In this document: piece by piece, positions 1 to 64,000 of the stretch
Layout of the letters: every line of letters begins with the position of its first letter
Numbering within the stretch: position 1 is the stretch's first letter
NCBI RefSeq assembly: GCF_001870225.1
Contig: NZ_CP017675.1
Span: 2,027,372-2,091,371, forward strand
DNA: 64,000 nucleotides
Reading direction: 5' to 3'
Source of the DNA: Gloeomargarita lithophora Alchichica-D10
GTDB taxonomy: Bacteria > Cyanobacteriota > Cyanobacteriia > Gloeomargaritales > Gloeomargaritaceae
The notes under the pieces: generated by a model
Seen by the model: the letters and a program-made list of their open reading frames with translations, nothing else
Database searches by the model: none
What the model was told of the DNA's origin: nothing
Position numbers and translations under genes: made by a program

Positions 1-1
1 C

Positions 2-361
2 CAAGCGATTACCGTGGATTTGTTCCAACCCGGACAACGGATTGACGTGGCGGGCACCAGTATTGGCCGGGGGTTCGCCGGTTTTCAACGGCGGCACAAC
101 TTTGGCCGGGGGCCGATGGGTCACGGTTCTAAAAACCACCGCCAGCCCGGTTCGATCGGGGCGGGAACCACGCCGGGGCGGGTGTATCCTGGGAAACGCA
201 TGGCGGGGCAAATGGGCAACCACCGGGTGACGATTAAGGATTTGAGCATCTTTAGGATTGACCCGGAGCGCAATTTAATTTTAATTCGGGGTTCGGTGCC
301 GGGAAAACCGGGGGCATTGGTGAGTGTCACTCCGGCCAAATTTGTGGGAGCGCAGGGGTAA
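2..361 (+). CDS. rplC: 50S ribosomal protein L3, 3' part (5' end outside window)
   Basis: The last 119 codons of L3, read in frame from base 2. L3 binds 23S rRNA early in large-subunit assembly and its loop reaches the peptidyl transferase centre. The segment [13 protein letters not shown] followed by a [11 protein letters not shown]-like stretch and the [15 protein letters not shown] block is the typical L3 signature around the conserved loop. The gene is cut by the window edge, so the start cannot be judged. It leads straight into rplD with 3 bases between, as in the S10/spc operon of other bacteria. Confidence 0.97.
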
Positions 362-364
362 ATC

Positions 365-1015
365 ATGGTGGCATTAGCGGTCAAAAATTGGCAGGGTGAG
401 GTCAGCGGCGAAGCTCCCCTGGAATTGCGGGTAGCACGGCCAGAAACGGCGGATGCGATTATCCATCGGGCGGTGGTGCGCCAATTAGCCCATGCCCGTC
501 AAGGCACCGCCTGCACCAAAACCCGCTCGGAAGTGCGGGGGGGGGGACGCAAACCCTGGCGGCAAAAGGGCACGGGTCGCGCCAGAGCCGGTTCCAACCG
601 GTCGCCCCTGTGGCGGGGGGGCGGGGTGATTTTCGGCCCCAAACCCCGGGATTACGAGTTGAAAATGAACCGCAAGGAGCGGCGGCTGGCGTTACGCACC
701 GCTTTGATGAACCGGGCGGAACAAACCCTGGTGGTGGAAGACTTCAGCGAACACCTACCCCGCCCCAAAACCAAGGAAGTGGTGCAGGCGTTGACCCGCT
801 GGGGGGCAAACCCGGAAACCAAAATTCTGCTGATCGTGCCGGAAACCAGTGAAACCTTGGGTTTATCCGTGCGGAATCTGCCCCGGTTGACCCTTTTGCG
901 GGCGGATCAGTTGAATGTGTGGGATATTCTCCACTGCGACACCCTGGTGGTGACCGTGGGGGCTTTGCAAAAAATTCAGGAGGTGTACGGCGATGGGCCG
1001 GTTGACAACGCTTAA
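365..1015 (+). CDS. rplD: 50S ribosomal protein L4
   Basis: A 216-residue L4, a 23S rRNA-binding protein whose extended loop lines the nascent-peptide exit tunnel. The family hallmark, a basic loop rich in Gly and Arg ([19 protein letters not shown], about residues 59-77), is present, followed by the [13 protein letters not shown] block. In E. coli L4 also represses its own operon. No such leader can be assessed here because the operon start is outside the window. The 3' end overlaps rplW by 23 bases and carries the rplW ribosome binding site. Confidence 0.97.
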
Positions 1016-1319
1016 ACCCCGCCACAACGACCCCCGCCGCCTGGTGGACTGCATTATCCGCCCCCTGGTGACGGAGAAGGCGACCCGGTTGTTGGAACAA
1101 AATCAATACACTTTTGCGGTGCGTCCCCAGGCCACCAAGCCGGAGATCAAGGCGGCCATTGAACTGCTATTTGACGTGAAAGTGGTGGCGGTGAATACCC
1201 TGCACCCGGCGGAGCGCAGTAAACGGGTGGGGCGGTTTGCGGGACAAAAACCCCACTACAAAAAAGCGATGGTCACCCTGGCCGAGGGAAGCCAGATTGT
1301 CCTGTTCCCGGATGTGTAG
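993..1319 (+). CDS. rplW: 50S ribosomal protein L23
   Basis: L23, 108 residues. It sits at the tunnel exit and is the docking site for trigger factor and signal recognition particle. The core [21 protein letters not shown] and the [11 protein letters not shown] strand are typical. The chosen ATG lies 23 bases inside rplD and is preceded by a strong AGGAGGT (about 979-985) at normal spacing. This gives a basic N-terminal extension of roughly 17 residues before the family core. Translation is probably coupled to rplD. Confidence 0.95.
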
Positions 1320-1328
1320 GAGAAAATT

Positions 1329-2165
1329 ATGCCCTTACGTCTCTATCGCCCATTAACGCCAGGCACCCGGGAACGGTCGGTTGCGGATTTTGCCGAAATT
1401 ACCAAAACCCAGCCGGAAAAATCCCTCCTCACCCACCGCCATTCCCCTAAGGGGCGCAACAACCGCGGGGTGATCACCACCCGGCACCGGGGCGGCGGGC
1501 ATAAGCAGTTGTATCGGATCGTGGATTTTCGCCGGGACAAGCGGGGGATTCCCGCCAAGGTCGCCGCCATCGAATACGACCCCAACCGCAACGCCCGTCT
1601 GGCTCTGCTCTACTACCGGGATGGGGAAAAGCGGTACATTTTGCATCCCCGCAAATTGCTGGTGGGGGCGACGGTGATCGCCGGCCCCGATGCCCCGATT
1701 GAGATTGGCAATGCCCTGCCCCTGAGCAACATTCCTTTGGGTACCGAGGTGCATAACGTGGAACTGGTGCCGGGTAAGGGTGCCCAGATGGTGCGGAGTG
1801 CGGGTGCCAGTGCCCAGGTGGTCGCCAAAGACGGGGATTTTGTCGCCCTGAAATTGCCCTCCGGGGAAGTGCGCCTGTTCCGGCGGGAGGGCTACGCCAC
1901 CATCGGTCAGGTGGGCAATGTGGAACACAACAACATCACCCTGGGCAAAGCCGGTCGCAAACGTTGGCTGGGTCGCCGTCCCGAAGTGCGGGGCGTGGTG
2001 ATGAACCCGGTGGATCACCCCCACGGGGGCGGTGAGGGGCGGGCACCCATTGGCCGCAGTGCCCCGGTTACCCCCTGGGGGAAACCGGCCTTGGGGCGCA
2101 AAACCCGCAAGCGCAACAAACCCAGCAATAAGCTCATTATCCGTCGTCGGAAAGGGAGGAACTAG
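1329..2165 (+). CDS. rplB: 50S ribosomal protein L2
   Basis: L2, 278 residues, usual length for the family. It is a primary 23S rRNA binder near the peptidyl transferase centre and helps subunit association. The N-terminal OB-like domain is followed by the SH3-like domain and the invariant [14 protein letters not shown] motif, whose histidine is linked to activity. The very basic C-terminus ([21 protein letters not shown]) is intact. It is closely followed by rpsS. Confidence 0.98.
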
Positions 2166-2167
2166 CC

Positions 2168-2446
2168 ATGCCCCGGTCATTGAAAAAAGGCCCCTTTGTG
2201 GCCGACCACCTGCTGACTAAGATTGAGAAACTCAACCAGCGCAACGAAAAGCAGGTGATCAAAACCTGGTCGCGGGCCTCGACAATTTTGCCGGAGATGA
2301 TCGGCCATACGATTGCGGTTTATAACGGCAAACAACACGTGCCCGTGTATGTCACCGACCAGATGGTGGGGCACAAGTTGGGGGAATTTGCCCCCACCCG
2401 CACCTTCAAGGGGCATACCAAAAGTGACAAAAAAGCCAAACGCTAG
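2168..2446 (+). CDS. rpsS: 30S ribosomal protein S19
   Basis: S19, 92 residues, usual length. It forms a complex with S13 and binds the 3' domain of 16S rRNA in the head of the small subunit. The start [16 protein letters not shown] and the end [15 protein letters not shown] are near-universal in bacteria. A purine-rich AGGGAGGA ends about 8 bases before the ATG, only 2 bases separate it from rplB, and translation is likely continuous with the operon. Confidence 0.98.
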
Positions 2447-2458
2447 GAGGATGACCCA

Positions 2459-2833
2459 GTGATTGCCACGGAAGGCCCGGAAGTGCGTGCGGTGTTGAGC
2501 TTTACCCGCTTGGCTCCCAACAAGGTGCGGCGGGTGTTGGATCAGATTCGGGGGCTGAGCTACCGGGAAGCCCTGATGATCCTGGAATTTATGCCCTACC
2601 GTCCCTGCGGGCCGGTGATGCAGTTATTGCGCTCGGCGGCGGCCAATGCCGAGCATAATAACGGCCTAGACCGCACCAAATTGGTGATTACCCAGGCGAC
2701 GGCGGATGGCGGGCCGGTACTCAAACGCTTTCAACCGCGGGCGCGGGGGCAAGCCTACCGGATTCACAAACCCACCTGCCATATCGTCATCGGTGTGCGG
2801 GAACGGGCGGACAACCAAGGGGAGGAGGAATAA
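2459..2833 (+). CDS. rplV: 50S ribosomal protein L22 (GTG start)
   Basis: L22, 124 residues, which binds 23S rRNA and whose hairpin lines the exit tunnel. The GTG at 2459 is chosen because AGGAGG (2445-2450) precedes it. The nearer ATG at 2451 opens a frame that stops after three codons. The segments [19 protein letters not shown] and [19 protein letters not shown] are diagnostic. A short acidic tail (DNQGEEE) follows the usual C-terminus. Confidence 0.96.
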
Positions 2834-2835
2834 AC

Positions 2836-3573
2836 ATGGGACAAAAAACGCATCCGGTGGGGTTTCGGTTGGGGATTACCCGGGAGCACCAGTCCCGCTG
2901 GTTTGCCCCCCACCGCCAGTACCCGGAACTTTTGCAGGAAGACCAAAAAATCCGCCAGTTCGTGATGAAAAAATTGGGGAAAGCCGCCATTGCCCGGGTG
3001 CAAATCCAACGCAAGGCCGACCAGATCGAACTGGCGATCCACACCGGTCGCCCGGGGGTGGTGGTCGGTCAACGGGGCGCCGGGATCGAAGCCCTCCGCA
3101 AGGATATGGAAAAACTGTTGGGGCGGCAACAGGTGAAAATCCGGGTGGTGGAAATCAACAAAGTTGACGCAGAAGCCCCCCTGCTGGCGGATTACATCGT
3201 GGAGCAGTTGGAAAAACGGGTCGCCTTCCGGCGGGCAGTGAAGCAGGCCATCCAACGGGCACAACGGGCGGAAGTCCAAGGCATCAAAATCATGGTGGCC
3301 GGACGGCTGAATGGGGCGGAAATTGCCCGTAGTGAATGGGTGCGCGAAGGCCGGGTGCCCCTGCAAACCCTGCGCGCCGACATTGACTTCGCCCAGCGTA
3401 CCGCCAAAACCATCTACGGCATTTTGGGGGTGAAGGTGTGGGTATTTCGGGGAGAAGTGGTGCCCGGTGTCCAGGAAACTCCCGCCGTGCGTACCGGCAA
3501 ACCCGCCGCCGCCCGTCCCCCCCGCCGCCGCCAGCAGTTTGAAGACCGTTCCGGTGCCGAGGTACAGGAGTAG
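2836..3573 (+). CDS. rpsC: 30S ribosomal protein S3
   Basis: S3, 245 residues. It contributes to the mRNA entry channel helicase together with S4 and S5. It starts [14 protein letters not shown], contains a KH type 2 domain with the [15 protein letters not shown] loop (GxxG type, about residues 73-87), and ends with the C-terminal domain around [12 protein letters not shown] Pro/Arg-rich tail after about residue 215 is longer than in E. coli S3. It begins 2 bases after rplV. Confidence 0.97.
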
Positions 3574-3579
3574 GAAATT

Positions 3580-4029
3580 ATGCTCAGCCCAAAACGTACC
3601 AAGTTTCGTAAACAACAACGGGGCAACCGCCGGGGAGCCGCCTGCCGGGGGAACACGCTTGTCTTCGGGGATTATGGCCTGCAAGCCCAAGCCCCGGCGT
3701 GGATTACCGCCCGCCAGATTGAAGCCTGCCGCCGCGCCATGAACCGGTGTATCAAGCGGGTGGGCAAAATCTGGATTCGGATTTTTCCCGACAAACCCGT
3801 CACCGTGCGCCCCGCCGAAACCCGCATGGGTTCCGGGAAAGGTTCCCCCGAATTTTGGGTGGCGGTGGTCAAACCGGGCACAATTTTGTTTGAAATGGGC
3901 GATGGGGTGCCGGAAAGCGTCGCCCGGGAAGCCATGCGGTTGGCGGCCTACAAATTGCCGATCAAAACCAAGTTTATTAGCCGTTCCCCCCAGGAGGTGC
4001 CCAGCGATGGCGTTCCCCAAGATGTCTGA
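3580..4029 (+). CDS. rplP: 50S ribosomal protein L16
   Basis: L16, 149 residues, needed for tRNA accommodation in the A site and for late 50S assembly. The [15 protein letters not shown] start and the [20 protein letters not shown] segment are characteristic. The C-terminus (after KFISRS) is slightly extended compared with the usual 135-140 residues, and this extension contains the ribosome binding site and start of rpmC, which overlaps it by 23 bases. Confidence 0.97.
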
Positions 4030-4216
4030 AATCCAGGAATTGGACGACACCCGTTTGAGCGAGGCCATCCTGGCACTCAAAAAGGAGTTGTTCCAACTGC
4101 GGTTTCGCCAAGCCACCCGCCAGCCGGTGAAAGCCCACGAATTTCGCCATGCCCGGCACAAGTTGGCGCAATTGTTGACCCTGGAACACCAACGGAGGCA
4201 GAATCATGGCGGTTAA
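4007..4216 (+). CDS. rpmC: 50S ribosomal protein L29
   Basis: L29, 69 residues, a helical-hairpin protein at the tunnel exit next to L23. The core [27 protein letters not shown] is typical of the family. The ATG at 4007 is preferred over the ATG at 4022 because AGGAGGTG (3992-3999) sits 7 bases upstream of it. This adds five residues (MAFPK) to the family core. It starts inside rplP and overlaps rpsQ by 11 bases, so the three genes are tightly coupled. Confidence 0.94.
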
Positions 4217-4463
4217 ACAACTGGTGGGGCTGGTGGTCAGCAACAAGATGGAAAAAACCGTGGTGGTGGCGGTGGAAAACCGGGTAGCCCATGCCCGTTA
4301 CGGCAAAATCGTGGTGCGTACCAAAAAATATAAAGTCCACGATGAAGAAAACCGTTGTCTAGAGGGCGACCGGGTGCGGATCGAACAAACCCGCCCCCTA
4401 AGCCGAACCAAGCGGTGGCAAGTGATTGACATTATCAGTACCAAAGCCGGAGGCACCCCATGA
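4206..4463 (+). CDS. rpsQ: 30S ribosomal protein S17
   Basis: S17, 85 residues, an OB-fold protein that binds 16S rRNA early in small-subunit assembly. It shows the family pattern [19 protein letters not shown] followed by [23 protein letters not shown] residues (here [19 protein letters not shown]) and the [14 protein letters not shown] strand. It overlaps rpmC at its 5' end and shares the 4-base ATGA overlap with rplN at its 3' end. Confidence 0.96.
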
Positions 4464-4861
4464 TCCAACCCCAGACCTACTTGAATGTGGCCGACAACAG
4501 CGGTGCCCGCCGGATCATGTGTATCCGGGTGCTGGGTTCCACCGTGGGCAGTAAGGGCTTAACCAAGGGTGGCGGGAGCAAAGTCACGGCGGGAATCGGC
4601 GATGTGATCGTGGCCGTGGTTAAAGATGCCGCCCCCAATATGCCCGTGAAAAAATCCGAAGTTGTCCGGGCGGTGGTGGTCCGCACCCGCAAAAACCTGC
4701 GCCGGGACAGTGGCATGAGCATTCGCTTTGACGACAACGCCGCCGTAATCATCAACAAAGACGGTAACCCCAGGGGGACGCGGGTCTTTGGTCCCGTGGC
4801 GCGGGAACTGCGGGATCGCAACTTTACCAAAATTGTGTCTCTGGCACCGGAGGTCTTGTAA
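4460..4861 (+). CDS. rplN: 50S ribosomal protein L14 with an internal insertion
   Basis: L14, 133 residues; the usual bacterial length is 122-123. It sits at the subunit interface and contacts 16S rRNA. The start [17 protein letters not shown] and the end REL[13 protein letters not shown] are textbook L14. Between MCIRVLG and AGIGDVI there are 17 residues ([17 protein letters not shown]) where E. coli has 6, so about 11 residues have been inserted. The frame is open and the rest of the protein is well conserved, so this looks like a genuine loop extension and not an error. It is joined to rplX by a TAATG overlap. Confidence 0.96.
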
Positions 4862-5283
4862 TGGTACGGCGTTTGCAACCGGGGTTGGTGAAAAAACTGA
4901 CCAAACAGGCGGGGATTCGCCCCCATCGCAACGGCCTGCGCTACAAAATGCACGTGCGCCAGGGGGATACGGTGCAGGTGATCAGCGGCGATGACAAGGG
5001 CAAGGTGGGGGAAATTTTGCGGGTACTGCCGGAAACCAGCCGGGTGATTGTGGCGGGGGTAAACATCCGCACCAAGCACGCCAAACCCCAACGGGAGGGG
5101 GAAAAAGGGCAAATTGTCCGGGCGGAAGCCCCCCTGCACAGCAGTAAGGTGATGCTCTATTCCCAGGAGAAAGACCTGGCCAGCCGGGTTTGCCACACCT
5201 ACACCGAGGACGGGCGCAAGGTACGGATGTTGAAAAAAACCGGCGAACTGTTGTTACCCAAATTGAAAGGCAAAGGGAAATAA
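4861..5283 (+). CDS. rplX: 50S ribosomal protein L24, N-terminally extended
   Basis: L24, 140 residues, an assembly initiator that binds the 5' region of 23S rRNA. The KOW domain is plain ([21 protein letters not shown], about residues 30-50). The first 29 residues lie before the usual family start. An alternative ATG at 4948 would give a 111-residue standard protein. I keep 4861 because it forms a TAATG junction with rplN and is preceded by GGAGG at about 4849-4853. Confidence 0.92.
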
Positions 5284-5285
5284 CC

Positions 5286-5831
5286 ATGGCCCAGCGACTC
5301 AAAACCCAGTACCAGGAAACCATCATCCCCCGTCTGATGCAGGAATTTAGCTATACCAACCCGCATCAGGTGCCCAAGGTGGTGAAAGTCAATGTCAACC
5401 GGGGTTTAGGGGAAGCGTCCCAAAACGCCAAAGCCCTGGAATCCTCCCTCCAGGAGATTAACCTGATCACGGGGCAAAAGGCGGTGGTCACCCGGGCGAA
5501 ACAGGCCATTGCCGGGTTCAAAATCCGCGAGGGGATGCCGGTGGGGATGATGGTCACCCTGCGGGGCGACCGGATGTACAGTTTCCTGGAACGGCTCATC
5601 CATCTGGCACTGCCCCGGATTCGTGACTTTCGGGGGATCAATCCCAAGAGCTTTGACGGGCGGGGGAATTACAGTTTGGGGTTGAAAGAACAATTGATTT
5701 TTCCAGAGATTGAATATGACAAAATTGACAAAATTCGGGGGATGGACATCGCCATCATCACCACCGCCCGCAATGACCGGGAGGGTTTGGCCTTGCTCAA
5801 AGCCCTGGGTATGCCGTTTCGGGAGAACTAA
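5286..5831 (+). CDS. rplE: 50S ribosomal protein L5
   Basis: L5, 181 residues, usual length. It binds 5S rRNA and contacts the P-site tRNA and S13. The ATG at 5286 directly follows the rplX stop and begins [17 protein letters not shown]. Upstream in-frame codons belong to rplX in another frame. Conserved blocks include [34 protein letters not shown] and GIxIAIITTA-like residues near the end. Confidence 0.97.
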
Positions 5832-5833
5832 CG

Positions 5834-6232
5834 ATGGTTAACGACACCATTGCCGATATGCTCACCCGCATCCGCAACGCCGGTTTGGCGCACCACCCCA
5901 CCACCCAGGTGCCCGCCACCCGCATGACCCGCAGTATCGCCCAGGTGCTCAAGTCCGAGGGGTTTATCCTGGACTACACCGAGCAGGGGGAGGGGGTACA
6001 CCGCTTTTTGGTGATCACCCTCAAGTATGCCGGTCGCCAACGCCAACCGGTGATTCGCACCCTGCGGCGGGTCAGCCGTCCGGGTTTGCGGGTCTATGCC
6101 AACCACCGGCAATTACCCAAGGTATTGGGGGGGATTGGCATCGCCGTGATTTCCACCTCCCGCGGCATTATGACCGACCGGGAAGCCCGCAAAAGCGGCA
6201 TCGGTGGGGAAGTTCTTTGTTATGTCTGGTAG
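5834..6232 (+). CDS. rpsH: 30S ribosomal protein S8
   Basis: S8, 132 residues, a primary 16S rRNA binder in the central domain. The start [13 protein letters not shown] and the end block [27 protein letters not shown] are diagnostic. In E. coli S8 represses the spc operon by binding the rplE region; whether that applies here is unknown. No rpsN (S14) separates rplE and rpsH, consistent with cyanobacteria, which encode S14 elsewhere. Confidence 0.97.
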
Positions 6233-6240
6233 GAGCCGCC

Positions 6241-6810
6241 ATGTCCCGGATTGGTAAACGACCGATTCCTTTGCCCGCCAAGGTCAGCGTCACCCTCGAC
6301 GGCCAGCGGGTGCAGGTGAAAGGCCCCAAGGGAGAACTCCAACGGGAATTTCCTGCGGGGGTGGTGATTCAGCAACAGGAAAACGTTTTGCTCGTCAGCC
6401 GGGCGAACGATTCCCGCCAAAACCGCCAACTCCACGGCCTTTGCCGCACCCTGATGGCCAATATGGTCGAGGGGGTGGCCAAAGAATTTGAGCGCAAACT
6501 GGAAATCCAAGGGGTGGGCTACCGGGCGCAGATGTCCGGCACTAAGCTAGTCCTCACCGTGGGCTACAGCCACCCGGTGGAATTTACCCCACCCGCAGGG
6601 ATCACCCTCAGCGTTGAAGATGCCACCGGCAAAAGCGTCAACCAGGGCACCCTGGTGGTGGTGCGGGGGATTGACAAGGAGCAGGTGGGGAATTTAGCCG
6701 CCCGGATTCGCTTTGTGCGTCCCCCCGAACCCTACAAGGGCAAAGGAATTCGCTACGTGGGCGAAGTGGTGCGGCGCAAGGAAGGCAAAACCACTGGTAA
6801 GAAGAAATAA
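6241..6810 (+). CDS. rplF: 50S ribosomal protein L6
   Basis: L6, 189 residues, located near the factor-binding site of the large subunit. It starts [15 protein letters not shown] at 6241; an in-frame upstream ATG at 6217 falls inside rpsH and has no family support. Two repeats of the L6 fold are visible, and the second holds the signature [14 protein letters not shown]-x-V. The C-terminus is lysine rich. Confidence 0.97.
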
Positions 6811-6824
6811 ACAGCCATAAAACC

Positions 6825-7190
6825 ATGAAACTCACCCGTACCGAAGCCATCCAACGCCGTCACCGCCGCATCCGCCAACGGGTGGTGGGCACCCCAGAGC
6901 GTCCCCGCTTGGCGGTATTTCGTTCCCACCAACACATTTACGCCCAGGTAATTGACGATAGCCAGCACCATACCCTCGTGGCGGCGGCCTCGGTGGAACC
7001 CAGCCTGCGCCAAGAACTAGAAAATAATGGCGGCACCTGCACCGCATCCACCAAAGTCGGCCAGTTGATCGCCGAACGTGCCCTCGCCCAGGGGATTCAA
7101 CAGGTGGTCTTTGACCGGGGGGGCAACCTCTACCACGGGCGAGTCAAAGCCCTGGCCGAAGCCGCCCGTGCCGCCGGATTAGAATTTTAA
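6825..7190 (+). CDS. rplR: 50S ribosomal protein L18
   Basis: L18, 121 residues, which with L5 and L25-type proteins anchors 5S rRNA to the central protuberance. Conserved blocks are [24 protein letters not shown] and the C-terminal [22 protein letters not shown]. The 14-base gap after rplF contains no clear ribosome binding site, which is slightly weaker than for its neighbours. Confidence 0.97.
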
Positions 7191-7215
7191 GGGAGTAACT
7201 TAAGGAGAACCCCAC

Positions 7216-7743
7216 ATGGCCAAAGAACGTCGCAGTAAAGCCGCCCGTACCCCCGAAAAAGACCCGGAATGGCAAGAGCGGGTCGTGCAAACCCGCCGGG
7301 TGACCAAGGTGGTCAAGGGGGGCAAAAAACTCAGCTTCCGGGCCATCGTCATCGTCGGCAATGAAAAAGGCCAGGTCGGGGTCGGGGTGGGCAAAGCCAA
7401 CGATGTCAGCGGTGCCGTCCGCAAGGGCGTGGCCGATGGTAAAAAACACCTGGTCACCGTGCCCCTGACTCGCGCCAGTTCCATCCCCCACCCCACCCGT
7501 GCCGTCTCCGGGGCGGCCAGTGTGATGATGCGGCCAGCGGCACCCGGTACCGGGGTGATCGCCGGGGGAGCCGTGCGTACCGTGTTGGAATTGGCCGGGG
7601 TGAAAAATATCCTCGCCAAGCAGTTGGGTTCCAGTAGCCCTTTGAACAACGCCCGTGCCGCCATTGCCGCCCTCACCAGCCTGCGGACATTATCCCAGGT
7701 AGCCCAGGAGCGGGACATTCCCCTGGAGCAACTTTACGGTTAA
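7216..7743 (+). CDS. rpsE: 30S ribosomal protein S5
   Basis: S5, 175 residues, which works with S3 and S4 at the mRNA entry site and influences decoding accuracy. The N-terminal double-stranded RNA-binding fold holds [21 protein letters not shown]-type residues. The C-terminal half holds [19 protein letters not shown] and the [10 protein letters not shown] helix. TAAGGAG precedes the ATG. The 25-base gap from rplR is the widest so far in the operon. Confidence 0.97.
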
Positions 7744-7768
7744 TCCTTTTGTAATCTAGGTACTCACA

Positions 7769-8227
7769 ATGGACTTACACGATTTACAACCCCAACCCGG
7801 TTCCCAGCACCGGCGGCGGCGGATTGGCCGGGGCATCAGTGCGGGGCAAGGAGCCAGCGGCGGCTTTGGGATGCGGGGGCAAAAATCCCGCTCCGGTCGC
7901 CCCACCCGTCCGGGCTTTGAAGGGGGGCAAAACCCCTTGTACCGGCGAGTGCCCAAACTGCACGGCTTCCCGGTGGTCAACCCCAAAATTTACACGGTGA
8001 TCAATGTGGGGCAGTTGGCGGACTGGGACGGGGCGCAACCCATTACCCTCGAAGCCTTGCGGGCGGCGGGCTGGGTCAAACAACCGCCGGGGGCGTTGAA
8101 AATTTTGGGCAAAGGGGAGATTGACCGTCCAATTACCGTAGTGGCGGCGGCGTTTAGTGCCTCGGCACGCACCAAAATTGAAGCCGCCGGGGGCACCTGT
8201 CAAGCATTAACCGCCCCTGCCCCCTAA
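7769..8227 (+). CDS. rplO: 50S ribosomal protein L15, last gene of the operon
   Basis: L15, 152 residues, a late-assembly protein with a long glycine-rich N-terminal arm. The [29 protein letters not shown] segment and the [18 protein letters not shown] block are typical. In most bacteria, cyanobacteria included, secY, adk and infA follow rplO. Here the next gene is a fibrillin-family protein, so the cluster stops at this point. Confidence 0.97.
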
Positions 8228-8293
8228 GGGTATCCCCGCTTGTGCTGATCGGGAAAACCTGGTCTAATAACGGTGGTCACTTGCGGGAGCGGT

Positions 8294-8878
8294 ATGCAAG
8301 AAAAGCTCAAATTACTCAAGGCGGTGGCGGTGACCAATCGGGGTTTATTAACCTCCCCGCGGGTGCAGGCGGAACTAGACCAACTGATACGACAACTGGA
8401 AGCGCATAATCCCACGCTGAATCCTGCCCAAGCCCCGGAATTGCTGGGTGGTTGCTGGCAATTGCTCTACACTACTAGCGTGGATGTGCTGGGGTTGGGG
8501 CGGGTGCCGGGGGTGACCCTGGGGCAGGTTTACCAAATAATTCAAGCGGAAAAAGGCCGGGTTTACAATTTGGCCGAAGCCCAGGGGATACCCTTTTTGG
8601 AAGGTTTGCTGGGGGTGCAAGCCCGTTTTGAGGTGGTCAATCCCAGCCGGGTAATGATTTATTTTGAACAAAGTCTGTTGGCTCTCCAAAAACTGGTGGA
8701 TTACCAAAACCCCAGCCAATGGTTGGAGCGGCTGGAGCAGGAAGAACCTTTGCCCCTGATCCAAATTCCCTTGGATAGTAGCCGTGCCCAGGGCTGGCTG
8801 GACATGACCTACCTGGACATTGACCTGCGGATCAGCCGGGGCGACAAGGGCAATGTCTTTGTCCTGGCACGGGTGTAA
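8294..8878 (+). CDS. PAP/fibrillin (plastoglobulin-like) family protein
   Basis: A 194-residue protein of the PAP/fibrillin family, whose plant members coat plastoglobules and whose cyanobacterial members associate with thylakoids. The helical start ([19 protein letters not shown]) is followed by [13 protein letters not shown], the usual first strand of the lipocalin-like barrel, and then [17 protein letters not shown]. The far end [23 protein letters not shown] is the conserved fibrillin C-terminus. ATG 8294 is preferred to 8273 because GGGAG sits just upstream. A photoprotective or lipid-binding role is inferred from the family. Confidence 0.88.
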
Positions 8879-8958
8879 GGTTCAACTCCCACCGTCCGAG
8901 ACGTTCTTCCTTCCGCAATCGGTACCCTAGAGTTGGCGCATGGGCAGATTCCCAACCG

Positions 8959-9438
8959 ATGAACCCAGATACTCCATCGTTGTACAACCAAGATTTTCTG
9001 ATGTGGACAGAGCAACAAGCCCACTTGCTGGAGTCCCACTGTTGGCACAAACTGGATATTGCCAATCTGACTGAGGAGATATTGGCCTTGGGGAAACAGC
9101 AACGGCAGGAGTTTCGTAATCGTCTGGCGGTGCTTCTGACCCATTTACTCAAAGGGCAATATCAACCCCATCGAAGAGGACAAAGTTGGATTTTGACCAT
9201 CAAAGAACAACGACTCCAGGTGGATGAACTACTACAGGACAACCCCAGCCTGAACGCAGACATCGAGGCATTGCAGGCGGCAAGCTATCGGTTGGCCATC
9301 TTGCGAGCGGCGCAGGAAACAAAACTCGATGAAAACCAATTTCCTGTTAATTGTCCCTACACATTTGCCCAAATCATGTCTGCCAACTTTTGGCCGGAAA
9401 ATCCTAATCCTGAGCAAGCTCCCCCGGAGGCTCAATGA
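8959..9438 (+). CDS. DUF29 family protein
   Basis: A 159-residue protein of the DUF29 family, abundant and often multicopy in cyanobacteria, function unknown. Family features are LYNQDFLMWTEQQAHLLE near the start, the LDIANLTEEILALGKQQRQE helix and the LLTHLLKGQYQPHRRGQSW segment. It is predicted soluble and mostly helical. It sits alone between fibrillin and ferredoxin genes with no overlap. Such genes often travel with mobile DNA, but no repeat is seen at its borders. Confidence 0.85.
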   Translation: MNPDTPSLYNQDFLMWTEQQAHLLESHCWHKLDIANLTEEILALGKQQRQEFRNRLAVLLTHLLKGQYQPHRRGQSWILTIKEQRLQVDELLQDNPSLNADIEALQAASYRLAILRAAQETKLDENQFPVNCPYTFAQIMSANFWPENPNPEQAPPEAQ

Positions 9439-9520
9439 ATCTCTCCTGCCCCACCGGTTCCCGTAAATGCTAAAGTATTATGTAGAACTGTAAAGAAATT
9501 TCTCTAATAGGGGGTCAATA

Positions 9521-9829
9521 ATGGTGACCGCAACTACCGCCAGCATTTGTTTCCAAAAAGAAGGGAAAGAGGTAATTGTCGCCAACGGTGCCAATCTGCG
9601 GCAACAGGCGGTGGCCAACCGCATTGACCTATACACCTTTGGCGGCAAACTAATGAACTGTGGTGGGGTCGGCCAGTGCGCCACCTGTGTTGTAGAAATC
9701 CTGGACGGGATGACAAATCTATCCGCCCCAACCGAGTTTGAGCAGAAAAAACTCCGCAAAAAGCCCCAGTGTCGGTTGGCCTGCCAGACCCTGGTGTACG
9801 GCCCGGTGACGGTCAAAACCAAACCCTAG
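9521..9829 (+). CDS. 2Fe-2S ferredoxin-like protein
   Basis: A 102-residue single-domain plant-type 2Fe-2S ferredoxin relative. The cluster ligands are visible as [10 protein letters not shown] (about residues 47-56) and a distal CRLAC (about 85-89). The first spacing, CxxxxxC, is wider than the CxxxxC of photosynthetic PetF, and the last cysteine lies close behind, so this is one of the auxiliary cyanobacterial ferredoxins and not the main photosystem I acceptor. It probably carries electrons in the cytosol or at the thylakoid surface. The partner is unknown. psbM follows on the same strand 71 bases on. Confidence 0.85.
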
Positions 9830-9900
9830 CCACAATCCTTAAGACTGTCGCCCCCCATTCTCCGTTAGAGTAGAGTCTGGAGAATTTGAGGTCACCACCG

Positions 9901-10014
9901 ATGGAAGTGAATATCCTGGCTTTAATTGGGACTGCCCTGCTGGTCTTGATCCCCACCGCTTTCTTAATCATTCTTTACGTCCAAACCGCCAGCCGGGGGG
10001 AAGGGCAACGCTAG
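9901..10014 (+). CDS. psbM: Photosystem II protein M
   Basis: A 37-codon gene for PsbM, a single-span subunit at the photosystem II dimer interface. The sequence [18 protein letters not shown] then [13 protein letters not shown] matches the family along its whole length, with one transmembrane helix from about residue 5 to 26. GAGG lies about 9 bases before the ATG. The gene is on its own between ferredoxin and the oppositely oriented universal stress gene, with convergent ends only 17 bases apart. Confidence 0.95.
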
Positions 10015-10031
10015 GCCGTTAAATCCATTCC

Positions 10032-10907
10032 CTAACGCACCAACAGCACCGGGCTATCGGCGTGTACCCGCACGTAGTCCGATAGGGAATTGCCAATCAA
10101 GCGGTCTAAGTCAACCAGGTTACGGGCAATGGTGGGACGACGATCCGGGGAACCCAACAGCACCAGGTCGGCGGCCACTTCCTGCGCCAACCGACAAAGG
10201 CTCATCCCTGGGTTGCCTTCACTGACCACACAGCGATACTTCAGCCCCCGCTGGCGCACCTTTTGGATCGCCTCGGCCAGGGTGGGGCTGGCCGACGGGT
10301 TTTGCGCCAATTCCGCCAAAGTTACCCCTGGTAAACTGGGGTTTACATCCGCCAATACCAATTCTCCCCCCTTCAGGTCGCTGAGCAAAAACAGGGCGAA
10401 TTCTAGGCTTTGCTTGGCACTGGCGGAGCCATCATAAGCCACCAGGATGCGCTGAATTTTTTCCACATAGGTACTATCTTTCACCAACAGCATGGGGCGG
10501 GAAGCCAGTTGAAACACATACTGACTGACGGAGTTTTCCAGAATCGCCCGCAGTCGCCCCAACCCCCGGGAACCCATGATCAGCAAATCCACATCCAACT
10601 CATCCGCCACCTGGGGAACCACGTCCTTGGGGTCGCCCTCCCGGAGCATGGTGGTCACCTGGGCGGGTTTCAAGCAGGCGTTGGTATCCCCACCCAGACG
10701 ACAGACATGGATTTTGGCCAGGGAATTTTTGAGAATTTCCACCCCTTCCCCCTGTTTGGCCACCATATCCTGCGCCGAGGCTTGGGGGGTGACCACGTGG
10801 AGTACCATCACCTGGGTCTGGGCGATACAGGGCAGGTCAATCAGGGCGTTGAGCATTTCTTCCGTGTGACCACTGCCGGACACCGCCACCAGTATTTTCC
10901 GAATCAT
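10032..10907 (-). CDS. Tandem universal stress protein (two UspA domains)
   Basis: A 291-residue protein made of two Usp domains (about 1-145 and 150-291). Each ends with an ATP-loop-like stretch: DLLIMGSRGLGRLRAILENSVS in the first, with Asn where the last Gly of the G2xG9xG motif would be, and DLVLLGSPDRR... GNSLSDYV in the second. The start at 10907 (MIRKILVAVSGSGHT) is fixed by GGAGG at 10916-10920. Upstream in-frame codons lack family similarity. It is probably a cytosolic ATP-binding stress protein. The binding partner is unknown. Confidence 0.9.
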   Translation of the reverse strand: MIRKILVAVSGSGHTEEMLNALIDLPCIAQTQVMVLHVVTPQASAQDMVAKQGEGVEILKNSLAKIHVCRLGGDTNACLKPAQVTTMLREGDPKDVVPQVADELDVDLLIMGSRGLGRLRAILENSVSQYVFQLASRPMLLVKDSTYVEKIQRILVAYDGSASAKQSLEFALFLLSDLKGGELVLADVNPSLPGVTLAELAQNPSASPTLAEAIQKVRQRGLKYRCVVSEGNPGMSLCRLAQEVAADLVLLGSPDRRPTIARNLVDLDRLIGNSLSDYVRVHADSPVLLVR

Positions 10908-11074
10908 AGAGTTTACCTCCTCCGTTCTGAACCTATCTATAGGCTTAGACCAGAAACCCATCCAGCAAACCATTTCTTCAGGTTTCTTCAAATTGACGGC
11001 CAGGGTTTTTCCTGCTCTTGCGGCGACAACCTGAACCCATTTAACTTGATCGGGTTCCTCTGTTATGCCAAAAC

Positions 11075-12352
11075 TCAACCGGGGGGATTCACAATTTTGA
11101 CGGGAGCTTGATCCCGCAGACCATCCCCGCCCCGCAGGACAATTTTTTGGCCGGGACGCAATTCGGGATGGCGGATCAACACCTGGGTGCCCATATCCGT
11201 GACCAGTTCCACCGGTAAGGCTTGGGCTTGGGGGGGGTCGCCCGCCTGGATCATAAACACCAGCCATTCTTGGTTGCGGCGGGTGAGGGCATCCCGGGGA
11301 ATCACCAGACCAGCAACGTTGTTACTACTTTGTAATTCGGCTTGTACCGCCATGCCTGGGAGTAACCCCGCCGGGGGATTATTCAACCGCAGGCGCGCCT
11401 GTTGACGGCGGGAACTGGGGTCGGTGGCGGGAATCACCGCACTGATGGGAGCCGTGGTTTGCCAACCGGGGAGACTGCGGCTGGTCAGGGTCACCATTTG
11501 GCCGGGACGGATTTGCCCCGCCAGGATTTCCGTCAGTTCTAGGTAAATGTCCAGTTCGTTGGCATCCACCAGGGTCACCACCGGGTCATCGCTTTGCACC
11601 AAACTGCCCACACTCACGGCGCAGGTACGGACGGAACCATTGCTCAGGGCGGTAATGCGAGTGCGTTGGTTTTGGAGTTCTAATTGCTGTACTGATGCTT
11701 GGGCGGTAGCCACCCGTGCCCGTTGGGTGTCCCGTTCTTCCCGGGTGGCACCGGCCTGGGCTTCGGCGAGGGCGGCTTGGGCACGCAGGCGTTGGCTCCG
11801 GGCATCCTCCAGGGCGGCGCGGGCTTCCACCAAGGTACGTTCGGCGATGGCTCCCTCCTTGACCAGTTGGCTGTTGCGGTCTAACCGGTCTTGGGCTTCC
11901 CGTTCCCGGGCTTGGGCGGCCTTGAGTTCTGCTTGCCGTTGGGCAATGATCTCCGGGCGGGTGCCGACTTCCAAACGAGCCAGAGCACTGCGTTCCTCAG
12001 CGAGCCGGGCTTGGGCTTGGGCGAGGGCAATGTTTTGGTCACGGTTGTCCAAAACCACCAGGGTTTGCCCCGCCCGCACCTGATCCCCCGGTTGCACGAG
12101 CATTTCTTTGACCAATCCGCTGGTCTGTGCCCGGATGGTGGCCTGGGTCAGGGCTTCTACTTGTCCTAATAAAGTATTGCGAGTTATGCCGGTTCCCGTT
12201 TGAATTTCTGTGACTTCTACGGGACGGGGGGGTGGGGCTTTTTTGCCGGTGTTGGGGGGGGCGGGGCGCCACCAAAGGGTCAACGCCCACAGAATGCCCG
12301 CACCGGGGAGCAACCACAACCCATAATTTAACCAGCGGCGGGGGGAAGCCAT
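11075..12352 (-). CDS. RND-type efflux periplasmic adaptor (HlyD/AcrA family)
   Basis: A 425-residue membrane fusion protein that bridges an inner-membrane RND pump and an outer-membrane channel. An N-terminal membrane anchor (WLLPGAGILWALTLWW, about 11-28) is followed by a lipoyl half (SGLVKEMLVQPGDQVRAGQTL, about 79-99) and a long Ala/Gln/Arg-rich coiled-coil hairpin (about 105-225). Then come a second lipoyl half, a beta-barrel around ILAGQIRPGQMVTL, and a membrane-proximal domain. No pump gene is adjacent, so it must pair with a transporter encoded elsewhere. Substrate unknown. Confidence 0.9.
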   Translation of the reverse strand: MASPRRWLNYGLWLLPGAGILWALTLWWRPAPPNTGKKAPPPRPVEVTEIQTGTGITRNTLLGQVEALTQATIRAQTSGLVKEMLVQPGDQVRAGQTLVVLDNRDQNIALAQAQARLAEERSALARLEVGTRPEIIAQRQAELKAAQAREREAQDRLDRNSQLVKEGAIAERTLVEARAALEDARSQRLRAQAALAEAQAGATREERDTQRARVATAQASVQQLELQNQRTRITALSNGSVRTCAVSVGSLVQSDDPVVTLVDANELDIYLELTEILAGQIRPGQMVTLTSRSLPGWQTTAPISAVIPATDPSSRRQQARLRLNNPPAGLLPGMAVQAELQSSNNVAGLVIPRDALTRRNQEWLVFMIQAGDPPQAQALPVELVTDMGTQVLIRHPELRPGQKIVLRGGDGLRDQAPVKIVNPPG

Positions 12353-12430
12353 GGCACTATTTCAGATTGATAGAGTTAATCTCATTGTGCCAAATCTGCC
12401 AAAAATTATTACCAAACCGAAAAACGAATT

Positions 12431-13897
12431 TTAGGGAGGGGCGGCGAATACCCGCAGGGGCAGGGTCGGTTGGCGCAGGCGTGCGGGGGTCAGGGGGGGC
12501 GCACCGGGGAATAAATGGGTGCGGAAAAATTCCCGGCTCAGGCGGGCAAAGGTCTGGGGAATGGGCGGCAGGCGTTGGGGTTGGAATTGGCGAGCTTCGT
12601 CCAGGCCATCCAAGTGTTGGGCACTGGGCAGGATAACTAAGTAATAGTCTTTGCCCCGCAGTCCTTGAAAAGGCTGAATTTGCTCCGGCAGTACGGGGGT
12701 GACCCAATCTTGGCCGCCGCCAATCAGCATCACGGGCACCCGCAGGGAACTTAATCCCTCGGCTCCCAAAATCCCGCCAATGGGGGGGTTGATGGCCATG
12801 ACGGCGCGAATCCGGGGGTCGGGGGCGGGCTGTGGCCAGGGGGTGAGCGCCAGGGCACGGCATTGCAATAGCACCAAAGAAAGATTCAACAGTGCCAAGT
12901 CGCTCTGGCATTGGGCGTTTAACCCCTCACGCTGGGGTTGGGCACCGGCGGCCACCAGAACGGTGTAGCCCCCCAAGGAATGTCCCACCAGTCCTACCCG
13001 TTTCAGGTTGAGTCGTTGTCCCTGGGGATGGTGCGCTAAATAATCCAAAACCCGCCGGATGTCCTGGGGGCGTTCGCTAAACTCGCTGAGCGCACTTTGA
13101 GCGGGGTGGGTAATCACAGCAGCGGCGATGCCTTGACTGGCCAGGGATTCGCCCAGATACATTAAACTACGCCCGGTTTGGCCGATGCCGTGGCTGAACA
13201 GCACCAGGGGCACCCGCTGGGAGCCTGGGGGATAAAACAGGTGTACTTTGAGCAAACGCTGGGGCGCATCGGGGGGCGTAAACACCCAGGTTTGGGCTTG
13301 CCAAGGCTGACCCGAAAAGGGCGGGGATGTTCCTGCGGGGGTCAACAGGAGCATTGCGGCCAGGGCTTGCGCCGTCTGCTGTTGTTGGGTTTGGGCGTTG
13401 AGGAGGACATTGGCCACCGCCAGGGCATCCACCGCCACCGTGTCGCTGGGATAGGACTGCAACAGGTGTAGGGCGGTAATCGGTTTTTGTTGCCGGACAA
13501 CCAGGGTTAAAGCGTATTTGAGGGCTTGGGGGTCGGGGGGGATAAAAAATTGCCCCAGCCGTTGCAAAGCCTGACTCCCTGCCTCGCTATACAATAAACG
13601 CTGACTTTGGCCGGGGGTGAGGGGCACAGGCCGGGTCAGCCAGTCCCGCAGTCCCGCCAACGCCGGGGGTGCCAACAGTTGCGCCAGGGGTGCCAGACTG
13701 CCCTGGGGTTGACCCCCATCAATCCAGGTGGTCACGTCCGCCAGGGTGACCGTCCAGGTGGTGTCGCCGGTGACCAGGGCAAGCCGTTCGGCGGCCAGGG
13801 CGGGTGGGGTAGGGAGAGCCAACCCCAAAAGCGCCCACAATCCAAAAAATTGCCGACCATACTGCCAAATCCGCAGGTTTACGGGCATGATAAACAT
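12431..13897 (-). CDS. Exported alpha/beta hydrolase with DUF1400-like N-terminal domain
   Basis: A 488-residue protein with a signal peptide or anchor (FFGLWALLGLALPTPPALA, ending about residue 35). Next comes a region of about 130 residues typical of the DUF1400 domain found before cyanobacterial hydrolases, and then an alpha/beta hydrolase fold. The nucleophile elbow GHSLGG is clear, and an oxyanion-side HG motif occurs in LVLFSHGIGQTG. Catalytic Asp/His candidates lie in GGGQDWVTP and SAQHLDGLD. It resembles predicted dienelactone hydrolases, so an ester or lipid substrate in the periplasm is plausible but not shown. ATG 13888 is an alternative start. Confidence 0.82.
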   Translation of the reverse strand: MFIMPVNLRIWQYGRQFFGLWALLGLALPTPPALAAERLALVTGDTTWTVTLADVTTWIDGGQPQGSLAPLAQLLAPPALAGLRDWLTRPVPLTPGQSQRLLYSEAGSQALQRLGQFFIPPDPQALKYALTLVVRQQKPITALHLLQSYPSDTVAVDALAVANVLLNAQTQQQQTAQALAAMLLLTPAGTSPPFSGQPWQAQTWVFTPPDAPQRLLKVHLFYPPGSQRVPLVLFSHGIGQTGRSLMYLGESLASQGIAAAVITHPAQSALSEFSERPQDIRRVLDYLAHHPQGQRLNLKRVGLVGHSLGGYTVLVAAGAQPQREGLNAQCQSDLALLNLSLVLLQCRALALTPWPQPAPDPRIRAVMAINPPIGGILGAEGLSSLRVPVMLIGGGQDWVTPVLPEQIQPFQGLRGKDYYLVILPSAQHLDGLDEARQFQPQRLPPIPQTFARLSREFFRTHLFPGAPPLTPARLRQPTLPLRVFAAPP

Positions 13898-13995
13898 AGG
13901 AGTCTCAATTCCTGACCGCAGAATTTCGCAAATTAGCCTCGGTTTTTAGAGAAAATATACCCCAGATGGCCGGATAACCCTGCACTAAACCCATT

Positions 13996-15207
13996 ATGCC
14001 CACCCCTACCGAACTGCGGGATGCCTACAATGCCGGGGAGCGCTCGTTTCCCCAGGTGCAATTGGCGGGGCAAATGTTGGAAGGAGCGGTGTTGAATGAT
14101 GCCTTCCTCGCCCGTGCCAATCTCCAGGGGGCCTATCTGTGTTACGGCCAGATGGGGGGGGTGAATTTATCCCAGGCGAATCTGCGTCACGGGGAACTGG
14201 TGCGGGTGAATTTGAAACAGGCCAACCTCAGCGAGGCGGATTTGCGGGGAGCCAATCTCCTGGAGGCCAATCTCACCGGGGCGAGTTTATTCCGGGCGCA
14301 GTTGGACGGAGCCAATCTCACCGAAGCCGACTTGGCCTACGGGAATTTGCGGCAGGCCAGCTTGAGTGGGGCGATTTTATCCGGGTGCAACCTGCGGGCG
14401 GTGGATCTGCAGGGGGCTTATTTGGCGCGGGTGTATCTGGCGGGGGCGGATCTGGGGGAAGCCAACCTGGAGGGGACGGTGCTGGCCCAGGGGGAATTGA
14501 GCGGGGTGAGTTTGACCCAGGCCAACCTGCGGGGGGCGGATTTGGCGGGCACCAACCTCACCAGAGCCGACCTGTACCGGGCGGATTTGACCGGGGCGAA
14601 CCTGATTCGGGCGGACTTGACAGCGGCGGAACTGGGGCGGGTCTGTCTGCGCCAAGCCTGTCTGAGTGCCGCCACCTTGAACCGGGCGATGCTCCGGGGG
14701 GCGGACTTGAATGGCGGGGAGGGATGGACGGATTTGAGTTCGGCGGTCTTGACCGATGGCAATCTTACCGATGCCGACCTGCGGCGGGTCAATCTCACCC
14801 GGGCGAACCTGAGTGGGGCGGTGTTGACGGGGGCGGATTTGCGGGGCGCGCAACTGTGGGGCACCAATTTTACCAATGCCAGCCTGGTGGGGGTCAATTT
14901 GGCAGGCACCGATTTACGCATGACCACCCTGACCGATGCCAAAATGCACCGCTGTGACCTCTCCGCCTGCAATCTCCAGGGGGTGGACTTGAGTCGGCGG
15001 GAATTGACCGGGGTGAATTTCCACCGCGCCGACCTGCGGGGGGCCAATCTCAGTCGGGCGGTCTTGACCCAGGCAGACCTGATGGAGGTGTTGCTGGAGG
15101 GAGCCGACCTGAGCGAAGCGGATTTGCGGGGGGCGCGGCTGACCCAACAGGTGACCGGGGCGAACTTCAAGGGTGCCCGCCTGCCCGACGGTCGTTTGGC
15201 TACTTAG
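13996..15207 (+). CDS. Pentapeptide-repeat protein
   Basis: A 403-residue protein built almost entirely of A(D/N)LxX pentapeptides from about residue 30 to the end, which would fold into a long right-handed quadrilateral beta-helix. There is no signal peptide or membrane helix. The gene opens MPTPTELRDAYNAGERSF and closes with the GANFKGARLPDGR cap common in cyanobacterial members. The repetitive high-GC sequence makes several long antisense frames that are not genes. The function of cytosolic cyanobacterial pentapeptide proteins is mostly unknown. Confidence 0.93.
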   Translation: MPTPTELRDAYNAGERSFPQVQLAGQMLEGAVLNDAFLARANLQGAYLCYGQMGGVNLSQANLRHGELVRVNLKQANLSEADLRGANLLEANLTGASLFRAQLDGANLTEADLAYGNLRQASLSGAILSGCNLRAVDLQGAYLARVYLAGADLGEANLEGTVLAQGELSGVSLTQANLRGADLAGTNLTRADLYRADLTGANLIRADLTAAELGRVCLRQACLSAATLNRAMLRGADLNGGEGWTDLSSAVLTDGNLTDADLRRVNLTRANLSGAVLTGADLRGAQLWGTNFTNASLVGVNLAGTDLRMTTLTDAKMHRCDLSACNLQGVDLSRRELTGVNFHRADLRGANLSRAVLTQADLMEVLLEGADLSEADLRGARLTQQVTGANFKGARLPDGRLAT

Positions 15208-15258
15208 GGCAACCGGCTTAGGTTACAATAGGGGCAAATTAAAATTTCCTGTAACACC

Positions 15259-15381
15259 ATGACTCCAACCTTGGCAAATTTTTTGTATAGCCTGCTGGCC
15301 GGGACGTTAATTGTGGTGATTCCCGCTACGGTGGGGCTGATTTTTGTCAGCCAAAAAGATAAAATCCGGCGGTCATCCTAA
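15259..15381 (+). CDS. psbX: Photosystem II reaction centre X protein
   Basis: A 40-codon gene for PsbX, a one-span subunit next to cytochrome b559 in photosystem II. The sequence MTPTLANFLYSLLAG then IVVIPATVGLIFVSQKDKI matches the family throughout, with one helix at about residues 8-30 and a basic stromal end (KDKIRRSS). It lies in the 250-base gap between the pentapeptide gene and ycf66. Confidence 0.95.
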   Translation: MTPTLANFLYSLLAGTLIVVIPATVGLIFVSQKDKIRRSS

Positions 15382-15459
15382 GGAATGCCATTTAGAATGG
15401 GGTTAGGTTTAGTGGGCATTGGTGCTTGCTACCCCTGTTGATTTGCAAAGGAGCACCCC

Positions 15460-16134
15460 GTGGGTATTGGTATTCCCGCCCCCATTTTTCTCGGCATCAT
15501 CCTGATTCTGGGGAGTTTGGTTTTATTCTTTCTAGGGCGACTGCGGCCTGCCCTGCGCCGGGATTCGGATGTGGTTTATGCGGTGATTGGCCTCCTGAGC
15601 GGGTTGATCCTGCTGGCCAATTTTGGCAACCTGGGGTTTGGTTTGGTTTTTCAGCAGGTATTGATGATCGGGGCGTTGGTGGCCTTGACCTGGGAAAATT
15701 TGATTTTACGGGGTAAAAATCCCAGCCCCCCCAGCCGGGGACGGGAAATGCCCCCCCGCCGCTCGCGGGAAAGTTACACGCCCCCCAGCTACCGAGAGGC
15801 GGAATCCTATCGGGATTATGACCGGGACTATGAGTACGAGCCAGCCCCCCGCCGTCCCAATCGCCGCCGCAGTGAAGTGGTGCTTGACCCGGTGGATGCC
15901 TGGGAAGCCGAATTGCCCCAATCTCCCCGGGCGCGGATGCGGGGGGAAGTGCCAAACCGTTACCAGGAATGGGATAGGGATGAAACCGACCGGGATGAGG
16001 AAGAAACCGCCATTGTGACGACGGCAGGGGAGCGTCAAGACAGTACCCCCCCCGTCCCGGCGCGCCCGCCCCCAATATCCCCCCCGTCGTTCTCGTCCGA
16101 GTGCCCCAGAACTGGACAATTCAGACAATTTTGA
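15460..16134 (+). CDS. ycf66: Ycf66-family membrane protein, probably frameshifted near the 3' end
   Basis: Starts at GTG 15460 after AAAGGAG. The first 85 residues form the Ycf66 domain: three hydrophobic segments with RLRPALRRDSDVVYAVIGLLSG between the first and second. The rest is a charged Arg/Glu/Pro-rich tail. As it stands the frame gives 224 residues and ends ECPRTGQFRQF. Dropping one C from the C8 run at 16046-16053 gives instead an Arg-rich stretch ending ELDNSDNFDEEF. This acidic ending fits the tail style of the family and stops at 16146. Either a one-base error or a real frameshift is likely. Ycf66 function is unknown. Confidence 0.8.
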   Translation: MGIGIPAPIFLGIILILGSLVLFFLGRLRPALRRDSDVVYAVIGLLSGLILLANFGNLGFGLVFQQVLMIGALVALTWENLILRGKNPSPPSRGREMPPRRSRESYTPPSYREAESYRDYDRDYEYEPAPRRPNRRRSEVVLDPVDAWEAELPQSPRARMRGEVPNRYQEWDRDETDRDEEETAIVTTAGERQDSTPPVPARPPPISPPSFSSECPRTGQFRQF

Positions 16135-16195
16135 TGAAGAATTTTAGGGGAGAAGGTTTACAACCGGAATTTTTTTTAATCTCTAGCCCAACCCG

Positions 16196-17341
16196 TCAGA
16201 CCGAATAACGTTTGTCCATCGTGGTGCGGCCATCGGGCATCTGCGTCCCCACCAATTTGGCACCCGTGAGGTTGGCGCGACTGAGGTTGGCACGGATGAG
16301 ATTGGCCTCGGTCAAATCCGCATACCAGAGGTTGGCCTGACTCAAATCCGCCCCCACCAGATTGGCACGTTTGAGATTGGCACGGCTCAGGTTTGCCCCC
16401 GAAAAATTGGCACCATCAAAAGTCCCCCAACTCAAATCCGCCTTGTTGAATGTGCATTGGACAAAGGAACAGAGCTTGGCATTCACCCGGGTTAGGATAG
16501 CACCGGTTAAATTGGCCTGATCCAGACAGGCTTCCTCCAAAGCGGCACGGGTGAAATCCGCATGGGTTAAATTCGCCCGGATTAAGGTCGCTTTTTTAAT
16601 ATTGGTGCTGATGGGTACGGCGGCTCCCACCAGGTTATTCACCGCCTGTCCCCCCAATTTCATACAGCCAAAATTTGCCCCAGTTAAGTCCGCTTCGGTC
16701 AAGTCCGCTTCGATCAAGTTGGCTCCGGCAAAATTGATATTTTTGAGGATTGCCCCCGCCATTTTGATCCGCCGCAACACCGCCCGGCTCAAATCCGCAT
16801 CCTGCAAAATAATTTCATCCAAAACCGCATCAATCAACGACACCTGGATCAGTTTCACCCCCGTAAAATCCCGCACCCCTTTTTGATACCGGCGCAGGAG
16901 TTCTTCCGCATAGGTTTCCAGGGGAATATCCACCTGATCGCTGGTGAGATTTACCCGGCTACCGGACTCATAAACCCCATCGGTAATCGTGGACGTGGCG
17001 CGGGGCGGTAATGTCGTGCGGGGCGTGGGGGGCACACTGTCCTCCGGGGCCGCCAGGCTAAACACCTCCATCCATTCCGGGAACGCCTCCCCCAACCTCA
17101 GGGCATAAACCTTCACCGTGCGAATTGAAGCCACTTCCAAGCGGGTCAACCCCTGGCGAATGATGTGCAGACATTGGCGTTGGTCGGGGGTATCCGTCCC
17201 GGACAGCACCACCTCCAAACAACCCTGCCGCAATTTGGCTTGCGCAGTCACCCCCTGGCCAGCCAACGCCTGGGTCATCAGGGTGGCAATGGCCTCGGTA
17301 TGGCCCAATTTCGCCAATTGCAGGAGGTTGGAAACGTCCAT
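16196..17341 (-). CDS. Pentapeptide-repeat protein with cyanobacterial N-terminal module (paralogue 1)
   Basis: A 381-residue protein. Residues 1-90 form a compact module (EAIATLMTQALAGQGVTAQA ... LRLGEAFPEWMEVFSL) that I recognise from many cyanobacterial proteins of unknown function. A Pro/Thr linker follows, then LETYAEELLRRYQKGVRDF and a pentapeptide beta-helix to the end. The helix is interrupted around GGQAVNNLVGAAVPISTNIK. The start at 17341 (MDVSNLL) is chosen by alignment with the next gene. It closes with LVGTQMPDGRTTMDKRY, as does its neighbour, showing a tandem duplication. Confidence 0.88.
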   Translation of the reverse strand: MDVSNLLQLAKLGHTEAIATLMTQALAGQGVTAQAKLRQGCLEVVLSGTDTPDQRQCLHIIRQGLTRLEVASIRTVKVYALRLGEAFPEWMEVFSLAAPEDSVPPTPRTTLPPRATSTITDGVYESGSRVNLTSDQVDIPLETYAEELLRRYQKGVRDFTGVKLIQVSLIDAVLDEIILQDADLSRAVLRRIKMAGAILKNINFAGANLIEADLTEADLTGANFGCMKLGGQAVNNLVGAAVPISTNIKKATLIRANLTHADFTRAALEEACLDQANLTGAILTRVNAKLCSFVQCTFNKADLSWGTFDGANFSGANLSRANLKRANLVGADLSQANLWYADLTEANLIRANLSRANLTGAKLVGTQMPDGRTTMDKRYSV

Positions 17342-17557
17342 GCTCAAAAAGCTCCGATGGAGTATCCCAGGTGAGAGCCAATACAATTTGCCAGCATTAC
17401 CATGAAAACAACCGCAAAAATACGGAAAAAATAGCCCGCACTGTTGCGATCTTACACGAGTTCCCCCCACTCTGGGGAAATTCCAGGCGATTCCCAAGCC
17501 CAATGAACACCGCTCTGCCCCGGGAATGCAAACCGGTTTGTCGCCAGCTCGTGATGC

Positions 17558-18685
17558 TTAGCGGGCATACCGTTTATCGAATTTGATACTCCCGTCCGGC
17601 ATCTGGGTACTATTCAACGTCGCCTTTCGCAAATCCACAGCGGTGAGATTGGCGCGCAGGAAATTGGCTTCGGTCAAGTCTGCCCCATTGAAATTGGCAC
17701 CAGTGAGATTAGCTCCCACCAAATTGCACCGTTTCAGGTTGGCGCACCCAAAATCCACCTGGGTCAGATTGGCGCCGTCCAAGATCGCCCAACTCACATC
17801 CGCCTGGGTCAAATCCGCTCCCACAAAAGAAGCCCGCTTGCCATTAAACCGGGCTAAAACCGTCCGATGCAAACGGGCTTGGTCAAACCGGGCTTCCTCC
17901 CCGTTCACCCGCGATAGGTCGGCCTGGGATAAATTCACCCGCACCAGGATCGCCCGTTTGAGGTTGGTGCTGACCGGCACCGAGGCTCCCACCAAGGCCT
18001 GCACCGCCTGGCCGGTGAGTTTGGTAGGGCTGAGGTTGCAACCACTCATGTCCGCATCCGTCAAATCGGCTTCAATCAAATTAGCTCCGGCCAGATTGGC
18101 ACCCTGCAACTGGGCTTGGGTCAACCGTACCCGCCGCAGGATGCACCGGCTCAGGTCCGCTTCCTGGAGAATAATTCCATCCAGCACCGCCTCAATCAAA
18201 GCCGCTTGGTTGAGTTGCACCCCGCTAAAATTCCGTTGCCCCCGCTCATACCGCCGCAACAACTCCTCCGCCAGCAACTGGGTGGGTAAATCCGGGTCAC
18301 GGGTCAGGGCGGGGCTGTAGTGACCATTGCTCCGACTGGGGGGCGGGTCATAATTGGAATCACTGGGCGAGGGGACCGGCGTGACCGGCGGCGGCTCCAG
18401 GCTAAACACCTCCATCCATTCCGGGAACGGTTCCCCCTGGCGCAAACCCATCGCCCGCACTGTCTGTAGCTTGGGGATATTTAACTGCACCAACCCTTGG
18501 CGCAATACCTTGAGACAAAAGGCTTGATCCGGTATCTTTGCCGCCGTCAACGCCACCTCCAGACACCCCTGGCGCATCCGAGCTTGCACCGTTACCCCTT
18601 GGGAAGCCAACGCCTGGGTCAACAGGGTCGCAATGGCCTCGGGGTCACCCTGACGTGCCTGATGAAGTACCGATGATAAATCCAT
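17558..18685 (-). CDS. Pentapeptide-repeat protein with cyanobacterial N-terminal module (paralogue 2)
   Basis: A 375-residue paralogue of the gene downstream, alike along the whole length: module at 1-85 (EAIATLLTQALASQGVTVQA ... FPEWMEVFSL), Pro/Ser linker, LLAEELLRRYERGQRNF, then pentapeptides with the same interruption (LTGQAVQALVGASVPVSTNL). The start at 18685 (MDLSSVL) matches the paralogue; 18700 is possible. The 216-base gap between the two suggests separate promoters. Such modules could give protein-protein contacts, but nothing indicates the partner. Confidence 0.88.
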   Translation of the reverse strand: MDLSSVLHQARQGDPEAIATLLTQALASQGVTVQARMRQGCLEVALTAAKIPDQAFCLKVLRQGLVQLNIPKLQTVRAMGLRQGEPFPEWMEVFSLEPPPVTPVPSPSDSNYDPPPSRSNGHYSPALTRDPDLPTQLLAEELLRRYERGQRNFSGVQLNQAALIEAVLDGIILQEADLSRCILRRVRLTQAQLQGANLAGANLIEADLTDADMSGCNLSPTKLTGQAVQALVGASVPVSTNLKRAILVRVNLSQADLSRVNGEEARFDQARLHRTVLARFNGKRASFVGADLTQADVSWAILDGANLTQVDFGCANLKRCNLVGANLTGANFNGADLTEANFLRANLTAVDLRKATLNSTQMPDGSIKFDKRYAR

Positions 18686-19001
18686 GGGAACTGCCCCCAA
18701 TCCTGGTTACGATGTCGCTGAGTTGAGGAACATCAAAAAAATCTAAATTCGGGATTGGATTTCCCAAAAATCGCTCAAATGCAAGCGAGAAAATACGGAA
18801 TTAGCCTAGACATTCCAGACAAATTATACACAAAATCCCCGGAACTCTTCCCAAGGATGCGCCGTCTAGCCCAGACAGGGGATTATAGAACGTGCGGGTC
18901 GTCCAACCCCTACCCTTGGGAAATTGCTAGGAAATCCGTTAAGGTAGCTCTAGTGACCTCCCGCCGGGAAACCCGAAATCAATTCTGGGCGGGGGGTGCA
19001 A
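18686..19001 (+). other. Divergent intergenic region
   Basis: About 316 bases between a pentapeptide gene on the minus strand and the TamB-like gene on the plus strand. It must hold promoters for both directions. The left half (18730-18840) is clearly AT-richer than the coding neighbours. I see no convincing -35/-10 pair, repeat or RNA gene. An open frame across 18755-19048 has no recognisable sequence and an unlikely composition, so I do not call it a gene. Confidence 0.5.
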
Positions 19002-22000
19002 ATGGCACTGGAGTTGAGGCAGTTGGCAAAAACCATGTCACGGTTTGAGGGAATGAGCTACCCTGGGCGGGGGTGGTGGGTGACGGGGGCAGTTGTGCTA
19101 GGCACCGGGGCAGGGCTGTGGGCGGGCGGTAGCTTCTTTGTGCGGGAAAAACTGGCACCCCTGATTTCCCAAGAATTGAGCCGCACCTTGAATCGCCCGG
19201 TCACCCTGGGGGCGGTGGAACGCTTTGCTTGGACGGGGGTGCGCTTCGGGGCTTCGGCCATCCCGGCGACGGCGACCGACCCGGATTATGTGCAACTGCG
19301 GGCGATTGAGGTGCAGTTTCAACCCTGGCAATTGCTCCAGGAACGTCGGTTAGACATCCAACTGGAATTGATCCAACCGGAGGCGGTCTTGCACCAGTCC
19401 CCGGATCAACAGTGGCTCCGCATCACGCCCGAAATCGGTAACCCGACTAGCCCCTCTCCCATCACCGTGCAGGTGAACCAGGTACGCATGGCCGGTGGCC
19501 GGGTAACCTTGGTACCCTGGGCAACCCGCACAGCCCAGACCTACGAGCAGATTCAGGCCAAGGTATTGCCAGGGACAGAAGAAATAGAATTTCAAACCCA
19601 AGCCCAAGCCCCCGGCGGTGGCTCCCTGCGGTTGGCGGGCAGGTGGGATGTGGGGTTGAATTTCCTTAAGGCGCAAATCCAAACCCAGGCGGTGGCACTC
19701 CCGCCCGTGGGGGCATTGGTGGGGAGTTTTACGAAATTGCCCGTTACCCTGCGCCAGGGGCAAATCACCAGCGATGTGAGTCTGGCCTGGCGACCGGGAC
19801 AAACGCCGGAAATTACCGGCCCGGTGCAGGTGCGGGGGGTGGTGGTGCGTGCCCCCCAGTTGGCGCAGGTACAACCGGAAATTCAAGCGCAGTTGCAATT
19901 CACTCCCCAGCAGGTGCGGGTGACCGAGGGGCAAATTCGCCTGGCCGGGGTGACCGCCGGGGTGGCGGGTACGGTGCATTTCCAGCGGGGTTTTGACCTA
20001 ACGGCGCAGGTGCCCGCCACGGCCATTGAGCGGGTTACCCAGCAATTGGGGCTGAAATCTGCCGTCCGGGGGCAGGTGCAATCGGACTGGGTGGTGCGGG
20101 GAACTTTGGCGCAACCCTACATCCGGGGGCGGTTGGCTACTGTTGGCTCTCTGCAAATCGATCAAACCAGGCTCCAGCAGGCTACCGCAGAGGTCGTCCT
20201 TGCCCAGGGGGGGGTGGATATTCCCCGCTTCCAGGCGCAGATGGCGGGGGCGCAGGTGACGGGGACGGGGCGGATTGACCCCCAACAACGGTTAGCCCTT
20301 CGCTTCCAGGGCACCGCCCAGCCGGAGCGATTTTTGCCACCGGGGGAAACCCTGCCGGTGCGGGTGGGGACGGTGGCGGTCCAGGGGCAATTGCAGGGAA
20401 CCTTACCCCAGCCCCAGGTGTTGATGGATTTTCAGGCTGACCAAGCCCAAATTCCCCTGCGGGGGCAGGTGCAATGGCGGGCGGAACGTCTGCAATTCCG
20501 GGCAACGGGTCAGCAGTTGCAAGCGGTGGGGGCGATCAATACCCGCACCTTGGCCGCCGATATTCAATTCCAAGTGCGCCAGTACGACCTACAGCGGTTG
20601 CCGGTGAGCTTGCCGTTGGATTTGGCTTTGCGGGGGGAGGTTGACTTTCAAGGGCGGCTGAGGGGCAATCTGCGGCAACCGCAAATTTCTGGGGACTTGG
20701 GTTTGATTGGTTTGCGGGTGAATCATTGGCAGTTTGAACCGCAACTGCGGGGGACGGCCAGCTTTGCCCCCACCGCCGGGGTGCGGTTGGATGTGCGGGG
20801 GGTGCAAGACCAGGTGGCGGTGAATATGGTGTCTGGGTCGTTGCCCCAGTCGGTAACCATTCGCCGGGGTCGGGCGGTGATCCAAGGTCAAGGTCGGGAG
20901 GGGCGTTTGGCGGTGAATTTCCGGCACATTCCCCTGGCGTTGTTTAGCAGTGGTTTGCTCCAGGGGGATTTGCAGGGGACGGGGCTGTGGGACGCTCGCC
21001 AACAACGGGCGACGGGGCAGTTGCAGGTGGATCAAGCCCGCTGGGGCAATCTGGTGGCGACGAAACTGGGGGGACAATTCCAGTGGCGCGACCAGCAACT
21101 CACCCTCAGCCGGGGGGAATTGCACCAACGCCAGAGCCGTTATCAATTTGAGGGACAAGCGCAGTTCCGTTCCCAACTGCAATGGCAGGCAAAGGTTCAG
21201 GCTTTAGAAGCACAAATTCAAGACCTAGTACCCGCCCTGATCAGCGGGTCGCCCCCGGGTGCCAATGCCCTGGCGGTGAACCCCGTTGGCCAACCCAACC
21301 TGCCCTTGGGCGAACAGATGGCCTATTTTAACCAGGTGCAGACCCAGGTTCAGCAGTACGTTGCCAATCAACAAAAAAACCTGGGTTTACCCGACTTACA
21401 GGAATTACGCGGGCAATGGCAGGGGCAGGCCACCCTCCAGGGCAACCACCGGGGGGAACTGGCGGCCAACTTTGACCTGCGGGGACGGGACTGGGCGTGG
21501 GGGCAGTACAAAGCGGAACGGTTGACCCTCCAGGGGCGTTATGACGGCACTTTGCAACAGGGGCGATTGACGTTGCAACCCTTGCAGTTGGTGCAAGGGG
21601 AGAGTCAAATCCTGTTTAGCGGGGTACTGGGCGGTCAGCAACAAACCGGGCAACTTTTGCTCAGCCAGATTCCGGTCAGCTACTTGACCCAATTGCTTCC
21701 CATTCCGGGGGAATTGACCGGGTTGGTGAGCGGCAGGGCGACCTTGGCGGGGAGTCAAGCCAACCCCCAGGCCAAGGGGGAAGTGCAAATCCAAGCGGGC
21801 ACCTGGGACAATACCCCCATCCAGGTGGCGCAGTCCAGTTTCAGCTACCACCAGGGGCGGTTGAATTTTGGGGCGGAACTGTTGGTCAGCGATGCCACCA
21901 GCGGCGTGGAGCCGGTGCGCGCCGGGGGTAGTGTGCCGCTCCAGTTGCCCTTTAGCACCGTTAAGGCCAGCGACGACCAGATTCAGTTGAGCCTCCAGGT

Positions 22001-23435
22001 CAAAAACAGCGGTTTGACCCTGATCAATAGCTTGAATCCTTTTGCCCGGTGGCAGGGGGGGGCAGGGGAGATCCAGGTGGATGTGGCGGGTACTTGGCGG
22101 GAACCCCGTTTGAGTGGTCTGGCTCGCTTCCAGGATGCCCAGGTCGCCTTGACGGGTTTGGGGGATACCCTCAAAAACCTCACCGGGGAGATTCGTTTTT
22201 TGGATGACCGGTTGGCGGCCAAGCAACTGCAAGCCCAACTCAACGGCGGCACCCTCACGTTAGAAGGAATTTTACCCATCAGTCGTCCCCTGACCCCCAG
22301 CGACCCGGCTTTTAAGCAACCCCTTACCCTTGCCCTGCTGCCCGCCCGCATTGAGCAAAAAAATATCTACGCCGGGGAAGCCAGTGCCCAGGTGACCATT
22401 ACCGGCAGTGCCCAAACCCCGGTGGTGGGGGGTGAAATTCAACTCAGCCAGGGGCGGGTGATGCTCTCCGATGAATTGTTGGGGGGGGGAGCATCCCAAT
22501 CCGCATCGGCCAACGGGGAAGTCCCGCCAGAATCTCCAGCCAAAACCAACGGCAATGGTCAAAAAGCCCGGTTTCAGGACTTGAAAATCATTCTGGGCAA
22601 AGGCTTACAGGTGGTGCGTCGCCCAAACTTGAATGTCACCACCCAGGGCACCCTCACCCTCAATGGCCCGCTCCAGAAGCCCCAACCCAGTGGCACCCTG
22701 AATTTGCAGCAGGGGGAAGTGAATGTGTTTCTCACCCGTTTTCGCCTGGATCGCACCTACAATAACCAGGTGGTCTTTGACCCGCGCAATGGGTTTGACC
22801 CGGACCTAGACTTGCGTCTGACCTCCACCGTCACCCAGGGAGCCAATCAACTGGACGGCAATATCCTGCAACGGCGGGGCAATTTCCCCAACGAAGTCCC
22901 CATCACCCTCGCCGAACGGGTGCAGGGGTTAGAGGCGGTACGGATTCAAGCCAGCATCGCCGGTCGGGCCAGCCGCTTGCCCAACGGGTTGGAATTGAGC
23001 AGTAGCCCCAACCGCACCCAGGAGCAAATCATCGCCCTACTGGGGGGCTTTTCCACCAATTCCAGCCCGGAATCCGCCCAGCTATTTCTCACCAACCTGG
23101 CCAGCCAAACCCTGCTCAACGAAATTTCCCGTTCCTTTGAAACGGATTTTGGCGGCATTTCCTGGCGGTTTTTCCCCACCGTTCTCCCGGCTCTACCGGA
23201 CAATCGCAGTTTACAACAGTCGGCTTTGGCCTTGGGGGGGGAAGTGCGGTTGGATGTGCGGCGATTTTCGGCTTCGTTTCTGCAAATGTTTACCAGTTTT
23301 GGCAATTCGGTCAGCGACCCCAATTTGTCCCAGTTGACCCTGGCCTACCGGATTAACAATCAACTCCGCATTCGGGCGGTGGGTTCCTCGGATCGGGATA
23401 ACCGTTTGATTTTGGAATACAATAAACAGTTCTAA
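19002..23435 (+). CDS. TamB-like translocation/assembly module protein (DUF490)
   Basis: A 1477-residue protein with an N-terminal membrane anchor (VTGAVVLGTGAGLWAGGSFF) and then a very long beta-rich, Gln/Leu-rich body typical of AsmA/TamB proteins that form lipid-conducting grooves across the periplasm. The last 300 residues are the DUF490 domain: NVTTQGTLTLNGPLQKPQPS, NVFLTRFRLDRTYNNQVVFDP, and the hydrophobic end LTLAYRINNQLRIRAVG. In proteobacteria TamB is linked to lipid transport and outer-membrane protein insertion; plants have the related TIC236. The start is uncertain among GTG 18996, ATG 19002 and ATG 19035. Confidence 0.9.
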   Translation: MALELRQLAKTMSRFEGMSYPGRGWWVTGAVVLGTGAGLWAGGSFFVREKLAPLISQELSRTLNRPVTLGAVERFAWTGVRFGASAIPATATDPDYVQLRAIEVQFQPWQLLQERRLDIQLELIQPEAVLHQSPDQQWLRITPEIGNPTSPSPITVQVNQVRMAGGRVTLVPWATRTAQTYEQIQAKVLPGTEEIEFQTQAQAPGGGSLRLAGRWDVGLNFLKAQIQTQAVALPPVGALVGSFTKLPVTLRQGQITSDVSLAWRPGQTPEITGPVQVRGVVVRAPQLAQVQPEIQAQLQFTPQQVRVTEGQIRLAGVTAGVAGTVHFQRGFDLTAQVPATAIERVTQQLGLKSAVRGQVQSDWVVRGTLAQPYIRGRLATVGSLQIDQTRLQQATAEVVLAQGGVDIPRFQAQMAGAQVTGTGRIDPQQRLALRFQGTAQPERFLPPGETLPVRVGTVAVQGQLQGTLPQPQVLMDFQADQAQIPLRGQVQWRAERLQFRATGQQLQAVGAINTRTLAADIQFQVRQYDLQRLPVSLPLDLALRGEVDFQGRLRGNLRQPQISGDLGLIGLRVNHWQFEPQLRGTASFAPTAGVRLDVRGVQDQVAVNMVSGSLPQSVTIRRGRAVIQGQGREGRLAVNFRHIPLALFSSGLLQGDLQGTGLWDARQQRATGQLQVDQARWGNLVATKLGGQFQWRDQQLTLSRGELHQRQSRYQFEGQAQFRSQLQWQAKVQALEAQIQDLVPALISGSPPGANALAVNPVGQPNLPLGEQMAYFNQVQTQVQQYVANQQKNLGLPDLQELRGQWQGQATLQGNHRGELAANFDLRGRDWAWGQYKAERLTLQGRYDGTLQQGRLTLQPLQLVQGESQILFSGVLGGQQQTGQLLLSQIPVSYLTQLLPIPGELTGLVSGRATLAGSQANPQAKGEVQIQAGTWDNTPIQVAQSSFSYHQGRLNFGAELLVSDATSGVEPVRAGGSVPLQLPFSTVKASDDQIQLSLQVKNSGLTLINSLNPFARWQGGAGEIQVDVAGTWREPRLSGLARFQDAQVALTGLGDTLKNLTGEIRFLDDRLAAKQLQAQLNGGTLTLEGILPISRPLTPSDPAFKQPLTLALLPARIEQKNIYAGEASAQVTITGSAQTPVVGGEIQLSQGRVMLSDELLGGGASQSASANGEVPPESPAKTNGNGQKARFQDLKIILGKGLQVVRRPNLNVTTQGTLTLNGPLQKPQPSGTLNLQQGEVNVFLTRFRLDRTYNNQVVFDPRNGFDPDLDLRLTSTVTQGANQLDGNILQRRGNFPNEVPITLAERVQGLEAVRIQASIAGRASRLPNGLELSSSPNRTQEQIIALLGGFSTNSSPESAQLFLTNLASQTLLNEISRSFETDFGGISWRFFPTVLPALPDNRSLQQSALALGGEVRLDVRRFSASFLQMFTSFGNSVSDPNLSQLTLAYRINNQLRIRAVGSSDRDNRLILEYNKQF

Positions 23436-23800
23436 AAGACAATTGGATAGCTCTATTTATTTTATTAGGGCACCTCTATAAATTGCAAATTAGCGGTCGC
23501 AGGGGCGCCGCCCCCGTACTTGGTTCTCCTGAATCTCTGCCTTTCAGCGATGAGATTTTCTGTTGGTTCCAATAAATAGAGGTGTCCTTTATTTATACCA
23601 GCAGAACGTTATCTCGCTGAAATAATGCTATAGCTAAGTAGAGTAAGGTTGTCGTCTCAAGATTCTGTTGAACTAACGTGGGAATGCGCATTGCTACCTA
23701 TATTAGTTATGTCAACCTTTGCGTGTTTAGCTATATTACTGAGAACCAGAGACGAGTGATGTTCCTAGAACGGTTGATTCTGAATTTACACAAGTGTGCT
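23436..23800 (+). other. Non-coding, repeat-bearing region between tamB-like and fic genes
   Basis: An AT-rich stretch of 365 bases between convergent genes. It contains a repeat copy at 23468-23587, then a second shared motif at about 23598-23624 (CCAGCAGAACGTTATCTCGC and on) that recurs in similar form at about 58490-58517. From 23640 to 23800 I see nothing recognisable. Confidence 0.6.
23468..23587 (-). repeat. Dispersed repeat copy A, with terminal inverted repeats
   Basis: It begins GGGCACCTCTAT and ends ATAGAGGTGTCC, so it has 12-base imperfect inverted ends. Inside is the GC-rich core shared with the other copies: AGCGGTCGCAGGGGCGCCGC and then CCCCCGTACTTGGTTCT. Its core runs in the opposite direction to copy B at 25297-25414, so the two form inverted repeats around the fic gene. 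Confidence 0.75.
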
Positions 23801-25267
23801 TCAAATACTCTTGTTCCAATACTCTAAACCAGTCATAATTACGTTTTCCAACCATGGCTCGAAACGTTGCACCAAGTTCTCTTCTTCATCTGCATAGGAA
23901 AACTGAAATGGAGAATCTGTTAAGGACTGAATATCACTGATATTACGCTCACCTTCTTCCGCCTCGTCCCTGTGATAAGCACAGGCAGTACATACCAGTA
24001 ATCCTCGGTATTCATGGCCTAAAACATGAAATGAAACCAGAAGGGTAGTTGACGTTTTTACATTCATAACTAATTGAATCCAAGCGTGGTAATTCCGAAG
24101 GTTGGCAAAGTATCCCAACTGTTTCGCTGTTTCCACAACTTGGTAGCGGTGGTAATGCGAGCGGGAATCACCAGCAGGAGCAGGAACCGTGAAAACCTGT
24201 GCATCATCTACAAAATTCTGGACAGACAGCTTAATTTCATCAGCAACATCTTGGAGGCGGCTAGAAGCGATACTAAACAAACTTGAAGCAAAAGTTTCTG
24301 CTTTATTGCACCGTTGCTGAATAGATATTGATTGGTTTTGTTTTAATTTTTCGGCAATAGAGGAAATAATCACTTGAGTGCGACGTGTTTCTGATAGGAC
24401 TTGCTCCGATAGACCGAGGCTTCTTAAGAAAGCTTGTTTTTGACTTTTAGCGAAGAGATGGATCAGGCTGGACAGACTACCCTGGTCTGCTTTTTCCAGA
24501 GCCATTATGTAAATGGCTCGATCATCACGAGTAAGAACCAAAGGGAACCAACGGGCTTGAATAAATACTAAACTTGCCAAACAACGAGCAACACGACCGT
24601 TCCCATCTTGAAAGGGATGGATTTGCGTAAACCGATGATGTAGCCATGCCGCTGCAATTTCAGGAGGAATTTTTTGATCACAATGTTGCTGATGCCAGGC
24701 AATGAGTGTATCCATCTCAGATACAACCTGTTCTGGAGGGCAGTACTCATGCACAGAACCATCGGGTCGGAGTGGATTGTTGGGTTGACGTTTCCAGTCA
24801 CCTTTGATCAACAAAACTGGAAATATCTTGCCTGTAATCGGGTCTAAGGCTTCTGTGCTGTCTTGGCTCTGCGTTAAAAGTTGATGTACCTGCTTGATAT
24901 AGGAAGTTGATAGTATCCTGTGCCCGCCCACAAAATCAAACAATCCTGCAATTGCGGCTTCTTGATCTTTGATGAGGGAAACTACTTGCTTGACCGGACG
25001 ATCGGTAGCTCCATGAGGGATCAGTGCCTCCTCAATTCCCTGCTCAATCAGCAAGCGAGTGATACCACGATCTATGGTGTATAAACGCTCAATTATGCCA
25101 GTTTCAATGGCTATCTCCCGCCGGAGCTTTTCGTTAAAAATTTGAAATTCCCCCGATTGACGCAGACGATCTGCTTGCTCATTCCAAACCGTTACTAAAG
25201 GCGGCAATTCAGAACTCGCCAAACTCTGCCAATCTCGTGGTAAATCTTCTATTGGTTGCCACAACAT
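23801..25267 (-). CDS. Fic-domain protein (probable AMP-transferase)
   Basis: A 488-residue Fic protein. The catalytic motif HPFQDGNGRVAR (residues 217-228) is complete: His217, the Asp, the GNG anion loop and both Arg. Fic enzymes usually transfer AMP to a hydroxyl side chain of a target protein. A possible inhibitory helix occurs at residues 56-61 (TGIIER), one residue off the S/T-xxx-E-G/N consensus. The C-terminal 200 residues have no motif I can name. The start at 25267 is chosen because 32 upstream in-frame codons, up to 25363, run back into repeat copy B. No antitoxin gene is adjacent. Base composition is more AT-rich than the flanking genes. Confidence 0.88.
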   Translation of the reverse strand: MLWQPIEDLPRDWQSLASSELPPLVTVWNEQADRLRQSGEFQIFNEKLRREIAIETGIIERLYTIDRGITRLLIEQGIEEALIPHGATDRPVKQVVSLIKDQEAAIAGLFDFVGGHRILSTSYIKQVHQLLTQSQDSTEALDPITGKIFPVLLIKGDWKRQPNNPLRPDGSVHEYCPPEQVVSEMDTLIAWHQQHCDQKIPPEIAAAWLHHRFTQIHPFQDGNGRVARCLASLVFIQARWFPLVLTRDDRAIYIMALEKADQGSLSSLIHLFAKSQKQAFLRSLGLSEQVLSETRRTQVIISSIAEKLKQNQSISIQQRCNKAETFASSLFSIASSRLQDVADEIKLSVQNFVDDAQVFTVPAPAGDSRSHYHRYQVVETAKQLGYFANLRNYHAWIQLVMNVKTSTTLLVSFHVLGHEYRGLLVCTACAYHRDEAEEGERNISDIQSLTDSPFQFSYADEEENLVQRFEPWLENVIMTGLEYWNKSI

Positions 25268-25296
25268 AACAATTTGCCCATAATAAATAAACAGAC

Positions 25297-25414
25297 TATA
25301 GCAATATGACACGATTTGCGTTAGCCTGCGTGCCGTAGGCATACAGAAATTCCCCAGAACCAACTACGGGGGGTGCCCCCCTGCGACCGCTAATTTGCAA
25401 TTTATAGAGGTGCC
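25297..25414 (+). repeat. Dispersed repeat copy B
   Basis: It starts TATAGCAATATGACACGA, continues TTAGCCTGCGTGCCGTAGGC, and has the GC-rich core GGGGGGTGCCCCCCTGCGAC, ending TTTATAGAGGTGCCC. The right half is the reverse complement of copy A, nearly base for base. It begins 29 bases before the fic start codon and ends 5 bases before the Z-ISO-like stop. Confidence 0.78.
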
Positions 25415-25419
25415 CAATT

Positions 25420-26112
25420 CTAAAAAGGAAACCCCTGTGCCCACACCCACATCTGGGGATGCAACCAATAAACGGCGCTCACAAACACCACTACCCCCGC
25501 ATAGGCCGGACGCAGAAATTCCGATAATACCAGTTTTTGTTTCCCCTGGATAATAGCTTGGAAAGGAATAATAGAAGTGTTGGCTTGCAACTCTGGAAAT
25601 GCCTCAGGAAAACGCTTTGCCCACCGCCGCTCCCCATGCCATACCCCAAAGATATGATGGGCGATCAACCCCAGGGAAGTCACTACCATAAATGAACTGC
25701 CAATCCACAGGGTATGGGCAAGACACCAGAGAATTTGCCCCACCATTTGCGGGTGTCGGGATATACGAATAATTCCCTGAAAATAGAGGTGAATTTGCGG
25801 TTTTTGAATCGCACTAATCTCCCCCAAATTAAACGTGGCCGGAAATAAAAACCCAAAGGAAATTACCGTTAATCCCCACACCAATGCCCGTACCCCCGGC
25901 ACATCCTGCACCTGCCACAACTGCACCCCATCGTAGCGGTGCTTCAAGAAATACCCCAGCAGGGGCACCACCACCAGCAAACTCGCACTGGCGAATAGCA
26001 CCCGGTAGCCCCGTGCCCCCAGCAGTTTCTCCCCCTGGGGACGCAGAGCCGCCAAACCGCTATGCACCAGGGCAAACCCCAGCAACCAGCCTAGAATGAT
26101 CCCGTGGGACAT
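25420..26112 (-). CDS. NnrU / Z-ISO family membrane protein (15-cis-zeta-carotene isomerase-like)
   Basis: A 230-residue protein with about six hydrophobic segments. The NnrU family includes plant Z-ISO, a haem-dependent enzyme that isomerises the 15-cis bond of zeta-carotene. The core IIRISRHPQMVGQILWCLAH followed by TLWIG and SLGLIAHHIFGVWHGERR closely follows the plant protein as I remember it. The conserved His residues there (SRHPQ, CLAHT, AHHIFG) are the kind that bind haem. Many cyanobacteria rely on CrtH or light for this step, so activity needs proof. The stop lies 5 bases from repeat copy B. Confidence 0.82.
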   Translation of the reverse strand: MSHGIILGWLLGFALVHSGLAALRPQGEKLLGARGYRVLFASASLLVVVPLLGYFLKHRYDGVQLWQVQDVPGVRALVWGLTVISFGFLFPATFNLGEISAIQKPQIHLYFQGIIRISRHPQMVGQILWCLAHTLWIGSSFMVVTSLGLIAHHIFGVWHGERRWAKRFPEAFPELQANTSIIPFQAIIQGKQKLVLSEFLRPAYAGVVVFVSAVYWLHPQMWVWAQGFPF

Positions 26113-26121
26113 GGGCGGGGG

Positions 26122-27420
26122 TTACCGGGCGGAACCTTGGCGCACGGCATTGCTATTTTTGCGCACCAAATCCGTCAGCACATCCACCGCCCGGGCGTAC
26201 TGCGGGTCAGCCGGGGTGCCAATGGCTCGGTCTTTGATGATTTTCTCCCGTTGTTCATCCGTGAGGGTGATTTCCACGTCCGGAACAATCCCCTCTTTGT
26301 TAATATCCTTGCCGCTGGGGGTGAGATACTTGGCAATCGTCACCGCCACCCCAGAACCATCCTGCAATTCCCGCACCGATTGCACCAAACCCTTGCCAAA
26401 GGTTTTCGTGCCCACCAGGGTCGCCCGCCGGTTGTCCTGCAAAGCCCCCGCCAAAATCTCACTGGCGCTGGCGGAACCCCCATCCACCAAAATCACCAAA
26501 GGCCGGTCAGTCAAAGGCCGCCGGGAGGCTTCGTAGCGCTCCGCTTCCCCCACCCGGGTGACGGTGGAAACAATCGTGCCCTTGTCCATCCACATCCGGG
26601 CGATGTCAATGCTGGACTGGAGCAACCCCCCCGGATTGGAACGCAGGTCTAAAATATACCCCGTCACCCCCTGGGCTTCCAGCTTGCGAATCGCTTCGCG
26701 CACATCCTGGGAGGCGTTGCCGTTGAACTGAGTCATGCGGATATAACCCACCTTGCCGGTTGGGGTTTCTCTCACCTCTTGCCGCACCGCATGGAGTTCG
26801 ATCCGCTCCCGTTTCAGGTTAAAGTCCAGAGTCTGTTTGCCCCGTTCAATCACCAACTGCACCGTCGTACCGGGACGACCCCGGATCAGGGATACCGCCT
26901 CGTTAATATCCATCCCCTTGGTGCTTTTGCCATCAATGGAAACGATATAATCCTGCGCCAAAATCCCCGCCCTGGCCGCTGGCGTATCTTCAATCGGGGC
27001 AATCACCACCAGGCGGTCGGTTTTTTCCTCCTGCGCCAACTGCATCCCCACGCCGGTCAACTCCCCGGAGGTATCCACCCGCAAATTGGCAAACTGCCGG
27101 GGGTCCATAAACCGGGTGTAGGGGTCGCCCAGCTTTTCCAGCATCTCCCGGATGGCCTTGTAGGCTTCTTCCTTACTGCTGTATTCCCGGCTGAGATACT
27201 GTTGCCGCACCTGCCGCCAGTCAGTTTTATTAAAAGAGGCATCCACGTAATCCCGGTAGATAATTTGCCACACCTCATCCACCATTTGCTTCGGGCTTTC
27301 CTTCAGACCCGCCCAGCTTTGTTTGCCCGCCCCGGTCGCCAACAACCCCGCCGCCGCCGTAATCGTTGCCCCAATGGCTACGCCCCGTGCTAACTCCATC
27401 GGCCATTTTCTCTGCATCAT
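26122..27420 (-). CDS. Carboxyl-terminal processing protease (S41, PDZ domain)
   Basis: A 432-residue S41A protease. There is an N-terminal membrane anchor or signal (about 9-30), a PDZ domain (about 115-200, with GVGMQLAQEE and TPAARAGILAQDYIVSIDG), and the Ser/Lys dyad in GSASASEILAGAL and GTKTFGKGLVQS. Cyanobacteria have three Ctp proteases; CtpA matures the D1 protein of photosystem II in the lumen. This one looks closer to the CtpB/CtpC type, which I cannot separate by eye. It lies 14 bases downstream of ispG on the same strand. Confidence 0.92.
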   Translation of the reverse strand: MMQRKWPMELARGVAIGATITAAAGLLATGAGKQSWAGLKESPKQMVDEVWQIIYRDYVDASFNKTDWRQVRQQYLSREYSSKEEAYKAIREMLEKLGDPYTRFMDPRQFANLRVDTSGELTGVGMQLAQEEKTDRLVVIAPIEDTPAARAGILAQDYIVSIDGKSTKGMDINEAVSLIRGRPGTTVQLVIERGKQTLDFNLKRERIELHAVRQEVRETPTGKVGYIRMTQFNGNASQDVREAIRKLEAQGVTGYILDLRSNPGGLLQSSIDIARMWMDKGTIVSTVTRVGEAERYEASRRPLTDRPLVILVDGGSASASEILAGALQDNRRATLVGTKTFGKGLVQSVRELQDGSGVAVTIAKYLTPSGKDINKEGIVPDVEITLTDEQREKIIKDRAIGTPADPQYARAVDVLTDLVRKNSNAVRQGSAR

Positions 27421-27434
27421 GGTTTTCCCCTTGT

Positions 27435-28655
27435 TTATACTTGCGGCTCAACCCAACGACCATCGGATTTGATCAGTTTAATCAATTCCGCTACCCCCTC
27501 CTGCTCTGGTACTCGCTTGATCTCTGCTTTCCCTCGATACAGGGAAATAGACCCCGGCGTTTTGCCCACATAACCATAATCCGCATCCGCCATTTCCCCC
27601 GGACCGTTGACGATACAGCCCATGACCGCAATGTTCAACCCCGTCAAATGGCTGGTGGCCGAGCGCACCTTGTGTAACACTTCCTCCAGGTTAAACAATG
27701 TCCGACCACAGGAAGGACAGGCCACATACTCCACCATCGTCCGGCGCAGACCCAACGCCTGCAAAATGCTATAACACACCGGGATTTCCTTCTCCGGGGC
27801 TTCCGTCAAGGACACCCGAATCGTATCCCCAATCCCTTCTGCTAGCAGGGTACCAATGCCGGTGGTGGATTTAATCCGACCATATTCCCCGTCCCCCGCT
27901 TCCGTCACCCCCAGGTGCAACGGATAATTCATCCCCAATTCATCCATGCGCTTGACCATCAACCGATTGGCCGCCAACATCACCGACACCCGGGAGGCTT
28001 TCAGGGAGATGACGATATTGCGAAAATCTAACGACTCACAAATGCGGATAAATTCCAAGGCCGACTCCACCATCCCCTCCGGGGTATCCCCGTAGGTGAA
28101 GAGCATCCGCTCGGATAGGGAACCATGATTTACCCCAATCCGCATCGCTTTACCCTGTTCCCGCAGGGAAATCACCAAAGGAGCGAGGGTGGCCTGGATT
28201 TTTGCGGCAATTTCATCAAATTCCGCCTGGGTATATTCCGTGCGGTTATCCTTGGGCTTTTCAAAAACATACAACCCCGGATTGATCCGTACCTTATGGA
28301 CGTGTTTCGCCACTTCCAGGGCAATTTTCATGCCGTTGTGATGGACATCCGCCACTAGGGGCACATCCAGATACTGCTGTTGCAATTTTTGCCGAATATC
28401 TGCCAGAGCGTGGGCGTGCGCCAAACTGGGTACCGTCACCCGCACAATCTCACACCCAATGCGATGGAGCCGTTGAATCGCCCGCACCGACCCCGCCACG
28501 TCCAGGGTGTCCTCGTTGATCATAGATTGCACCACCACCGGGTGCTCGCCGCCAATGGTGACATTCCCCACTACTACCGGACGAGTCCGCCGCCGGGAAA
28601 AAGTCATCGGTAAATCGGGGTGGGAAGCGTGAACCGGAGCGTTGAGGGTCAGCAT
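27435..28655 (-). CDS. ispG: 4-hydroxy-3-methylbut-2-enyl diphosphate synthase
   Basis: A 406-residue IspG (GcpE), the 4Fe-4S enzyme that converts MEcPP to HMBPP in the methylerythritol phosphate pathway, supplying isoprenoids for carotenoids, chlorophyll and hopanoids. In cyanobacteria it draws electrons from ferredoxin. Cluster ligands are visible in [16 protein letters not shown] and [13 protein letters not shown]. The N-terminal TIM-barrel part starts [13 protein letters not shown] and [10 protein letters not shown]. The start [11 protein letters not shown] matches the style of cyanobacterial homologues. Confidence 0.97.
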
Positions 28656-28766
28656 AATGTATGGCAGAAAACGACCGAAGGATACCTAACCTTAGCTTGC
28701 CACATTTTACCGTGCCTTGGCGTGGGATGGGGGTGTACCCCCATTGTGAGGAGGTTTTGCGTTGGA

Positions 28767-29135
28767 TTAAGGTTCCCACTGGCTGAGTTCGATGATGTGC
28801 CCATCCGGGTCTTGGGTAAACAGAGCCGCCCGCCCGGAACTGCTTTTTTGCACCGGATACCCGGCGGATAACAATTCCTGAGCCGCCTGGGGCAAATCCG
28901 CTACCGCAAAGGCCAAATGGGCATTGCGTCCCCATTTTGCGGGGTCTGGTAATAGGGTGGGTGGGTGGAAGTGCTGGATCAGATGGATTTGGATGCCCTG
29001 GATTTCATACCAACACCCAGGGAAATTCAAGGGACGATGGACTAATTCTAAGCCCAAAATCTCGCCGTAAAAATGCTGGGAACGTTCCAGATCGTTCACC
29101 GTAATGGCGGTATGCAGGTAATGAACAAGTTGCAT
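28767..29135 (-). CDS. VOC (glyoxalase/bleomycin resistance) superfamily protein
   Basis: A 122-residue protein of the vicinal oxygen chelate fold, two beta-alpha-beta-beta-beta modules. It starts LVHYLHTAITVNDLERSQHFYGEILGLE, has WYEIQGIQIHLIQHFHPP in the middle and NAHLAFAV opening the second half, and ends FTQDPDGHIIELSQWEP. Metal ligands would be the His of the first and second modules and the Glu of IIELSQ. The substrate cannot be told from the sequence. Confidence 0.85.
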   Translation of the reverse strand: MQLVHYLHTAITVNDLERSQHFYGEILGLELVHRPLNFPGCWYEIQGIQIHLIQHFHPPTLLPDPAKWGRNAHLAFAVADLPQAAQELLSAGYPVQKSSSGRAALFTQDPDGHIIELSQWEP

Positions 29136-29169
29136 GGGTAATCAAAAGCGAAGGCCAATAAAAACTATA

Positions 29170-29290
29170 GGGCACCTCTACAGCAATCCCACCCGATAGC
29201 CTGCGTGGCGTAGCCATTTGGCGAACAGATATTCTGGAGAACTAAGTTTGGGGGCGGTGCCCTACGACCGCTAATTTTTAATTTATTTTT
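29170..29290 (+). repeat. Dispersed repeat copy C1
   Basis: It begins GGGCACCTCTACAGCAATCC, then ATAGCCTGCGTGGCGTAGCC (matching copies B and D), and has the core GGGGGCGGTGCCCTACGACC followed by GCTAATTTTTAATTTA. It is the most diverged of the group and lacks a clear right end. Confidence 0.65.
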
Positions 29291-29294
29291 AATC

Positions 29295-29395
29295 TATAGC
29301 AATATGACACGAGTTACGAACGGAAATTCCGCAGAACCAGGGACGGGGGGTGCCCCCCTGCGACCGCTTTTCTAAATTCAAATAAGATTGCTATA
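29295..29395 (+). repeat. Dispersed repeat copy C2, 101 bp with 9-base inverted ends
   Basis: Ends are TATAGCAAT (29295-29303) and ATTGCTATA (29387-29395), a perfect 9-base terminal inverted repeat. The inner sequence is nearly identical to copy E at 58362-58462, which has the same length of 101 bp and the same ends. This defines the element unit most clearly. Confidence 0.85.
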
Positions 29396-29427
29396 TTTTT
29401 AATTTATTTCTAATTTACAAAGGTGTT

Positions 29428-30657
29428 CTATACTTCTTCCCCACCAAAGTAGGATTCATCTTCCTGGGTACTTAATTCTGTTAGGGTCGCTGTTCGGGGC
29501 ACAAAGTCTTTATCACCTAAATAAACCATATCTAAAGTTTCCAATAAACCACGAATATGGGTGCGGATCGGATCATTGCCAATGGCCGCAATCACCCGAT
29601 CAATATCAACTTCAGGTTGCCAACCATAGCTAATCCCATGAATTTCCTTAATCTCCGCTAGGAGTTGTTTTAATTGATTGCGGTCTGTTTGTTCAATAAA
29701 AGGGCAAAGTTGTTGATCCTGACCATAGGCAAAAAAATTGAGCATTGCTTGCTCTGAATAGCTATTATTGCGTTCCTTGGCCAATTCACACATCCGAGTT
29801 TTATCGGTGAGTCTATCCCGCCCCTGGGGATTGCGCCACAAATCCATTAAAGGTTCCGCCACTGCCCCCACCACATAAATCGGTAGGGTTTGGGTGCCAG
29901 ACCAATTCAGAAGCCAATAAAGATGATGATAGGCTTGCATTCTACCTAATTTAGCGAGACGGGCAATTAGTTCAATTTCATCAATCAAAATCACCCAGCC
30001 CTGATACTCGCACCAGGTAAGAATATCGGCCATCATTTCAAAGTAAGCGTGACTATGTTTAGAACGCACAAAAGAACCCGGTATGGGAGGGAATGATCGG
30101 CCAATTGCTCTTTTGTAAATCTTCCGAATTTCTGCCATCGGAATTTGCGCCCCCAGCAACGCTCCATACAGTAATTCTTGTTCTTCCCCAGAGGTTCGGA
30201 AATAGATTTCGAGGATGACGGCAAGCAGGGGATGGGTATATCGTTCTAGGTTTTGGAGCAGGGTATTGGGTAAATCCGCAGAGCTTTTTTTATCTAAAAT
30301 ATGCCGGATGCCCAGTAAACGGGATTGGGGTGTCCGAATCGAAGTTGCCAATTTACTATACAAATGATCCAGCCTTTGCCCTGACAATTGACGGTTAAGT
30401 GTAATCCGACTCACCGCAAATCCCTGGTCTAACGCCAGATGTTCTAAACAGGTTAATTCATGGGTTTTTCCTTGACCATATTTGCCCCAAATTAGCCGTC
30501 CTTTGGGGATACCCCTCCCCTCGGATAACTGGGATAAATCGTCATTAAATTTTTCATGCAGACGATTTCGCATACTCTGCAAATTACGGGTTGAAGCCCG
30601 CGTGGGAATCCCTGCCCGTAACGACTCAATAATCTGAGTTGCCATGTCTAAATTCAT
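29428..30657 (-). CDS. P-loop ATPase, BrxD/DUF2791-like (module gene 3)
   Basis: A 409-residue ATPase. Walker A is GKYGQGKT (58-65) and Walker B LIDEIE (224-229). The start QIIESLRAGIPTRASTRNL, with a P-loop directly followed by the HELTCLEHLALDQGFAVSRI helix and strand, resembles the DUF2791 family to which BrxD of BREX phage-defence systems belongs. This resemblance is judged by eye. Its start codon overlaps the stop of the preceding ATPase gene by 4 bases, so the two are co-translated. Base composition is AT-rich relative to the chromosome around it. No BREX methylase, PglZ or helicase gene is near. Confidence 0.75.
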   Translation of the reverse strand: MNLDMATQIIESLRAGIPTRASTRNLQSMRNRLHEKFNDDLSQLSEGRGIPKGRLIWGKYGQGKTHELTCLEHLALDQGFAVSRITLNRQLSGQRLDHLYSKLATSIRTPQSRLLGIRHILDKKSSADLPNTLLQNLERYTHPLLAVILEIYFRTSGEEQELLYGALLGAQIPMAEIRKIYKRAIGRSFPPIPGSFVRSKHSHAYFEMMADILTWCEYQGWVILIDEIELIARLAKLGRMQAYHHLYWLLNWSGTQTLPIYVVGAVAEPLMDLWRNPQGRDRLTDKTRMCELAKERNNSYSEQAMLNFFAYGQDQQLCPFIEQTDRNQLKQLLAEIKEIHGISYGWQPEVDIDRVIAAIGNDPIRTHIRGLLETLDMVYLGDKDFVPRTATLTELSTQEDESYFGGEEV

Positions 30658-31832
30658 CTTTTAGCTCCCTGAATGCACACCGCATCAATCACCATCTGTT
30701 GGAGTTCACTGGTTAGCGAGCGATAGTCTTCCGGGGGTTGAATCTCTCCCAATTCCGCATCCCGAATCAAATTTTGTATTTTTGCGAAAATGTTGCTGAA
30801 GAATTTTTTATCCTGGGAATCCAAATGCTTATCCACATCTACCAAATCGGCAAAGGGATTAAAACGTTTATAATCAGTCAAACCGGTCTGCAAACGAATC
30901 CATAGGGCATCATAGGAGCGAAAACTACGGCTATGGTCTTCAATAATATGCCTGCGGCCACTCAATAGGAATAAACAGCCGCTCAGTACTTCCGTATCAT
31001 CAATCAGTTGTCGCACCAACTCGCAAATATCATCCACCTGTCTTTTGGTAAAATTGTAGCGATTGCCCTGGGATTTTTCCGTGATTACTTCCAAGTCATC
31101 AATAGCAATTATCAAACCTTTTCGACCCGCTAGTTTGCATAGTACAATCAAAGAATTTAACCAATCCCTGGCATTGGTTTTATTCAATTTTTCAAACAGG
31201 GAAAATGCCTCCCGCTCCTGGCGATCCAGGGGTTGCCCCATGAGCCAGCGACAGACCACTTCTATATTGGCAGGGGAATGATTGATCATGCGATTCTGAA
31301 TCACCTGATACGCAAAAGCCTTGAAGGACGAACTCAGATCGGTATTTTTAATGATTTCTCCCGCTGTTTTTCTGATCTGCTCATTGGCGAGAGCCGCCCC
31401 AGGATACTGGTCATAAATTTTGGGAGCAAAAACCCCGGAACCATCATAATCCGTTGATGCGGAAATTGTTTTGGCAATCCGATAGCAAAGACCACGCACT
31501 AAATCTTCATTCACCACTTGTTTGGCAATCTCTTGGTAAAGACCAATCAAATTATTCAAGGGACATTGCCGCGCTGATAAATAAACCGTTTGGTAACCCA
31601 GTTTTTCCCCATCCCCAAGCAGGACGCGTAAAAGGTGGGTTTTCCCGGTACCTGGGCTACCCACCAGCAATTTGACTTTGCTACCACCCTGGGCAATATG
31701 GTTTTTTAAGTAGCGGTCATCCATATAATCCAGCCAGGTGCTTCGACCCAGAGTCATGGCCTGCAATAGATCATCGCTTTGGGGGGTTTGCCCCTTACTC
31801 AAAAGCAATAGATCATCGGGTTCTAGGAACAT
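30654..31832 (-). CDS. P-loop ATPase, second DUF2791-like protein (module gene 2)
   Basis: A 392-residue ATPase. Walker A GSPGTGKT (58-65) is followed by HLLRVLLGDGEKLGYQTVYLSARQ, with Walker B IAIDDLE (241-247). Both ATPases of the module have Walker A at residues 58-65, which suggests a shared architecture, although the sequences differ elsewhere. No nuclease, helicase or membrane segment is visible. The gene sits 8 bases after the unrecognised gene at 31841-32650 and overlaps the third gene by ATGA. A paired role, such as a hetero-oligomeric ATPase, is an inference. Confidence 0.72.
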   Translation of the reverse strand: MFLEPDDLLLLSKGQTPQSDDLLQAMTLGRSTWLDYMDDRYLKNHIAQGGSKVKLLVGSPGTGKTHLLRVLLGDGEKLGYQTVYLSARQCPLNNLIGLYQEIAKQVVNEDLVRGLCYRIAKTISASTDYDGSGVFAPKIYDQYPGAALANEQIRKTAGEIIKNTDLSSSFKAFAYQVIQNRMINHSPANIEVVCRWLMGQPLDRQEREAFSLFEKLNKTNARDWLNSLIVLCKLAGRKGLIIAIDDLEVITEKSQGNRYNFTKRQVDDICELVRQLIDDTEVLSGCLFLLSGRRHIIEDHSRSFRSYDALWIRLQTGLTDYKRFNPFADLVDVDKHLDSQDKKFFSNIFAKIQNLIRDAELGEIQPPEDYRSLTSELQQMVIDAVCIQGAKR

Positions 31833-31840
31833 ATATTCAC

Positions 31841-32650
31841 CTACTCGATGGGTTGCATATCCTGGGCTAATTCTGCCATTTTCCGAATGGTCATGTTACC
31901 AATCGCTCGTTCTCGCCCCTGATGATTCACAACGGTATAGTTTTTATTCCGCTGTTTGTGGGGACTAAAATCAAAACGATATTCGTTGTAGCTAATTTCA
32001 TACTGTTCTAACAGCCGACTTAAATCAAAGATGAAGCGAGATTCAGGATAGTCCTGTTTGGTTTCTGTTTTCAGGGTGAGCAGGGTATAGACTTCTTTAA
32101 TGGGCACAGGCATACCCCAATCACCCTGACTGAGATAGGGATAAACGTTGATTAGTTCTTTGCAAAAACGATCCCGATTAAATGAACTATTAATTAAAGT
32201 TTTATAGTTCTTAGCAACCCAGGCGGCTAAAGTCATCGGAGCTAGGCTGTGGGTCTGGTAACTTTTTCTGCCCATGCTTAATTTTGCCAGGGGGTCGTCA
32301 AGTCTTATGGATAGTTTGAATGGCGGTATATCGTAATGAGGAAAATCGCCGGAAAAAGGAACTTCGCAAGCCTCTAAGCAAGCGGTTAGTTGTTGGGGAT
32401 AGTCGGAACTGTTAATAAATTCCTGCGCTTGTTTGGGAAAGGAGTCGCTAATTTCTATCCAAGCGTGCCAAATATCCAAAAACTTCGCTACACCCTGTCT
32501 CAAACTTGCGGATACAAGGGTATAGTCCCTGATATTTAACTCATCACCGGCAACTTTCAAAGCGTGAATATCTAGGGTTATTTTTTTACTTACCTTGAGC
32601 AATTCTGCTATTTTTTCTGAGCAAAACCAGCTATCCGATACACTAGACAT
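31841..32650 (-). CDS. Unrecognised protein, first gene of the two-ATPase module
   Basis: A 269-residue soluble protein that I do not recognise. The first half is helical (SEKIAELLKVSKKITLDIHALKV, then LRQGVAKFLDIWHAWIEISDSF). The second half holds MGRKSYQTHSLAPMTLAAWVAK and a charged end with FDFSPHKQRNKNYTVVNHQGRERAIG. A helical start followed by a basic C-terminal part could bind DNA or the ATPases. There are no catalytic motifs I can name. It is the first gene of a probable three-gene operon and is AT-rich like the other two. Confidence 0.7.
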   Translation of the reverse strand: MSSVSDSWFCSEKIAELLKVSKKITLDIHALKVAGDELNIRDYTLVSASLRQGVAKFLDIWHAWIEISDSFPKQAQEFINSSDYPQQLTACLEACEVPFSGDFPHYDIPPFKLSIRLDDPLAKLSMGRKSYQTHSLAPMTLAAWVAKNYKTLINSSFNRDRFCKELINVYPYLSQGDWGMPVPIKEVYTLLTLKTETKQDYPESRFIFDLSRLLEQYEISYNEYRFDFSPHKQRNKNYTVVNHQGRERAIGNMTIRKMAELAQDMQPIE

Positions 32651-33013
32651 AAAAGATAGCCCTTAAAGTTACACTAATTTATGGCAAGAACATATCAAAA
32701 AACATGATTTTTGTCAATGTATTTTCTGCCCATCCCGTCCCCAACGATGTTGCCCAGCCCTTGGCTGACCCCACGACCAAAAAACGTTGTACCTATGGAA
32801 CTGGTTTGACTTTCGGGCTGATTTGGGGCAATTCCCGTTTGTTCAAACCCTGGAATAGCTACCCTAAAAGACCTGGACATCTTAAGATGTACTAAAATTA
32901 TAAGTACTTTTTTGGGGTCATAACCGGAATGGTTGGCTGTCTGCTCCGGTTACCGTCATCAGGTTGTAGGATGGAGGTAATTTTCCTGCTTTTTCATCCC
33001 GGCCTGAACTTTT
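32651..33013 (+). other. Divergent intergenic region upstream of the ATPase module and a response regulator
   Basis: A 363-base AT-rich spacer between divergent genes. It includes an inverted repeat AACCGGA (32922-32928) and TCCGGTT (32945-32951), with a 16-base loop. A possible promoter facing right has TGGACA at 32874-32879 and TATAAG at 32899-32904, with a long 19-base spacer. A 63-codon open frame at 32704-32895 has no recognisable features. Confidence 0.4.
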
Positions 33014-33382
33014 ATGGCGACTGTACTGCTTGTCGAGGATATGCAACCCGAAGCGGCTTTGTTGGCCGGTTATTTGCAGGGGGAAGGCTTTTTGGTGAAT
33101 CGGGTGGTCAGTGCGGAGGAAGCGCGCCAGTATTTGGGCAAACAAAAGCCAGATTTAATTGTGCTGGATGTGGTGTTACCGGGGGAAAGCGGCTTTGAAT
33201 TTTGCCGTCAGGTGAAGAAACAACCGGAAACCAGTGATATTCCTATCGTGATTTGTTCCAGCAAGCAGGGGGATATTGATAAATTTTGGGGGATGAAGCA
33301 GGGGGCGGCGGCCTATCTCACTAAACCGGTGGATAAGGGGGAATTAATCCGCACTGCCCGTAACCTGGTGGGGCGGTTCTAG
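33014..33382 (+). CDS. CheY-like response regulator (PilH/PixH type)
   Basis: A 122-residue stand-alone receiver domain. The acidic pocket is VED (residues 7-9), the phospho-acceptor is Asp52 (IVLDVVLP), and the switch and lysine sites are CSSK and YLTKPVD (Lys104). The FWGMKQGAAAYLTKP ending resembles PilH/PixH-type regulators of cyanobacterial pilus motility and phototaxis systems. No CheA or pilus gene is nearby. Its 3' end overlaps cobH on the other strand by 39 bases. Confidence 0.88.
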   Translation: MATVLLVEDMQPEAALLAGYLQGEGFLVNRVVSAEEARQYLGKQKPDLIVLDVVLPGESGFEFCRQVKKQPETSDIPIVICSSKQGDIDKFWGMKQGAAAYLTKPVDKGELIRTARNLVGRF

Positions 33383-33982
33383 GGTCGCCAAATCAATCAG
33401 GGCGTTGGTAATGGCGGCGGCGGCGGGGGAACCCCCTTTGCGACCTTGCACGGCAATCTGGGGGATGGGAACTTCGGCGAGTTGGGCTTTGGCTTCCAAA
33501 ACATTCACAAAACCCACCGGGGCGGCAATCACCAGGGCGGGTGGGTTGGGGAGGGTTGGGTACAATTCACAGAGTTTGGCTAAGGCGGTGGGGGCATTCC
33601 CAATTACCACCATTGCCCCCGGATATTGCCCCAGAGCCTGCGCCATGCCCAGGGCTGAGCGAGTCTCTACCCCCCGTTCCAGGGGAGCCAAGTCCAGGGC
33701 GTTCACCAGGGCATTGGGCAAGCGGAGAGCCAGATGGTTTTTCACCCCCTGCGCCACCAAACCCACATCGGTCACCAGGGGAACCTGATTGCGTAACGCC
33801 CGGATGCCTGCCCAAATGGCTCCCGGACTAAACCGCAGGAGATACTTAAATTCAAAGTCCGCCGTGGCATGGATCACCCGCCGGATGATGCTATATTCCG
33901 CCTCTGTCCAACCCCAGGGATGACTGCCAATTTCCCGGTCAATGATGGCAAAACTGGCCGCCGTGATTGGGTCTAAATCCAT
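33344..33982 (-). CDS. cobH: Precorrin-8X methylmutase
   Basis: A 212-residue CobH/CbiC, which moves a methyl group from C-11 to C-12 to make hydrogenobyrinate (or its cobalt form) in corrinoid biosynthesis. The catalytic histidine is in RRVIHATADFEF, and other family blocks are VTDVGLVAQGV, VVIGNAPTALAKL and GFVNVLEAK. No other cob gene is in the window and no cobalamin riboswitch is seen upstream. The ending overlaps the response regulator tail-to-tail. Confidence 0.93.
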   Translation of the reverse strand: MDLDPITAASFAIIDREIGSHPWGWTEAEYSIIRRVIHATADFEFKYLLRFSPGAIWAGIRALRNQVPLVTDVGLVAQGVKNHLALRLPNALVNALDLAPLERGVETRSALGMAQALGQYPGAMVVIGNAPTALAKLCELYPTLPNPPALVIAAPVGFVNVLEAKAQLAEVPIPQIAVQGRKGGSPAAAAITNALIDLATLEPPHQVTGSAD

Positions 33983-34002
33983 AGCCTACGCCCCCACTGC
34001 TT

Positions 34003-34701
34003 CTAAAGTGTCGGGAATGGAGCGTCCGTGTAGGTGCCAATGGTCGAGATTTGCAGGCGGAAGTCCCCCGGCTGGAAGGTGGGATTGATCTGCCCATCGT
34101 AGGCGAATTTACTCAGCATCAGTTGCAGGGAAATCACCTGGGTTAGAACCATCGGGGGCGCCGAGGGGACGGTTTTGGCGCGAAATACGGGCACCAGGTC
34201 GGCAAACGGAATTTTTACCGTGATCCAGGTGGCGGGTTGGGTATCAAATTGGGCACCATAGGCCAAACTGTCCCAACTAGAACTATCCCTAACCAGGAGT
34301 TTGTACCGTTTGCCATCGCCCCGTACCCGCAGAGTCAGGCCGGTGGTGCCGGACAAGTCCAGGGGTGGTTCTAGGTTGCGGGTGCGAACGGACGCAAAAC
34401 CGCCATTATTTTGGGTGGTTACCATCCCCTCAAACCGGGCACCGGCCGGGTCAGCCACCAAACTACTGCGGCTCATGCCCCCCATCACCACGTCATCCAG
34501 GGCACCCCAGAGATCAACGCCGGTGGGTTGGCTCAAATCCATCATTATTTCCCCTTGGGGCATCACGGTGGCGGGGGGTGGGTTGTGACCAAGTGTGCGT
34601 TGCAGACAGGCGACCAGGGGCAAAGCCTCAAAGTAGGTCACCGTTTGCCAGAGCCGACCAACATCGGGAAATTGCATTGCCAAATAGAAACCCAACGTCA
34701 T
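34003..34701 (-). CDS. CIA30-family protein
   Basis: A 232-residue protein. The region from about 50 onward is the CIA30 domain, a jelly-roll carbohydrate-binding-like fold first named for a complex I assembly factor: DLWGALDDVVMGGMSRSSL, the GLTLRVRGDGKRYKLLVRD strand, and a C-terminal GDFRLQISTIGTYTD. The short helical N-terminus (LWQTVTYFEALPLVACLQR) is often seen in cyanobacterial members. There is no catalytic motif. Plant and algal relatives act in photosystem assembly or translation, but that role is not established here. Confidence 0.82.
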   Translation of the reverse strand: MTLGFYLAMQFPDVGRLWQTVTYFEALPLVACLQRTLGHNPPPATVMPQGEIMMDLSQPTGVDLWGALDDVVMGGMSRSSLVADPAGARFEGMVTTQNNGGFASVRTRNLEPPLDLSGTTGLTLRVRGDGKRYKLLVRDSSSWDSLAYGAQFDTQPATWITVKIPFADLVPVFRAKTVPSAPPMVLTQVISLQLMLSKFAYDGQINPTFQPGDFRLQISTIGTYTDAPFPTL

Positions 34702-34729
34702 TAATATATCGTAGTGCTGTATTTTCGGC

Positions 34730-34838
34730 TATAGCAATATGACACGATTTACGTTAGCCTGCGTGCCGTAGGCATACAGAAATTCCACAGAACCAGGAGC
34801 GGGGGCAGTGCCTCGTGACCTATTTTTAGAGATGTTCG
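34730..34838 (+). repeat. Dispersed repeat copy D
   Basis: It starts TATAGCAATATGACACGA and continues TTAGCCTGCGTGCCGTAGGC exactly as copy B. The core GGGGGCAGTGCCTCGTGACC is decayed. It is flanked on both sides by ATATCG(T/C)AGTGCTGTATT and the following bases TTCG. Confidence 0.72.
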
Positions 34839-35000
34839 ATAATATCGCAGTGCTGTATTTTCGTGTATTTTTGGCTATTGGGACTTTATAAGTTTTAAGC
34901 CCTAAAACAGGCTCAAGCTCAAGCAAGACAGGCAAAACACATCGACAAGGTAAAAATGGCTGGAACCCAGTCGCATCAAGAAAATATGCTGATCGAGGTA

Positions 35001-35116
35001 AAACAATTGCTGTGTCTAGGTCTGAGGCCGTTTAGGAGCCAGTTTCTTTCAAAGTCCCAAACAATTGCTGTGTCTAGGTCTGAGGCCGTTTAGGAGCCAG
35101 TTTCTTTCAAAGTCCC
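35001..35116 (+). repeat. Perfect 58-bp tandem duplication
   Basis: Two identical 58-base units at 35001-35058 and 35059-35116, each running from AAACAATTGCTGTGTCTAGG to CTTTCAAAGTCCC with no mismatch. The second unit ends 5 bases before the stop codon of the response regulator gene on the minus strand. The perfect identity suggests a recent event or an assembly artefact. Confidence 0.9.
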
Positions 35117-35121
35117 ACTAT

Positions 35122-35805
35122 TCAATCTTTTGGTAGCATTATCTCCTCACAAATCAGCCCTTTTTGTATCGCCAAGATAGCCGCCTGCGTCCGGTCGCGT
35201 ACATCTAATTTATGCAAAATGGCATGGACATGAACCCGCACTGTACCCGGAGCAATATAAAGCGTATTGGCAATTTCTTGGTTGCTCTTGCCCCCAGCAA
35301 TTAACGCTAAAATTTCTTGCTCTCGCTTGGTTAAAAATATATCTGTATCGGGATGCGTAGATTGCTTCGTAACAGGTTGAAAAGCGGTCTGAATTGTTTG
35401 GGAAGAAATGGCATCCCACCAGGTTGCCCCGGCCACCAACGAGCGAATGGCGAGAACTAAAGTTTCCGCCCCAATTCCCTTCAGGCAATATCCCTGGGCT
35501 TGGGCTTCAATCAGCCGGTGAATCAAAGTTGATTGTTGATGGGAAGTGAGGATTAACACTGGTAAATGGGGCTGATTTTGCTTGATTTGACGACAGGTTT
35601 CTACCCCACCCATACTCGGTAATCCTATATCTAAAATCACCACATCAAAAACCTGTTGTTTGACTAAGGTAATCGCCATTTCCCCGTCTTCCGCTTCGCC
35701 AGTAATTTGTAACCCCGGTTCTTGGCTCAAACGGGTGACTAATCCCAGACGAAATAACTCATCATCTTCTACCAAAAGAATCCGAATTGGAGACGTAGCC
35801 ATCAT
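35122..35805 (-). CDS. NarL/FixJ-family response regulator
   Basis: A 227-residue regulator with a receiver domain (acidic pair in LLVEDDELF, phospho-acceptor Asp59 in VVILDIGLPSMGG) and a C-terminal LuxR-type helix-turn-helix (LTKREQEILALIAGGKSNQE, then IANTLYIAPGTVRVHVHAI). It follows the histidine kinase by 2 bases, so the two form a two-component pair. The start is ATG 35805 or 35802. The location next to kdpA on the opposite strand suggests that it regulates potassium uptake, in place of the usual OmpR-type KdpE. Confidence 0.9.
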   Translation of the reverse strand: MMATSPIRILLVEDDELFRLGLVTRLSQEPGLQITGEAEDGEMAITLVKQQVFDVVILDIGLPSMGGVETCRQIKQNQPHLPVLILTSHQQSTLIHRLIEAQAQGYCLKGIGAETLVLAIRSLVAGATWWDAISSQTIQTAFQPVTKQSTHPDTDIFLTKREQEILALIAGGKSNQEIANTLYIAPGTVRVHVHAILHKLDVRDRTQAAILAIQKGLICEEIMLPKD

Positions 35806-35807
35806 AT

Positions 35808-36875
35808 CTAGGGCAATCGCGGTAAGGAAAAAGCAAACATGGCACCCTGGGGCGAGCGGGGTTCTGCCCATATTTTACCTCCATGGGCTGCGATAATTTG
35901 ACGACTGAGGTACAGCCCCAGCCCCGTTCCCTTCGCTTGGCGGTTACTATACCCTTGATAAAATCGCTCAAATAAATGGGGTAACTCATGAGGGTCAATC
36001 CCCTGTCCCTGATCAAAAATTTCTACTTGATACTCGTTTGATTTGATATGAATTAAAACCTCGACTTTACCCCCTTTGAGAGAATGATTAATCCCATTAG
36101 TAATTAAATTACTAAATACCCGTTGTAGCTGGAATGTATCTCCATAAACCCGATAGGTTTGTCGAAAATCAGAATCCCCCTGTTTCAAATATAAATTGAT
36201 CTGACGAGATGCGGCCAAACTCGCAAGCTGAAGCATCACTTCTTCTGCAATTTCTAAGAGATCAACTGGCTGTTGATTGAGTTGTAAACCCTCCATATCA
36301 TTATGATAAATATCCATGAGAGTTTCCACCAATTGAATCATCATTTGATGGCTACGATTCATAATCGCTATTACTCGTTTTTGTGCTTGGGTGATTCTGC
36401 CAAATTGTTCGGCTTCCCAGGCTTTCAAAGTTTCTATGGCTCCTAGCAATGGGGTTTTCAGATCGTGGGTCAGGGTGGAAATAAAATCCTCTCGCACTTT
36501 GGTCAATTGATTTTGATTGGTAATTTGTATCTTTTGTCGGATGATAGCCGTTTCATATTCCCGCAAACGGTCACTTAACCAAGCTGTTATTATCAACGCT
36601 AATATCGTAATGATGCGATTTACTACAGTTACGAAACTAATTGATTCTGTGCCGGGTATCCACAGATTGAGGAGAGTTAATCCAACGGCAGTTCCTGTTA
36701 CCCAAAATACGGCTTTTTGACTAAGTTTTTTACTGGCTAAAAGTACTGCGCCAATATACAAATACCCAAAGACATAAGGAGGGGGTGTACTATACTCCAA
36801 GGTAATGACGGTGCTAAATACGGCCAACAATAGCCAATGGGATCGTGTCCAGGTTGTCATCGCCAGAACAATCAT
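35808..36875 (-). CDS. Membrane sensor histidine kinase
   Basis: A 355-residue kinase with four or so N-terminal membrane spans (12-28, 35-50, 55-73, 83-101), a short coiled-coil link, a HisKA domain with the phospho-acceptor His137 (STLTHDLKTPLLGAIE) and an ATPase domain with an N-box (FSNLITNGINHS), FDQGQGI, and GTGLGLYLSRQI. There is no PAS or GAF domain, so sensing is likely in or at the membrane. It is encoded with the LuxR-type regulator and lies divergently to kdpA, whose own KdpD lacks a kinase part. Confidence 0.92.
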   Translation of the reverse strand: MIVLAMTTWTRSHWLLLAVFSTVITLEYSTPPPYVFGYLYIGAVLLASKKLSQKAVFWVTGTAVGLTLLNLWIPGTESISFVTVVNRIITILALIITAWLSDRLREYETAIIRQKIQITNQNQLTKVREDFISTLTHDLKTPLLGAIETLKAWEAEQFGRITQAQKRVIAIMNRSHQMMIQLVETLMDIYHNDMEGLQLNQQPVDLLEIAEEVMLQLASLAASRQINLYLKQGDSDFRQTYRVYGDTFQLQRVFSNLITNGINHSLKGGKVEVLIHIKSNEYQVEIFDQGQGIDPHELPHLFERFYQGYSNRQAKGTGLGLYLSRQIIAAHGGKIWAEPRSPQGAMFAFSLPRLP

Positions 36876-37248
36876 TTTCGGAAAAAATTTGACGTTTGCT
36901 TCTAGTCTATAGCAATCCTATCTGAATCGTTAAAAGCGGTTGCAGGGGCATCGCCCCCATTTTTGGTTCTATAGCTTCGCCTCCTGTGGAATTGCTATAC
37001 CTCCAGATATAGGTTGTCTAAACAGAGTTTTATGCAAAAGTTTAGCGACACCTATAACCACGGGTTATAAACCCATTTCTATACCTTGATTTTAGGAATA
37101 CGTCTAGGCAAACTGGGTAATGTTATGTTGTTTCTATTCCCTAGTCGCAGGAGTGGTGATCAATGACAAAACCCTCGTTGCAACCTTTAGAGCACCTGAC
37201 CGGTTCGGTTTGGATGAACGTTATTTAGCGATTTATCTGAGGGCATTT
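36876..37248 (+). promoter_or_regulatory. Divergent regulatory region between the kinase gene and kdpA
   Basis: A 373-base region that must carry the kdp promoter. It holds repeat copy F (36908-36999) and a palindrome at 37053-37069, TATAACC-ACG-GGTTATA, with perfect 7-base arms. The overlapping GGGTT-ATA-AACCC at 37062-37074 shares its bases. This is a good candidate operator for the neighbouring LuxR-type regulator. A 21-codon frame at 37163-37228 preceded by GGAG could be a leader peptide, but I have no family support for it. Confidence 0.4.
36908..36999 (-). repeat. Dispersed repeat copy F, 92 bp with 9-base inverted ends
   Basis: It begins TATAGCAAT (36908-36916) and ends ATTGCTATA (36991-36999). 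The core AGCGGTTGCAGGGGCATCGC is in the opposite direction to copies B to E. It lies 32 bases upstream of the histidine kinase start, so it separates the kinase from the shared intergenic region. Confidence 0.75.
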
Positions 37249-38925
37249 ATGCTGTTTGGTTTCTGGCAAATTCTGCTGATTTTGTTGATTTTGCTGATAA
37301 TGGCACCTCTGCTGGGACGGTATATGGCACGGGTTTTTACTCGGCAACAAACTTGGCTTGACCGAATGATTTTGCCCCTAGAGCGATTGATTTTTGCCAG
37401 TTCAGGTTTGCCCAATTGTAGAACGATGACAGGTGGGCAATACATTCGGGCGGTTTTGGTGAGTAATTTGGTGATGGGGATTTTGGTTTTTGGTATCATG
37501 ATGACCCAGGGTTCATTGCCTTTGAATCCCACCGGATTATCAGCCCCTTCCTGGGACTTGGCTTTGCATACGGCCATCTCATTTGTCACCAATACCAATC
37601 AGCAACATTACTCTGGAGAAACCACTTTTTCCTATCTTAGTCAGGTGGGAGCTTTGGGATTTTTGATGTTTACTTCGGCGGCCACAGGGATTGCCGTAGC
37701 GATTGCTTTTATTCGGGGTCTGACCGGGCAACCTCTCGGTAATTTCTACGAGGATTTGGTACTGTCAATCACCCGAATTTTGCTACCCATTTCCGTGGTT
37801 GGGGCGATTGTGTTACTCATTGCTGGCGTGCCGGAAACCCTGGCTGGTCCAGCCCAGGCAACAACCCTCGAAGGGGCGACCCAATGGATTGCCCGGGGGC
37901 CGGTGGCGCACTTTGAAATTATCAAGGAACTCGGAGAAAATGGGGGTGGTTTTTTCGGGATCAATTCAGCCCACCCTTTGGAAAATCCCAACAATTTTAC
38001 CAACCTCTTGGAAACCGTGATCATGATGGTCATTCCGGCTGGCTTGATTATTACCTACGGCAAGATGGCGGGGAATCCCAAGCAGGGATGGTTGATTTTT
38101 GGGATGGTGTTTATACTCTTTGGGATTTTGATTGGTGTTACCGCCTTTGGTGAATTTTGGGGCAATCCCTGGGTGAATCAAATGTTAGGAGAAATGCAAC
38201 CCAATTTGGAGGGCAAAGAAGTCCGATTTGGCTGGGTATTGACCGCATTGTGGGCGGTTTCGACAACGGGAACCATGTGTGGGGCGGTGAATGGAATGCA
38301 CGATTCCCTCATGCCTGCGGGTGGATTTGTCACTTTGACCGATATGTTTTTACAAATTATCTGGGGGGGGCAGGGAACGGGCACGGCCTACCTGTTTGTG
38401 TTTCTGATTTTAACCGTGTTTCTCACGGGGCTAATGGTGGGGCGTACTCCGGAGTTTTTGGGACGTAAAATTGAGAAGCGGGAGATCGTTTTAGCGAGTG
38501 TAATTTTACTGGTGCATCCCATCGCTATTTTGATCCCAACGGCGATTACCATGGCATTTCCAGCGACTCTTTCTGGGATCAGTAATCCCGGTTTTCATGG
38601 CATTTCCCAGGTGGTGTATGAGTATGCTTCGGCGGCGGCCAATAATGGTTCTGGTTTTGAAGGTTTGGGGGACAATACGCTCTGGTGGAATTTGAGTGCG
38701 AGTGTCTCGCTTTTGTTGGGGCGTTATGTGCCGATTATTGCCCTGATTTTGTTGGCGGATAGTATGGCGCACAAACAACCCGTGCCGGAGACTAGTGGGA
38801 CTTTGCGTACCGATACCCCTTTATTTACAGGGGTGACGGCGGGGGCGATTGTGATTTTGGGAATCTTGACTTTTTTCCCGGTTTTGGTGCTTGGCCCGAT
38901 TGCGGAAGCGTTCAATTTAGGTTGA
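37249..38925 (+). CDS. kdpA: Potassium-transporting ATPase, K+-binding subunit
   Basis: KdpA, 558 residues, usual length. It is the channel-like subunit of the high-affinity Kdp pump, with ten or so membrane spans and four selectivity-filter regions, among them [47 protein letters not shown] and [15 protein letters not shown]. The start at 37249 ([10 protein letters not shown]) matches the family start and has GAGG upstream. An in-frame ATG at 37120 would add 43 residues without similarity. Confidence 0.96.
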
Positions 38926-38957
38926 TTTTTTAGGTTAATTTTGCGGAGGAATTGATC

Positions 38958-41021
38958 ATGACCAAATGGCAACCACCGGTTGGCTCCCGACAACAACGGC
39001 GGCACACGCCCAAGGCCGACCTTTCCCAACTGTATCAACGGGCTTTGATTGAGGCATTGCGGAAACTTGACCCCCGCATGGCGGTGAAAAATCCGGTGAT
39101 GTTTCTGGTGTGGGTGGGAACGGTGATCACGGCATTATTAACGGTGAATCCGAATTTGTTTGGGGTGGCGGAAACTGCGGCGGGTTTTAACGCCCTGGTG
39201 ACGGTGATTCTGTTGTTTACGGTGTTGTTTGCCAACTTTGCGGAAGCGGTGGCGGAGGGGCGGGGAAAAGCCCAAGCGGATGCCCTACGCACGACCCAGA
39301 CCCAAACCGATGCCAAGCGGCTACTCTCGGATGGTGGGTTCGAGCGGGTGAGTTCTACGGTGCTGCGCACGGGCGACCGGATTCAGGTGAATGCTGGGGA
39401 GGTGATCCCGGTGGATGGAGAAGTCTTGGATGGGGTGGCCTCGGTGGATGAATCGGCTATTACGGGGGAATCCGCCCCGGTGCTGAAAGAACCTGGCTCG
39501 GATGTGGCGAGTTCGGTGACGGGGGGAACCAAGGTGATTTCCGATACCCTGGTGATGCGGGTGACGGCGGACCCCGGCGAGGGCTTTATTGACCGGATGA
39601 TTGCCCTGGTGGAGGGGGCGGAACGTACCAAGACCCCCAACGAGATTGCCTTGACGGTTTTGCTGGCGGTACTGACGCTGGTGTTTTTGCTGGTGGTGGC
39701 GACCCTGCCGCCCCTGGGGATGTATGTGCAAAGTCCGGTCAGTATTACCCTGTTGATCGCCCTGCTGGTGGCCTTGATTCCCACGACCATTGGCGGGTTG
39801 TTGAGTGCAATTGGCATTGCCGGGATGGATCGGGTGGCGCAGTTTAACGTGGTGGCGACCTCCGGGCGGGCGGTGGAAGCCTGTGGGGACATCAACACCC
39901 TGGTGTTGGATAAAACCGGCACCATTACCCTGGGCAATCGCTTGGCGGAGGAATTGATCCCGGTGCAGGGGCAGACGGTGGCGCAGGTGGCGACCTTTGC
40001 CCTGGCCGCCAGTGTTTTTGATACCACCCCGGAGGGCAAATCCATTGTCCGGCTGGCGGAGAAATTGGGGGCGACCCTGCACTTTGACCCCCAAACCGCC
40101 GAGGGGGTGGAATTTTCCGCCCGTACCCGCATGAGTGGCACGGATTTACCCGACGGGGGGGAAGTCCGCAAGGGGGCGGTGGAGGCGATTCGGGGTTTTG
40201 TGCGGTCGCGGGGGGGGACGGTGCCGGAGGATTTGGAAGCCGCCTACGAACGGGTGTCGCGGTTGGGGGGGACACCCCTGGCGGTTTGCCAAAACCAGAC
40301 CATTTATGGGGTGGTGTATCTCAAGGACATGGTGAAACCCGGCATTCAGGAGCGGTTTGACCAACTGCGGCGGATGGGGGTGCATACCATCATGCTCACG
40401 GGGGATAACCGGATCACCGCCTCGGTGATTGCCCAGGAAGCGGGGGTGGATGATTTTATTGCCGAGGCCACGCCGGAGGATAAAATCCGGGTGATTCAAA
40501 CCGAACAAGCCCAGGGTAAACTGGTGGCGATGACCGGGGACGGCACCAACGATGCCCCGGCACTGGCGCAGGCCAACGTGGGTTTGGCGATGAATTCCGG
40601 TACCCAAGCGGCTAAGGAAGCGGCCAATATGGTGGATTTGGATTCCGACCCCACCAAATTGATTGATTTGGTCACAATTGGCAAACAATTACTCATCACC
40701 CGCGGGGCACTCACCACCTTTTCCCTGGCGAATGATATTGCCAAGTATTTCGCCATCATTCCCGCCATGTTTACGGGCATTGGGATTGGGGCGTTGAATA
40801 TCATGGGTTTGCGTAGTCCCCAGTCCGCCGTGCTGTCGGCATTGATCTACAATGCGTTGATTATTCCGGTGCTGATTCCCTTGGCCCTCAAGGGGGTGAC
40901 TTTTCGCCCGCTGACGGCGAATCAACTGCTCCAGCGGAATATTTTGCTCTACGGCGGTGGTGGGGTGGTGGCACCTTTTGTCGCCATTAAACTCATTGAC
41001 CTTGGTCTTTCGGTGTTTTAG
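38958..41021 (+). CDS. kdpB: Potassium-transporting ATPase, ATP-binding subunit
   Basis: KdpB, 687 residues, the P-type ATPase subunit that drives K+ import. The phosphorylated Asp318 lies in LVLDKTGT. The dephosphorylation loop is TGES (169-172), and [11 protein letters not shown] and [10 protein letters not shown] are intact. ATG 38958 is chosen over an in-frame TTG at 38952 because GGAGGA (38945-38950) is at good spacing. It is 32 bases after kdpA. Regulation is probably at the divergent region upstream of kdpA. Confidence 0.97.
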
Positions 41022-41050
41022 TTTGTCCACCTTTTTTACCCCCCAACGTT

Positions 41051-41251
41051 ATGCAAACAAAACGGCATTTTTTCCCCCGAATTATTCTCCTGGGTTCATT
41101 GCTTAACCTGATCGCTGCCCCCCTGGTTTATGCCGCCAACGATGGTGCGATGGGTCGGGGTACGGCCTATGCCTTGGGTGGCTTGGGCATTGTGGTTTTG
41201 GGCTTAGCAGTTTATCTGTTGCTGGTGATTTTATATCCCGAACGTTTTTAG
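41051..41251 (+). CDS. kdpF: KdpF-like small membrane protein with N-terminal extension
   Basis: A 66-residue protein between kdpB and kdpC. The last 25 residues (GLGIVVLGLAVYLLLVILYPERF) fit KdpF, the small stabilising subunit of the Kdp complex, which in E. coli is only 29 residues and precedes kdpA. Here it has an additional hydrophobic N-terminus ending in APLVYAAND, which looks like a cleavable signal peptide or a further membrane span. Position and ending make the assignment good. Confidence 0.82.
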   Translation: MQTKRHFFPRIILLGSLLNLIAAPLVYAANDGAMGRGTAYALGGLGIVVLGLAVYLLLVILYPERF

Positions 41252-41266
41252 TGGGAGGGTTGAACG

Positions 41267-41845
41267 ATGATGCGAGATTTGGTCATCAGTGTACGAAGTA
41301 CGGTTGTGTTGTGGATATTAACGGCAGCGCTATATCCCCTGCTCATTTTAGGTATTGGGCAAGTTGCATTTCCCGTGCAAGCCAATGGCAGTTTGCTCAC
41401 CAATGCCCAGGGGCAGGTGGTGGGGTCGGCACTGATTGGGCAAACATTTCAGGGGAATAGCTATTTTTGGGGTCGCCCCAGTGCCATCAACTACAGCGAA
41501 GGGGAAAAGGCGGCTCCCACGGGCATTTCTGGAGCCAGCAATTTCGCCCCCGGCAACCTGGATTTGCTTAAACGCATTGAGGCCGAAATTCAGCGCTTAA
41601 AAGCCGCCGGAGTTGCCCCCACTGGGGATTTGGTTTATAGCTCCGGGTCTGGTCTTGACCCCCAGATCAGCGTGGCGGCGGCGCAGGCGCAAATTCAGCG
41701 CATTGCCAAGGATCGAGGCTTAACTTCTGATGGTTTAGAAACCCTGATTGCTCAACATACGGAGCCTCGGTTTTTAGGTATTTTTGGCGAGCCGGGGGTG
41801 AATGTCCTCCAGTTAAATTTAGCCTTGGATCAACGCCCCCAATAA
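41267..41845 (+). CDS. kdpC: Potassium-transporting ATPase, subunit C
   Basis: KdpC, 192 residues, a single-span subunit with a periplasmic domain required for assembly and ATP affinity of the pump. Family blocks: SVRSTVVLWILTAALYPLL (membrane span), VGSALIGQTFQ, YFWGRPSAINY, and SGSGLDPQISVAAAQAQIQR. The C-terminus EPRFLGIFGEPGVNVLQLNLALD is typical. It lies 15 bases after kdpF and 3 bases before kdpD. Confidence 0.97.
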   Translation: MMRDLVISVRSTVVLWILTAALYPLLILGIGQVAFPVQANGSLLTNAQGQVVGSALIGQTFQGNSYFWGRPSAINYSEGEKAAPTGISGASNFAPGNLDLLKRIEAEIQRLKAAGVAPTGDLVYSSGSGLDPQISVAAAQAQIQRIAKDRGLTSDGLETLIAQHTEPRFLGIFGEPGVNVLQLNLALDQRPQ

Positions 41846-41848
41846 CCG

Positions 41849-42970
41849 ATGATTCACTCCCACAAATTGGCCTCTATTTCTAGCACCATGTCCCCCCAAT
41901 TCCCGGCCTGCGGCAAGCATAAAATTTTTATCGGCATGGCTCCCGGTGTCGGCAAAACCTATCGGATGTTGGAGGAAGCCCAACAACTCAAAAAGGAGGG
42001 GTTGGACGTGGTGATTGGCCTGTTGGAAACCCACGGTCGGGAAGCAACGATTCAAAAAGCCTTGGGTCTGGAAAAAGTCCCCCTCAAAACCTGGATTTGG
42101 CAAGAAAAATCCCTGCCGGAAATGGATACGGAGGCGATCATTAGCCGCCGTCCCCAACTGGTACTGGTGGATGAACTCGCCCACACCAATGTCCCCGGTT
42201 CAATACGGGAAAAACGCTATCAGGATGTGGAGCTGATTTTGCAATCCGGGATTGATGTCTATTCCACCCTGAATATCCAACATTTGGAAGGGTTGAATGA
42301 CCTGGTTCATAAAATTTCCGGTATTGTGGTGCGCGAACGTCTGCCGGATCGCTTGTTAGAAGCAGCGACTGAAGTGGTTTTGGTGGATGTGACCCCGGAA
42401 ACCTTGCAAGAGCGTTTACGGGAAGGTAAAATCTACGCCCCCGATAAGGTTGACCAAGCCCTCCAGAATTTTTTTCAACGCCGTAATCTGATTGCCCTGC
42501 GGGAATTGGCACTGCGGGAAGTGGCGGATAACGTGGAGGAAGAAGGCAGGGAATCCAGCCCCCAAAATTACTGCGCCATCCACGAACGGGTGTTGGTCTG
42601 TATCTCCACCAACCCGGAATCCATCCAACTCCTGCGCCGGGGAGCCAGAATTGCCAACCAAATGAAGGGGCGTTTGTTCGTGTTATTTGTGTCCCATCCC
42701 CAGCAGTTTTTGTCCCGCCCGGAAGCCCTGCACATCGAAACCTGTCAGCGGCTGACCCAGGAATTTGCAGGCGAATTTATCCGCATGGAGGGCGAAGATA
42801 TTGTCCAAGCCATTACCCAGGTGATGCAGACGCACCATGTTACCCAGATTGTGCTCGGAGAAACCCGCCGCTCCCGCTGGCAACTACTTTGGCAAGGCTC
42901 GATTGTCCAACGGCTGATGCGCCGTCACCCCCAGGTTGACCTGCATATTATTGCTACGGAATCAGGCTAA
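41849..42970 (+). CDS. kdpD: Truncated KdpD: ATP-binding and Usp domains only
   Basis: A 373-residue protein that keeps the KdpD N-terminal domain (Walker A GMAPGVGKT near residue 29, VLVDELAHTNVPGS) and the universal-stress-like domain (HERVLVCISTNPESIQLLRR to the end). It has no membrane domain, HisKA or ATPase kinase part. Such short KdpD proteins are known from other cyanobacteria, so this is a lineage form and not decay. The missing kinase role may be taken over by the two-component pair at 35122-36875. It ends 4 bases into dapF on the other strand. Confidence 0.93.
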   Translation: MIHSHKLASISSTMSPQFPACGKHKIFIGMAPGVGKTYRMLEEAQQLKKEGLDVVIGLLETHGREATIQKALGLEKVPLKTWIWQEKSLPEMDTEAIISRRPQLVLVDELAHTNVPGSIREKRYQDVELILQSGIDVYSTLNIQHLEGLNDLVHKISGIVVRERLPDRLLEAATEVVLVDVTPETLQERLREGKIYAPDKVDQALQNFFQRRNLIALRELALREVADNVEEEGRESSPQNYCAIHERVLVCISTNPESIQLLRRGARIANQMKGRLFVLFVSHPQQFLSRPEALHIETCQRLTQEFAGEFIRMEGEDIVQAITQVMQTHHVTQIVLGETRRSRWQLLWQGSIVQRLMRRHPQVDLHIIATESG

Positions 42971-43812
42971 CCCGCAAAAATATCTGAGGCTAAAATTCCC
43001 TGCGCCACCCCCGTCACCGGCCCGGTCATGGTAATGGCAAAATCCGGGGCAATGCGAATCGCCAATTCTCCCCCCGGCATCTCGACGGTGACGGCGGGCG
43101 CACACAACCCCAACCGATGCACCACAGCGGCGGCGGCACTGCTACTGCTCCCGGAAGCCAAGGTATAACCCGCCCCCCGTTCCCAAATTTCCAACCGCAG
43201 CCGCTCCGGGGATAGCACCTGCACAAACTGCACATTGGTGCGCTGGGGAAAAAAAGCATGGTTTTCCAAAGCGGAGCCGTAGGTCTGCGCCAGCGCCGGG
43301 GTCGCCTCCGGCACCAGAATTACACAGTGGGGGTTGCCAATCGTGGCCGCCGAAAAGGTAAAGGTTTGCCCCTGGACTTGAATTGGCTCCTGGATCACCT
43401 CCCGGTCTGCCCCCGTCACCGGAATCAACCCGCTTTGAAACGACACCCGCCCCATCGCCACCTGCACCTGCTGGCCTTGGTTTTGCACCTGCGCCTGCAC
43501 CAGCCCCCCCAGGGTTTGGACGTAGAATGGTTCCCCACCAACTTTGCCCCCATCCCAGAGGTAGCGGGCGAAAATCCGCAGGCCATTGCCACTTTTTTCC
43601 GCCTCGGAACCGTCCGGGTTAAAAATCCTGAGGCCAAAATCCGCCCCCGGCGCAGGCAAAGGGCCGAGTAAAATCCCATCACTCCCCACCCCAAAATGCC
43701 GGTGACACAAGCGTTGGATCGCCAAGGGCTGAAGGGGAAAATCTAACCGTTCCGGGTCAAGCACCAGGTAATCATTGCCCAGGGCATGGTACTTCCAAAA
43801 AGGGGTCGCCAA
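42967..43812 (-). CDS. DapF-family epimerase-like protein lacking both catalytic cysteines
   Basis: A 281-residue protein with both halves of the diaminopimelate epimerase fold (WKYHALGNDYLVLDP at the start; PHCVILVP and ENHAFFPQRTNVQFV in the middle). Real DapF uses two cysteines in CGNG and ACGTG motifs. Here they are SGNG (Ser74) and ASGSSS (Ser220). It is therefore uncertain that it epimerises diaminopimelate, and I leave the gene symbol empty. It begins directly after the PRC-barrel gene on the same strand and converges with kdpD by 4 bases. Confidence 0.85.
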   Translation of the reverse strand: MATPFWKYHALGNDYLVLDPERLDFPLQPLAIQRLCHRHFGVGSDGILLGPLPAPGADFGLRIFNPDGSEAEKSGNGLRIFARYLWDGGKVGGEPFYVQTLGGLVQAQVQNQGQQVQVAMGRVSFQSGLIPVTGADREVIQEPIQVQGQTFTFSAATIGNPHCVILVPEATPALAQTYGSALENHAFFPQRTNVQFVQVLSPERLRLEIWERGAGYTLASGSSSSAAAAVVHRLGLCAPAVTVEMPGGELAIRIAPDFAITMTGPVTGVAQGILASDIFAG

Positions 43813-44676
43813 CTAATTCGACTCCTCCTCGTACTGCCGTTGTGGTAAATTCATCGGCGGCTGGTAGGGTTCCGCTTCCGCCCAGGCATCGGTTTCTAAA
43901 TCCACCTCCAACGGCTCGGCTTCCAAAGGCTCCACATAAGCCGATTCCACCCGGCGGGGCGTTTTGCGGGCAGGACGCACCGGCAGTTCCTCCGGCTCCG
44001 CCCAATCTTCCTCTGGCCGTGCCCTGCGCCGCTCATTATTGGTGGGCGTGCCACTCCCCAGGCGATTTTCATAGCTCACCGGAGTAGGGAGATAATTCGG
44101 GTCATCCTCCCGCTCCCAGGGGGGTTTGCCAATCCCCACCGCCTCCAGCCAACCGCGGGTCAATTGGTTAAGCCGCTCCTCCGCCCCCTCAAACACAATC
44201 AGTTTATCCGCCCCCACACTCACCACCTCATCCACGGACAATTCGTAGGTACTCAAAAACCGGGAAGGCACCCGGGGCACCCCCAGAGAATCAATCACCA
44301 AATGGGAAATCCGCCCCTGCTCCACGGCAAATTCAAAATCCCGCACCTTGCCCAAAAATTCCCCGGTTTCCGTCACCACTTCACTCCCCACCAGGCGGGT
44401 GTAGGGCAATGGGTCTAGCTCTTCCAGCACCCGGTCATCCTCCACCAACACCACATCCCCAATTTGGCGCACATGTTGTAACCGCACGGAATGGGTCGGT
44501 TCTCCGGGTAAATAATTATTCACCAGGGAGTCTTTAATATCCAACGCCACCACTTGCCAGGCATCCACATCGCACCACACCTGACTGACGACCCCCAAAC
44601 GTCGCCCCCGTTCACGGGTAATCAATTGGCAATCAATCAAGGCCGAACGAAAACAAACCTGGGTCGTGGCTTTCAT
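43813..44676 (-). CDS. PRC-barrel domain protein with two barrels
   Basis: A 287-residue protein if started at MKATTQ (44676). Two PRC-barrel segments are visible: CQLITRERGRRLGVVSQVWCDVDAWQVVALDIKD near residue 20 and SEVVTETGEFLGKVRDFEF followed by ISHLVIDSLG near residue 100. The last 90 residues are Pro/Glu/Arg-rich and probably disordered. PRC barrels occur in photosynthetic reaction centre H subunits and RNA-processing proteins. In cyanobacteria these two-barrel proteins have no known role. The gene abuts the DapF-like gene. Confidence 0.82.
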   Translation of the reverse strand: MKATTQVCFRSALIDCQLITRERGRRLGVVSQVWCDVDAWQVVALDIKDSLVNNYLPGEPTHSVRLQHVRQIGDVVLVEDDRVLEELDPLPYTRLVGSEVVTETGEFLGKVRDFEFAVEQGRISHLVIDSLGVPRVPSRFLSTYELSVDEVVSVGADKLIVFEGAEERLNQLTRGWLEAVGIGKPPWEREDDPNYLPTPVSYENRLGSGTPTNNERRRARPEEDWAEPEELPVRPARKTPRRVESAYVEPLEAEPLEVDLETDAWAEAEPYQPPMNLPQRQYEEESN

Positions 44677-44749
44677 AAACAAAGTGCCGGTGAGACAATC
44701 CAGCCCAAAGGCTATCTCCCTATTTTAACTGGATTTTTTCTCAATTTTT

Positions 44750-45271
44750 TCAAGAGCCGGTGGTCTGCATCGCCAAGCGTTCTTTCAACTGGCGCAAGGC
44801 ATCCGCCCAGCGGGGGTCGGGTTCCGTGGCCTCATGGTTGCCGGTAGCCACCGGGGTAGCAGTGGTCTGAGCCGGGGATTTACGCCGGTTCTGTTGCCGT
44901 TGACTATTGCGGTTGGGGGCATCCCGGCGGGGGGTGGGGCGTTCCACCGGAGCCGTAGCTTTCACCGGTTTGGCAACGGGTTCGCTCGCCGGGGGGGCTT
45001 CTTCCGTCTCCGGGGTGTCCTTAGTGCGGGGCAGGGCTTTTTCCACCTTCAGGGCTTGTTCCCGGAAGGTCTGCCCATTAAACCGGCTCACCAGGCTGTC
45101 GGCCTCTTCTTCCGTTTTGACCGTGATAAAGCCAAACCCCCGGCACTTGTTGGTTTTGCGGTTGGTGATCAGCTTCAGGGATTGAATCTCCTGCGCCTCT
45201 CGGAATAGGGTGTCCAACTCCTGCTTCTCCACATCTTCGGGCAAATTGCCCACATAAATCCGCACGGTCAT
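44750..45271 (-). CDS. RNA-binding protein with one RRM domain
   Basis: A 173-residue protein. The RRM covers residues 1-80 with RNP2 IYVGNL and RNP1 KCRGFGFITV. The rest is a Pro/Ala/Arg-rich, probably disordered tail ending WADALRQLKERLAMQ. Cyanobacterial Rbp proteins are short glycine-tailed RRMs induced by cold. This one has a longer, charged tail. The start is fixed by AGGAGGTG 6 bases upstream of the ATG. The 185-base upstream spacer is AT-rich and could hold a leader. Confidence 0.9.
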   Translation of the reverse strand: MTVRIYVGNLPEDVEKQELDTLFREAQEIQSLKLITNRKTNKCRGFGFITVKTEEEADSLVSRFNGQTFREQALKVEKALPRTKDTPETEEAPPASEPVAKPVKATAPVERPTPRRDAPNRNSQRQQNRRKSPAQTTATPVATGNHEATEPDPRWADALRQLKERLAMQTTGS

Positions 45272-45456
45272 ACAGCACCTCCTAAATTCGGCACATAATT
45301 TGGGGACATGGGTGAATGGTTGGTTGATAGGCAGGATTGGGCAAACAAAATTGTGACAAATCCTTATAATCTCCTGGTGCATTACCCTCGGGAAGACCCG
45401 CACCTTTTTTAGATTATCACATCGCACCGCTAGGTGGAATAAATGATCCCCGTCCC

Positions 45457-46239
45457 TTAATAACCCGTTGCCTGTGCATCCAACACCCATTTGCAGGGAA
45501 TGCGGCTGACCCCACTGCGAAAAGTTCCTTGCGGATCCAGTTCCAACCAACGGAAGCCAGGGAAGGCGGTGTCTAAAGTAAAGTTTTGGGCTTGGGGGGC
45601 AAATTGAATACAGGTGGAGGGACTGCTGTAATAGGTCACCCCCCGCCGTTGCCATTGCCGTTCCTGATGCACATGACCGCACAGGACGAGCTTTATCTGG
45701 GGATGGGAGTCTAATACCTGCCATAGCCGTTCGGGATTGGCCACGCTACTGTCGTCCAACCAGGGGGAACCCACCGGCAGTAGGGGATGATGCAAGGCCA
45801 CCAGGGTGGGTTGGTGACCCTGGCGCAAATTGTGCTCCAAATGGTTAATCTCCGTTGCCGCCAACTGCCCACCGACCGCCCCTGGTACGGCAGAATTGAG
45901 CAAAATAAATTGCCAGCCCCCCTGGTGCCAGGTTTTCTCTGGGCGCACACCCCCGGCGGTCAAAACCTGCGCCAAGGTGTCCCGGCAGTCATGATTTCCC
46001 CCCGTCCAGTAGATGGGACAGGGCAGGGGTTGGAGCAAATCCACCAAATGCTGATAGGAGGCCGGGGTTTCATCCTGGGATAAATCTCCCGTCAAGAGAA
46101 GCACATCCGGCTGATAACGCTGTACCTGAGTCAAAACCTTAGTTAGGGTCGCCCAAGTGGGACAGCCCAGGAGTGCCTGATGCGGGTCGGCAAACAGGTG
46201 GGTATCCGTGATTTGTACGACCCGTAGGGACTGATGCAC
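45457..46239 (-). CDS. Calcineurin-like metallophosphoesterase, CpdA type
   Basis: A 260-residue phosphodiesterase with the complete metal-binding set: ITDTHLF (D-x-H), GDLSQD, GGNHDCRD, HHPLL and GHVHQE. It resembles CpdA, the class III 3',5'-cyclic AMP phosphodiesterase, and cyanobacteria use cAMP signalling for motility. The substrate is inferred from the family. It lies 10 bases downstream of the CP12 gene on the same strand. Confidence 0.87.
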   Translation of the reverse strand: MHQSLRVVQITDTHLFADPHQALLGCPTWATLTKVLTQVQRYQPDVLLLTGDLSQDETPASYQHLVDLLQPLPCPIYWTGGNHDCRDTLAQVLTAGGVRPEKTWHQGGWQFILLNSAVPGAVGGQLAATEINHLEHNLRQGHQPTLVALHHPLLPVGSPWLDDSSVANPERLWQVLDSHPQIKLVLCGHVHQERQWQRRGVTYYSSPSTCIQFAPQAQNFTLDTAFPGFRWLELDPQGTFRSGVSRIPCKWVLDAQATGY

Positions 46240-46249
46240 GGCCTAGGGT

Positions 46250-46474
46250 TTAGTCGTCATAAACCCGGCATTCGGCAGCATCCGGGTTGGCATCACAGTA
46301 CTGCTCCAGGGAGCTTTTGGGTTTTTCGGTTTCCCGCTGGTGCGCCGCTTCCGCTTGCAGTTCTTCCACCGTGTCCCAGGCCACGGCGCACTCGGCAGAA
46401 CCATCCCCCTTCAGGTCGCAGACTGCCCGGGCGGCATCCCGTTCGGTTTGGATTTGGGCTTTTAAATCGCTCAT
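46250..46474 (-). CDS. CP12 redox regulator of the Calvin cycle
   Basis: A 74-residue CP12, which in the dark locks glyceraldehyde-3-phosphate dehydrogenase and phosphoribulokinase in an inactive complex. Both cysteine pairs are present (AVCDLKGDGSAECAVAWD near the N-terminus and QYCDANPDAAECRVYDD at the end) together with the AWDTVEEL core. The start is MSDLKAQIQ at 46474; 46486 would add MAIF. It lies between the phosphodiesterase and the nucleosidase gene. Confidence 0.94.
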   Translation of the reverse strand: MSDLKAQIQTERDAARAVCDLKGDGSAECAVAWDTVEELQAEAAHQRETEKPKSSLEQYCDANPDAAECRVYDD

Positions 46475-46503
46475 AAAAATTGCCATTCTCGCTAGGGTAT
46501 TAC

Positions 46504-47229
46504 CTACGTTTGTATCCCAGATACGTCCGTAGCACTAACTTCATTGTAGTTTTTTTCAACATTGGCCGTCAGCCGTTGGGCGAGGGCGGTTAACCGTCCC
46601 AAGCCGGTGAGTGCCCCATGCACTAAGGAAATTGCCGCCCCGGGTTGCCACAGCATCGCCCAGGCTAAGGGTAGGGGGTGGAGTTGGCCGGTGGTTTCAT
46701 CCACTGCGGTTCCCACATCGGGCAGGGTTTGGTGCAGGGCATCGCTGACCACCCGCAGACAGCCCAACCGGGGTAGGTGTGCCAGGAGCGCATAGCCTTC
46801 CATTTCCGCCACGGCACAGCCAAATTTTTGACCCAGTTTTTGTTTCTCCTGGGGCTGGGTAACGATTTGGGGGACGGTTAAACCCGTGACGACTGGTAAA
46901 TTTAACCGGCCAACCAACCATTGGGTAAGCTCCGGGTCGTAGGGGCGGGTGGTGCCGGTGACCGCATCGGTGCATTCCTGGCAAATCACCGCAGTTCCCA
47001 CCCCAAAATCGGCCTGTAACCCCCCGCTCAACCCCAGGAGAATGGCGGCTTGTCCCGCTAATTCCCGCTGATGCGCCGCCCACCACTGGGGCAATGCCCG
47101 ACTCCCCAGAGGAATAGGCACCACCGACCAAGTGGGGTTGGCTCCCCGGCGCACCGCCTGGTATTCCGCCCCTTGGGGCACCACTAGAGTCAGGCGGGAG
47201 AAACCTGTGCCGGTTTGGGGGGGAACCAT
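46504..47229 (-). CDS. Nucleoside phosphorylase/nucleosidase superfamily protein
   Basis: A 241-residue protein of the PNP/UDP phosphorylase superfamily, possibly a 5'-methylthioadenosine or S-adenosylhomocysteine nucleosidase. Substrate-site motifs are GLSGGL, AEMEGYALL and RVVSDAL (the Asp would be catalytic). Hopanoid-linked phosphorylases (HpnG) belong to the same superfamily, and a squalene-hopene cyclase is encoded about 8 kb away, but no linkage is shown. Its 5' end overlaps the ferritin-like gene by 40 bases, so the pair is co-translated. Confidence 0.78.
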   Translation of the reverse strand: MVPPQTGTGFSRLTLVVPQGAEYQAVRRGANPTWSVVPIPLGSRALPQWWAAHQRELAGQAAILLGLSGGLQADFGVGTAVICQECTDAVTGTTRPYDPELTQWLVGRLNLPVVTGLTVPQIVTQPQEKQKLGQKFGCAVAEMEGYALLAHLPRLGCLRVVSDALHQTLPDVGTAVDETTGQLHPLPLAWAMLWQPGAAISLVHGALTGLGRLTALAQRLTANVEKNYNEVSATDVSGIQT

Positions 47230-48035
47230 TGCAACATCCGCAGGAGGGTTTGGGAAATTTGGGGCAGGAGCCGGGGTTGGAGCAATTCTGGGTTAAAAAA
47301 CTGCATCCGGTGGGTATTTTCGGCAAGACAGGTGCTCAAAAAGCTCCGCAGGGTCAAATCCGGGGCAAACACCAACGCCCCCGCCGCCGTAAACCCACTC
47401 CCCGCCGTATCTGCGCCCTGGAACGAACCCACCAAATGACTCAGGGCTTTGCCGTAGTTCCACAGGGTATTCACCGCCCGGTAGGGGGAAAATCCCCAGC
47501 CCTTTTGCACCTGCTGGTAGGCCAGCCAATTCACAAAAAACACGATATGGCGGGCTTCTTCGTGGATAATCGGGTCAAATAGGGTGAACAACGCCTCCGG
47601 GAAAAACCCCGACCGCTGGGCAATGCGGAAAAATCCAAAGGCAAAAAACGAATCCAAACATTCACTAAAGCCAAAATCCACAAACGCCTGGTGCAAGTTG
47701 CTGGGAATGGTAAACTCCGGGTCAAGGTTGACGGGAATATCGTACTTTTGCACCAAACCGGCCAGCAGATGGTAGTGTCGCATCTCTTCCTGGGCTTGTA
47801 GTCCCACCGCTTCACGCACCAGGGGGTCAGAGATTTCCGCCGCAAACGCCTGCGCCATCACCCCGGCGCGTTTTTCCATCGCCAGGGCTTCCTGCCAAAA
47901 GGGAATACTCCGCAAAAATGTCAGAGTTTCCCCATCCAACTCCGGCCAGACAAAGGTAGCGGGGTCATAGGTTTGGTGGCTCTCCAGCAAACTGCGACAA
48001 AATAGCTCCCGGTGGGCAGGACTCCCCAACCGCAT
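47190..48035 (-). CDS. Ferritin-like diiron-type protein of unknown function
   Basis: A 281-residue helical protein. The two halves carry carboxylate and histidine motifs expected of a diiron centre: QAQEEMRHYHLL and DPIIHEEARHIVFF, each E-E-x-x-H type. It is not a plain ferritin or the fatty aldehyde decarbonylase, which is shorter with other motifs. It could be an oxygenase or desaturase-like enzyme. The start MRLGSPAH at 48035 is preferred over 48053. The overlap with the downstream nucleosidase gene suggests shared function. Confidence 0.7.
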   Translation of the reverse strand: MRLGSPAHRELFCRSLLESHQTYDPATFVWPELDGETLTFLRSIPFWQEALAMEKRAGVMAQAFAAEISDPLVREAVGLQAQEEMRHYHLLAGLVQKYDIPVNLDPEFTIPSNLHQAFVDFGFSECLDSFFAFGFFRIAQRSGFFPEALFTLFDPIIHEEARHIVFFVNWLAYQQVQKGWGFSPYRAVNTLWNYGKALSHLVGSFQGADTAGSGFTAAGALVFAPDLTLRSFLSTCLAENTHRMQFFNPELLQPRLLPQISQTLLRMLQWFPPKPAQVSPA

Positions 48036-48162
48036 AGATTTTACTCCCGGCACACAAAAATATAGTTCTTACCTTAGGCGATACAAATCGGGTTTGGCAA
48101 ATCACCGCCGGGGTCAGCCCTAGAGTTGTGCTAAAGTCATACCGGTTCAGATGGGTGTCCCC

Positions 48163-49632
48163 ATGTCCCTGATTGAAAACCTGCAACAACAACTGCGCCG
48201 GGGTGAACTGTCCAGTGTCGCCTTGGTGGAACGGTACCTGGAGCGTATCCAGCAACGGGAACCCCAGGTGCGAGGCTATCTGACGGTTACGGCGGAACAA
48301 GCCCTCGCCCATGCCCATGCCAGGGATAATCGCCGTGCCCAGGGAGAGGACATGGGATTACTCATGGGAATTCCCATCGCCCTCAAGGATAATCTTTGCA
48401 CCCAGGGCATCCCCACCACCTGTGCGTCCCGGATTTTGGCGGGGTATCAGCCCCCCTACGATGCCACGGTGGTCGAGCGGTTGACCCAAGCGGGGGCGAT
48501 TGTCCTGGGTAAAACCAACCTGGATGAATTTGCCATGGGCAGTTCCACGGAGCATTCGGCTTACCAAATCACCACCAACCCTTGGGATGCGACGCGGGTG
48601 CCGGGGGGTTCTTCCGGGGGGTCGGGGGCGGTGGTGGCGGCACGGGAATGTGTGGCGGCCTTGGGTTCGGATACGGGCGGCTCGATTCGGTTACCGGCCT
48701 CCTTTTGTGGGGTGGTGGGGCTGAAACCCACCTATGGCCGGGTGTCCCGCTATGGTTTGGTGGCCTACGCTTCTTCTTTGGATCAGATTGGCCCTTTTGC
48801 AACTACGGTGGCGGATGCGGCGATTATGTTGGCGGCGATCGCTGGCTATGACCCCAAGGACAGCACCAGTATTGAGACACCAGTGCCGGATTATTTAGGG
48901 GCGTTGGCGGGCTTACCAGCGACCCAACCCCTGGCGGGGCTGACCCTGGGGGTGATCCAGGAAACCTTGACCGAGGGCTTAGACCCGGAGGTGGCACAGG
49001 CGTTTGACCGGGCGGTGGCGCAATTGGAGTCCTTGGGTGCCCAGGTGATGCCCATTTCCTGTCCTACTTTTGCCACCGGCTTGGCCGCCTATTACATCCT
49101 GGCTCCAGCGGAGGCTTCGGCGAATCTAGCCCGCTACGATGGGGTGCGGTATGCCCTGCGGGTACCGGCGGCGGATTTGCTGGGAATGTACAAGGAAACC
49201 CGCGGGCAGGGCTTTGGCCGGGAGGTGAAACGGCGGATTATGCTGGGCACTTATACGCTTTCCCAGGGCTATTACGATGCTTATTACCTGCAAGCCCAGA
49301 AGGTGCGGACGTTGATCCGGCGGGATTTTGACCAGGCGTTTACCCAGGTGCAGGCACTGCTTTCCCCGACGGCTCCTGCTCCGGCGTTCCCGATTGGCAG
49401 TAAGGACAACGACCCCTTGAGTATGTATCTGACGGATTTGATGACCATCCCGGTGAATTTGGCCGGTTTGCCCGCCCTGAGCGTGCCTTGTGGGTTGACG
49501 ATGGGGGGTCTGCCGATTGGTTTACAAGTGGTGGGGAATGTCCTGCAAGAAACGGTGATTTTACAAATCGCCCACGCCTACGAACAAAGCACTTCCTGGC
49601 ATCAGCAGGTGCCCCCGTTGGTGCAGGATTAA
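48163..49632 (+). CDS. gatA: Glutamyl-tRNA(Gln)/Asp-tRNA(Asn) amidotransferase subunit A
   Basis: GatA, 489 residues, which releases ammonia from glutamine to convert Glu-tRNA(Gln) to Gln-tRNA(Gln). The amidase signature is complete: Lys75 in IALKDN, Ser150 in [10 protein letters not shown] and Ser174 in [16 protein letters not shown]. Start 48163 ([10 protein letters not shown]) fits the family; ATG 48151 would add four residues. gatB and gatC are not in the window, as is usual in cyanobacteria, where the subunits are scattered. Confidence 0.96.
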
Positions 49633-49637
49633 AACCC

Positions 49638-50171
49638 ATGGATAAGGGATGGTCACTGGCGCTGGTGGGCGGCGTGGTGGGGGGCATGGTCGCCCTGGGG
49701 CTGGCGGGTTTGTTGTTTTGGCAGGGACGGTCAACGCCTATTACCCAGCGGGCGGAGGGGACTCCCGCCGCCACAGCCCCGCCCACCCCGCAACCGATGG
49801 GGGGCGGCAGTACGGGGGCAACCGCCCAAACAACCCCCAAGATAAACCAGGAGCAGTCGGCCATTGCCCTGATCACCGGGTTGTACGAGGCACTGTCGGC
49901 AAAAAACTGGGCGCAGGCACGCCTCGCCTACACCCCCGCCATGCAGAGCCAATTTGACCCGACTTTTTTTGCCCAATTTGACCGGGTGGCGGTGCAGGAT
50001 TTGCGGGTGACAGAACGTAGCCCAGACCAGTGGCAATTTTTGGGGCGGAATACCTATTTTTATCCCAACGGGGACACCCAGGAAGAGGAACGCAGTTATA
50101 CGATCCTTTGGCAAAACAACCGGCCTATCATCAGCGATTCCCGGTTTGTGCGGGTGTTGCAATCGCGCTAG
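49638..50171 (+). CDS. Membrane-anchored protein of unknown function
   Basis: A 177-residue protein starting 5 bases after the gatA stop. It has one N-terminal membrane span (LALVGGVVGGMVALGLAGLLFW, about 7-28), a Pro/Thr/Gly-rich linker to about residue 66, and a C-terminal domain (AIALITGLYEALSAKNWAQARLAY ... RSYTILWQNNRPIISDSRFVRVL). The domain looks like an NTF2-like/SnoaL fold of the kind often found on cyanobacterial proteins. The domain should be on the periplasmic side. Function unknown. Confidence 0.78.
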   Translation: MDKGWSLALVGGVVGGMVALGLAGLLFWQGRSTPITQRAEGTPAATAPPTPQPMGGGSTGATAQTTPKINQEQSAIALITGLYEALSAKNWAQARLAYTPAMQSQFDPTFFAQFDRVAVQDLRVTERSPDQWQFLGRNTYFYPNGDTQEEERSYTILWQNNRPIISDSRFVRVLQSR

Positions 50172-50179
50172 GAATGCGC

Positions 50180-50437
50180 TTAATTCCTTTGCTTTTCATC
50201 CAGGCGGGCATAGCGAGCCAATTTCACCACATAAAGCCCATGCGCCAATAACCCCAACCCCCACAGCCCCGTTACCCAGGGCAGGCGGGGAAAAGCTCCA
50301 TTCAATTCATGCACAAACCACAACCCGGAATTGACGGCACCAAAACCCGCAATATGCACCGCAAAATTAATCCGGTCGGCCAATCGCCGATAGGCCGGGT
50401 CGCTGGGTTCGGGCTGGCGAGGCCAACGGGGAGGCAT
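50180..50437 (-). CDS. 2TM-domain protein
   Basis: An 85-residue protein with two hydrophobic helices (FAVHIAGFGAVNSGLWFVHE and LPWVTGLWGLGLLAHGLYVV) and the RRLADRINFAVHIAGF and YARLDEKQR borders, which fit the 2TM domain family of small membrane proteins. The function is unknown. The ATG overlaps the stop codon of the coiled-coil gene upstream (TGATG), so the two are translationally coupled. Confidence 0.82.
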   Translation of the reverse strand: MPPRWPRQPEPSDPAYRRLADRINFAVHIAGFGAVNSGLWFVHELNGAFPRLPWVTGLWGLGLLAHGLYVVKLARYARLDEKQRN

Positions 50438-51075
50438 CAGGAAACCACACGGGACACGGCCTGCAAGGGGGGGAACTTGGGTAGGTCAATGCTGGGGGTA
50501 GGTTCCCGCCCAACGGTGGTTTGGGTCAGAGCACCATAGCGTTGCAATTCCCCCTGCAAGCGGCGATTTTCCTCCTGCAAACGGCTGAGTTGCTCTTTCA
50601 CCGGGGCGAGGCGGGCGTTGAACCGGCGGCGATACACCTCCGGCAAATCCCGCAAAATGGTTTCTAAATTCTGATTCCGCTCCCGTGCCGCTACCAACGA
50701 CCCATGCACCTGCACCAATTCCTGTTCCCTTTGATGGATGTGCTGCTGAACCGCCTGCAATTCCCCCTGGAGTTTTTGTATCTGCCCCTGGAGTGCCACC
50801 ACCGTCGCCGCATCCACCTGCCGTTCTTGGTGTAAACGGTGAAACAATTCCTCAGATAGTTGCTGAACTAAGTGGTTGTACTGATGTAACTGGCCTTTTA
50901 ACCGTTGGAGTTCCTGGGCTTGGACATTCAGGACATACTCTAAAACCTGTTGTCGTCCCCGCTGGGGTACCAAACGGTGAAACAATTCCTGGGAAAGCTG
51001 GTGTACCAGATGGTTGCGCCGGTCAAGCTGTTGCCGCAGGGTAGCGACATTCTCCTGTAGGGGACTGGCATACAC
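50437..51075 (-). CDS. Coiled-coil protein with internal NHLVxQLSxELFHRL repeat
   Basis: A 212-residue protein, predicted coiled coil over most of its length. Two near-identical 15-residue blocks occur: NHLVHQLSQELFHRL and, 48 residues later, NHLVQQLSEELFHRL. The C-terminal 35 residues are Pro-rich (TPSIDLPKFPPL). The start is GTG 51075, preceded by GAGGAG; TTG 51102 is the only upstream alternative. No family is recognised. It is coupled to the 2TM protein gene, so it may be a membrane-associated scaffold. Confidence 0.7.
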   Translation of the reverse strand: MYASPLQENVATLRQQLDRRNHLVHQLSQELFHRLVPQRGRQQVLEYVLNVQAQELQRLKGQLHQYNHLVQQLSEELFHRLHQERQVDAATVVALQGQIQKLQGELQAVQQHIHQREQELVQVHGSLVAARERNQNLETILRDLPEVYRRRFNARLAPVKEQLSRLQEENRRLQGELQRYGALTQTTVGREPTPSIDLPKFPPLQAVSRVVS

Positions 51076-51199
51076 GGGAATAGACTCCTCACCGAAATCC
51101 AACTGACCTGGCTTCAGTCTAACATCGGGTGAAGAGATTTGTCATGCAATTGGGTAAACTTATTTAGACTTACTTGTTAGGCCATTTTACTGCCAATGT

Positions 51200-51550
51200 T
51201 CACTCAGGGGTGGCAATGTCTAAGGGTTCCGCTCCGGGTATTGGTTCGGGGGGTTCTTGGGCGATGGTCAGATAACGCATCACGTCCTCACTCAAGCGCA
51301 TCGCCCGTTCAAAGGCGGTGACGGTGTTGCTACCGCCGTAATAATTCAACTGGATGTAAATGCCATCGGAAAATTTTCGGATCGGGTAGGCCAGCCGCCG
51401 CCGCCCCCGGTTGAGCACTTGAATCTCTTCGCCGCCCAGGTCGCCGAGGGTGGTTTTGAATTTCTCAATCGCCTGCTGGGTCAACTCCTCCCCCAAGTCC
51501 GGGCGTAGGATATACATGGTTTCATAGAAGGGCTTTAGGGCGACGGTCAT
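51200..51550 (-). CDS. rpsF: 30S ribosomal protein S6
   Basis: S6, 116 residues. It pairs with S18 on the platform of the small subunit. It starts [23 protein letters not shown] and has the [19 protein letters not shown] strand and YIQLNYYG motif. A Pro/Glu tail ends the protein. S6 is encoded away from the main ribosomal operon, as in other cyanobacteria. It is not followed by rpsR or rplI here. Confidence 0.96.
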
Positions 51551-51618
51551 AGGGGGTTAAACGGCTCCTGCGTGAACGAAACGATTTACAATTATAGCAA
51601 ATAATTTATAGGTAGCCA

Positions 51619-52377
51619 ATGCAAACTTGGGTGCGGGTACGGGCGGGTGACCAAGTGGTTTACGGGGAGTTGGGGGCTGACCAAGGGGTGCAGGTGTGGA
51701 CGGATGCGCCCTGGTGGGGGGGGACGGCGATGGCGGAACAGTTGGCTCCTGGAACCTACCAGCTTTTGGCTCCGACTTTGCCCAGCAAAATCATTGCCGC
51801 GGGCCGCAACTATGTTGACCACGCCGCTGAAATGAAGGCGACGGTGCCGGTGGAGCCGGTGATTTTTCTCAAACCTCCGACTACGGTTTTGGCACCGGGG
51901 GGGGAGATTCGCTATCCCGCCCAGTCGCGGCGGGTGGATTACGAGGGGGAATTGGCGGTGGTAATTGGGCAAACGGCTTCCCGTCTGACACCGGAAGAGG
52001 CGGTGGATGCCATTTGGGGCTATACGATTGCCAATGACGTGACGGCACGGGATTTGCAAAAACGGGACGAGCAGTGGACGCGCAGTAAGGGTTTTGATAC
52101 GTTTTGTCCCCTGGGGCCGGGCATCGTGCGGGAATTGTCATTTCAGGCGGAAATAGAAACCTACTTGAATGGTCAGCGCAAACAGGCCGCCTTACTCCAA
52201 GATATGGTGTTCAAACCGCCGGTTTTGGTCAGCTACATTAGCCAGGTGATGACGCTTCTGCCGGGGGATGTGATCCTAACGGGCACTCCGGCGGGGATTG
52301 GCCCCCTGCAACCGGGGGATGCAGTTGAGGTACGAATCACGGGGCTAGGTACGTTGGCAAATCGGGTGGTGGCTTAG
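51619..52377 (+). CDS. Fumarylacetoacetate hydrolase family protein
   Basis: A 252-residue FAH-fold protein. Metal-binding glutamates are in DYEGELAVVIG and the aspartate in ANDVTARDLQ. The entry motif is AAGRNYVDHAAE and the end GTPAGIGPLQPGDAVEVRITGLG is standard. Members include acylpyruvases, oxaloacetate decarboxylases and isomerases of catabolic diacids; which applies cannot be told. The 3' end overlaps murE by 4 bases tail-to-tail. Confidence 0.9.
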   Translation: MQTWVRVRAGDQVVYGELGADQGVQVWTDAPWWGGTAMAEQLAPGTYQLLAPTLPSKIIAAGRNYVDHAAEMKATVPVEPVIFLKPPTTVLAPGGEIRYPAQSRRVDYEGELAVVIGQTASRLTPEEAVDAIWGYTIANDVTARDLQKRDEQWTRSKGFDTFCPLGPGIVRELSFQAEIETYLNGQRKQAALLQDMVFKPPVLVSYISQVMTLLPGDVILTGTPAGIGPLQPGDAVEVRITGLGTLANRVVA

Positions 52378-53852
52378 CCCAAACGGGTTTTCAGGGCGAT
52401 TTGCGCCTGCTCCCGGTCGTCAAAGTGAATTTTGGTGGTGCCTAAAATTTGATAATCCTCATGGCCTTTACCGGCAATCATCACCCCGTCCCCCGGTGTT
52501 GCCATCTGGATTGCCCGCTGGATCGCCTCTCGCCGGTCGGGTAATACCAATGGTGCCGAGGGCATCCCGGCCACAATATCTTGGATAATCGCCTGGGGGT
52601 CTTCTGTGCGGGGATTGTCGCAGGTGACCACCACCACATCGCTCAAATCGGCGGCAATTTTGCCCATCTGTGGCCGTTTGGTCTTATCCCGGTCGCCGCC
52701 ACAACCAAACACGCAGATTAACTGCCCGCTCACAAAAGGCCGCAACGCCCGCAGACAATTTTCCAACCCATCCGGGGTATGGGCATAATCCACCACCACG
52801 GTAATATCCTGGGCTGGGCTGACCCGCACCCGCTCCATCCGCCCCGGCACCCCCGGAAATTGGGGTAGAACTTTTTGAATTTGGTCTAACCCCACGCCCA
52901 AATGGAGGGCGGCTCCCACGGCAGCCAGGGTATTGGCAAGATTAAATTGCCCCATCAGGGGAATGGTAAGTGCCACTTGCCCCAGGGGGGTGTGAATGCT
53001 GGCGATAATTCCTTGGGCGGTGTACTGCACTTGTTCTACGGCAATATCTGCGGGCTGGCCGGTGGCACTGGTGCTCCAGTGGGGGGTATCGAGTTGCTGT
53101 AATTGGCGCAAAAGCCGTTGGCCGTAGGGGTCATCGTGATTCACAATCGCCCGTCCCCGCAGGAGGTGTGGTTCAAACAAACGCGCCTTTGCCCGAAAAT
53201 AATGTTCCATCGTCAGATGAAAATCCAGATGATCCTGGGTAAGGTTGGTAAAAACCGCTACATCGTACTGACAACCCGCCACCCGTCCCTGCGCTAGAGC
53301 ATGGGAACTCACCTCCATCACCGCCTGGGTACACCCCGCCTGCACCGCCTGGGCTAAATCCCGTTGTAAATCCACCACTCCGGGGGTCGTATGGCTTGCC
53401 GTTGCGCTATAACCCGGCCAGCGATTGTATAAAGTGCCCAATAGAGCGGTATTTCCTAATGTATTTTGTAATAAAAATTCTAGTACATGGGTGGTAGTGG
53501 TTTTGCCATTGGTACCTGTCACGCCGACCATTTGCAAGTGATGCCGGGGATAGCCATAAAAAGCCGCCGCCAATTCCCCGCAGGCTGGGGTAATGTCCGT
53601 CACCGTCAGCACCTGGGCAGGTAAATCCGGGCGGGGGGTCACCAGGGCGAGCAAAGCCCCGTTAGCCAGCGCTTGCGGCCAAAAATCTCCCCCATCCACC
53701 TGGGTACCGGGTAACCCCACAAACACCATCCCCGGTTGACATTGGCGGGAGTCGCAGGTAATCCCCGTCACCGGTTGCGCCCAGAGGGGACTGTGCCAAT
53801 CTAAGGGCGGTAGCGAAGAAGCAATAGTACGAAGTAATGCGCCTAATTCCAT
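52374..53852 (-). CDS. murE: UDP-N-acetylmuramoyl-tripeptide synthetase
   Basis: MurE, 492 residues. It adds the third amino acid to UDP-MurNAc-L-Ala-D-Glu in peptidoglycan synthesis. The ATP site is GVTGTNGKTTTTHVLEF (about 113-129), the Lys loop and AVMEVSSHAL are intact. The DNPRTEDP motif is the one that selects meso-diaminopimelate, so the cell wall should be of the Gram-negative DAP type. The downstream end overlaps the FAH-family gene by 4 bases. Confidence 0.96.
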   Translation of the reverse strand: MELGALLRTIASSLPPLDWHSPLWAQPVTGITCDSRQCQPGMVFVGLPGTQVDGGDFWPQALANGALLALVTPRPDLPAQVLTVTDITPACGELAAAFYGYPRHHLQMVGVTGTNGKTTTTHVLEFLLQNTLGNTALLGTLYNRWPGYSATASHTTPGVVDLQRDLAQAVQAGCTQAVMEVSSHALAQGRVAGCQYDVAVFTNLTQDHLDFHLTMEHYFRAKARLFEPHLLRGRAIVNHDDPYGQRLLRQLQQLDTPHWSTSATGQPADIAVEQVQYTAQGIIASIHTPLGQVALTIPLMGQFNLANTLAAVGAALHLGVGLDQIQKVLPQFPGVPGRMERVRVSPAQDITVVVDYAHTPDGLENCLRALRPFVSGQLICVFGCGGDRDKTKRPQMGKIAADLSDVVVVTCDNPRTEDPQAIIQDIVAGMPSAPLVLPDRREAIQRAIQMATPGDGVMIAGKGHEDYQILGTTKIHFDDREQAQIALKTRLG

Positions 53853-53907
53853 TGGGGGTTGCGATCACCTGGAATCCAGGATAGACCAGATTTATTGCTT
53901 GCTGAAC

Positions 53908-54729
53908 CTAACGCCCCCGTCCCGTCACCTGCGCCACCAGTGCCATCACCGCACTGCGGGTGAGTTTGGCCTGTCCCTGCGCCAACGCCCCCAGGGTCGC
54001 ATGGGCTAACGCTAAAGGAATTTGGCAAAACCCCAGAGCCGGGCCATTCCCCAGGGAAGCATTGTAGGCATCCGCCAAAGCCAGATTCCGGCGGGCATAG
54101 GCGTACATTTCCTCCTTGCCCCAGCCATCCGGGAAAAAGCTCACCCCCCGGCGTTTATCCTCCCCATGATTTCGCAGGATATTCACCGCCTGCAAGCCCC
54201 GGCCAAAGCCAATGGCTAGGGAACGATTGGTCTGGGTATTGTCATACCACGCCCACAAATCCGATAAAAGCAACCCCACCGCCCCCGCCACCCCAAAGGT
54301 ATAGCGATCCAGGTCGGCCTCGGTCTGAATCCGCCAATTACAGGAAGCCCAGTAGGCCATCCGATCCGCCATCGCCGCCGTCGCATCCCACACCCGGGGC
54401 GCAATCGTCGGGGGAGCCAAAAGTGCCCATTCCCCAATCCGCACCGTCACCTCCGGCAGGGGGGTCTGATGCACCGCCAAGGCCAGGGATAGATCATTCA
54501 CCGCAAAGGTATCCGTGGCCGCCTCCAGGGTCAAACTCACCGAGCGGAGCAACTTTACCTTGGTGGCATTATCCAAATCCGGGTGGTCTTCAATCTCGTC
54601 AATCGCCCGCATACAGAGGTAAGCAGAAGTCACCGCTTCCTGGAGACCTGAAGGCAGGCCGTTGATCGGGATAAAAAATGTACGGCTCGTTTCCTTGAGC
54701 AACTCCAAAGCACCCCGGCGCAAATCCAT
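53908..54729 (-). CDS. Squalene/phytoene synthase family protein, probably squalene synthase
   Basis: A 273-residue trans-isoprenyl diphosphate condensing enzyme. The first Asp-rich motif is AIDEIED and the second ILRNHGED. The sequence LLKETSRTFFIPINGLPSGL is typical of the cyanobacterial squalene synthase group and not of CrtB. It lies 73 bases downstream of a squalene-hopene cyclase on the same strand, so the two would make squalene and then hopanoids. The alternative is a phytoene synthase paralogue, less likely from the context. Confidence 0.83.
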   Translation of the reverse strand: MDLRRGALELLKETSRTFFIPINGLPSGLQEAVTSAYLCMRAIDEIEDHPDLDNATKVKLLRSVSLTLEAATDTFAVNDLSLALAVHQTPLPEVTVRIGEWALLAPPTIAPRVWDATAAMADRMAYWASCNWRIQTEADLDRYTFGVAGAVGLLLSDLWAWYDNTQTNRSLAIGFGRGLQAVNILRNHGEDKRRGVSFFPDGWGKEEMYAYARRNLALADAYNASLGNGPALGFCQIPLALAHATLGALAQGQAKLTRSAVMALVAQVTGRGR

Positions 54730-54802
54730 CCGCTCAACTCCTTTCCACCACTACACACACCATACCATTAGCGCAAAGTATAGCGGAAAAAACTCGGTTC
54801 TC

Positions 54803-56758
54803 CTACTCACGACCCAAATTTGCCTCTAAAACCACCGGTTCAGGTAATCCCTGCGTCACCAAAGGTATCTCTAAGGGCATGGCGACCTGTTGGCAATACC
54901 GTCCCAGAGCCATGAGGGGAAAATGCTGATAGTACAGGTTATAGCGCAGGTAAAAATGCTGGGGAAAGCCGGTGCCGGTAAATAGGGTTTCCGACCAAGA
55001 ACCATCGCTTTTTTGCTGTGCCAGCAGGTAATCAATCCCCCGCTCCAACTCCGGCGATTCCCCCGCACCACCAGCCAGTAACCCCAACACCCCCCAGGCG
55101 GTCTGCGACACGGTGCTGGCTCCCTGGCCTTGCAAAGAAGGGTCTTGGTAACTCCGACAGGTTTCCCCCCAACCCCCATCGGGATTTTGGTGCGCCAATA
55201 ACCAGGTTTTGCCCCGTTGTTGCGCCAATTCTGCCGAGGCTTCCCCCCGCAGTGCCGCCAACACCCCACTTGTCCCGTAAATGTAATTCACTCCCCAGCG
55301 GCCAAACCAGCTACCCGTGGCCTCCTGCGCTTGTAATAAATAATCCATTCCCCGTTGTTGCACCTCCCCAGGCAAGGTTACCCCCGGATAATGCGCCATT
55401 TCCAACACCCGCGCCGTCACATCCGCCGTGCCGGGGTCAATCATCGCCCGCAAATCCCCGTAGGGCAGGAAATTCAGCCACTCCTGGTCGTTATCTTTAT
55501 CAAAAGCACCCCAGGAACCGTCACGACATTGCATAGACACAATCCAGTCCACCGCCCGCTGGATCGCCTGGTGTTTTTCTCCCTCATTGGGCAAGCGGAT
55601 TTGCGCCAAGGCCATCACCACCACCGCCGTATCATCCACATCGGGGTAATAGCGGTTGTCAAACTCAAACGCCCAACCGCCGGGACGGGCTTGGGGATTT
55701 TTCACCGCCCAATCCCCATAGGTATTGAGAATTTGCTGTTGCAATAACCATTCCCCCGCCCGCACCAAGGCCGGATGATCCGGTGCCAAACCGCTATCCA
55801 CCAACGCCCGCACCACCAAGGCCGTATCCCACACCGGCGACACGCAGGGTTGCATCCAGTACTCGGTTTCCGTTTCAACACAGAATTTTTCTACCGCCCG
55901 TAAACCCCGTACCACCGCCGGTTCATCCAGGGCATAGTCCAAACAACGTAAGGCCAAAAGCGAATTGACCATCGCCGGTTGGATGCCGCCCCAATCGCCG
56001 GTTTCTTCCTGCCGTTGCAAAAGCCACTTTTCCGCTGCGATTAAACCTTCGTTTCTGAATGGGGTAACCTGCCAGATTTCGGCTAATTTGAACCCCTGGT
56101 CTAGCCAAATAAAAACATCTGTCCAATCGCCCTTTTGGGGTAATTTATAAAGGCGTTCACCGGGGGATTTAACATATAATTCATCTAAATTAAATCCTTG
56201 GGTATAAACGGGCTTTTTATCAAATACCATAATCAATGGCACCGTGCTACTTCTCGCCCAACTGGACATTTCATAAATGCTAAATAACCCACCACCGGGT
56301 AATAACATTAACCAAGGGGGTAACGAGGGCAGACCCCGCCAATCATAACAACCAATTAAAGCTAAATTTAACTTGGTAAAAATCCGGGCACGGGTCACGC
56401 CACCCCGCAGGAGAATCAGATTTTTAGCTTTTTGTAATGCCGGTTCATCGGGGCGACACCCCAACAAACGCAAGGCCATATAGGCTTCAATTGTACAGTT
56501 CAAATCCCCCCCATCATCGTAATATAATTCCCAACCCCCATGTTGCCGCTGTTGATTCAGGATATAGGTTTTGATTTTGTCCAAAGGTAAACGTTCAGTA
56601 ATCCCCCAGATGGTGTAGAGCAACAGTAATTCCGCTGTCATGGTCACGTTGGATTCCAAGGTCGCCCACCAATACCCATCAGGATGTTGTAAAGCCAGTA
56701 AATAATCCTGACTGCGACGAATAGTTTGTTTAAGTTTGCCCAAATCAACGGTGGTCAT
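54803..56758 (-). CDS. shc: Squalene-hopene cyclase
   Basis: A 651-residue cyclase if started at MTTVDLGK (56758); an upstream in-frame ATG at 56782 has no family support. It turns squalene into hopene and diplopterol in the cytoplasmic or thylakoid membrane. The catalytic D-x-DDT motif is in YPDVDDTAVVVMAL. Several QW repeats are seen (QEETGDWGG, QDYLLALQHPDGYWWA, QCRDGSWGAF, QKSDGSWSE). It should be paired with the squalene-synthase-like gene downstream for hopanoid biosynthesis. Confidence 0.95.
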   Translation of the reverse strand: MTTVDLGKLKQTIRRSQDYLLALQHPDGYWWATLESNVTMTAELLLLYTIWGITERLPLDKIKTYILNQQRQHGGWELYYDDGGDLNCTIEAYMALRLLGCRPDEPALQKAKNLILLRGGVTRARIFTKLNLALIGCYDWRGLPSLPPWLMLLPGGGLFSIYEMSSWARSSTVPLIMVFDKKPVYTQGFNLDELYVKSPGERLYKLPQKGDWTDVFIWLDQGFKLAEIWQVTPFRNEGLIAAEKWLLQRQEETGDWGGIQPAMVNSLLALRCLDYALDEPAVVRGLRAVEKFCVETETEYWMQPCVSPVWDTALVVRALVDSGLAPDHPALVRAGEWLLQQQILNTYGDWAVKNPQARPGGWAFEFDNRYYPDVDDTAVVVMALAQIRLPNEGEKHQAIQRAVDWIVSMQCRDGSWGAFDKDNDQEWLNFLPYGDLRAMIDPGTADVTARVLEMAHYPGVTLPGEVQQRGMDYLLQAQEATGSWFGRWGVNYIYGTSGVLAALRGEASAELAQQRGKTWLLAHQNPDGGWGETCRSYQDPSLQGQGASTVSQTAWGVLGLLAGGAGESPELERGIDYLLAQQKSDGSWSETLFTGTGFPQHFYLRYNLYYQHFPLMALGRYCQQVAMPLEIPLVTQGLPEPVVLEANLGRE

Positions 56759-56934
56759 AGGGGTTCCCGTGCGACAAGCCATTTTTAGTTATATCAGCAG
56801 AAGGTACATCCGGGGATAATTCAGAACAGCGGTACCAGGAGAAAAATTATTTCCAGCTAGGTCTGACAGCCATCGGGGAATATCTGAGTTATGATGGCAA
56901 AAAATCCATAACCTATTTTTAGTAATCGAGGCCT

Positions 56935-57501
56935 ATGCCAGAAACCATAGCCAAGGCATTAACCCTAGAACAATTTCTACAACAGCCAGAAACCAAACCC
57001 GCTTTGGAGTATATTCATGGTCAAATTCTCACTAAGATCATGCCTCAAGGCAAACACAGTGCAATTCAGACCTTGTTAGCGGCACTCATTAATTCGGTGC
57101 TAAAAATATCCCAATCGGCTTGGGCATTTACCGAATTGCGCTGTACTTTTAGCGATAAATCTTTAATCCCTGATATTGCGGTATTTCGTTGGGAGCAAAT
57201 ACCCTGCGATGCAACGGGAGAAGTTGCCGATATATTTTTGCTGGCTCCGGCTTGGACGATTGAGATTTTATCTCCCGGCCAAAGTCTTGTGCGGGTCACT
57301 AAAAATATCCTGTACTGCCTAGCAGGTGGCACAGAAATGGGTTGGTTGATTTACCCTGAAGATCGTTCGGTATTTGTCTATTGTCTTGGACAAACTCCCA
57401 GGGTTTTTGGCGAGGATGACCAGATGCTTCTGGTTCCAGAATTTGCTCAGAATTTGGAGATTAAAACCCATGATATTTTTGCCTGCTTAATCAAGCAATA
57501 A
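56935..57501 (+). CDS. Uma2 family protein (DUF820, restriction-endonuclease-like fold)
   Basis: A 188-residue Uma2 protein, very abundant in cyanobacteria and probably of PD-(D/E)xK nuclease fold. It has LEYIHGQILTKIMPQGKHSAIQT near the start, then SDKSLIPDIAVFRWEQI (the Pro-Asp), and TIEILSPGQS (Glu). The distal lysine usually in this family (E-x-K) is not obvious here. It is AT-richer than the chromosome around. Target unknown. A C39-like peptidase gene follows at 30 bases. Confidence 0.85.
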   Translation: MPETIAKALTLEQFLQQPETKPALEYIHGQILTKIMPQGKHSAIQTLLAALINSVLKISQSAWAFTELRCTFSDKSLIPDIAVFRWEQIPCDATGEVADIFLLAPAWTIEILSPGQSLVRVTKNILYCLAGGTEMGWLIYPEDRSVFVYCLGQTPRVFGEDDQMLLVPEFAQNLEIKTHDIFACLIKQ

Positions 57502-57530
57502 AATACCATTCTAAATGGAGGAATTACACC

Positions 57531-58442
57531 ATGTATTTACTCATCATATCGGGGCTGGCATTTCTACTGGGGTTGATATTAGGGCAGACCCTAGTGCGGC
57601 GGGGAATCACCTGGAATATGGATTTGAGTCGCTATCAAAAACAGGTATATGTGATTTTAGGTTTATTGGTGGTAACGGCGATTATGTTGGCGTTAATTGG
57701 TCGGTTTCATTTAACCCAGGGGTTGCCCGTTTGGTTGCTGTTAATCATTGGGGAATCACCTATTTTTAGTCTAATTTTAGGTTGGACAGTGGTGGGAGTT
57801 TTAGTAAAGTTATCCCTGCGACAGAAGCCCCAAGGATTGATAATTGTGGGACTATTGAGTGCGCTTTTGAGTTGGCAAATTCATCGCTATTGGCCGATTG
57901 CCCATTTGGTTGACTCCCCATCGGCAACCCGTGAACAAGTGGTTTTGCAAAGTACGCCCTACAGTTGTAGCGCAGCGAGTGTGGCGACGTTAGCTCGATT
58001 GTATAGTCAGGCTCCTGATCTGGGGGAACGGGAGGTCATTTCCCTAACGGCCACCAGTCGCCAAGGGACGACTTCGCTCCGGGAATGGTGGGCATTGTTT
58101 CGCTTGGGTTTGCACCCTCAGTTTCACAAAAATTTAACTCTGGATGATCTGGCAAAAATTGACCGACCGGCTTTACTCCATGTGCATGAACCGGTGGGTG
58201 GGGGGCAAACCATTCTTCATGCGGTGGTTCTCCTGGATATTCAACCGGAAAAGCAAACAATTATTATCGGCAATCCCCTCTATGGCCGTCAGGAAAAATC
58301 CTTCTCAGAAATGACAAATTATTGGACAAAAGAAGCGATTTTTATTACGCCTCGCCCCCTCTATAGCAATATGACACGAGTTACGAACGGAAATTCCGCA
58401 GAACCAAGGGCGGGGGATGCCCCCCTGCGACCGCTGTTCTAA
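57531..58442 (+). CDS. Membrane-anchored C39-like cysteine peptidase, C-terminus supplied by a repeat
   Basis: A 303-residue protein. The N-terminal 125 residues hold three to four membrane spans. After residue 130 a papain-like domain follows: Cys in QSTPYSCSAASVATLARL, His in TILHAVVLLDI, and the NPLYGRQEKSF motif (often DPLYG in C39 peptidases). This fold processes leader peptides after double glycine, but no transporter domain is attached and no precursor gene is near. The last 26 or so codons (from LYSNMTRV on) and the stop codon lie within repeat copy E, so the natural C-terminus was replaced. Confidence 0.8.
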   Translation: MYLLIISGLAFLLGLILGQTLVRRGITWNMDLSRYQKQVYVILGLLVVTAIMLALIGRFHLTQGLPVWLLLIIGESPIFSLILGWTVVGVLVKLSLRQKPQGLIIVGLLSALLSWQIHRYWPIAHLVDSPSATREQVVLQSTPYSCSAASVATLARLYSQAPDLGEREVISLTATSRQGTTSLREWWALFRLGLHPQFHKNLTLDDLAKIDRPALLHVHEPVGGGQTILHAVVLLDIQPEKQTIIIGNPLYGRQEKSFSEMTNYWTKEAIFITPRPLYSNMTRVTNGNSAEPRAGDAPLRPLF

Positions 58443-58462
58443 ATTCAAATAAGATTGCTATA
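58362..58462 (+). repeat. Dispersed repeat copy E, 101 bp with 9-base inverted ends
   Basis: Starts TATAGCAATATGACACGAGT and ends AATAAGATTGCTATA. Apart from scattered substitutions it is the same as copy C2 at 29295-29395. It overlaps the last codons of the C39-like gene. Adjoining sequence from 58470 (ACACCTCTATTTATTTGCAC) resembles the flank of copy A. Confidence 0.85.
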
Positions 58463-58571
58463 GTTTGAAGACACCTCTATTTATTTGCACCAGCAAAAGG
58501 CATCTCGTTGAAATAACGACGTGAGTTCAACGGATAAAACCTGAGGTTCTCGATACAAAAAACTGTACCTT

Positions 58572-61196
58572 CTAGCTTTTCTTGCGGCGGGTGGTTGCCT
58601 TTTTACGGGGGTTTTGGCTCCGTTGGGCTAACAATTCCACCGCCTGCGCCAGGGTAACTGTTTCCGGGGTGGTGCCGTCGGGTAGCCCCGCATTGACCTT
58701 GCCGTGTTTGACGTAGTAGCCGTAGGGACCTTGGTAAACATTCACCGGCTCCTTGTCCTGGGGATGGGCACCCAGTTCCCGCAAGGGCGTACTACTGCTT
58801 CGTCCTCGACTGGCCTTGGGTTGCGCCAATAGTTCTAAGGCTCGCTCCAGGGTGACGCTCAACACATCATCTTCGGGTTTGAGGGAACGGAAGTCTTGGC
58901 TTTCTTTACCCCGGTCGTGGACGACATAGGGGCCAAACCGCCCCAGTCCGGCTTTGACTTTGCCGCCTGCGGGATGCGCCCCCAGGGCACGGGGCAAGGC
59001 CAACAACCCCACCGCCATTTCTAACGTCACCTGCTCCGGGGTTACGCCCTTGGGTAGGGAGGCGCGCTTGGGTTTTTTGTTGATTTCCGTGGCTTCCCCC
59101 AACTGCACGTAGGGGCCATAGGTGCCGGTGAGGGCAAAAATCGGTTCGCCGGTTTCCGGGTGCATCCCCAATTTGGTGGGGCCTGCGGTTTTTTGGCGCA
59201 GGAGTTCTTCGATGACCTGGGGGGTCAATTGCGCCGGAGTCAGGTCTTTGGGCAGGGAAACCGTGACCACTTCGCCGTTTTGGGGAATTTCCACATAGGG
59301 GCCATAACGGGTGCTGATGTGAACCTTGGCTTCTCCCAGTCCTTCTAACTCCAAGGTGCGGGCGGTGGTGGGGCTGATGGTGGCCGCCTGGGTTTTTACC
59401 CGGCTGGCTAACCCCTGTTCCCCCAGGTAAAATTCCTGCAAATAAGGCAACCACGGTACTTCTCCCCCGGCGATGTCATCGAGGGTTTGTTCCATTTGAG
59501 CGGTGAACCCGGTGTCCACCAAGTGCGGGAAATTTTGCTCCAGGAGGGTGGTGACGGCAAAGGCGGTGAAGGTGGGCACCAGGGCATTCCCCTCGGTTTG
59601 GGCGTAGCCCCGGTCTTGGATGGTGCCGATAATGCTGGCGTAGGTACTGGGACGGCCAACCCCTTCGCTCTCCAGGGTTTTTACCAGGGAGGCTTCCGTG
59701 TAGCGGTCGGGGGGCTGGGTTTCGTGGCGCAGGGCTTCCAGGCGGGTGCATTGGGGCGTATCCCCGACGGCTAGGGGCGGCAGGCTAATTTCCTGGTCAT
59801 CCAGGGCGGCTTGCGGGTCGTCGGAGCCTTCCACGTAGGCCCGGAAAAAGCCGGGGAAATCAATGCGTTTGCCGCTGGTGCGAAATTCCGCCTCCCCCGC
59901 CTGGATCGTCACCGTCAGATGGGTTAAGCGGGCTTCCGCCATCTGGGTCGCCACCGTGCGCTTCCAGATTAAATCGTATAAGGCCAATTCCCGCCCGGTT
60001 AAACCGGTTACCTGCGGGGTGCGAAAATCACTCCCGGCGGGGCGAATAGCTTCGTGGGCTTCCTGGGCACCCTTGCTTTGGGTAGCGTACTGCCGGGGCT
60101 TGGGGCTGAGGTAACTTGCGCCATACATTTGCTGGACACAACTGCGGGCAGCGGTGATGGCCTGCTGGGATAAATGCACCGAGTCGGTACGCATATAGGT
60201 GATATACCCCTGTTCGTACAAATTCTGGGCAATTCGCATGGTGTCCCGCGTGGAGAGCCGCAGTTTGCGGTTGGCTTCCTGTTGCAGGGTGGAGGTAGTA
60301 AAAGGGGGGGCGGGTTTGCGCTGGACTTGCCGGGATTCCAGGTCTTGCACCCGCCAGGTTGACCCCTGGAGTTGCTGGCAGAGGGTTTCCGCCTGGGTTT
60401 GATCCAAGACCCGCACCCGGCGCCGGGGCAGAAGTTCGCCGGTTTGGGGGTCAAAATCCTGACCGGTGGCGAGTTTTACCCCCCCCAGGGCCACCAACCG
60501 GGACTCAAAGGGGGTCTGGTGGGCGGTCAACTGCGCCTTCAAATCCCAGTATTCTGCTGTCCGAAATGCCCGCCTCTGCCGCTCCCTCTGCACGAGTAAC
60601 CGCACCGCTACCGATTGCACCCGCCCGGCGGACAACCCCGGCCCGACCTTTTGCCACAGCAGGGGCGAGAGGGTGTAGCCCACCAAGCGATCCAGGATGC
60701 GGCGGGTTTCCTGCGCCCGCACCAACCCCTCATCCACCTGGCGGCACTGTTGCAGGGCGGCATGGATCGCCTCTTGGGTAATTTCGTGGAAGACCATGCG
60801 CTTCACCGGCACCCGGGGTTGCAAAATCTGCGCCAGATGCCAGCTAATGCTTTCCCCCTCCCGGTCTTCGTCCGTTGCCAGGATCAATTCTTTAACTTCT
60901 TTTAAGGCGGCCTTGAGGTTGCTGACCACCTTCTTTTTCTCCCCCGGCACGATGTACAGGGGTTCAAAGCTCTGTTGGACGTTCACGCCTAGGGTTGCCC
61001 AATCCTGGCCTTTGAGTTCGGCGGGGATGTCGCTGGCGGATTGGGGTAAATCCCGCACATGACCCATCGAAGCTTCCACCCGATAATTGTCCGGTAAATA
61101 CTGGCGGATGGTGCGGGCTTTCGTGGGGGATTCCACGATCACTAGGGTGGGCTGGCCGTTGAGCGGCGGGGCAGAGGTGGCACGGGAACGGGGCAT
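58572..61196 (-). CDS. topA: DNA topoisomerase I
   Basis: An 874-residue type IA topoisomerase that relaxes negative supercoils. The TOPRIM domain starts LVIVESPTKARTIRQYLPD and has ILATDEDREGE. The active-site tyrosine is in GYITYMRTDSVHLS. The C-terminal 300 residues contain repeated FGPYV and GTYGPYV modules (for example GRFGPYVVHD, QGPYGYYVKHG) in place of the zinc fingers of E. coli TopA, and a Lys/Arg tail. It lies downstream of the calcyanin candidate on the same strand with a 50-base gap. Confidence 0.97.
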   Translation of the reverse strand: MPRSRATSAPPLNGQPTLVIVESPTKARTIRQYLPDNYRVEASMGHVRDLPQSASDIPAELKGQDWATLGVNVQQSFEPLYIVPGEKKKVVSNLKAALKEVKELILATDEDREGESISWHLAQILQPRVPVKRMVFHEITQEAIHAALQQCRQVDEGLVRAQETRRILDRLVGYTLSPLLWQKVGPGLSAGRVQSVAVRLLVQRERQRRAFRTAEYWDLKAQLTAHQTPFESRLVALGGVKLATGQDFDPQTGELLPRRRVRVLDQTQAETLCQQLQGSTWRVQDLESRQVQRKPAPPFTTSTLQQEANRKLRLSTRDTMRIAQNLYEQGYITYMRTDSVHLSQQAITAARSCVQQMYGASYLSPKPRQYATQSKGAQEAHEAIRPAGSDFRTPQVTGLTGRELALYDLIWKRTVATQMAEARLTHLTVTIQAGEAEFRTSGKRIDFPGFFRAYVEGSDDPQAALDDQEISLPPLAVGDTPQCTRLEALRHETQPPDRYTEASLVKTLESEGVGRPSTYASIIGTIQDRGYAQTEGNALVPTFTAFAVTTLLEQNFPHLVDTGFTAQMEQTLDDIAGGEVPWLPYLQEFYLGEQGLASRVKTQAATISPTTARTLELEGLGEAKVHISTRYGPYVEIPQNGEVVTVSLPKDLTPAQLTPQVIEELLRQKTAGPTKLGMHPETGEPIFALTGTYGPYVQLGEATEINKKPKRASLPKGVTPEQVTLEMAVGLLALPRALGAHPAGGKVKAGLGRFGPYVVHDRGKESQDFRSLKPEDDVLSVTLERALELLAQPKASRGRSSSTPLRELGAHPQDKEPVNVYQGPYGYYVKHGKVNAGLPDGTTPETVTLAQAVELLAQRSQNPRKKATTRRKKS

Positions 61197-61246
61197 AGGT
61201 CAAAGGATGTGCGTAAATGGCAGGTGAACTTGCTACCCATTATGGG

Positions 61247-62284
61247 CTAGTTTTGGGGAGCCTCTTCCTTGGGATAACAAAGTTCGGGGTCAAGCGGCAA
61301 GTCGGTCGGGGGTGAAATGGGTGCGGCTGTTGCCAGTGGATCGGGCACCCCGGCGGCATTCTGCCAACTAATTTTGCGCCCAAAATAGGTGCCAAGCCTG
61401 GCGCCATACATTTGCCCCTGCGCCCCGGCAACCAAACGCCCCACCGTACCCCCAATCAATTCGCTGGTGGTTTCCCCGGAATGGTCAATCGCCCATAAAC
61501 GATCGGCCTGGGCTTGTCCCTGTTTGATTTGTTGGTAGGCATTGGTGCCCAACTGTCCCCCCACCGCATCCCCGACAAAATTCCCCACCCAAGCCCCCAC
61601 CGGACCAAACGTTACCTGTCCCACCACCGTTCCCACCACCGCACCCATGCTACTGCCCATATAATCCGAGGCCAACCGTTGCATCCGGGCATCCACGGTT
61701 TCGAGGGGGTGGCCGCCCGCCAAGGTTTCCCCCAATTGTGCCCCCATTACCCGCCCGGTGAAGCCCCCCACCTGGGCACCAATCACCGCCCCCACCGGCC
61801 CTAGGGTCACCGCTCCGGCCACGCCGCCAATGGCAGAACCCACCACATGACCGCCCATCAGCCCTACCATTCCCCCGCCGATGGTTTGCAAATTCTGCGG
61901 CTCCGGGATAATCGCCTGGAGACGTACCGTTACCTGCTGGGTCACCCCGACCCGGCTTTGGTCAAGTTCAATGAATATTTTTTCAACTACGATTATTTGG
62001 GAGGCAACCGTATCCTGCGCCCGATGCACCCACTGATTCACCAGCACTTGGTTGGTGGCCACGGCGGTCTGCACCTGCTCTTGCACCTCCGGGGGAACCA
62101 CCTGTTGCACCGTCTGCTCCAGGGTGTGTTGCGCTTGGGTCGCCGTATCCTGTACCGAAGTGATGGCCTCGGTAATCTGGCTTTTGGTCTGCTCGGCCAG
62201 TTTTTGCAAATCCTCTAGGGTCTGTTCCCACCAGGGAAATTCGGGTTTGGGGAACATCATGGCGGTTACCAAAAAATAGTCCAT
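61247..62284 (-). CDS. ccyA: Calcyanin-like protein with three glycine-zipper segments
   Basis: A 345-residue protein. Residues 1-130 are a helical, Gln/Thr/Val-rich N-terminal region with no named domain. Then come three glycine-zipper segments: 136-186 (MVGLMGGHVVGSAIGG and on), 210-246 (GSSMGAVVGTVVGQVT and on) and 278-302 (IGGTVGRLVAGAQGQMYGAR), with Gly mostly every fourth residue. LGPVGAVIGAQVGGFTG in the first and FGPVGAWVGNFVGD in the second are clearly repeated. The end LPLDPELCYPKEE is short and acidic. A variable N-terminus followed by three long glycine zippers is the published layout of calcyanin, tied to intracellular amorphous calcium carbonate. Start 62284; ATG 62260 (MMFPKPEF) is an alternative. 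An ordinary zipper protein remains the other possibility. Confidence 0.8.
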   Translation of the reverse strand: MDYFLVTAMMFPKPEFPWWEQTLEDLQKLAEQTKSQITEAITSVQDTATQAQHTLEQTVQQVVPPEVQEQVQTAVATNQVLVNQWVHRAQDTVASQIIVVEKIFIELDQSRVGVTQQVTVRLQAIIPEPQNLQTIGGGMVGLMGGHVVGSAIGGVAGAVTLGPVGAVIGAQVGGFTGRVMGAQLGETLAGGHPLETVDARMQRLASDYMGSSMGAVVGTVVGQVTFGPVGAWVGNFVGDAVGGQLGTNAYQQIKQGQAQADRLWAIDHSGETTSELIGGTVGRLVAGAQGQMYGARLGTYFGRKISWQNAAGVPDPLATAAPISPPTDLPLDPELCYPKEEAPQN

Positions 62285-62327
62285 CTTACGATCTATTCTA
62301 CGGACAGGACTCCCCGCCCCGCACCTA

Positions 62328-62780
62328 ATGATATTGCGCCGTTTAACCGTTGAGGATTTAGCCGCCGTGCTGGCTTTGGATCACTTGGCCTTGAAGGGCT
62401 GGTGGTCGCCGGGGCAATATCAAGAAGAATTACAAAAATCCCACACCTTATTCGTGGGCGGGGAACAGGGGGCAACCCTGGTGAGCATGGGGGCGGCCTG
62501 GTTAATCCTAGATGAAACCCATATTGTCCTTTTGGCCGTCCATCCCCAATACCGGGGCAAAGGATGGGGGCGGTTGACGCTAAATTACTTGTTACAAACC
62601 GCACCGCCGACCATGCGCCATACTACTCTGGAAGTACGTTCCCAAAATGCCATTGCCTTAAATTTATACCAATCCCTGGGATTTCAAATCCTCGGTCGCC
62701 GTCCCCATTACTATCAAAAACCCGAAGATGATGCGTTGATCCTATGGCGGCACCAGGAACCCACTCTTGGCGGGGATTGA
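62328..62780 (+). CDS. rimI: GNAT acetyltransferase, RimI type
   Basis: A 150-residue GNAT protein resembling RimI, the ribosomal protein alanine N-acetyltransferase. The acetyl-CoA site is AVHPQYRGKGWGRLTLNYLL (the Q/RxxGxG/A motif). The start TVEDLAAVLALD and the SQNAIALNLYQSLGFQILGRRPHYYQ end are standard. It is transcribed away from the calcyanin candidate, with only 43 bases between the starts. Confidence 0.88.
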   Translation: MILRRLTVEDLAAVLALDHLALKGWWSPGQYQEELQKSHTLFVGGEQGATLVSMGAAWLILDETHIVLLAVHPQYRGKGWGRLTLNYLLQTAPPTMRHTTLEVRSQNAIALNLYQSLGFQILGRRPHYYQKPEDDALILWRHQEPTLGGD

Positions 62781-63127
62781 GGTGCTTGGTACTCATTTGC
62801 ACTTAGGCATTGATCTGGTAAAAATCGTTACCGTCCGTTGCTTTCTAAGGTGGATGGGCTATCCCCACGAACACAATTTCATGTGAATTTCACTTCCTTG
62901 ACAAATAATGGGAGCATTACCCATGCAAAGGTCAACCGATATGAATTTAGTTTTGTTGAGCCTAGGCAGGACTGGCGGTACTCCTGTCCTTGGCGAAGAC
63001 CACCACGCAATTTCGGCAGACGCTGACCTCCCAGTTCAAGTGAGATATCAACCGACCGTCTCTCATCGTTCAAATTTGATAGCCAATTTGCCTATTTACC
63101 CAGTTTGTTAAAAGGAGTTCCACAGCC
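62781..63127 (+). other. Intergenic region before the RND adaptor
   Basis: A 347-base spacer on the plus strand. It becomes clearly AT-rich after 63060. A TTGACA hexamer occurs at 62898-62903, but no matching -10 hexamer is seen at normal spacing. Small open frames at 62838-63026 and 62908-63111 have no recognisable features. AAGGAG at 63112-63117 is the ribosome binding site of the next gene. Confidence 0.45.
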
Positions 63128-64000
63128 ATGTATTTTTTTGACAAACTTGGGAACGGTTTGCGGACAATAGGTTTAGGTTTTAATTTCTTTTCTACTGGAT
63201 TTGCATTGACATTTGCAATGGGAGTATTAGCTCATGTTGGACACGGAAATGAGTTTCAAAATGATCAAAAAACTCAATCATCAAAAACTATTAATGTTGA
63301 TGGGAATATGGCCAAAAGATTGGGACTAAAAACTGAAGTTGTACAGCGTCAACTCTTAGCCTTTGGGGTGAAGATAACGGGACAAATTGAAACGTTACCA
63401 AATCAACAAGTAGAAGTGACAACTCCGGTGGGTGGGACGGTGGTGCGGTTACTGGTGAAGCCGGGAGATACGGTGCAGGCGGGGCAAGCGGTGGCAATGA
63501 TGACCAGCCCAGAATTGGCCGAACTGCGAACAACAGCATTTGATCGCCAAGCGGAAGCGATCGCTTCAGTTCAACAAGCCCAAGCCGATTTACAACTGGC
63601 TCAGCAGAATTTAACCCAACAAAAACGAATTGTGGCTACGGACATTCAACAAGCCCAAACGGAGTTGAATTTTGCTCAAGAACGATATGAAAAAGATCAA
63701 GAATTGCTAGAACAAGGGGCGATCCCCCGCCGCCAATTTTTAGAGTCTGAAAGTAATTTAGCCCGAATAAAGGCATCACTTGCCAAAGCGGAAAGTAGTT
63801 TGCCTATTTCAGAAGCGAAGGCACAATTACAACGCGCTAAATCTGCCGTAGAAGTGGCTCAATCTCGCGTCAGTTTGAGTGATAAAACCTATAAAACTCG
63901 CTTGCAACAATTGGGAGCGAGACCCAATGCCGACGGCACCCTGACTGTAACCGCTCCAATTTCAGGGGTAGTTGCCGATCAGGAAACCACCCAGGGGGAA
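63128..64000 (+). CDS. Heavy-metal RND efflux adaptor (CusB/CzcB-like), 3' part outside window
   Basis: The first 291 codons of an adaptor for a metal-exporting RND pump. The N-terminal hydrophobic stretch (about 15-38) is a signal or anchor. It is followed by VTTPVGGTVVRLLVKPGDTVQAGQ (first lipoyl half, near residue 110), and a coiled-coil hairpin rich in Gln and Ala (SVQQAQADLQLAQQNLTQQ, YEKDQELLEQGAIPRRQFLE). The second lipoyl half begins TVTAPISGVVA near the window edge. The gene is AT-richer than its neighbours. It starts after AAGGAG and is cut by the window end. Metal choice cannot be told. Confidence 0.85.
   Translation, partial: MYFFDKLGNGLRTIGLGFNFFSTGFALTFAMGVLAHVGHGNEFQNDQKTQSSKTINVDGNMAKRLGLKTEVVQRQLLAFGVKITGQIETLPNQQVEVTTPVGGTVVRLLVKPGDTVQAGQAVAMMTSPELAELRTTAFDRQAEAIASVQQAQADLQLAQQNLTQQKRIVATDIQQAQTELNFAQERYEKDQELLEQGAIPRRQFLESESNLARIKASLAKAESSLPISEAKAQLQRAKSAVEVAQSRVSLSDKTYKTRLQQLGARPNADGTLTVTAPISGVVADQETTQGE

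What the first reader, a model, noticed from the sequence alone, without database searches (positions are those of the whole stretch)
61247..62284. Calcyanin candidate: three long glycine zippers after a variable N-terminus
The sequence directly shows three Gly-every-fourth-residue segments in residues 136-302, the first two sharing an LGPVGA/FGPVGA core. Established knowledge: calcyanin, the marker of cyanobacteria forming intracellular amorphous Ca-carbonate, has a variable N-terminal domain and three such zippers. The inference is that this strain forms intracellular carbonates. The N-terminus here lacks a CoBaHMA-like domain, so it would be one of the less-described types.
Basis: partly seen in the sequence, partly recalled or inferred. 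Interest (0 to 1): 0.95.

Follow-up and report, generated by a model that had tools for sequence, protein, structure and literature searches.

The report
Calcyanin gene of Gloeomargarita lithophora
The gene encodes calcyanin, the known marker protein of cyanobacteria that store amorphous calcium carbonate inside their cells, and it lies in the very species in which that trait was discovered, so the find is correct but not new.

Summary
Three glycine-zipper repeats far exceed chance (21 Gly-Gly pairs at lag 4; shuffles 8.9 +/- 2.3, 0/20,000). A profile of calcyanin-like proteins from other cyanobacteria, named ones being Microcystis aeruginosa and Thermosynechococcus, hits it at E 9.8e-33 across the zippers; it is the only full match in the genome. 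The N-terminus is helical, has no HMA/CoBaHMA-type domain and no detectable homology to the Microcystis N-terminus. Both published Gloeomargarita 16S primers match this genome exactly and no other tested, so the host is G. lithophora, a known former of intracellular carbonate. The gene is therefore already-described calcyanin. Two additions. (1) ccyA sits between a GNAT gene and topA; three congeners keep that junction without ccyA or any remnant. (2) A Ca2+/cation-exchanger paralogue occurs in exactly the four carriers, not in those congeners or the sister genus, and is nearest to the exchanger encoded next to ccyA in Microcystis. Most likely role: zipper helices coat or anchor the carbonate granule while the exchanger supplies calcium; identity is shown, mechanism inferred.

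The parts
61247..62284 (-). ccyA, calcyanin CDS (345 aa; 337 or 336 aa if it starts at Met9/Met10 like its orthologues)
61880..62284 (-). N-terminal region (residues 1-135), predicted helical at low confidence, no HMA/CoBaHMA-type domain; shared only with Gloeomargarita orthologues
61718..61879 (-). Glycine zipper 1 (residues 136-189), two helices split at TLGPVGA
61538..61669 (-). Glycine zipper 2 (residues 206-249), two helices split at TFGPVGA
61364..61477 (-). Glycine zipper 3 (residues 270-307), ending in GRKISW (GRKIDW is the family consensus)
58572..61196 (-). topA (DNA topoisomerase I), same strand, 50 bp downstream of ccyA; flanking marker of the occupied/empty site
62328..62780 (+). 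GNAT acetyltransferase (rimI-like), divergent; the other flanking marker

Best explanation
The gene is ccyA, encoding calcyanin, in Gloeomargarita lithophora (identity about 0.97). The three zippers probably fold as three helical hairpins that pack through Gly/Ala/Ser faces and self-associate on, or anchor to, the surface that bounds the amorphous Ca-carbonate granule, while the variable N-terminus targets the protein. A partner Ca2+/cation exchanger would move Ca2+ to the site (mechanism about 0.35). Shown here: family membership, zipper repeats, purifying selection, co-occurrence with one exchanger paralogue, and host identity. Inferred: hairpin packing, location at the granule and any direct role in mineral formation.
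For: A profile without Gloeomargarita hits at E 9.8e-33 over the zipper region. Invariant Gly/Pro columns across 17 homologues with different kinds of N-terminus. Named homologues in Microcystis aeruginosa and Thermosynechococcus, genera with documented intracellular carbonate (PMC12836880 for Microcystis; PMC6087745 for T. elongatus). Both Gloeomargarita 16S primers match only this genome. An Na_Ca_ex gene directly follows ccyA in Microcystis. The matching exchanger paralogue is present in 4/4 ccyA+ and 0/3 ccyA- Gloeomargarita, and the seven best matches to it among 386 genomes all lie in ccyA+ genomes. AlphaFold2 gives helix-GP-helix three times. PMC6087745 reports a ~2.5 nm non-bilayer envelope around the granules in this species.
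Against: The model's confidence is low (mean pLDDT 55-57, pTM 0.34), so the hairpin packing is unproven. Nothing here shows location or Ca binding. The exchanger link is not universal: ccyA+ genomes of family f19 have no close match, and two of them carry a P-type ATPase nearby instead. Profile members were gathered starting from the window protein, so the profile test is not fully independent.
Confidence: 0.93

Rival explanations
1. It is an ordinary glycine-zipper envelope protein (Gly-zipper_Omp / OmpA-associated type), not calcyanin.
For: PF13488 Gly-zipper_Omp is the only Pfam family above its cut-off (E 3.5e-10), with weak sub-cut-off NCBIfam hits to OmpA-like lipoproteins.
Against: No OmpA domain is hit and no lipobox or signal peptide is apparent on reading the sequence. 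Three long zippers align column by column with the calcyanin set. The profile hit is E 9.8e-33 and unique in the genome. The co-occurring calcium exchanger is not expected of an OmpA-type lipoprotein.
Confidence: 0.03
2. It is calcyanin, but it acts as a regulator or partner of Ca2+ transport (sensor or scaffold for the exchanger in the membrane) and not as a part of the granule surface.
For: Gene adjacency with Na_Ca_ex in Microcystis and co-occurrence with the exchanger paralogue in Gloeomargarita. The published abstract, from memory, reports more intracellular Ca when ccyA is overexpressed in strains without inclusions.
Against: No exchanger near ccyA in Gloeomargarita itself. Four ccyA+ genomes of family f19 lack a close exchanger match. 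No direct evidence separates this from the granule-surface model.
Confidence: 0.35
3. The zippers insert in a membrane as a pore or channel for Ca2+ or bicarbonate.
For: Glycine zippers are known membrane helix-packing motifs (general knowledge); the helices are 17-33 residues long and the segments are rich in Gly, Ala and Val.
Against: The bounding layer of the granules is not a lipid bilayer (PMC6087745), and no pore-forming domain family was hit.
Confidence: 0.12

Closest known systems
Calcyanin (CcyA) family, Benzerara et al. 2022 Genome Biol Evol (evac026; paper not held, described from memory)
   Same: C-terminal domain of three long glycine zippers, variable N-terminus, patchy distribution in cyanobacteria, link to Ca transport genes, host forms intracellular carbonate.
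   Different: Nothing that can be established; by memory the G. lithophora protein is one of the founding members with its own N-terminal type.
Microcystis aeruginosa calcyanin homologue (L026, L028)
   Same: Three aligned zippers, 42% identity over the zipper domain; non-HMA N-terminus.
   Different: N-terminus not detectably homologous; gene directly followed by an Na_Ca_ex exchanger, whereas in Gloeomargarita it lies between a GNAT gene and topA.
Thermosynechococcus calcyanin homologue (L027)
   Same: Three aligned zippers, 36% identity over the zipper domain.
   Different: Carries an HMA_2-type (CoBaHMA-like) N-terminal domain (PF19991, E 2.6e-11), absent here.
Gly-zipper_Omp (PF13488) proteins
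   Same: Glycine-zipper motif, above the Pfam cut-off.
   Different: Pfam's zipper model is 46 positions long; no OmpA or lipoprotein context here.

Membership tests
Calcyanin (CcyA) | C-terminal domain of three long glycine zippers that align with other calcyanins | tested here: met
   Profile E 9.8e-33 over model positions 114-322; 16 invariant Gly/Pro columns and one invariant Glu in A6; lag-4 Gly statistics.
Calcyanin (CcyA) | Variable N-terminal domain of one of a few types | tested here: met
   Helical, not HMA-type, conserved only among Gloeomargarita orthologues. That it is the published 'Y' type is memory only.
Calcyanin (CcyA) | Found in cyanobacteria that form intracellular carbonate, with patchy distribution | tested here: met
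   15 of 386 phylum genomes carry a long zipper-domain homologue (my count); named ones are Microcystis and Thermosynechococcus; host identified as G. lithophora with known inclusions (PMC4085569, PMC6087745).
Calcyanin (CcyA) | Association with Ca2+/HCO3- transport genes | tested here: met
   Exchanger next to ccyA in Microcystis; co-occurring paralogue in Gloeomargarita. Bicarbonate transporters not tested.
Calcyanin (CcyA) | Functional role in intracellular carbonate formation | not testable with these tools
   Needs a mutant and microscopy.
Calcyanin with CoBaHMA N-terminus | HMA/CoBaHMA domain at the N-terminus | tested here: not met
   No HMA or HMA_2 hit for this protein, while HMA_2 hits L027, L014 and L015.
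Gly-zipper_Omp / OmpA-like lipoproteins | OmpA domain or lipoprotein context beside the zipper | tested here: not met
   Only the zipper motif scores above a cut-off; YiaD/PdsO/CmpA models fall far below theirs.

The most novel reading that the evidence does not exclude
In Gloeomargarita, ccyA and one specific Ca2+/cation-exchanger paralogue form a two-gene unit that is gained or lost together although the genes are unlinked. Three congeners with an intact GNAT-topA junction and no ccyA would then be natural ccyA-minus controls, predicted not to form intracellular carbonate.
Probability: 0.55. Interest if true: 0.4.

Novelty: already known. Interest (0 to 1): 0.22.

Why it matters
It confirms that a zipper pattern read by eye recovers calcyanin in the founding organism. 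The useful by-product is a within-genus presence/absence pair at one defined site, with a co-occurring calcium exchanger. Comparing carriers with their natural non-carrying congeners could test whether ccyA is required for the trait without confounding by deep phylogeny.

Tried and rejected
The Gloeomargarita and Microcystis N-termini were tested for homology and rejected (local scores within the shuffle range), although phmmer had extended an alignment into that region. Structure prediction gave low-confidence models, so no fold search was run. PDB sequence search found only HMA-domain metal ATPases (matching the HMA-type members of the profile) and one unrelated weak hit, and no solved zipper domain. 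GDT1 (PF01169) genes occur in carriers and non-carriers alike. The founding calcyanin paper is not held, and no held paper mentions CoBaHMA.

Full report
Observation. The ORF at 61247-62284 lies on the minus strand and encodes 345 aa. Its three orthologues in the genus share the Met-Met of MMFP as their likely start, so the real product is probably 336-337 aa. Gly at every fourth residue is far beyond chance: 21 lag-4 pairs against 8.9 +/- 2.3, and five pure-Gly runs of at least four against 0.3, none of 20,000 shuffles reaching either value. Zippers 1 and 2 each consist of two half-zippers joined at LGPVGA / FGPVGA; zipper 3 is less pure. dN/dS of 0.15-0.22 among four orthologues shows a protein under constraint, with more amino-acid change in the N-terminus than in the zipper part.

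Family. A single-sequence search of 386 genomes of the phylum gave 22 genomes with hits; I count 15 with a long zipper-domain homologue. One of these (L014, genome G380) appears to lack the third zipper. The named scan identified homologues as Microcystis aeruginosa (L026, L028) and Thermosynechococcus (L027); L026, L028 and L027 are the same proteins as L003, L004 and L006 from the unnamed set. A profile of eight homologues without any Gloeomargarita sequence was run on the order: it hits the window protein at E 9.8e-33 over model positions 114-322, which is the zipper part, and nothing else in the genome matches in full. The alignment of the zipper domain has 16 invariant Gly/Pro columns and one invariant Glu over 17 sequences with differing N-termini. 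Caveat: profile members were gathered with this protein as the starting query; the independent element is the identity of the named genera, which include documented formers of intracellular carbonate (Thermosynechococcus elongatus BP-1 and G. lithophora in PMC6087745; Microcystis aeruginosa PCC 7806 in PMC12836880). The individual named genomes here are not those strains.

N-terminus. Pfam finds no HMA domain in this protein but finds HMA_2 in the Thermosynechococcus-type, L015 and L014 homologues. The Gloeomargarita N-terminus is predicted helical and is not detectably related to the Microcystis one. This agrees with the family's published description as having several N-terminal types; that the G. 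lithophora type is the one called 'Y' is from memory, because the founding paper is not held.

Host. The genome is a single 3,049,282-base contig. Two published 16S primers for the Gloeomargarita clade (PMC4085569) were searched: 69F-Gloeo matches exactly in this genome and in no other of 386, and 1227R-Gloeo matches exactly in this genome and in no other of eight in the order. The two sites face each other about 1.2 kb apart (809236-809254 minus, 808059-808077 plus), as expected for the amplicon. The species is therefore Gloeomargarita lithophora or a very near relative; the chromosome length also fits my memory of strain Alchichica-D10. The species forms intracellular Ca-carbonate bounded by a ~2.5 nm layer that is not a lipid bilayer (PMC6087745; that study used strain C7). 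So gene, family and phenotype are already known together.

Neighbourhood and presence/absence. In the order, 4 of 8 genomes carry the gene. In carriers, ccyA lies on the same strand as topA with a near-constant gap of about 50 bp, which suggests co-transcription (inference). The GNAT gene is the other neighbour in the window genome and in G390; in G085 it is 1.5 kb away, and in G389 about 14 kb away. In three non-carrying congeners (G386, G387, G388) the GNAT and topA genes lie next to each other on one contig and the gap between them (short in two, about 0.8 kb of other sequence in G387) shows no trace of ccyA by tblastn or blastn, so the absence is not an assembly gap. The fourth non-carrier, G391, belongs to a sister genus and its topA was not on the stretch fetched.

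Calcium exchanger. In Microcystis the gene directly after ccyA is an Na_Ca_ex exchanger (PF01699, E 3.6e-37). G. lithophora has two such exchangers. One of them (G000:C1:2420344-2421441, minus) and its orthologues are 55-57% identical to the Microcystis one, against 42-46% for the other type, and it is present in all four ccyA+ Gloeomargarita and in none of the three ccyA- congeners or the sister genus (assignment by identity, the tree itself left the deep forks open). Among 386 genomes, the seven best matches to it all come from ccyA+ genomes, and in four of these it lies within a few kb of ccyA. Under random draws this has probability 2.7e-11 by genome and about 8e-5 after collapsing to genera and leaving out the query's own; shared ancestry makes these figures optimistic. 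Four ccyA+ genomes of family f19 show no such close match; two of them (L061, L062) have a P-type ATPase near ccyA instead. The pattern agrees with the published statement, from memory, that ccyA correlates with Ca transport genes.

Structure and mechanism. AlphaFold2 gave low confidence for the full protein (mean pLDDT 57, pTM 0.34) and for the zipper domain alone (55, 0.34), but both models show helix-GP-helix three times, i.e. three hairpins. No solved structure covers the zipper domain. The mechanism I favour is that these hairpins self-associate on, or anchor to, the layer bounding the carbonate granule while a partner exchanger provides Ca2+; the chief alternative is a regulatory or scaffold role for the transporter. 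Neither is settled by sequence.

Verdict. The empty-site comparison and the exchanger co-occurrence are modest additions; whether they have been published I could not check.

Noticed in passing
L051, L052, L053 (genomes G388, G386, G387), GNAT-topA junction: Three Gloeomargarita congeners have the GNAT-topA junction without ccyA and without any remnant, giving natural non-carriers inside the genus.
   Followed up: yes
G000:C1:2420344-2421441 (L072), minus strand, outside the window: An Na_Ca_ex exchanger paralogue present only in ccyA+ Gloeomargarita and closest to the exchanger next to ccyA in Microcystis.
   Followed up: yes
L061:6802-9333 and L062:2112-4604: In family f19 genomes a P-type ATPase lies near ccyA, with small proteins nearby that begin with an HMA/CoBaHMA-like HxxPxRxRxR motif but give no Pfam HMA hit.
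   Followed up: partly
L014:1435-2586 (genome G380): A homologue with an HMA_2 N-terminus and only two zippers (third missing), near a close exchanger match and a P-type ATPase with HMA_2.
   Followed up: partly
L023:1408-2073 and L024:1408-2091: Genomes of the Microcystis group also encode a second, shorter zipper protein (about 220 aa) related to the first calcyanin zipper.
   Followed up: no
L064:2686-3612 (genome G085), also hit in G389: A stand-alone HMA_2 protein of about 309 aa in two ccyA+ Gloeomargarita genomes, similar to the N-terminal domain of HMA-type calcyanins.
   Followed up: partly
61197-61246: The 50-bp gap between ccyA and topA is nearly constant in all four carriers, suggesting co-transcription.
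   Followed up: partly
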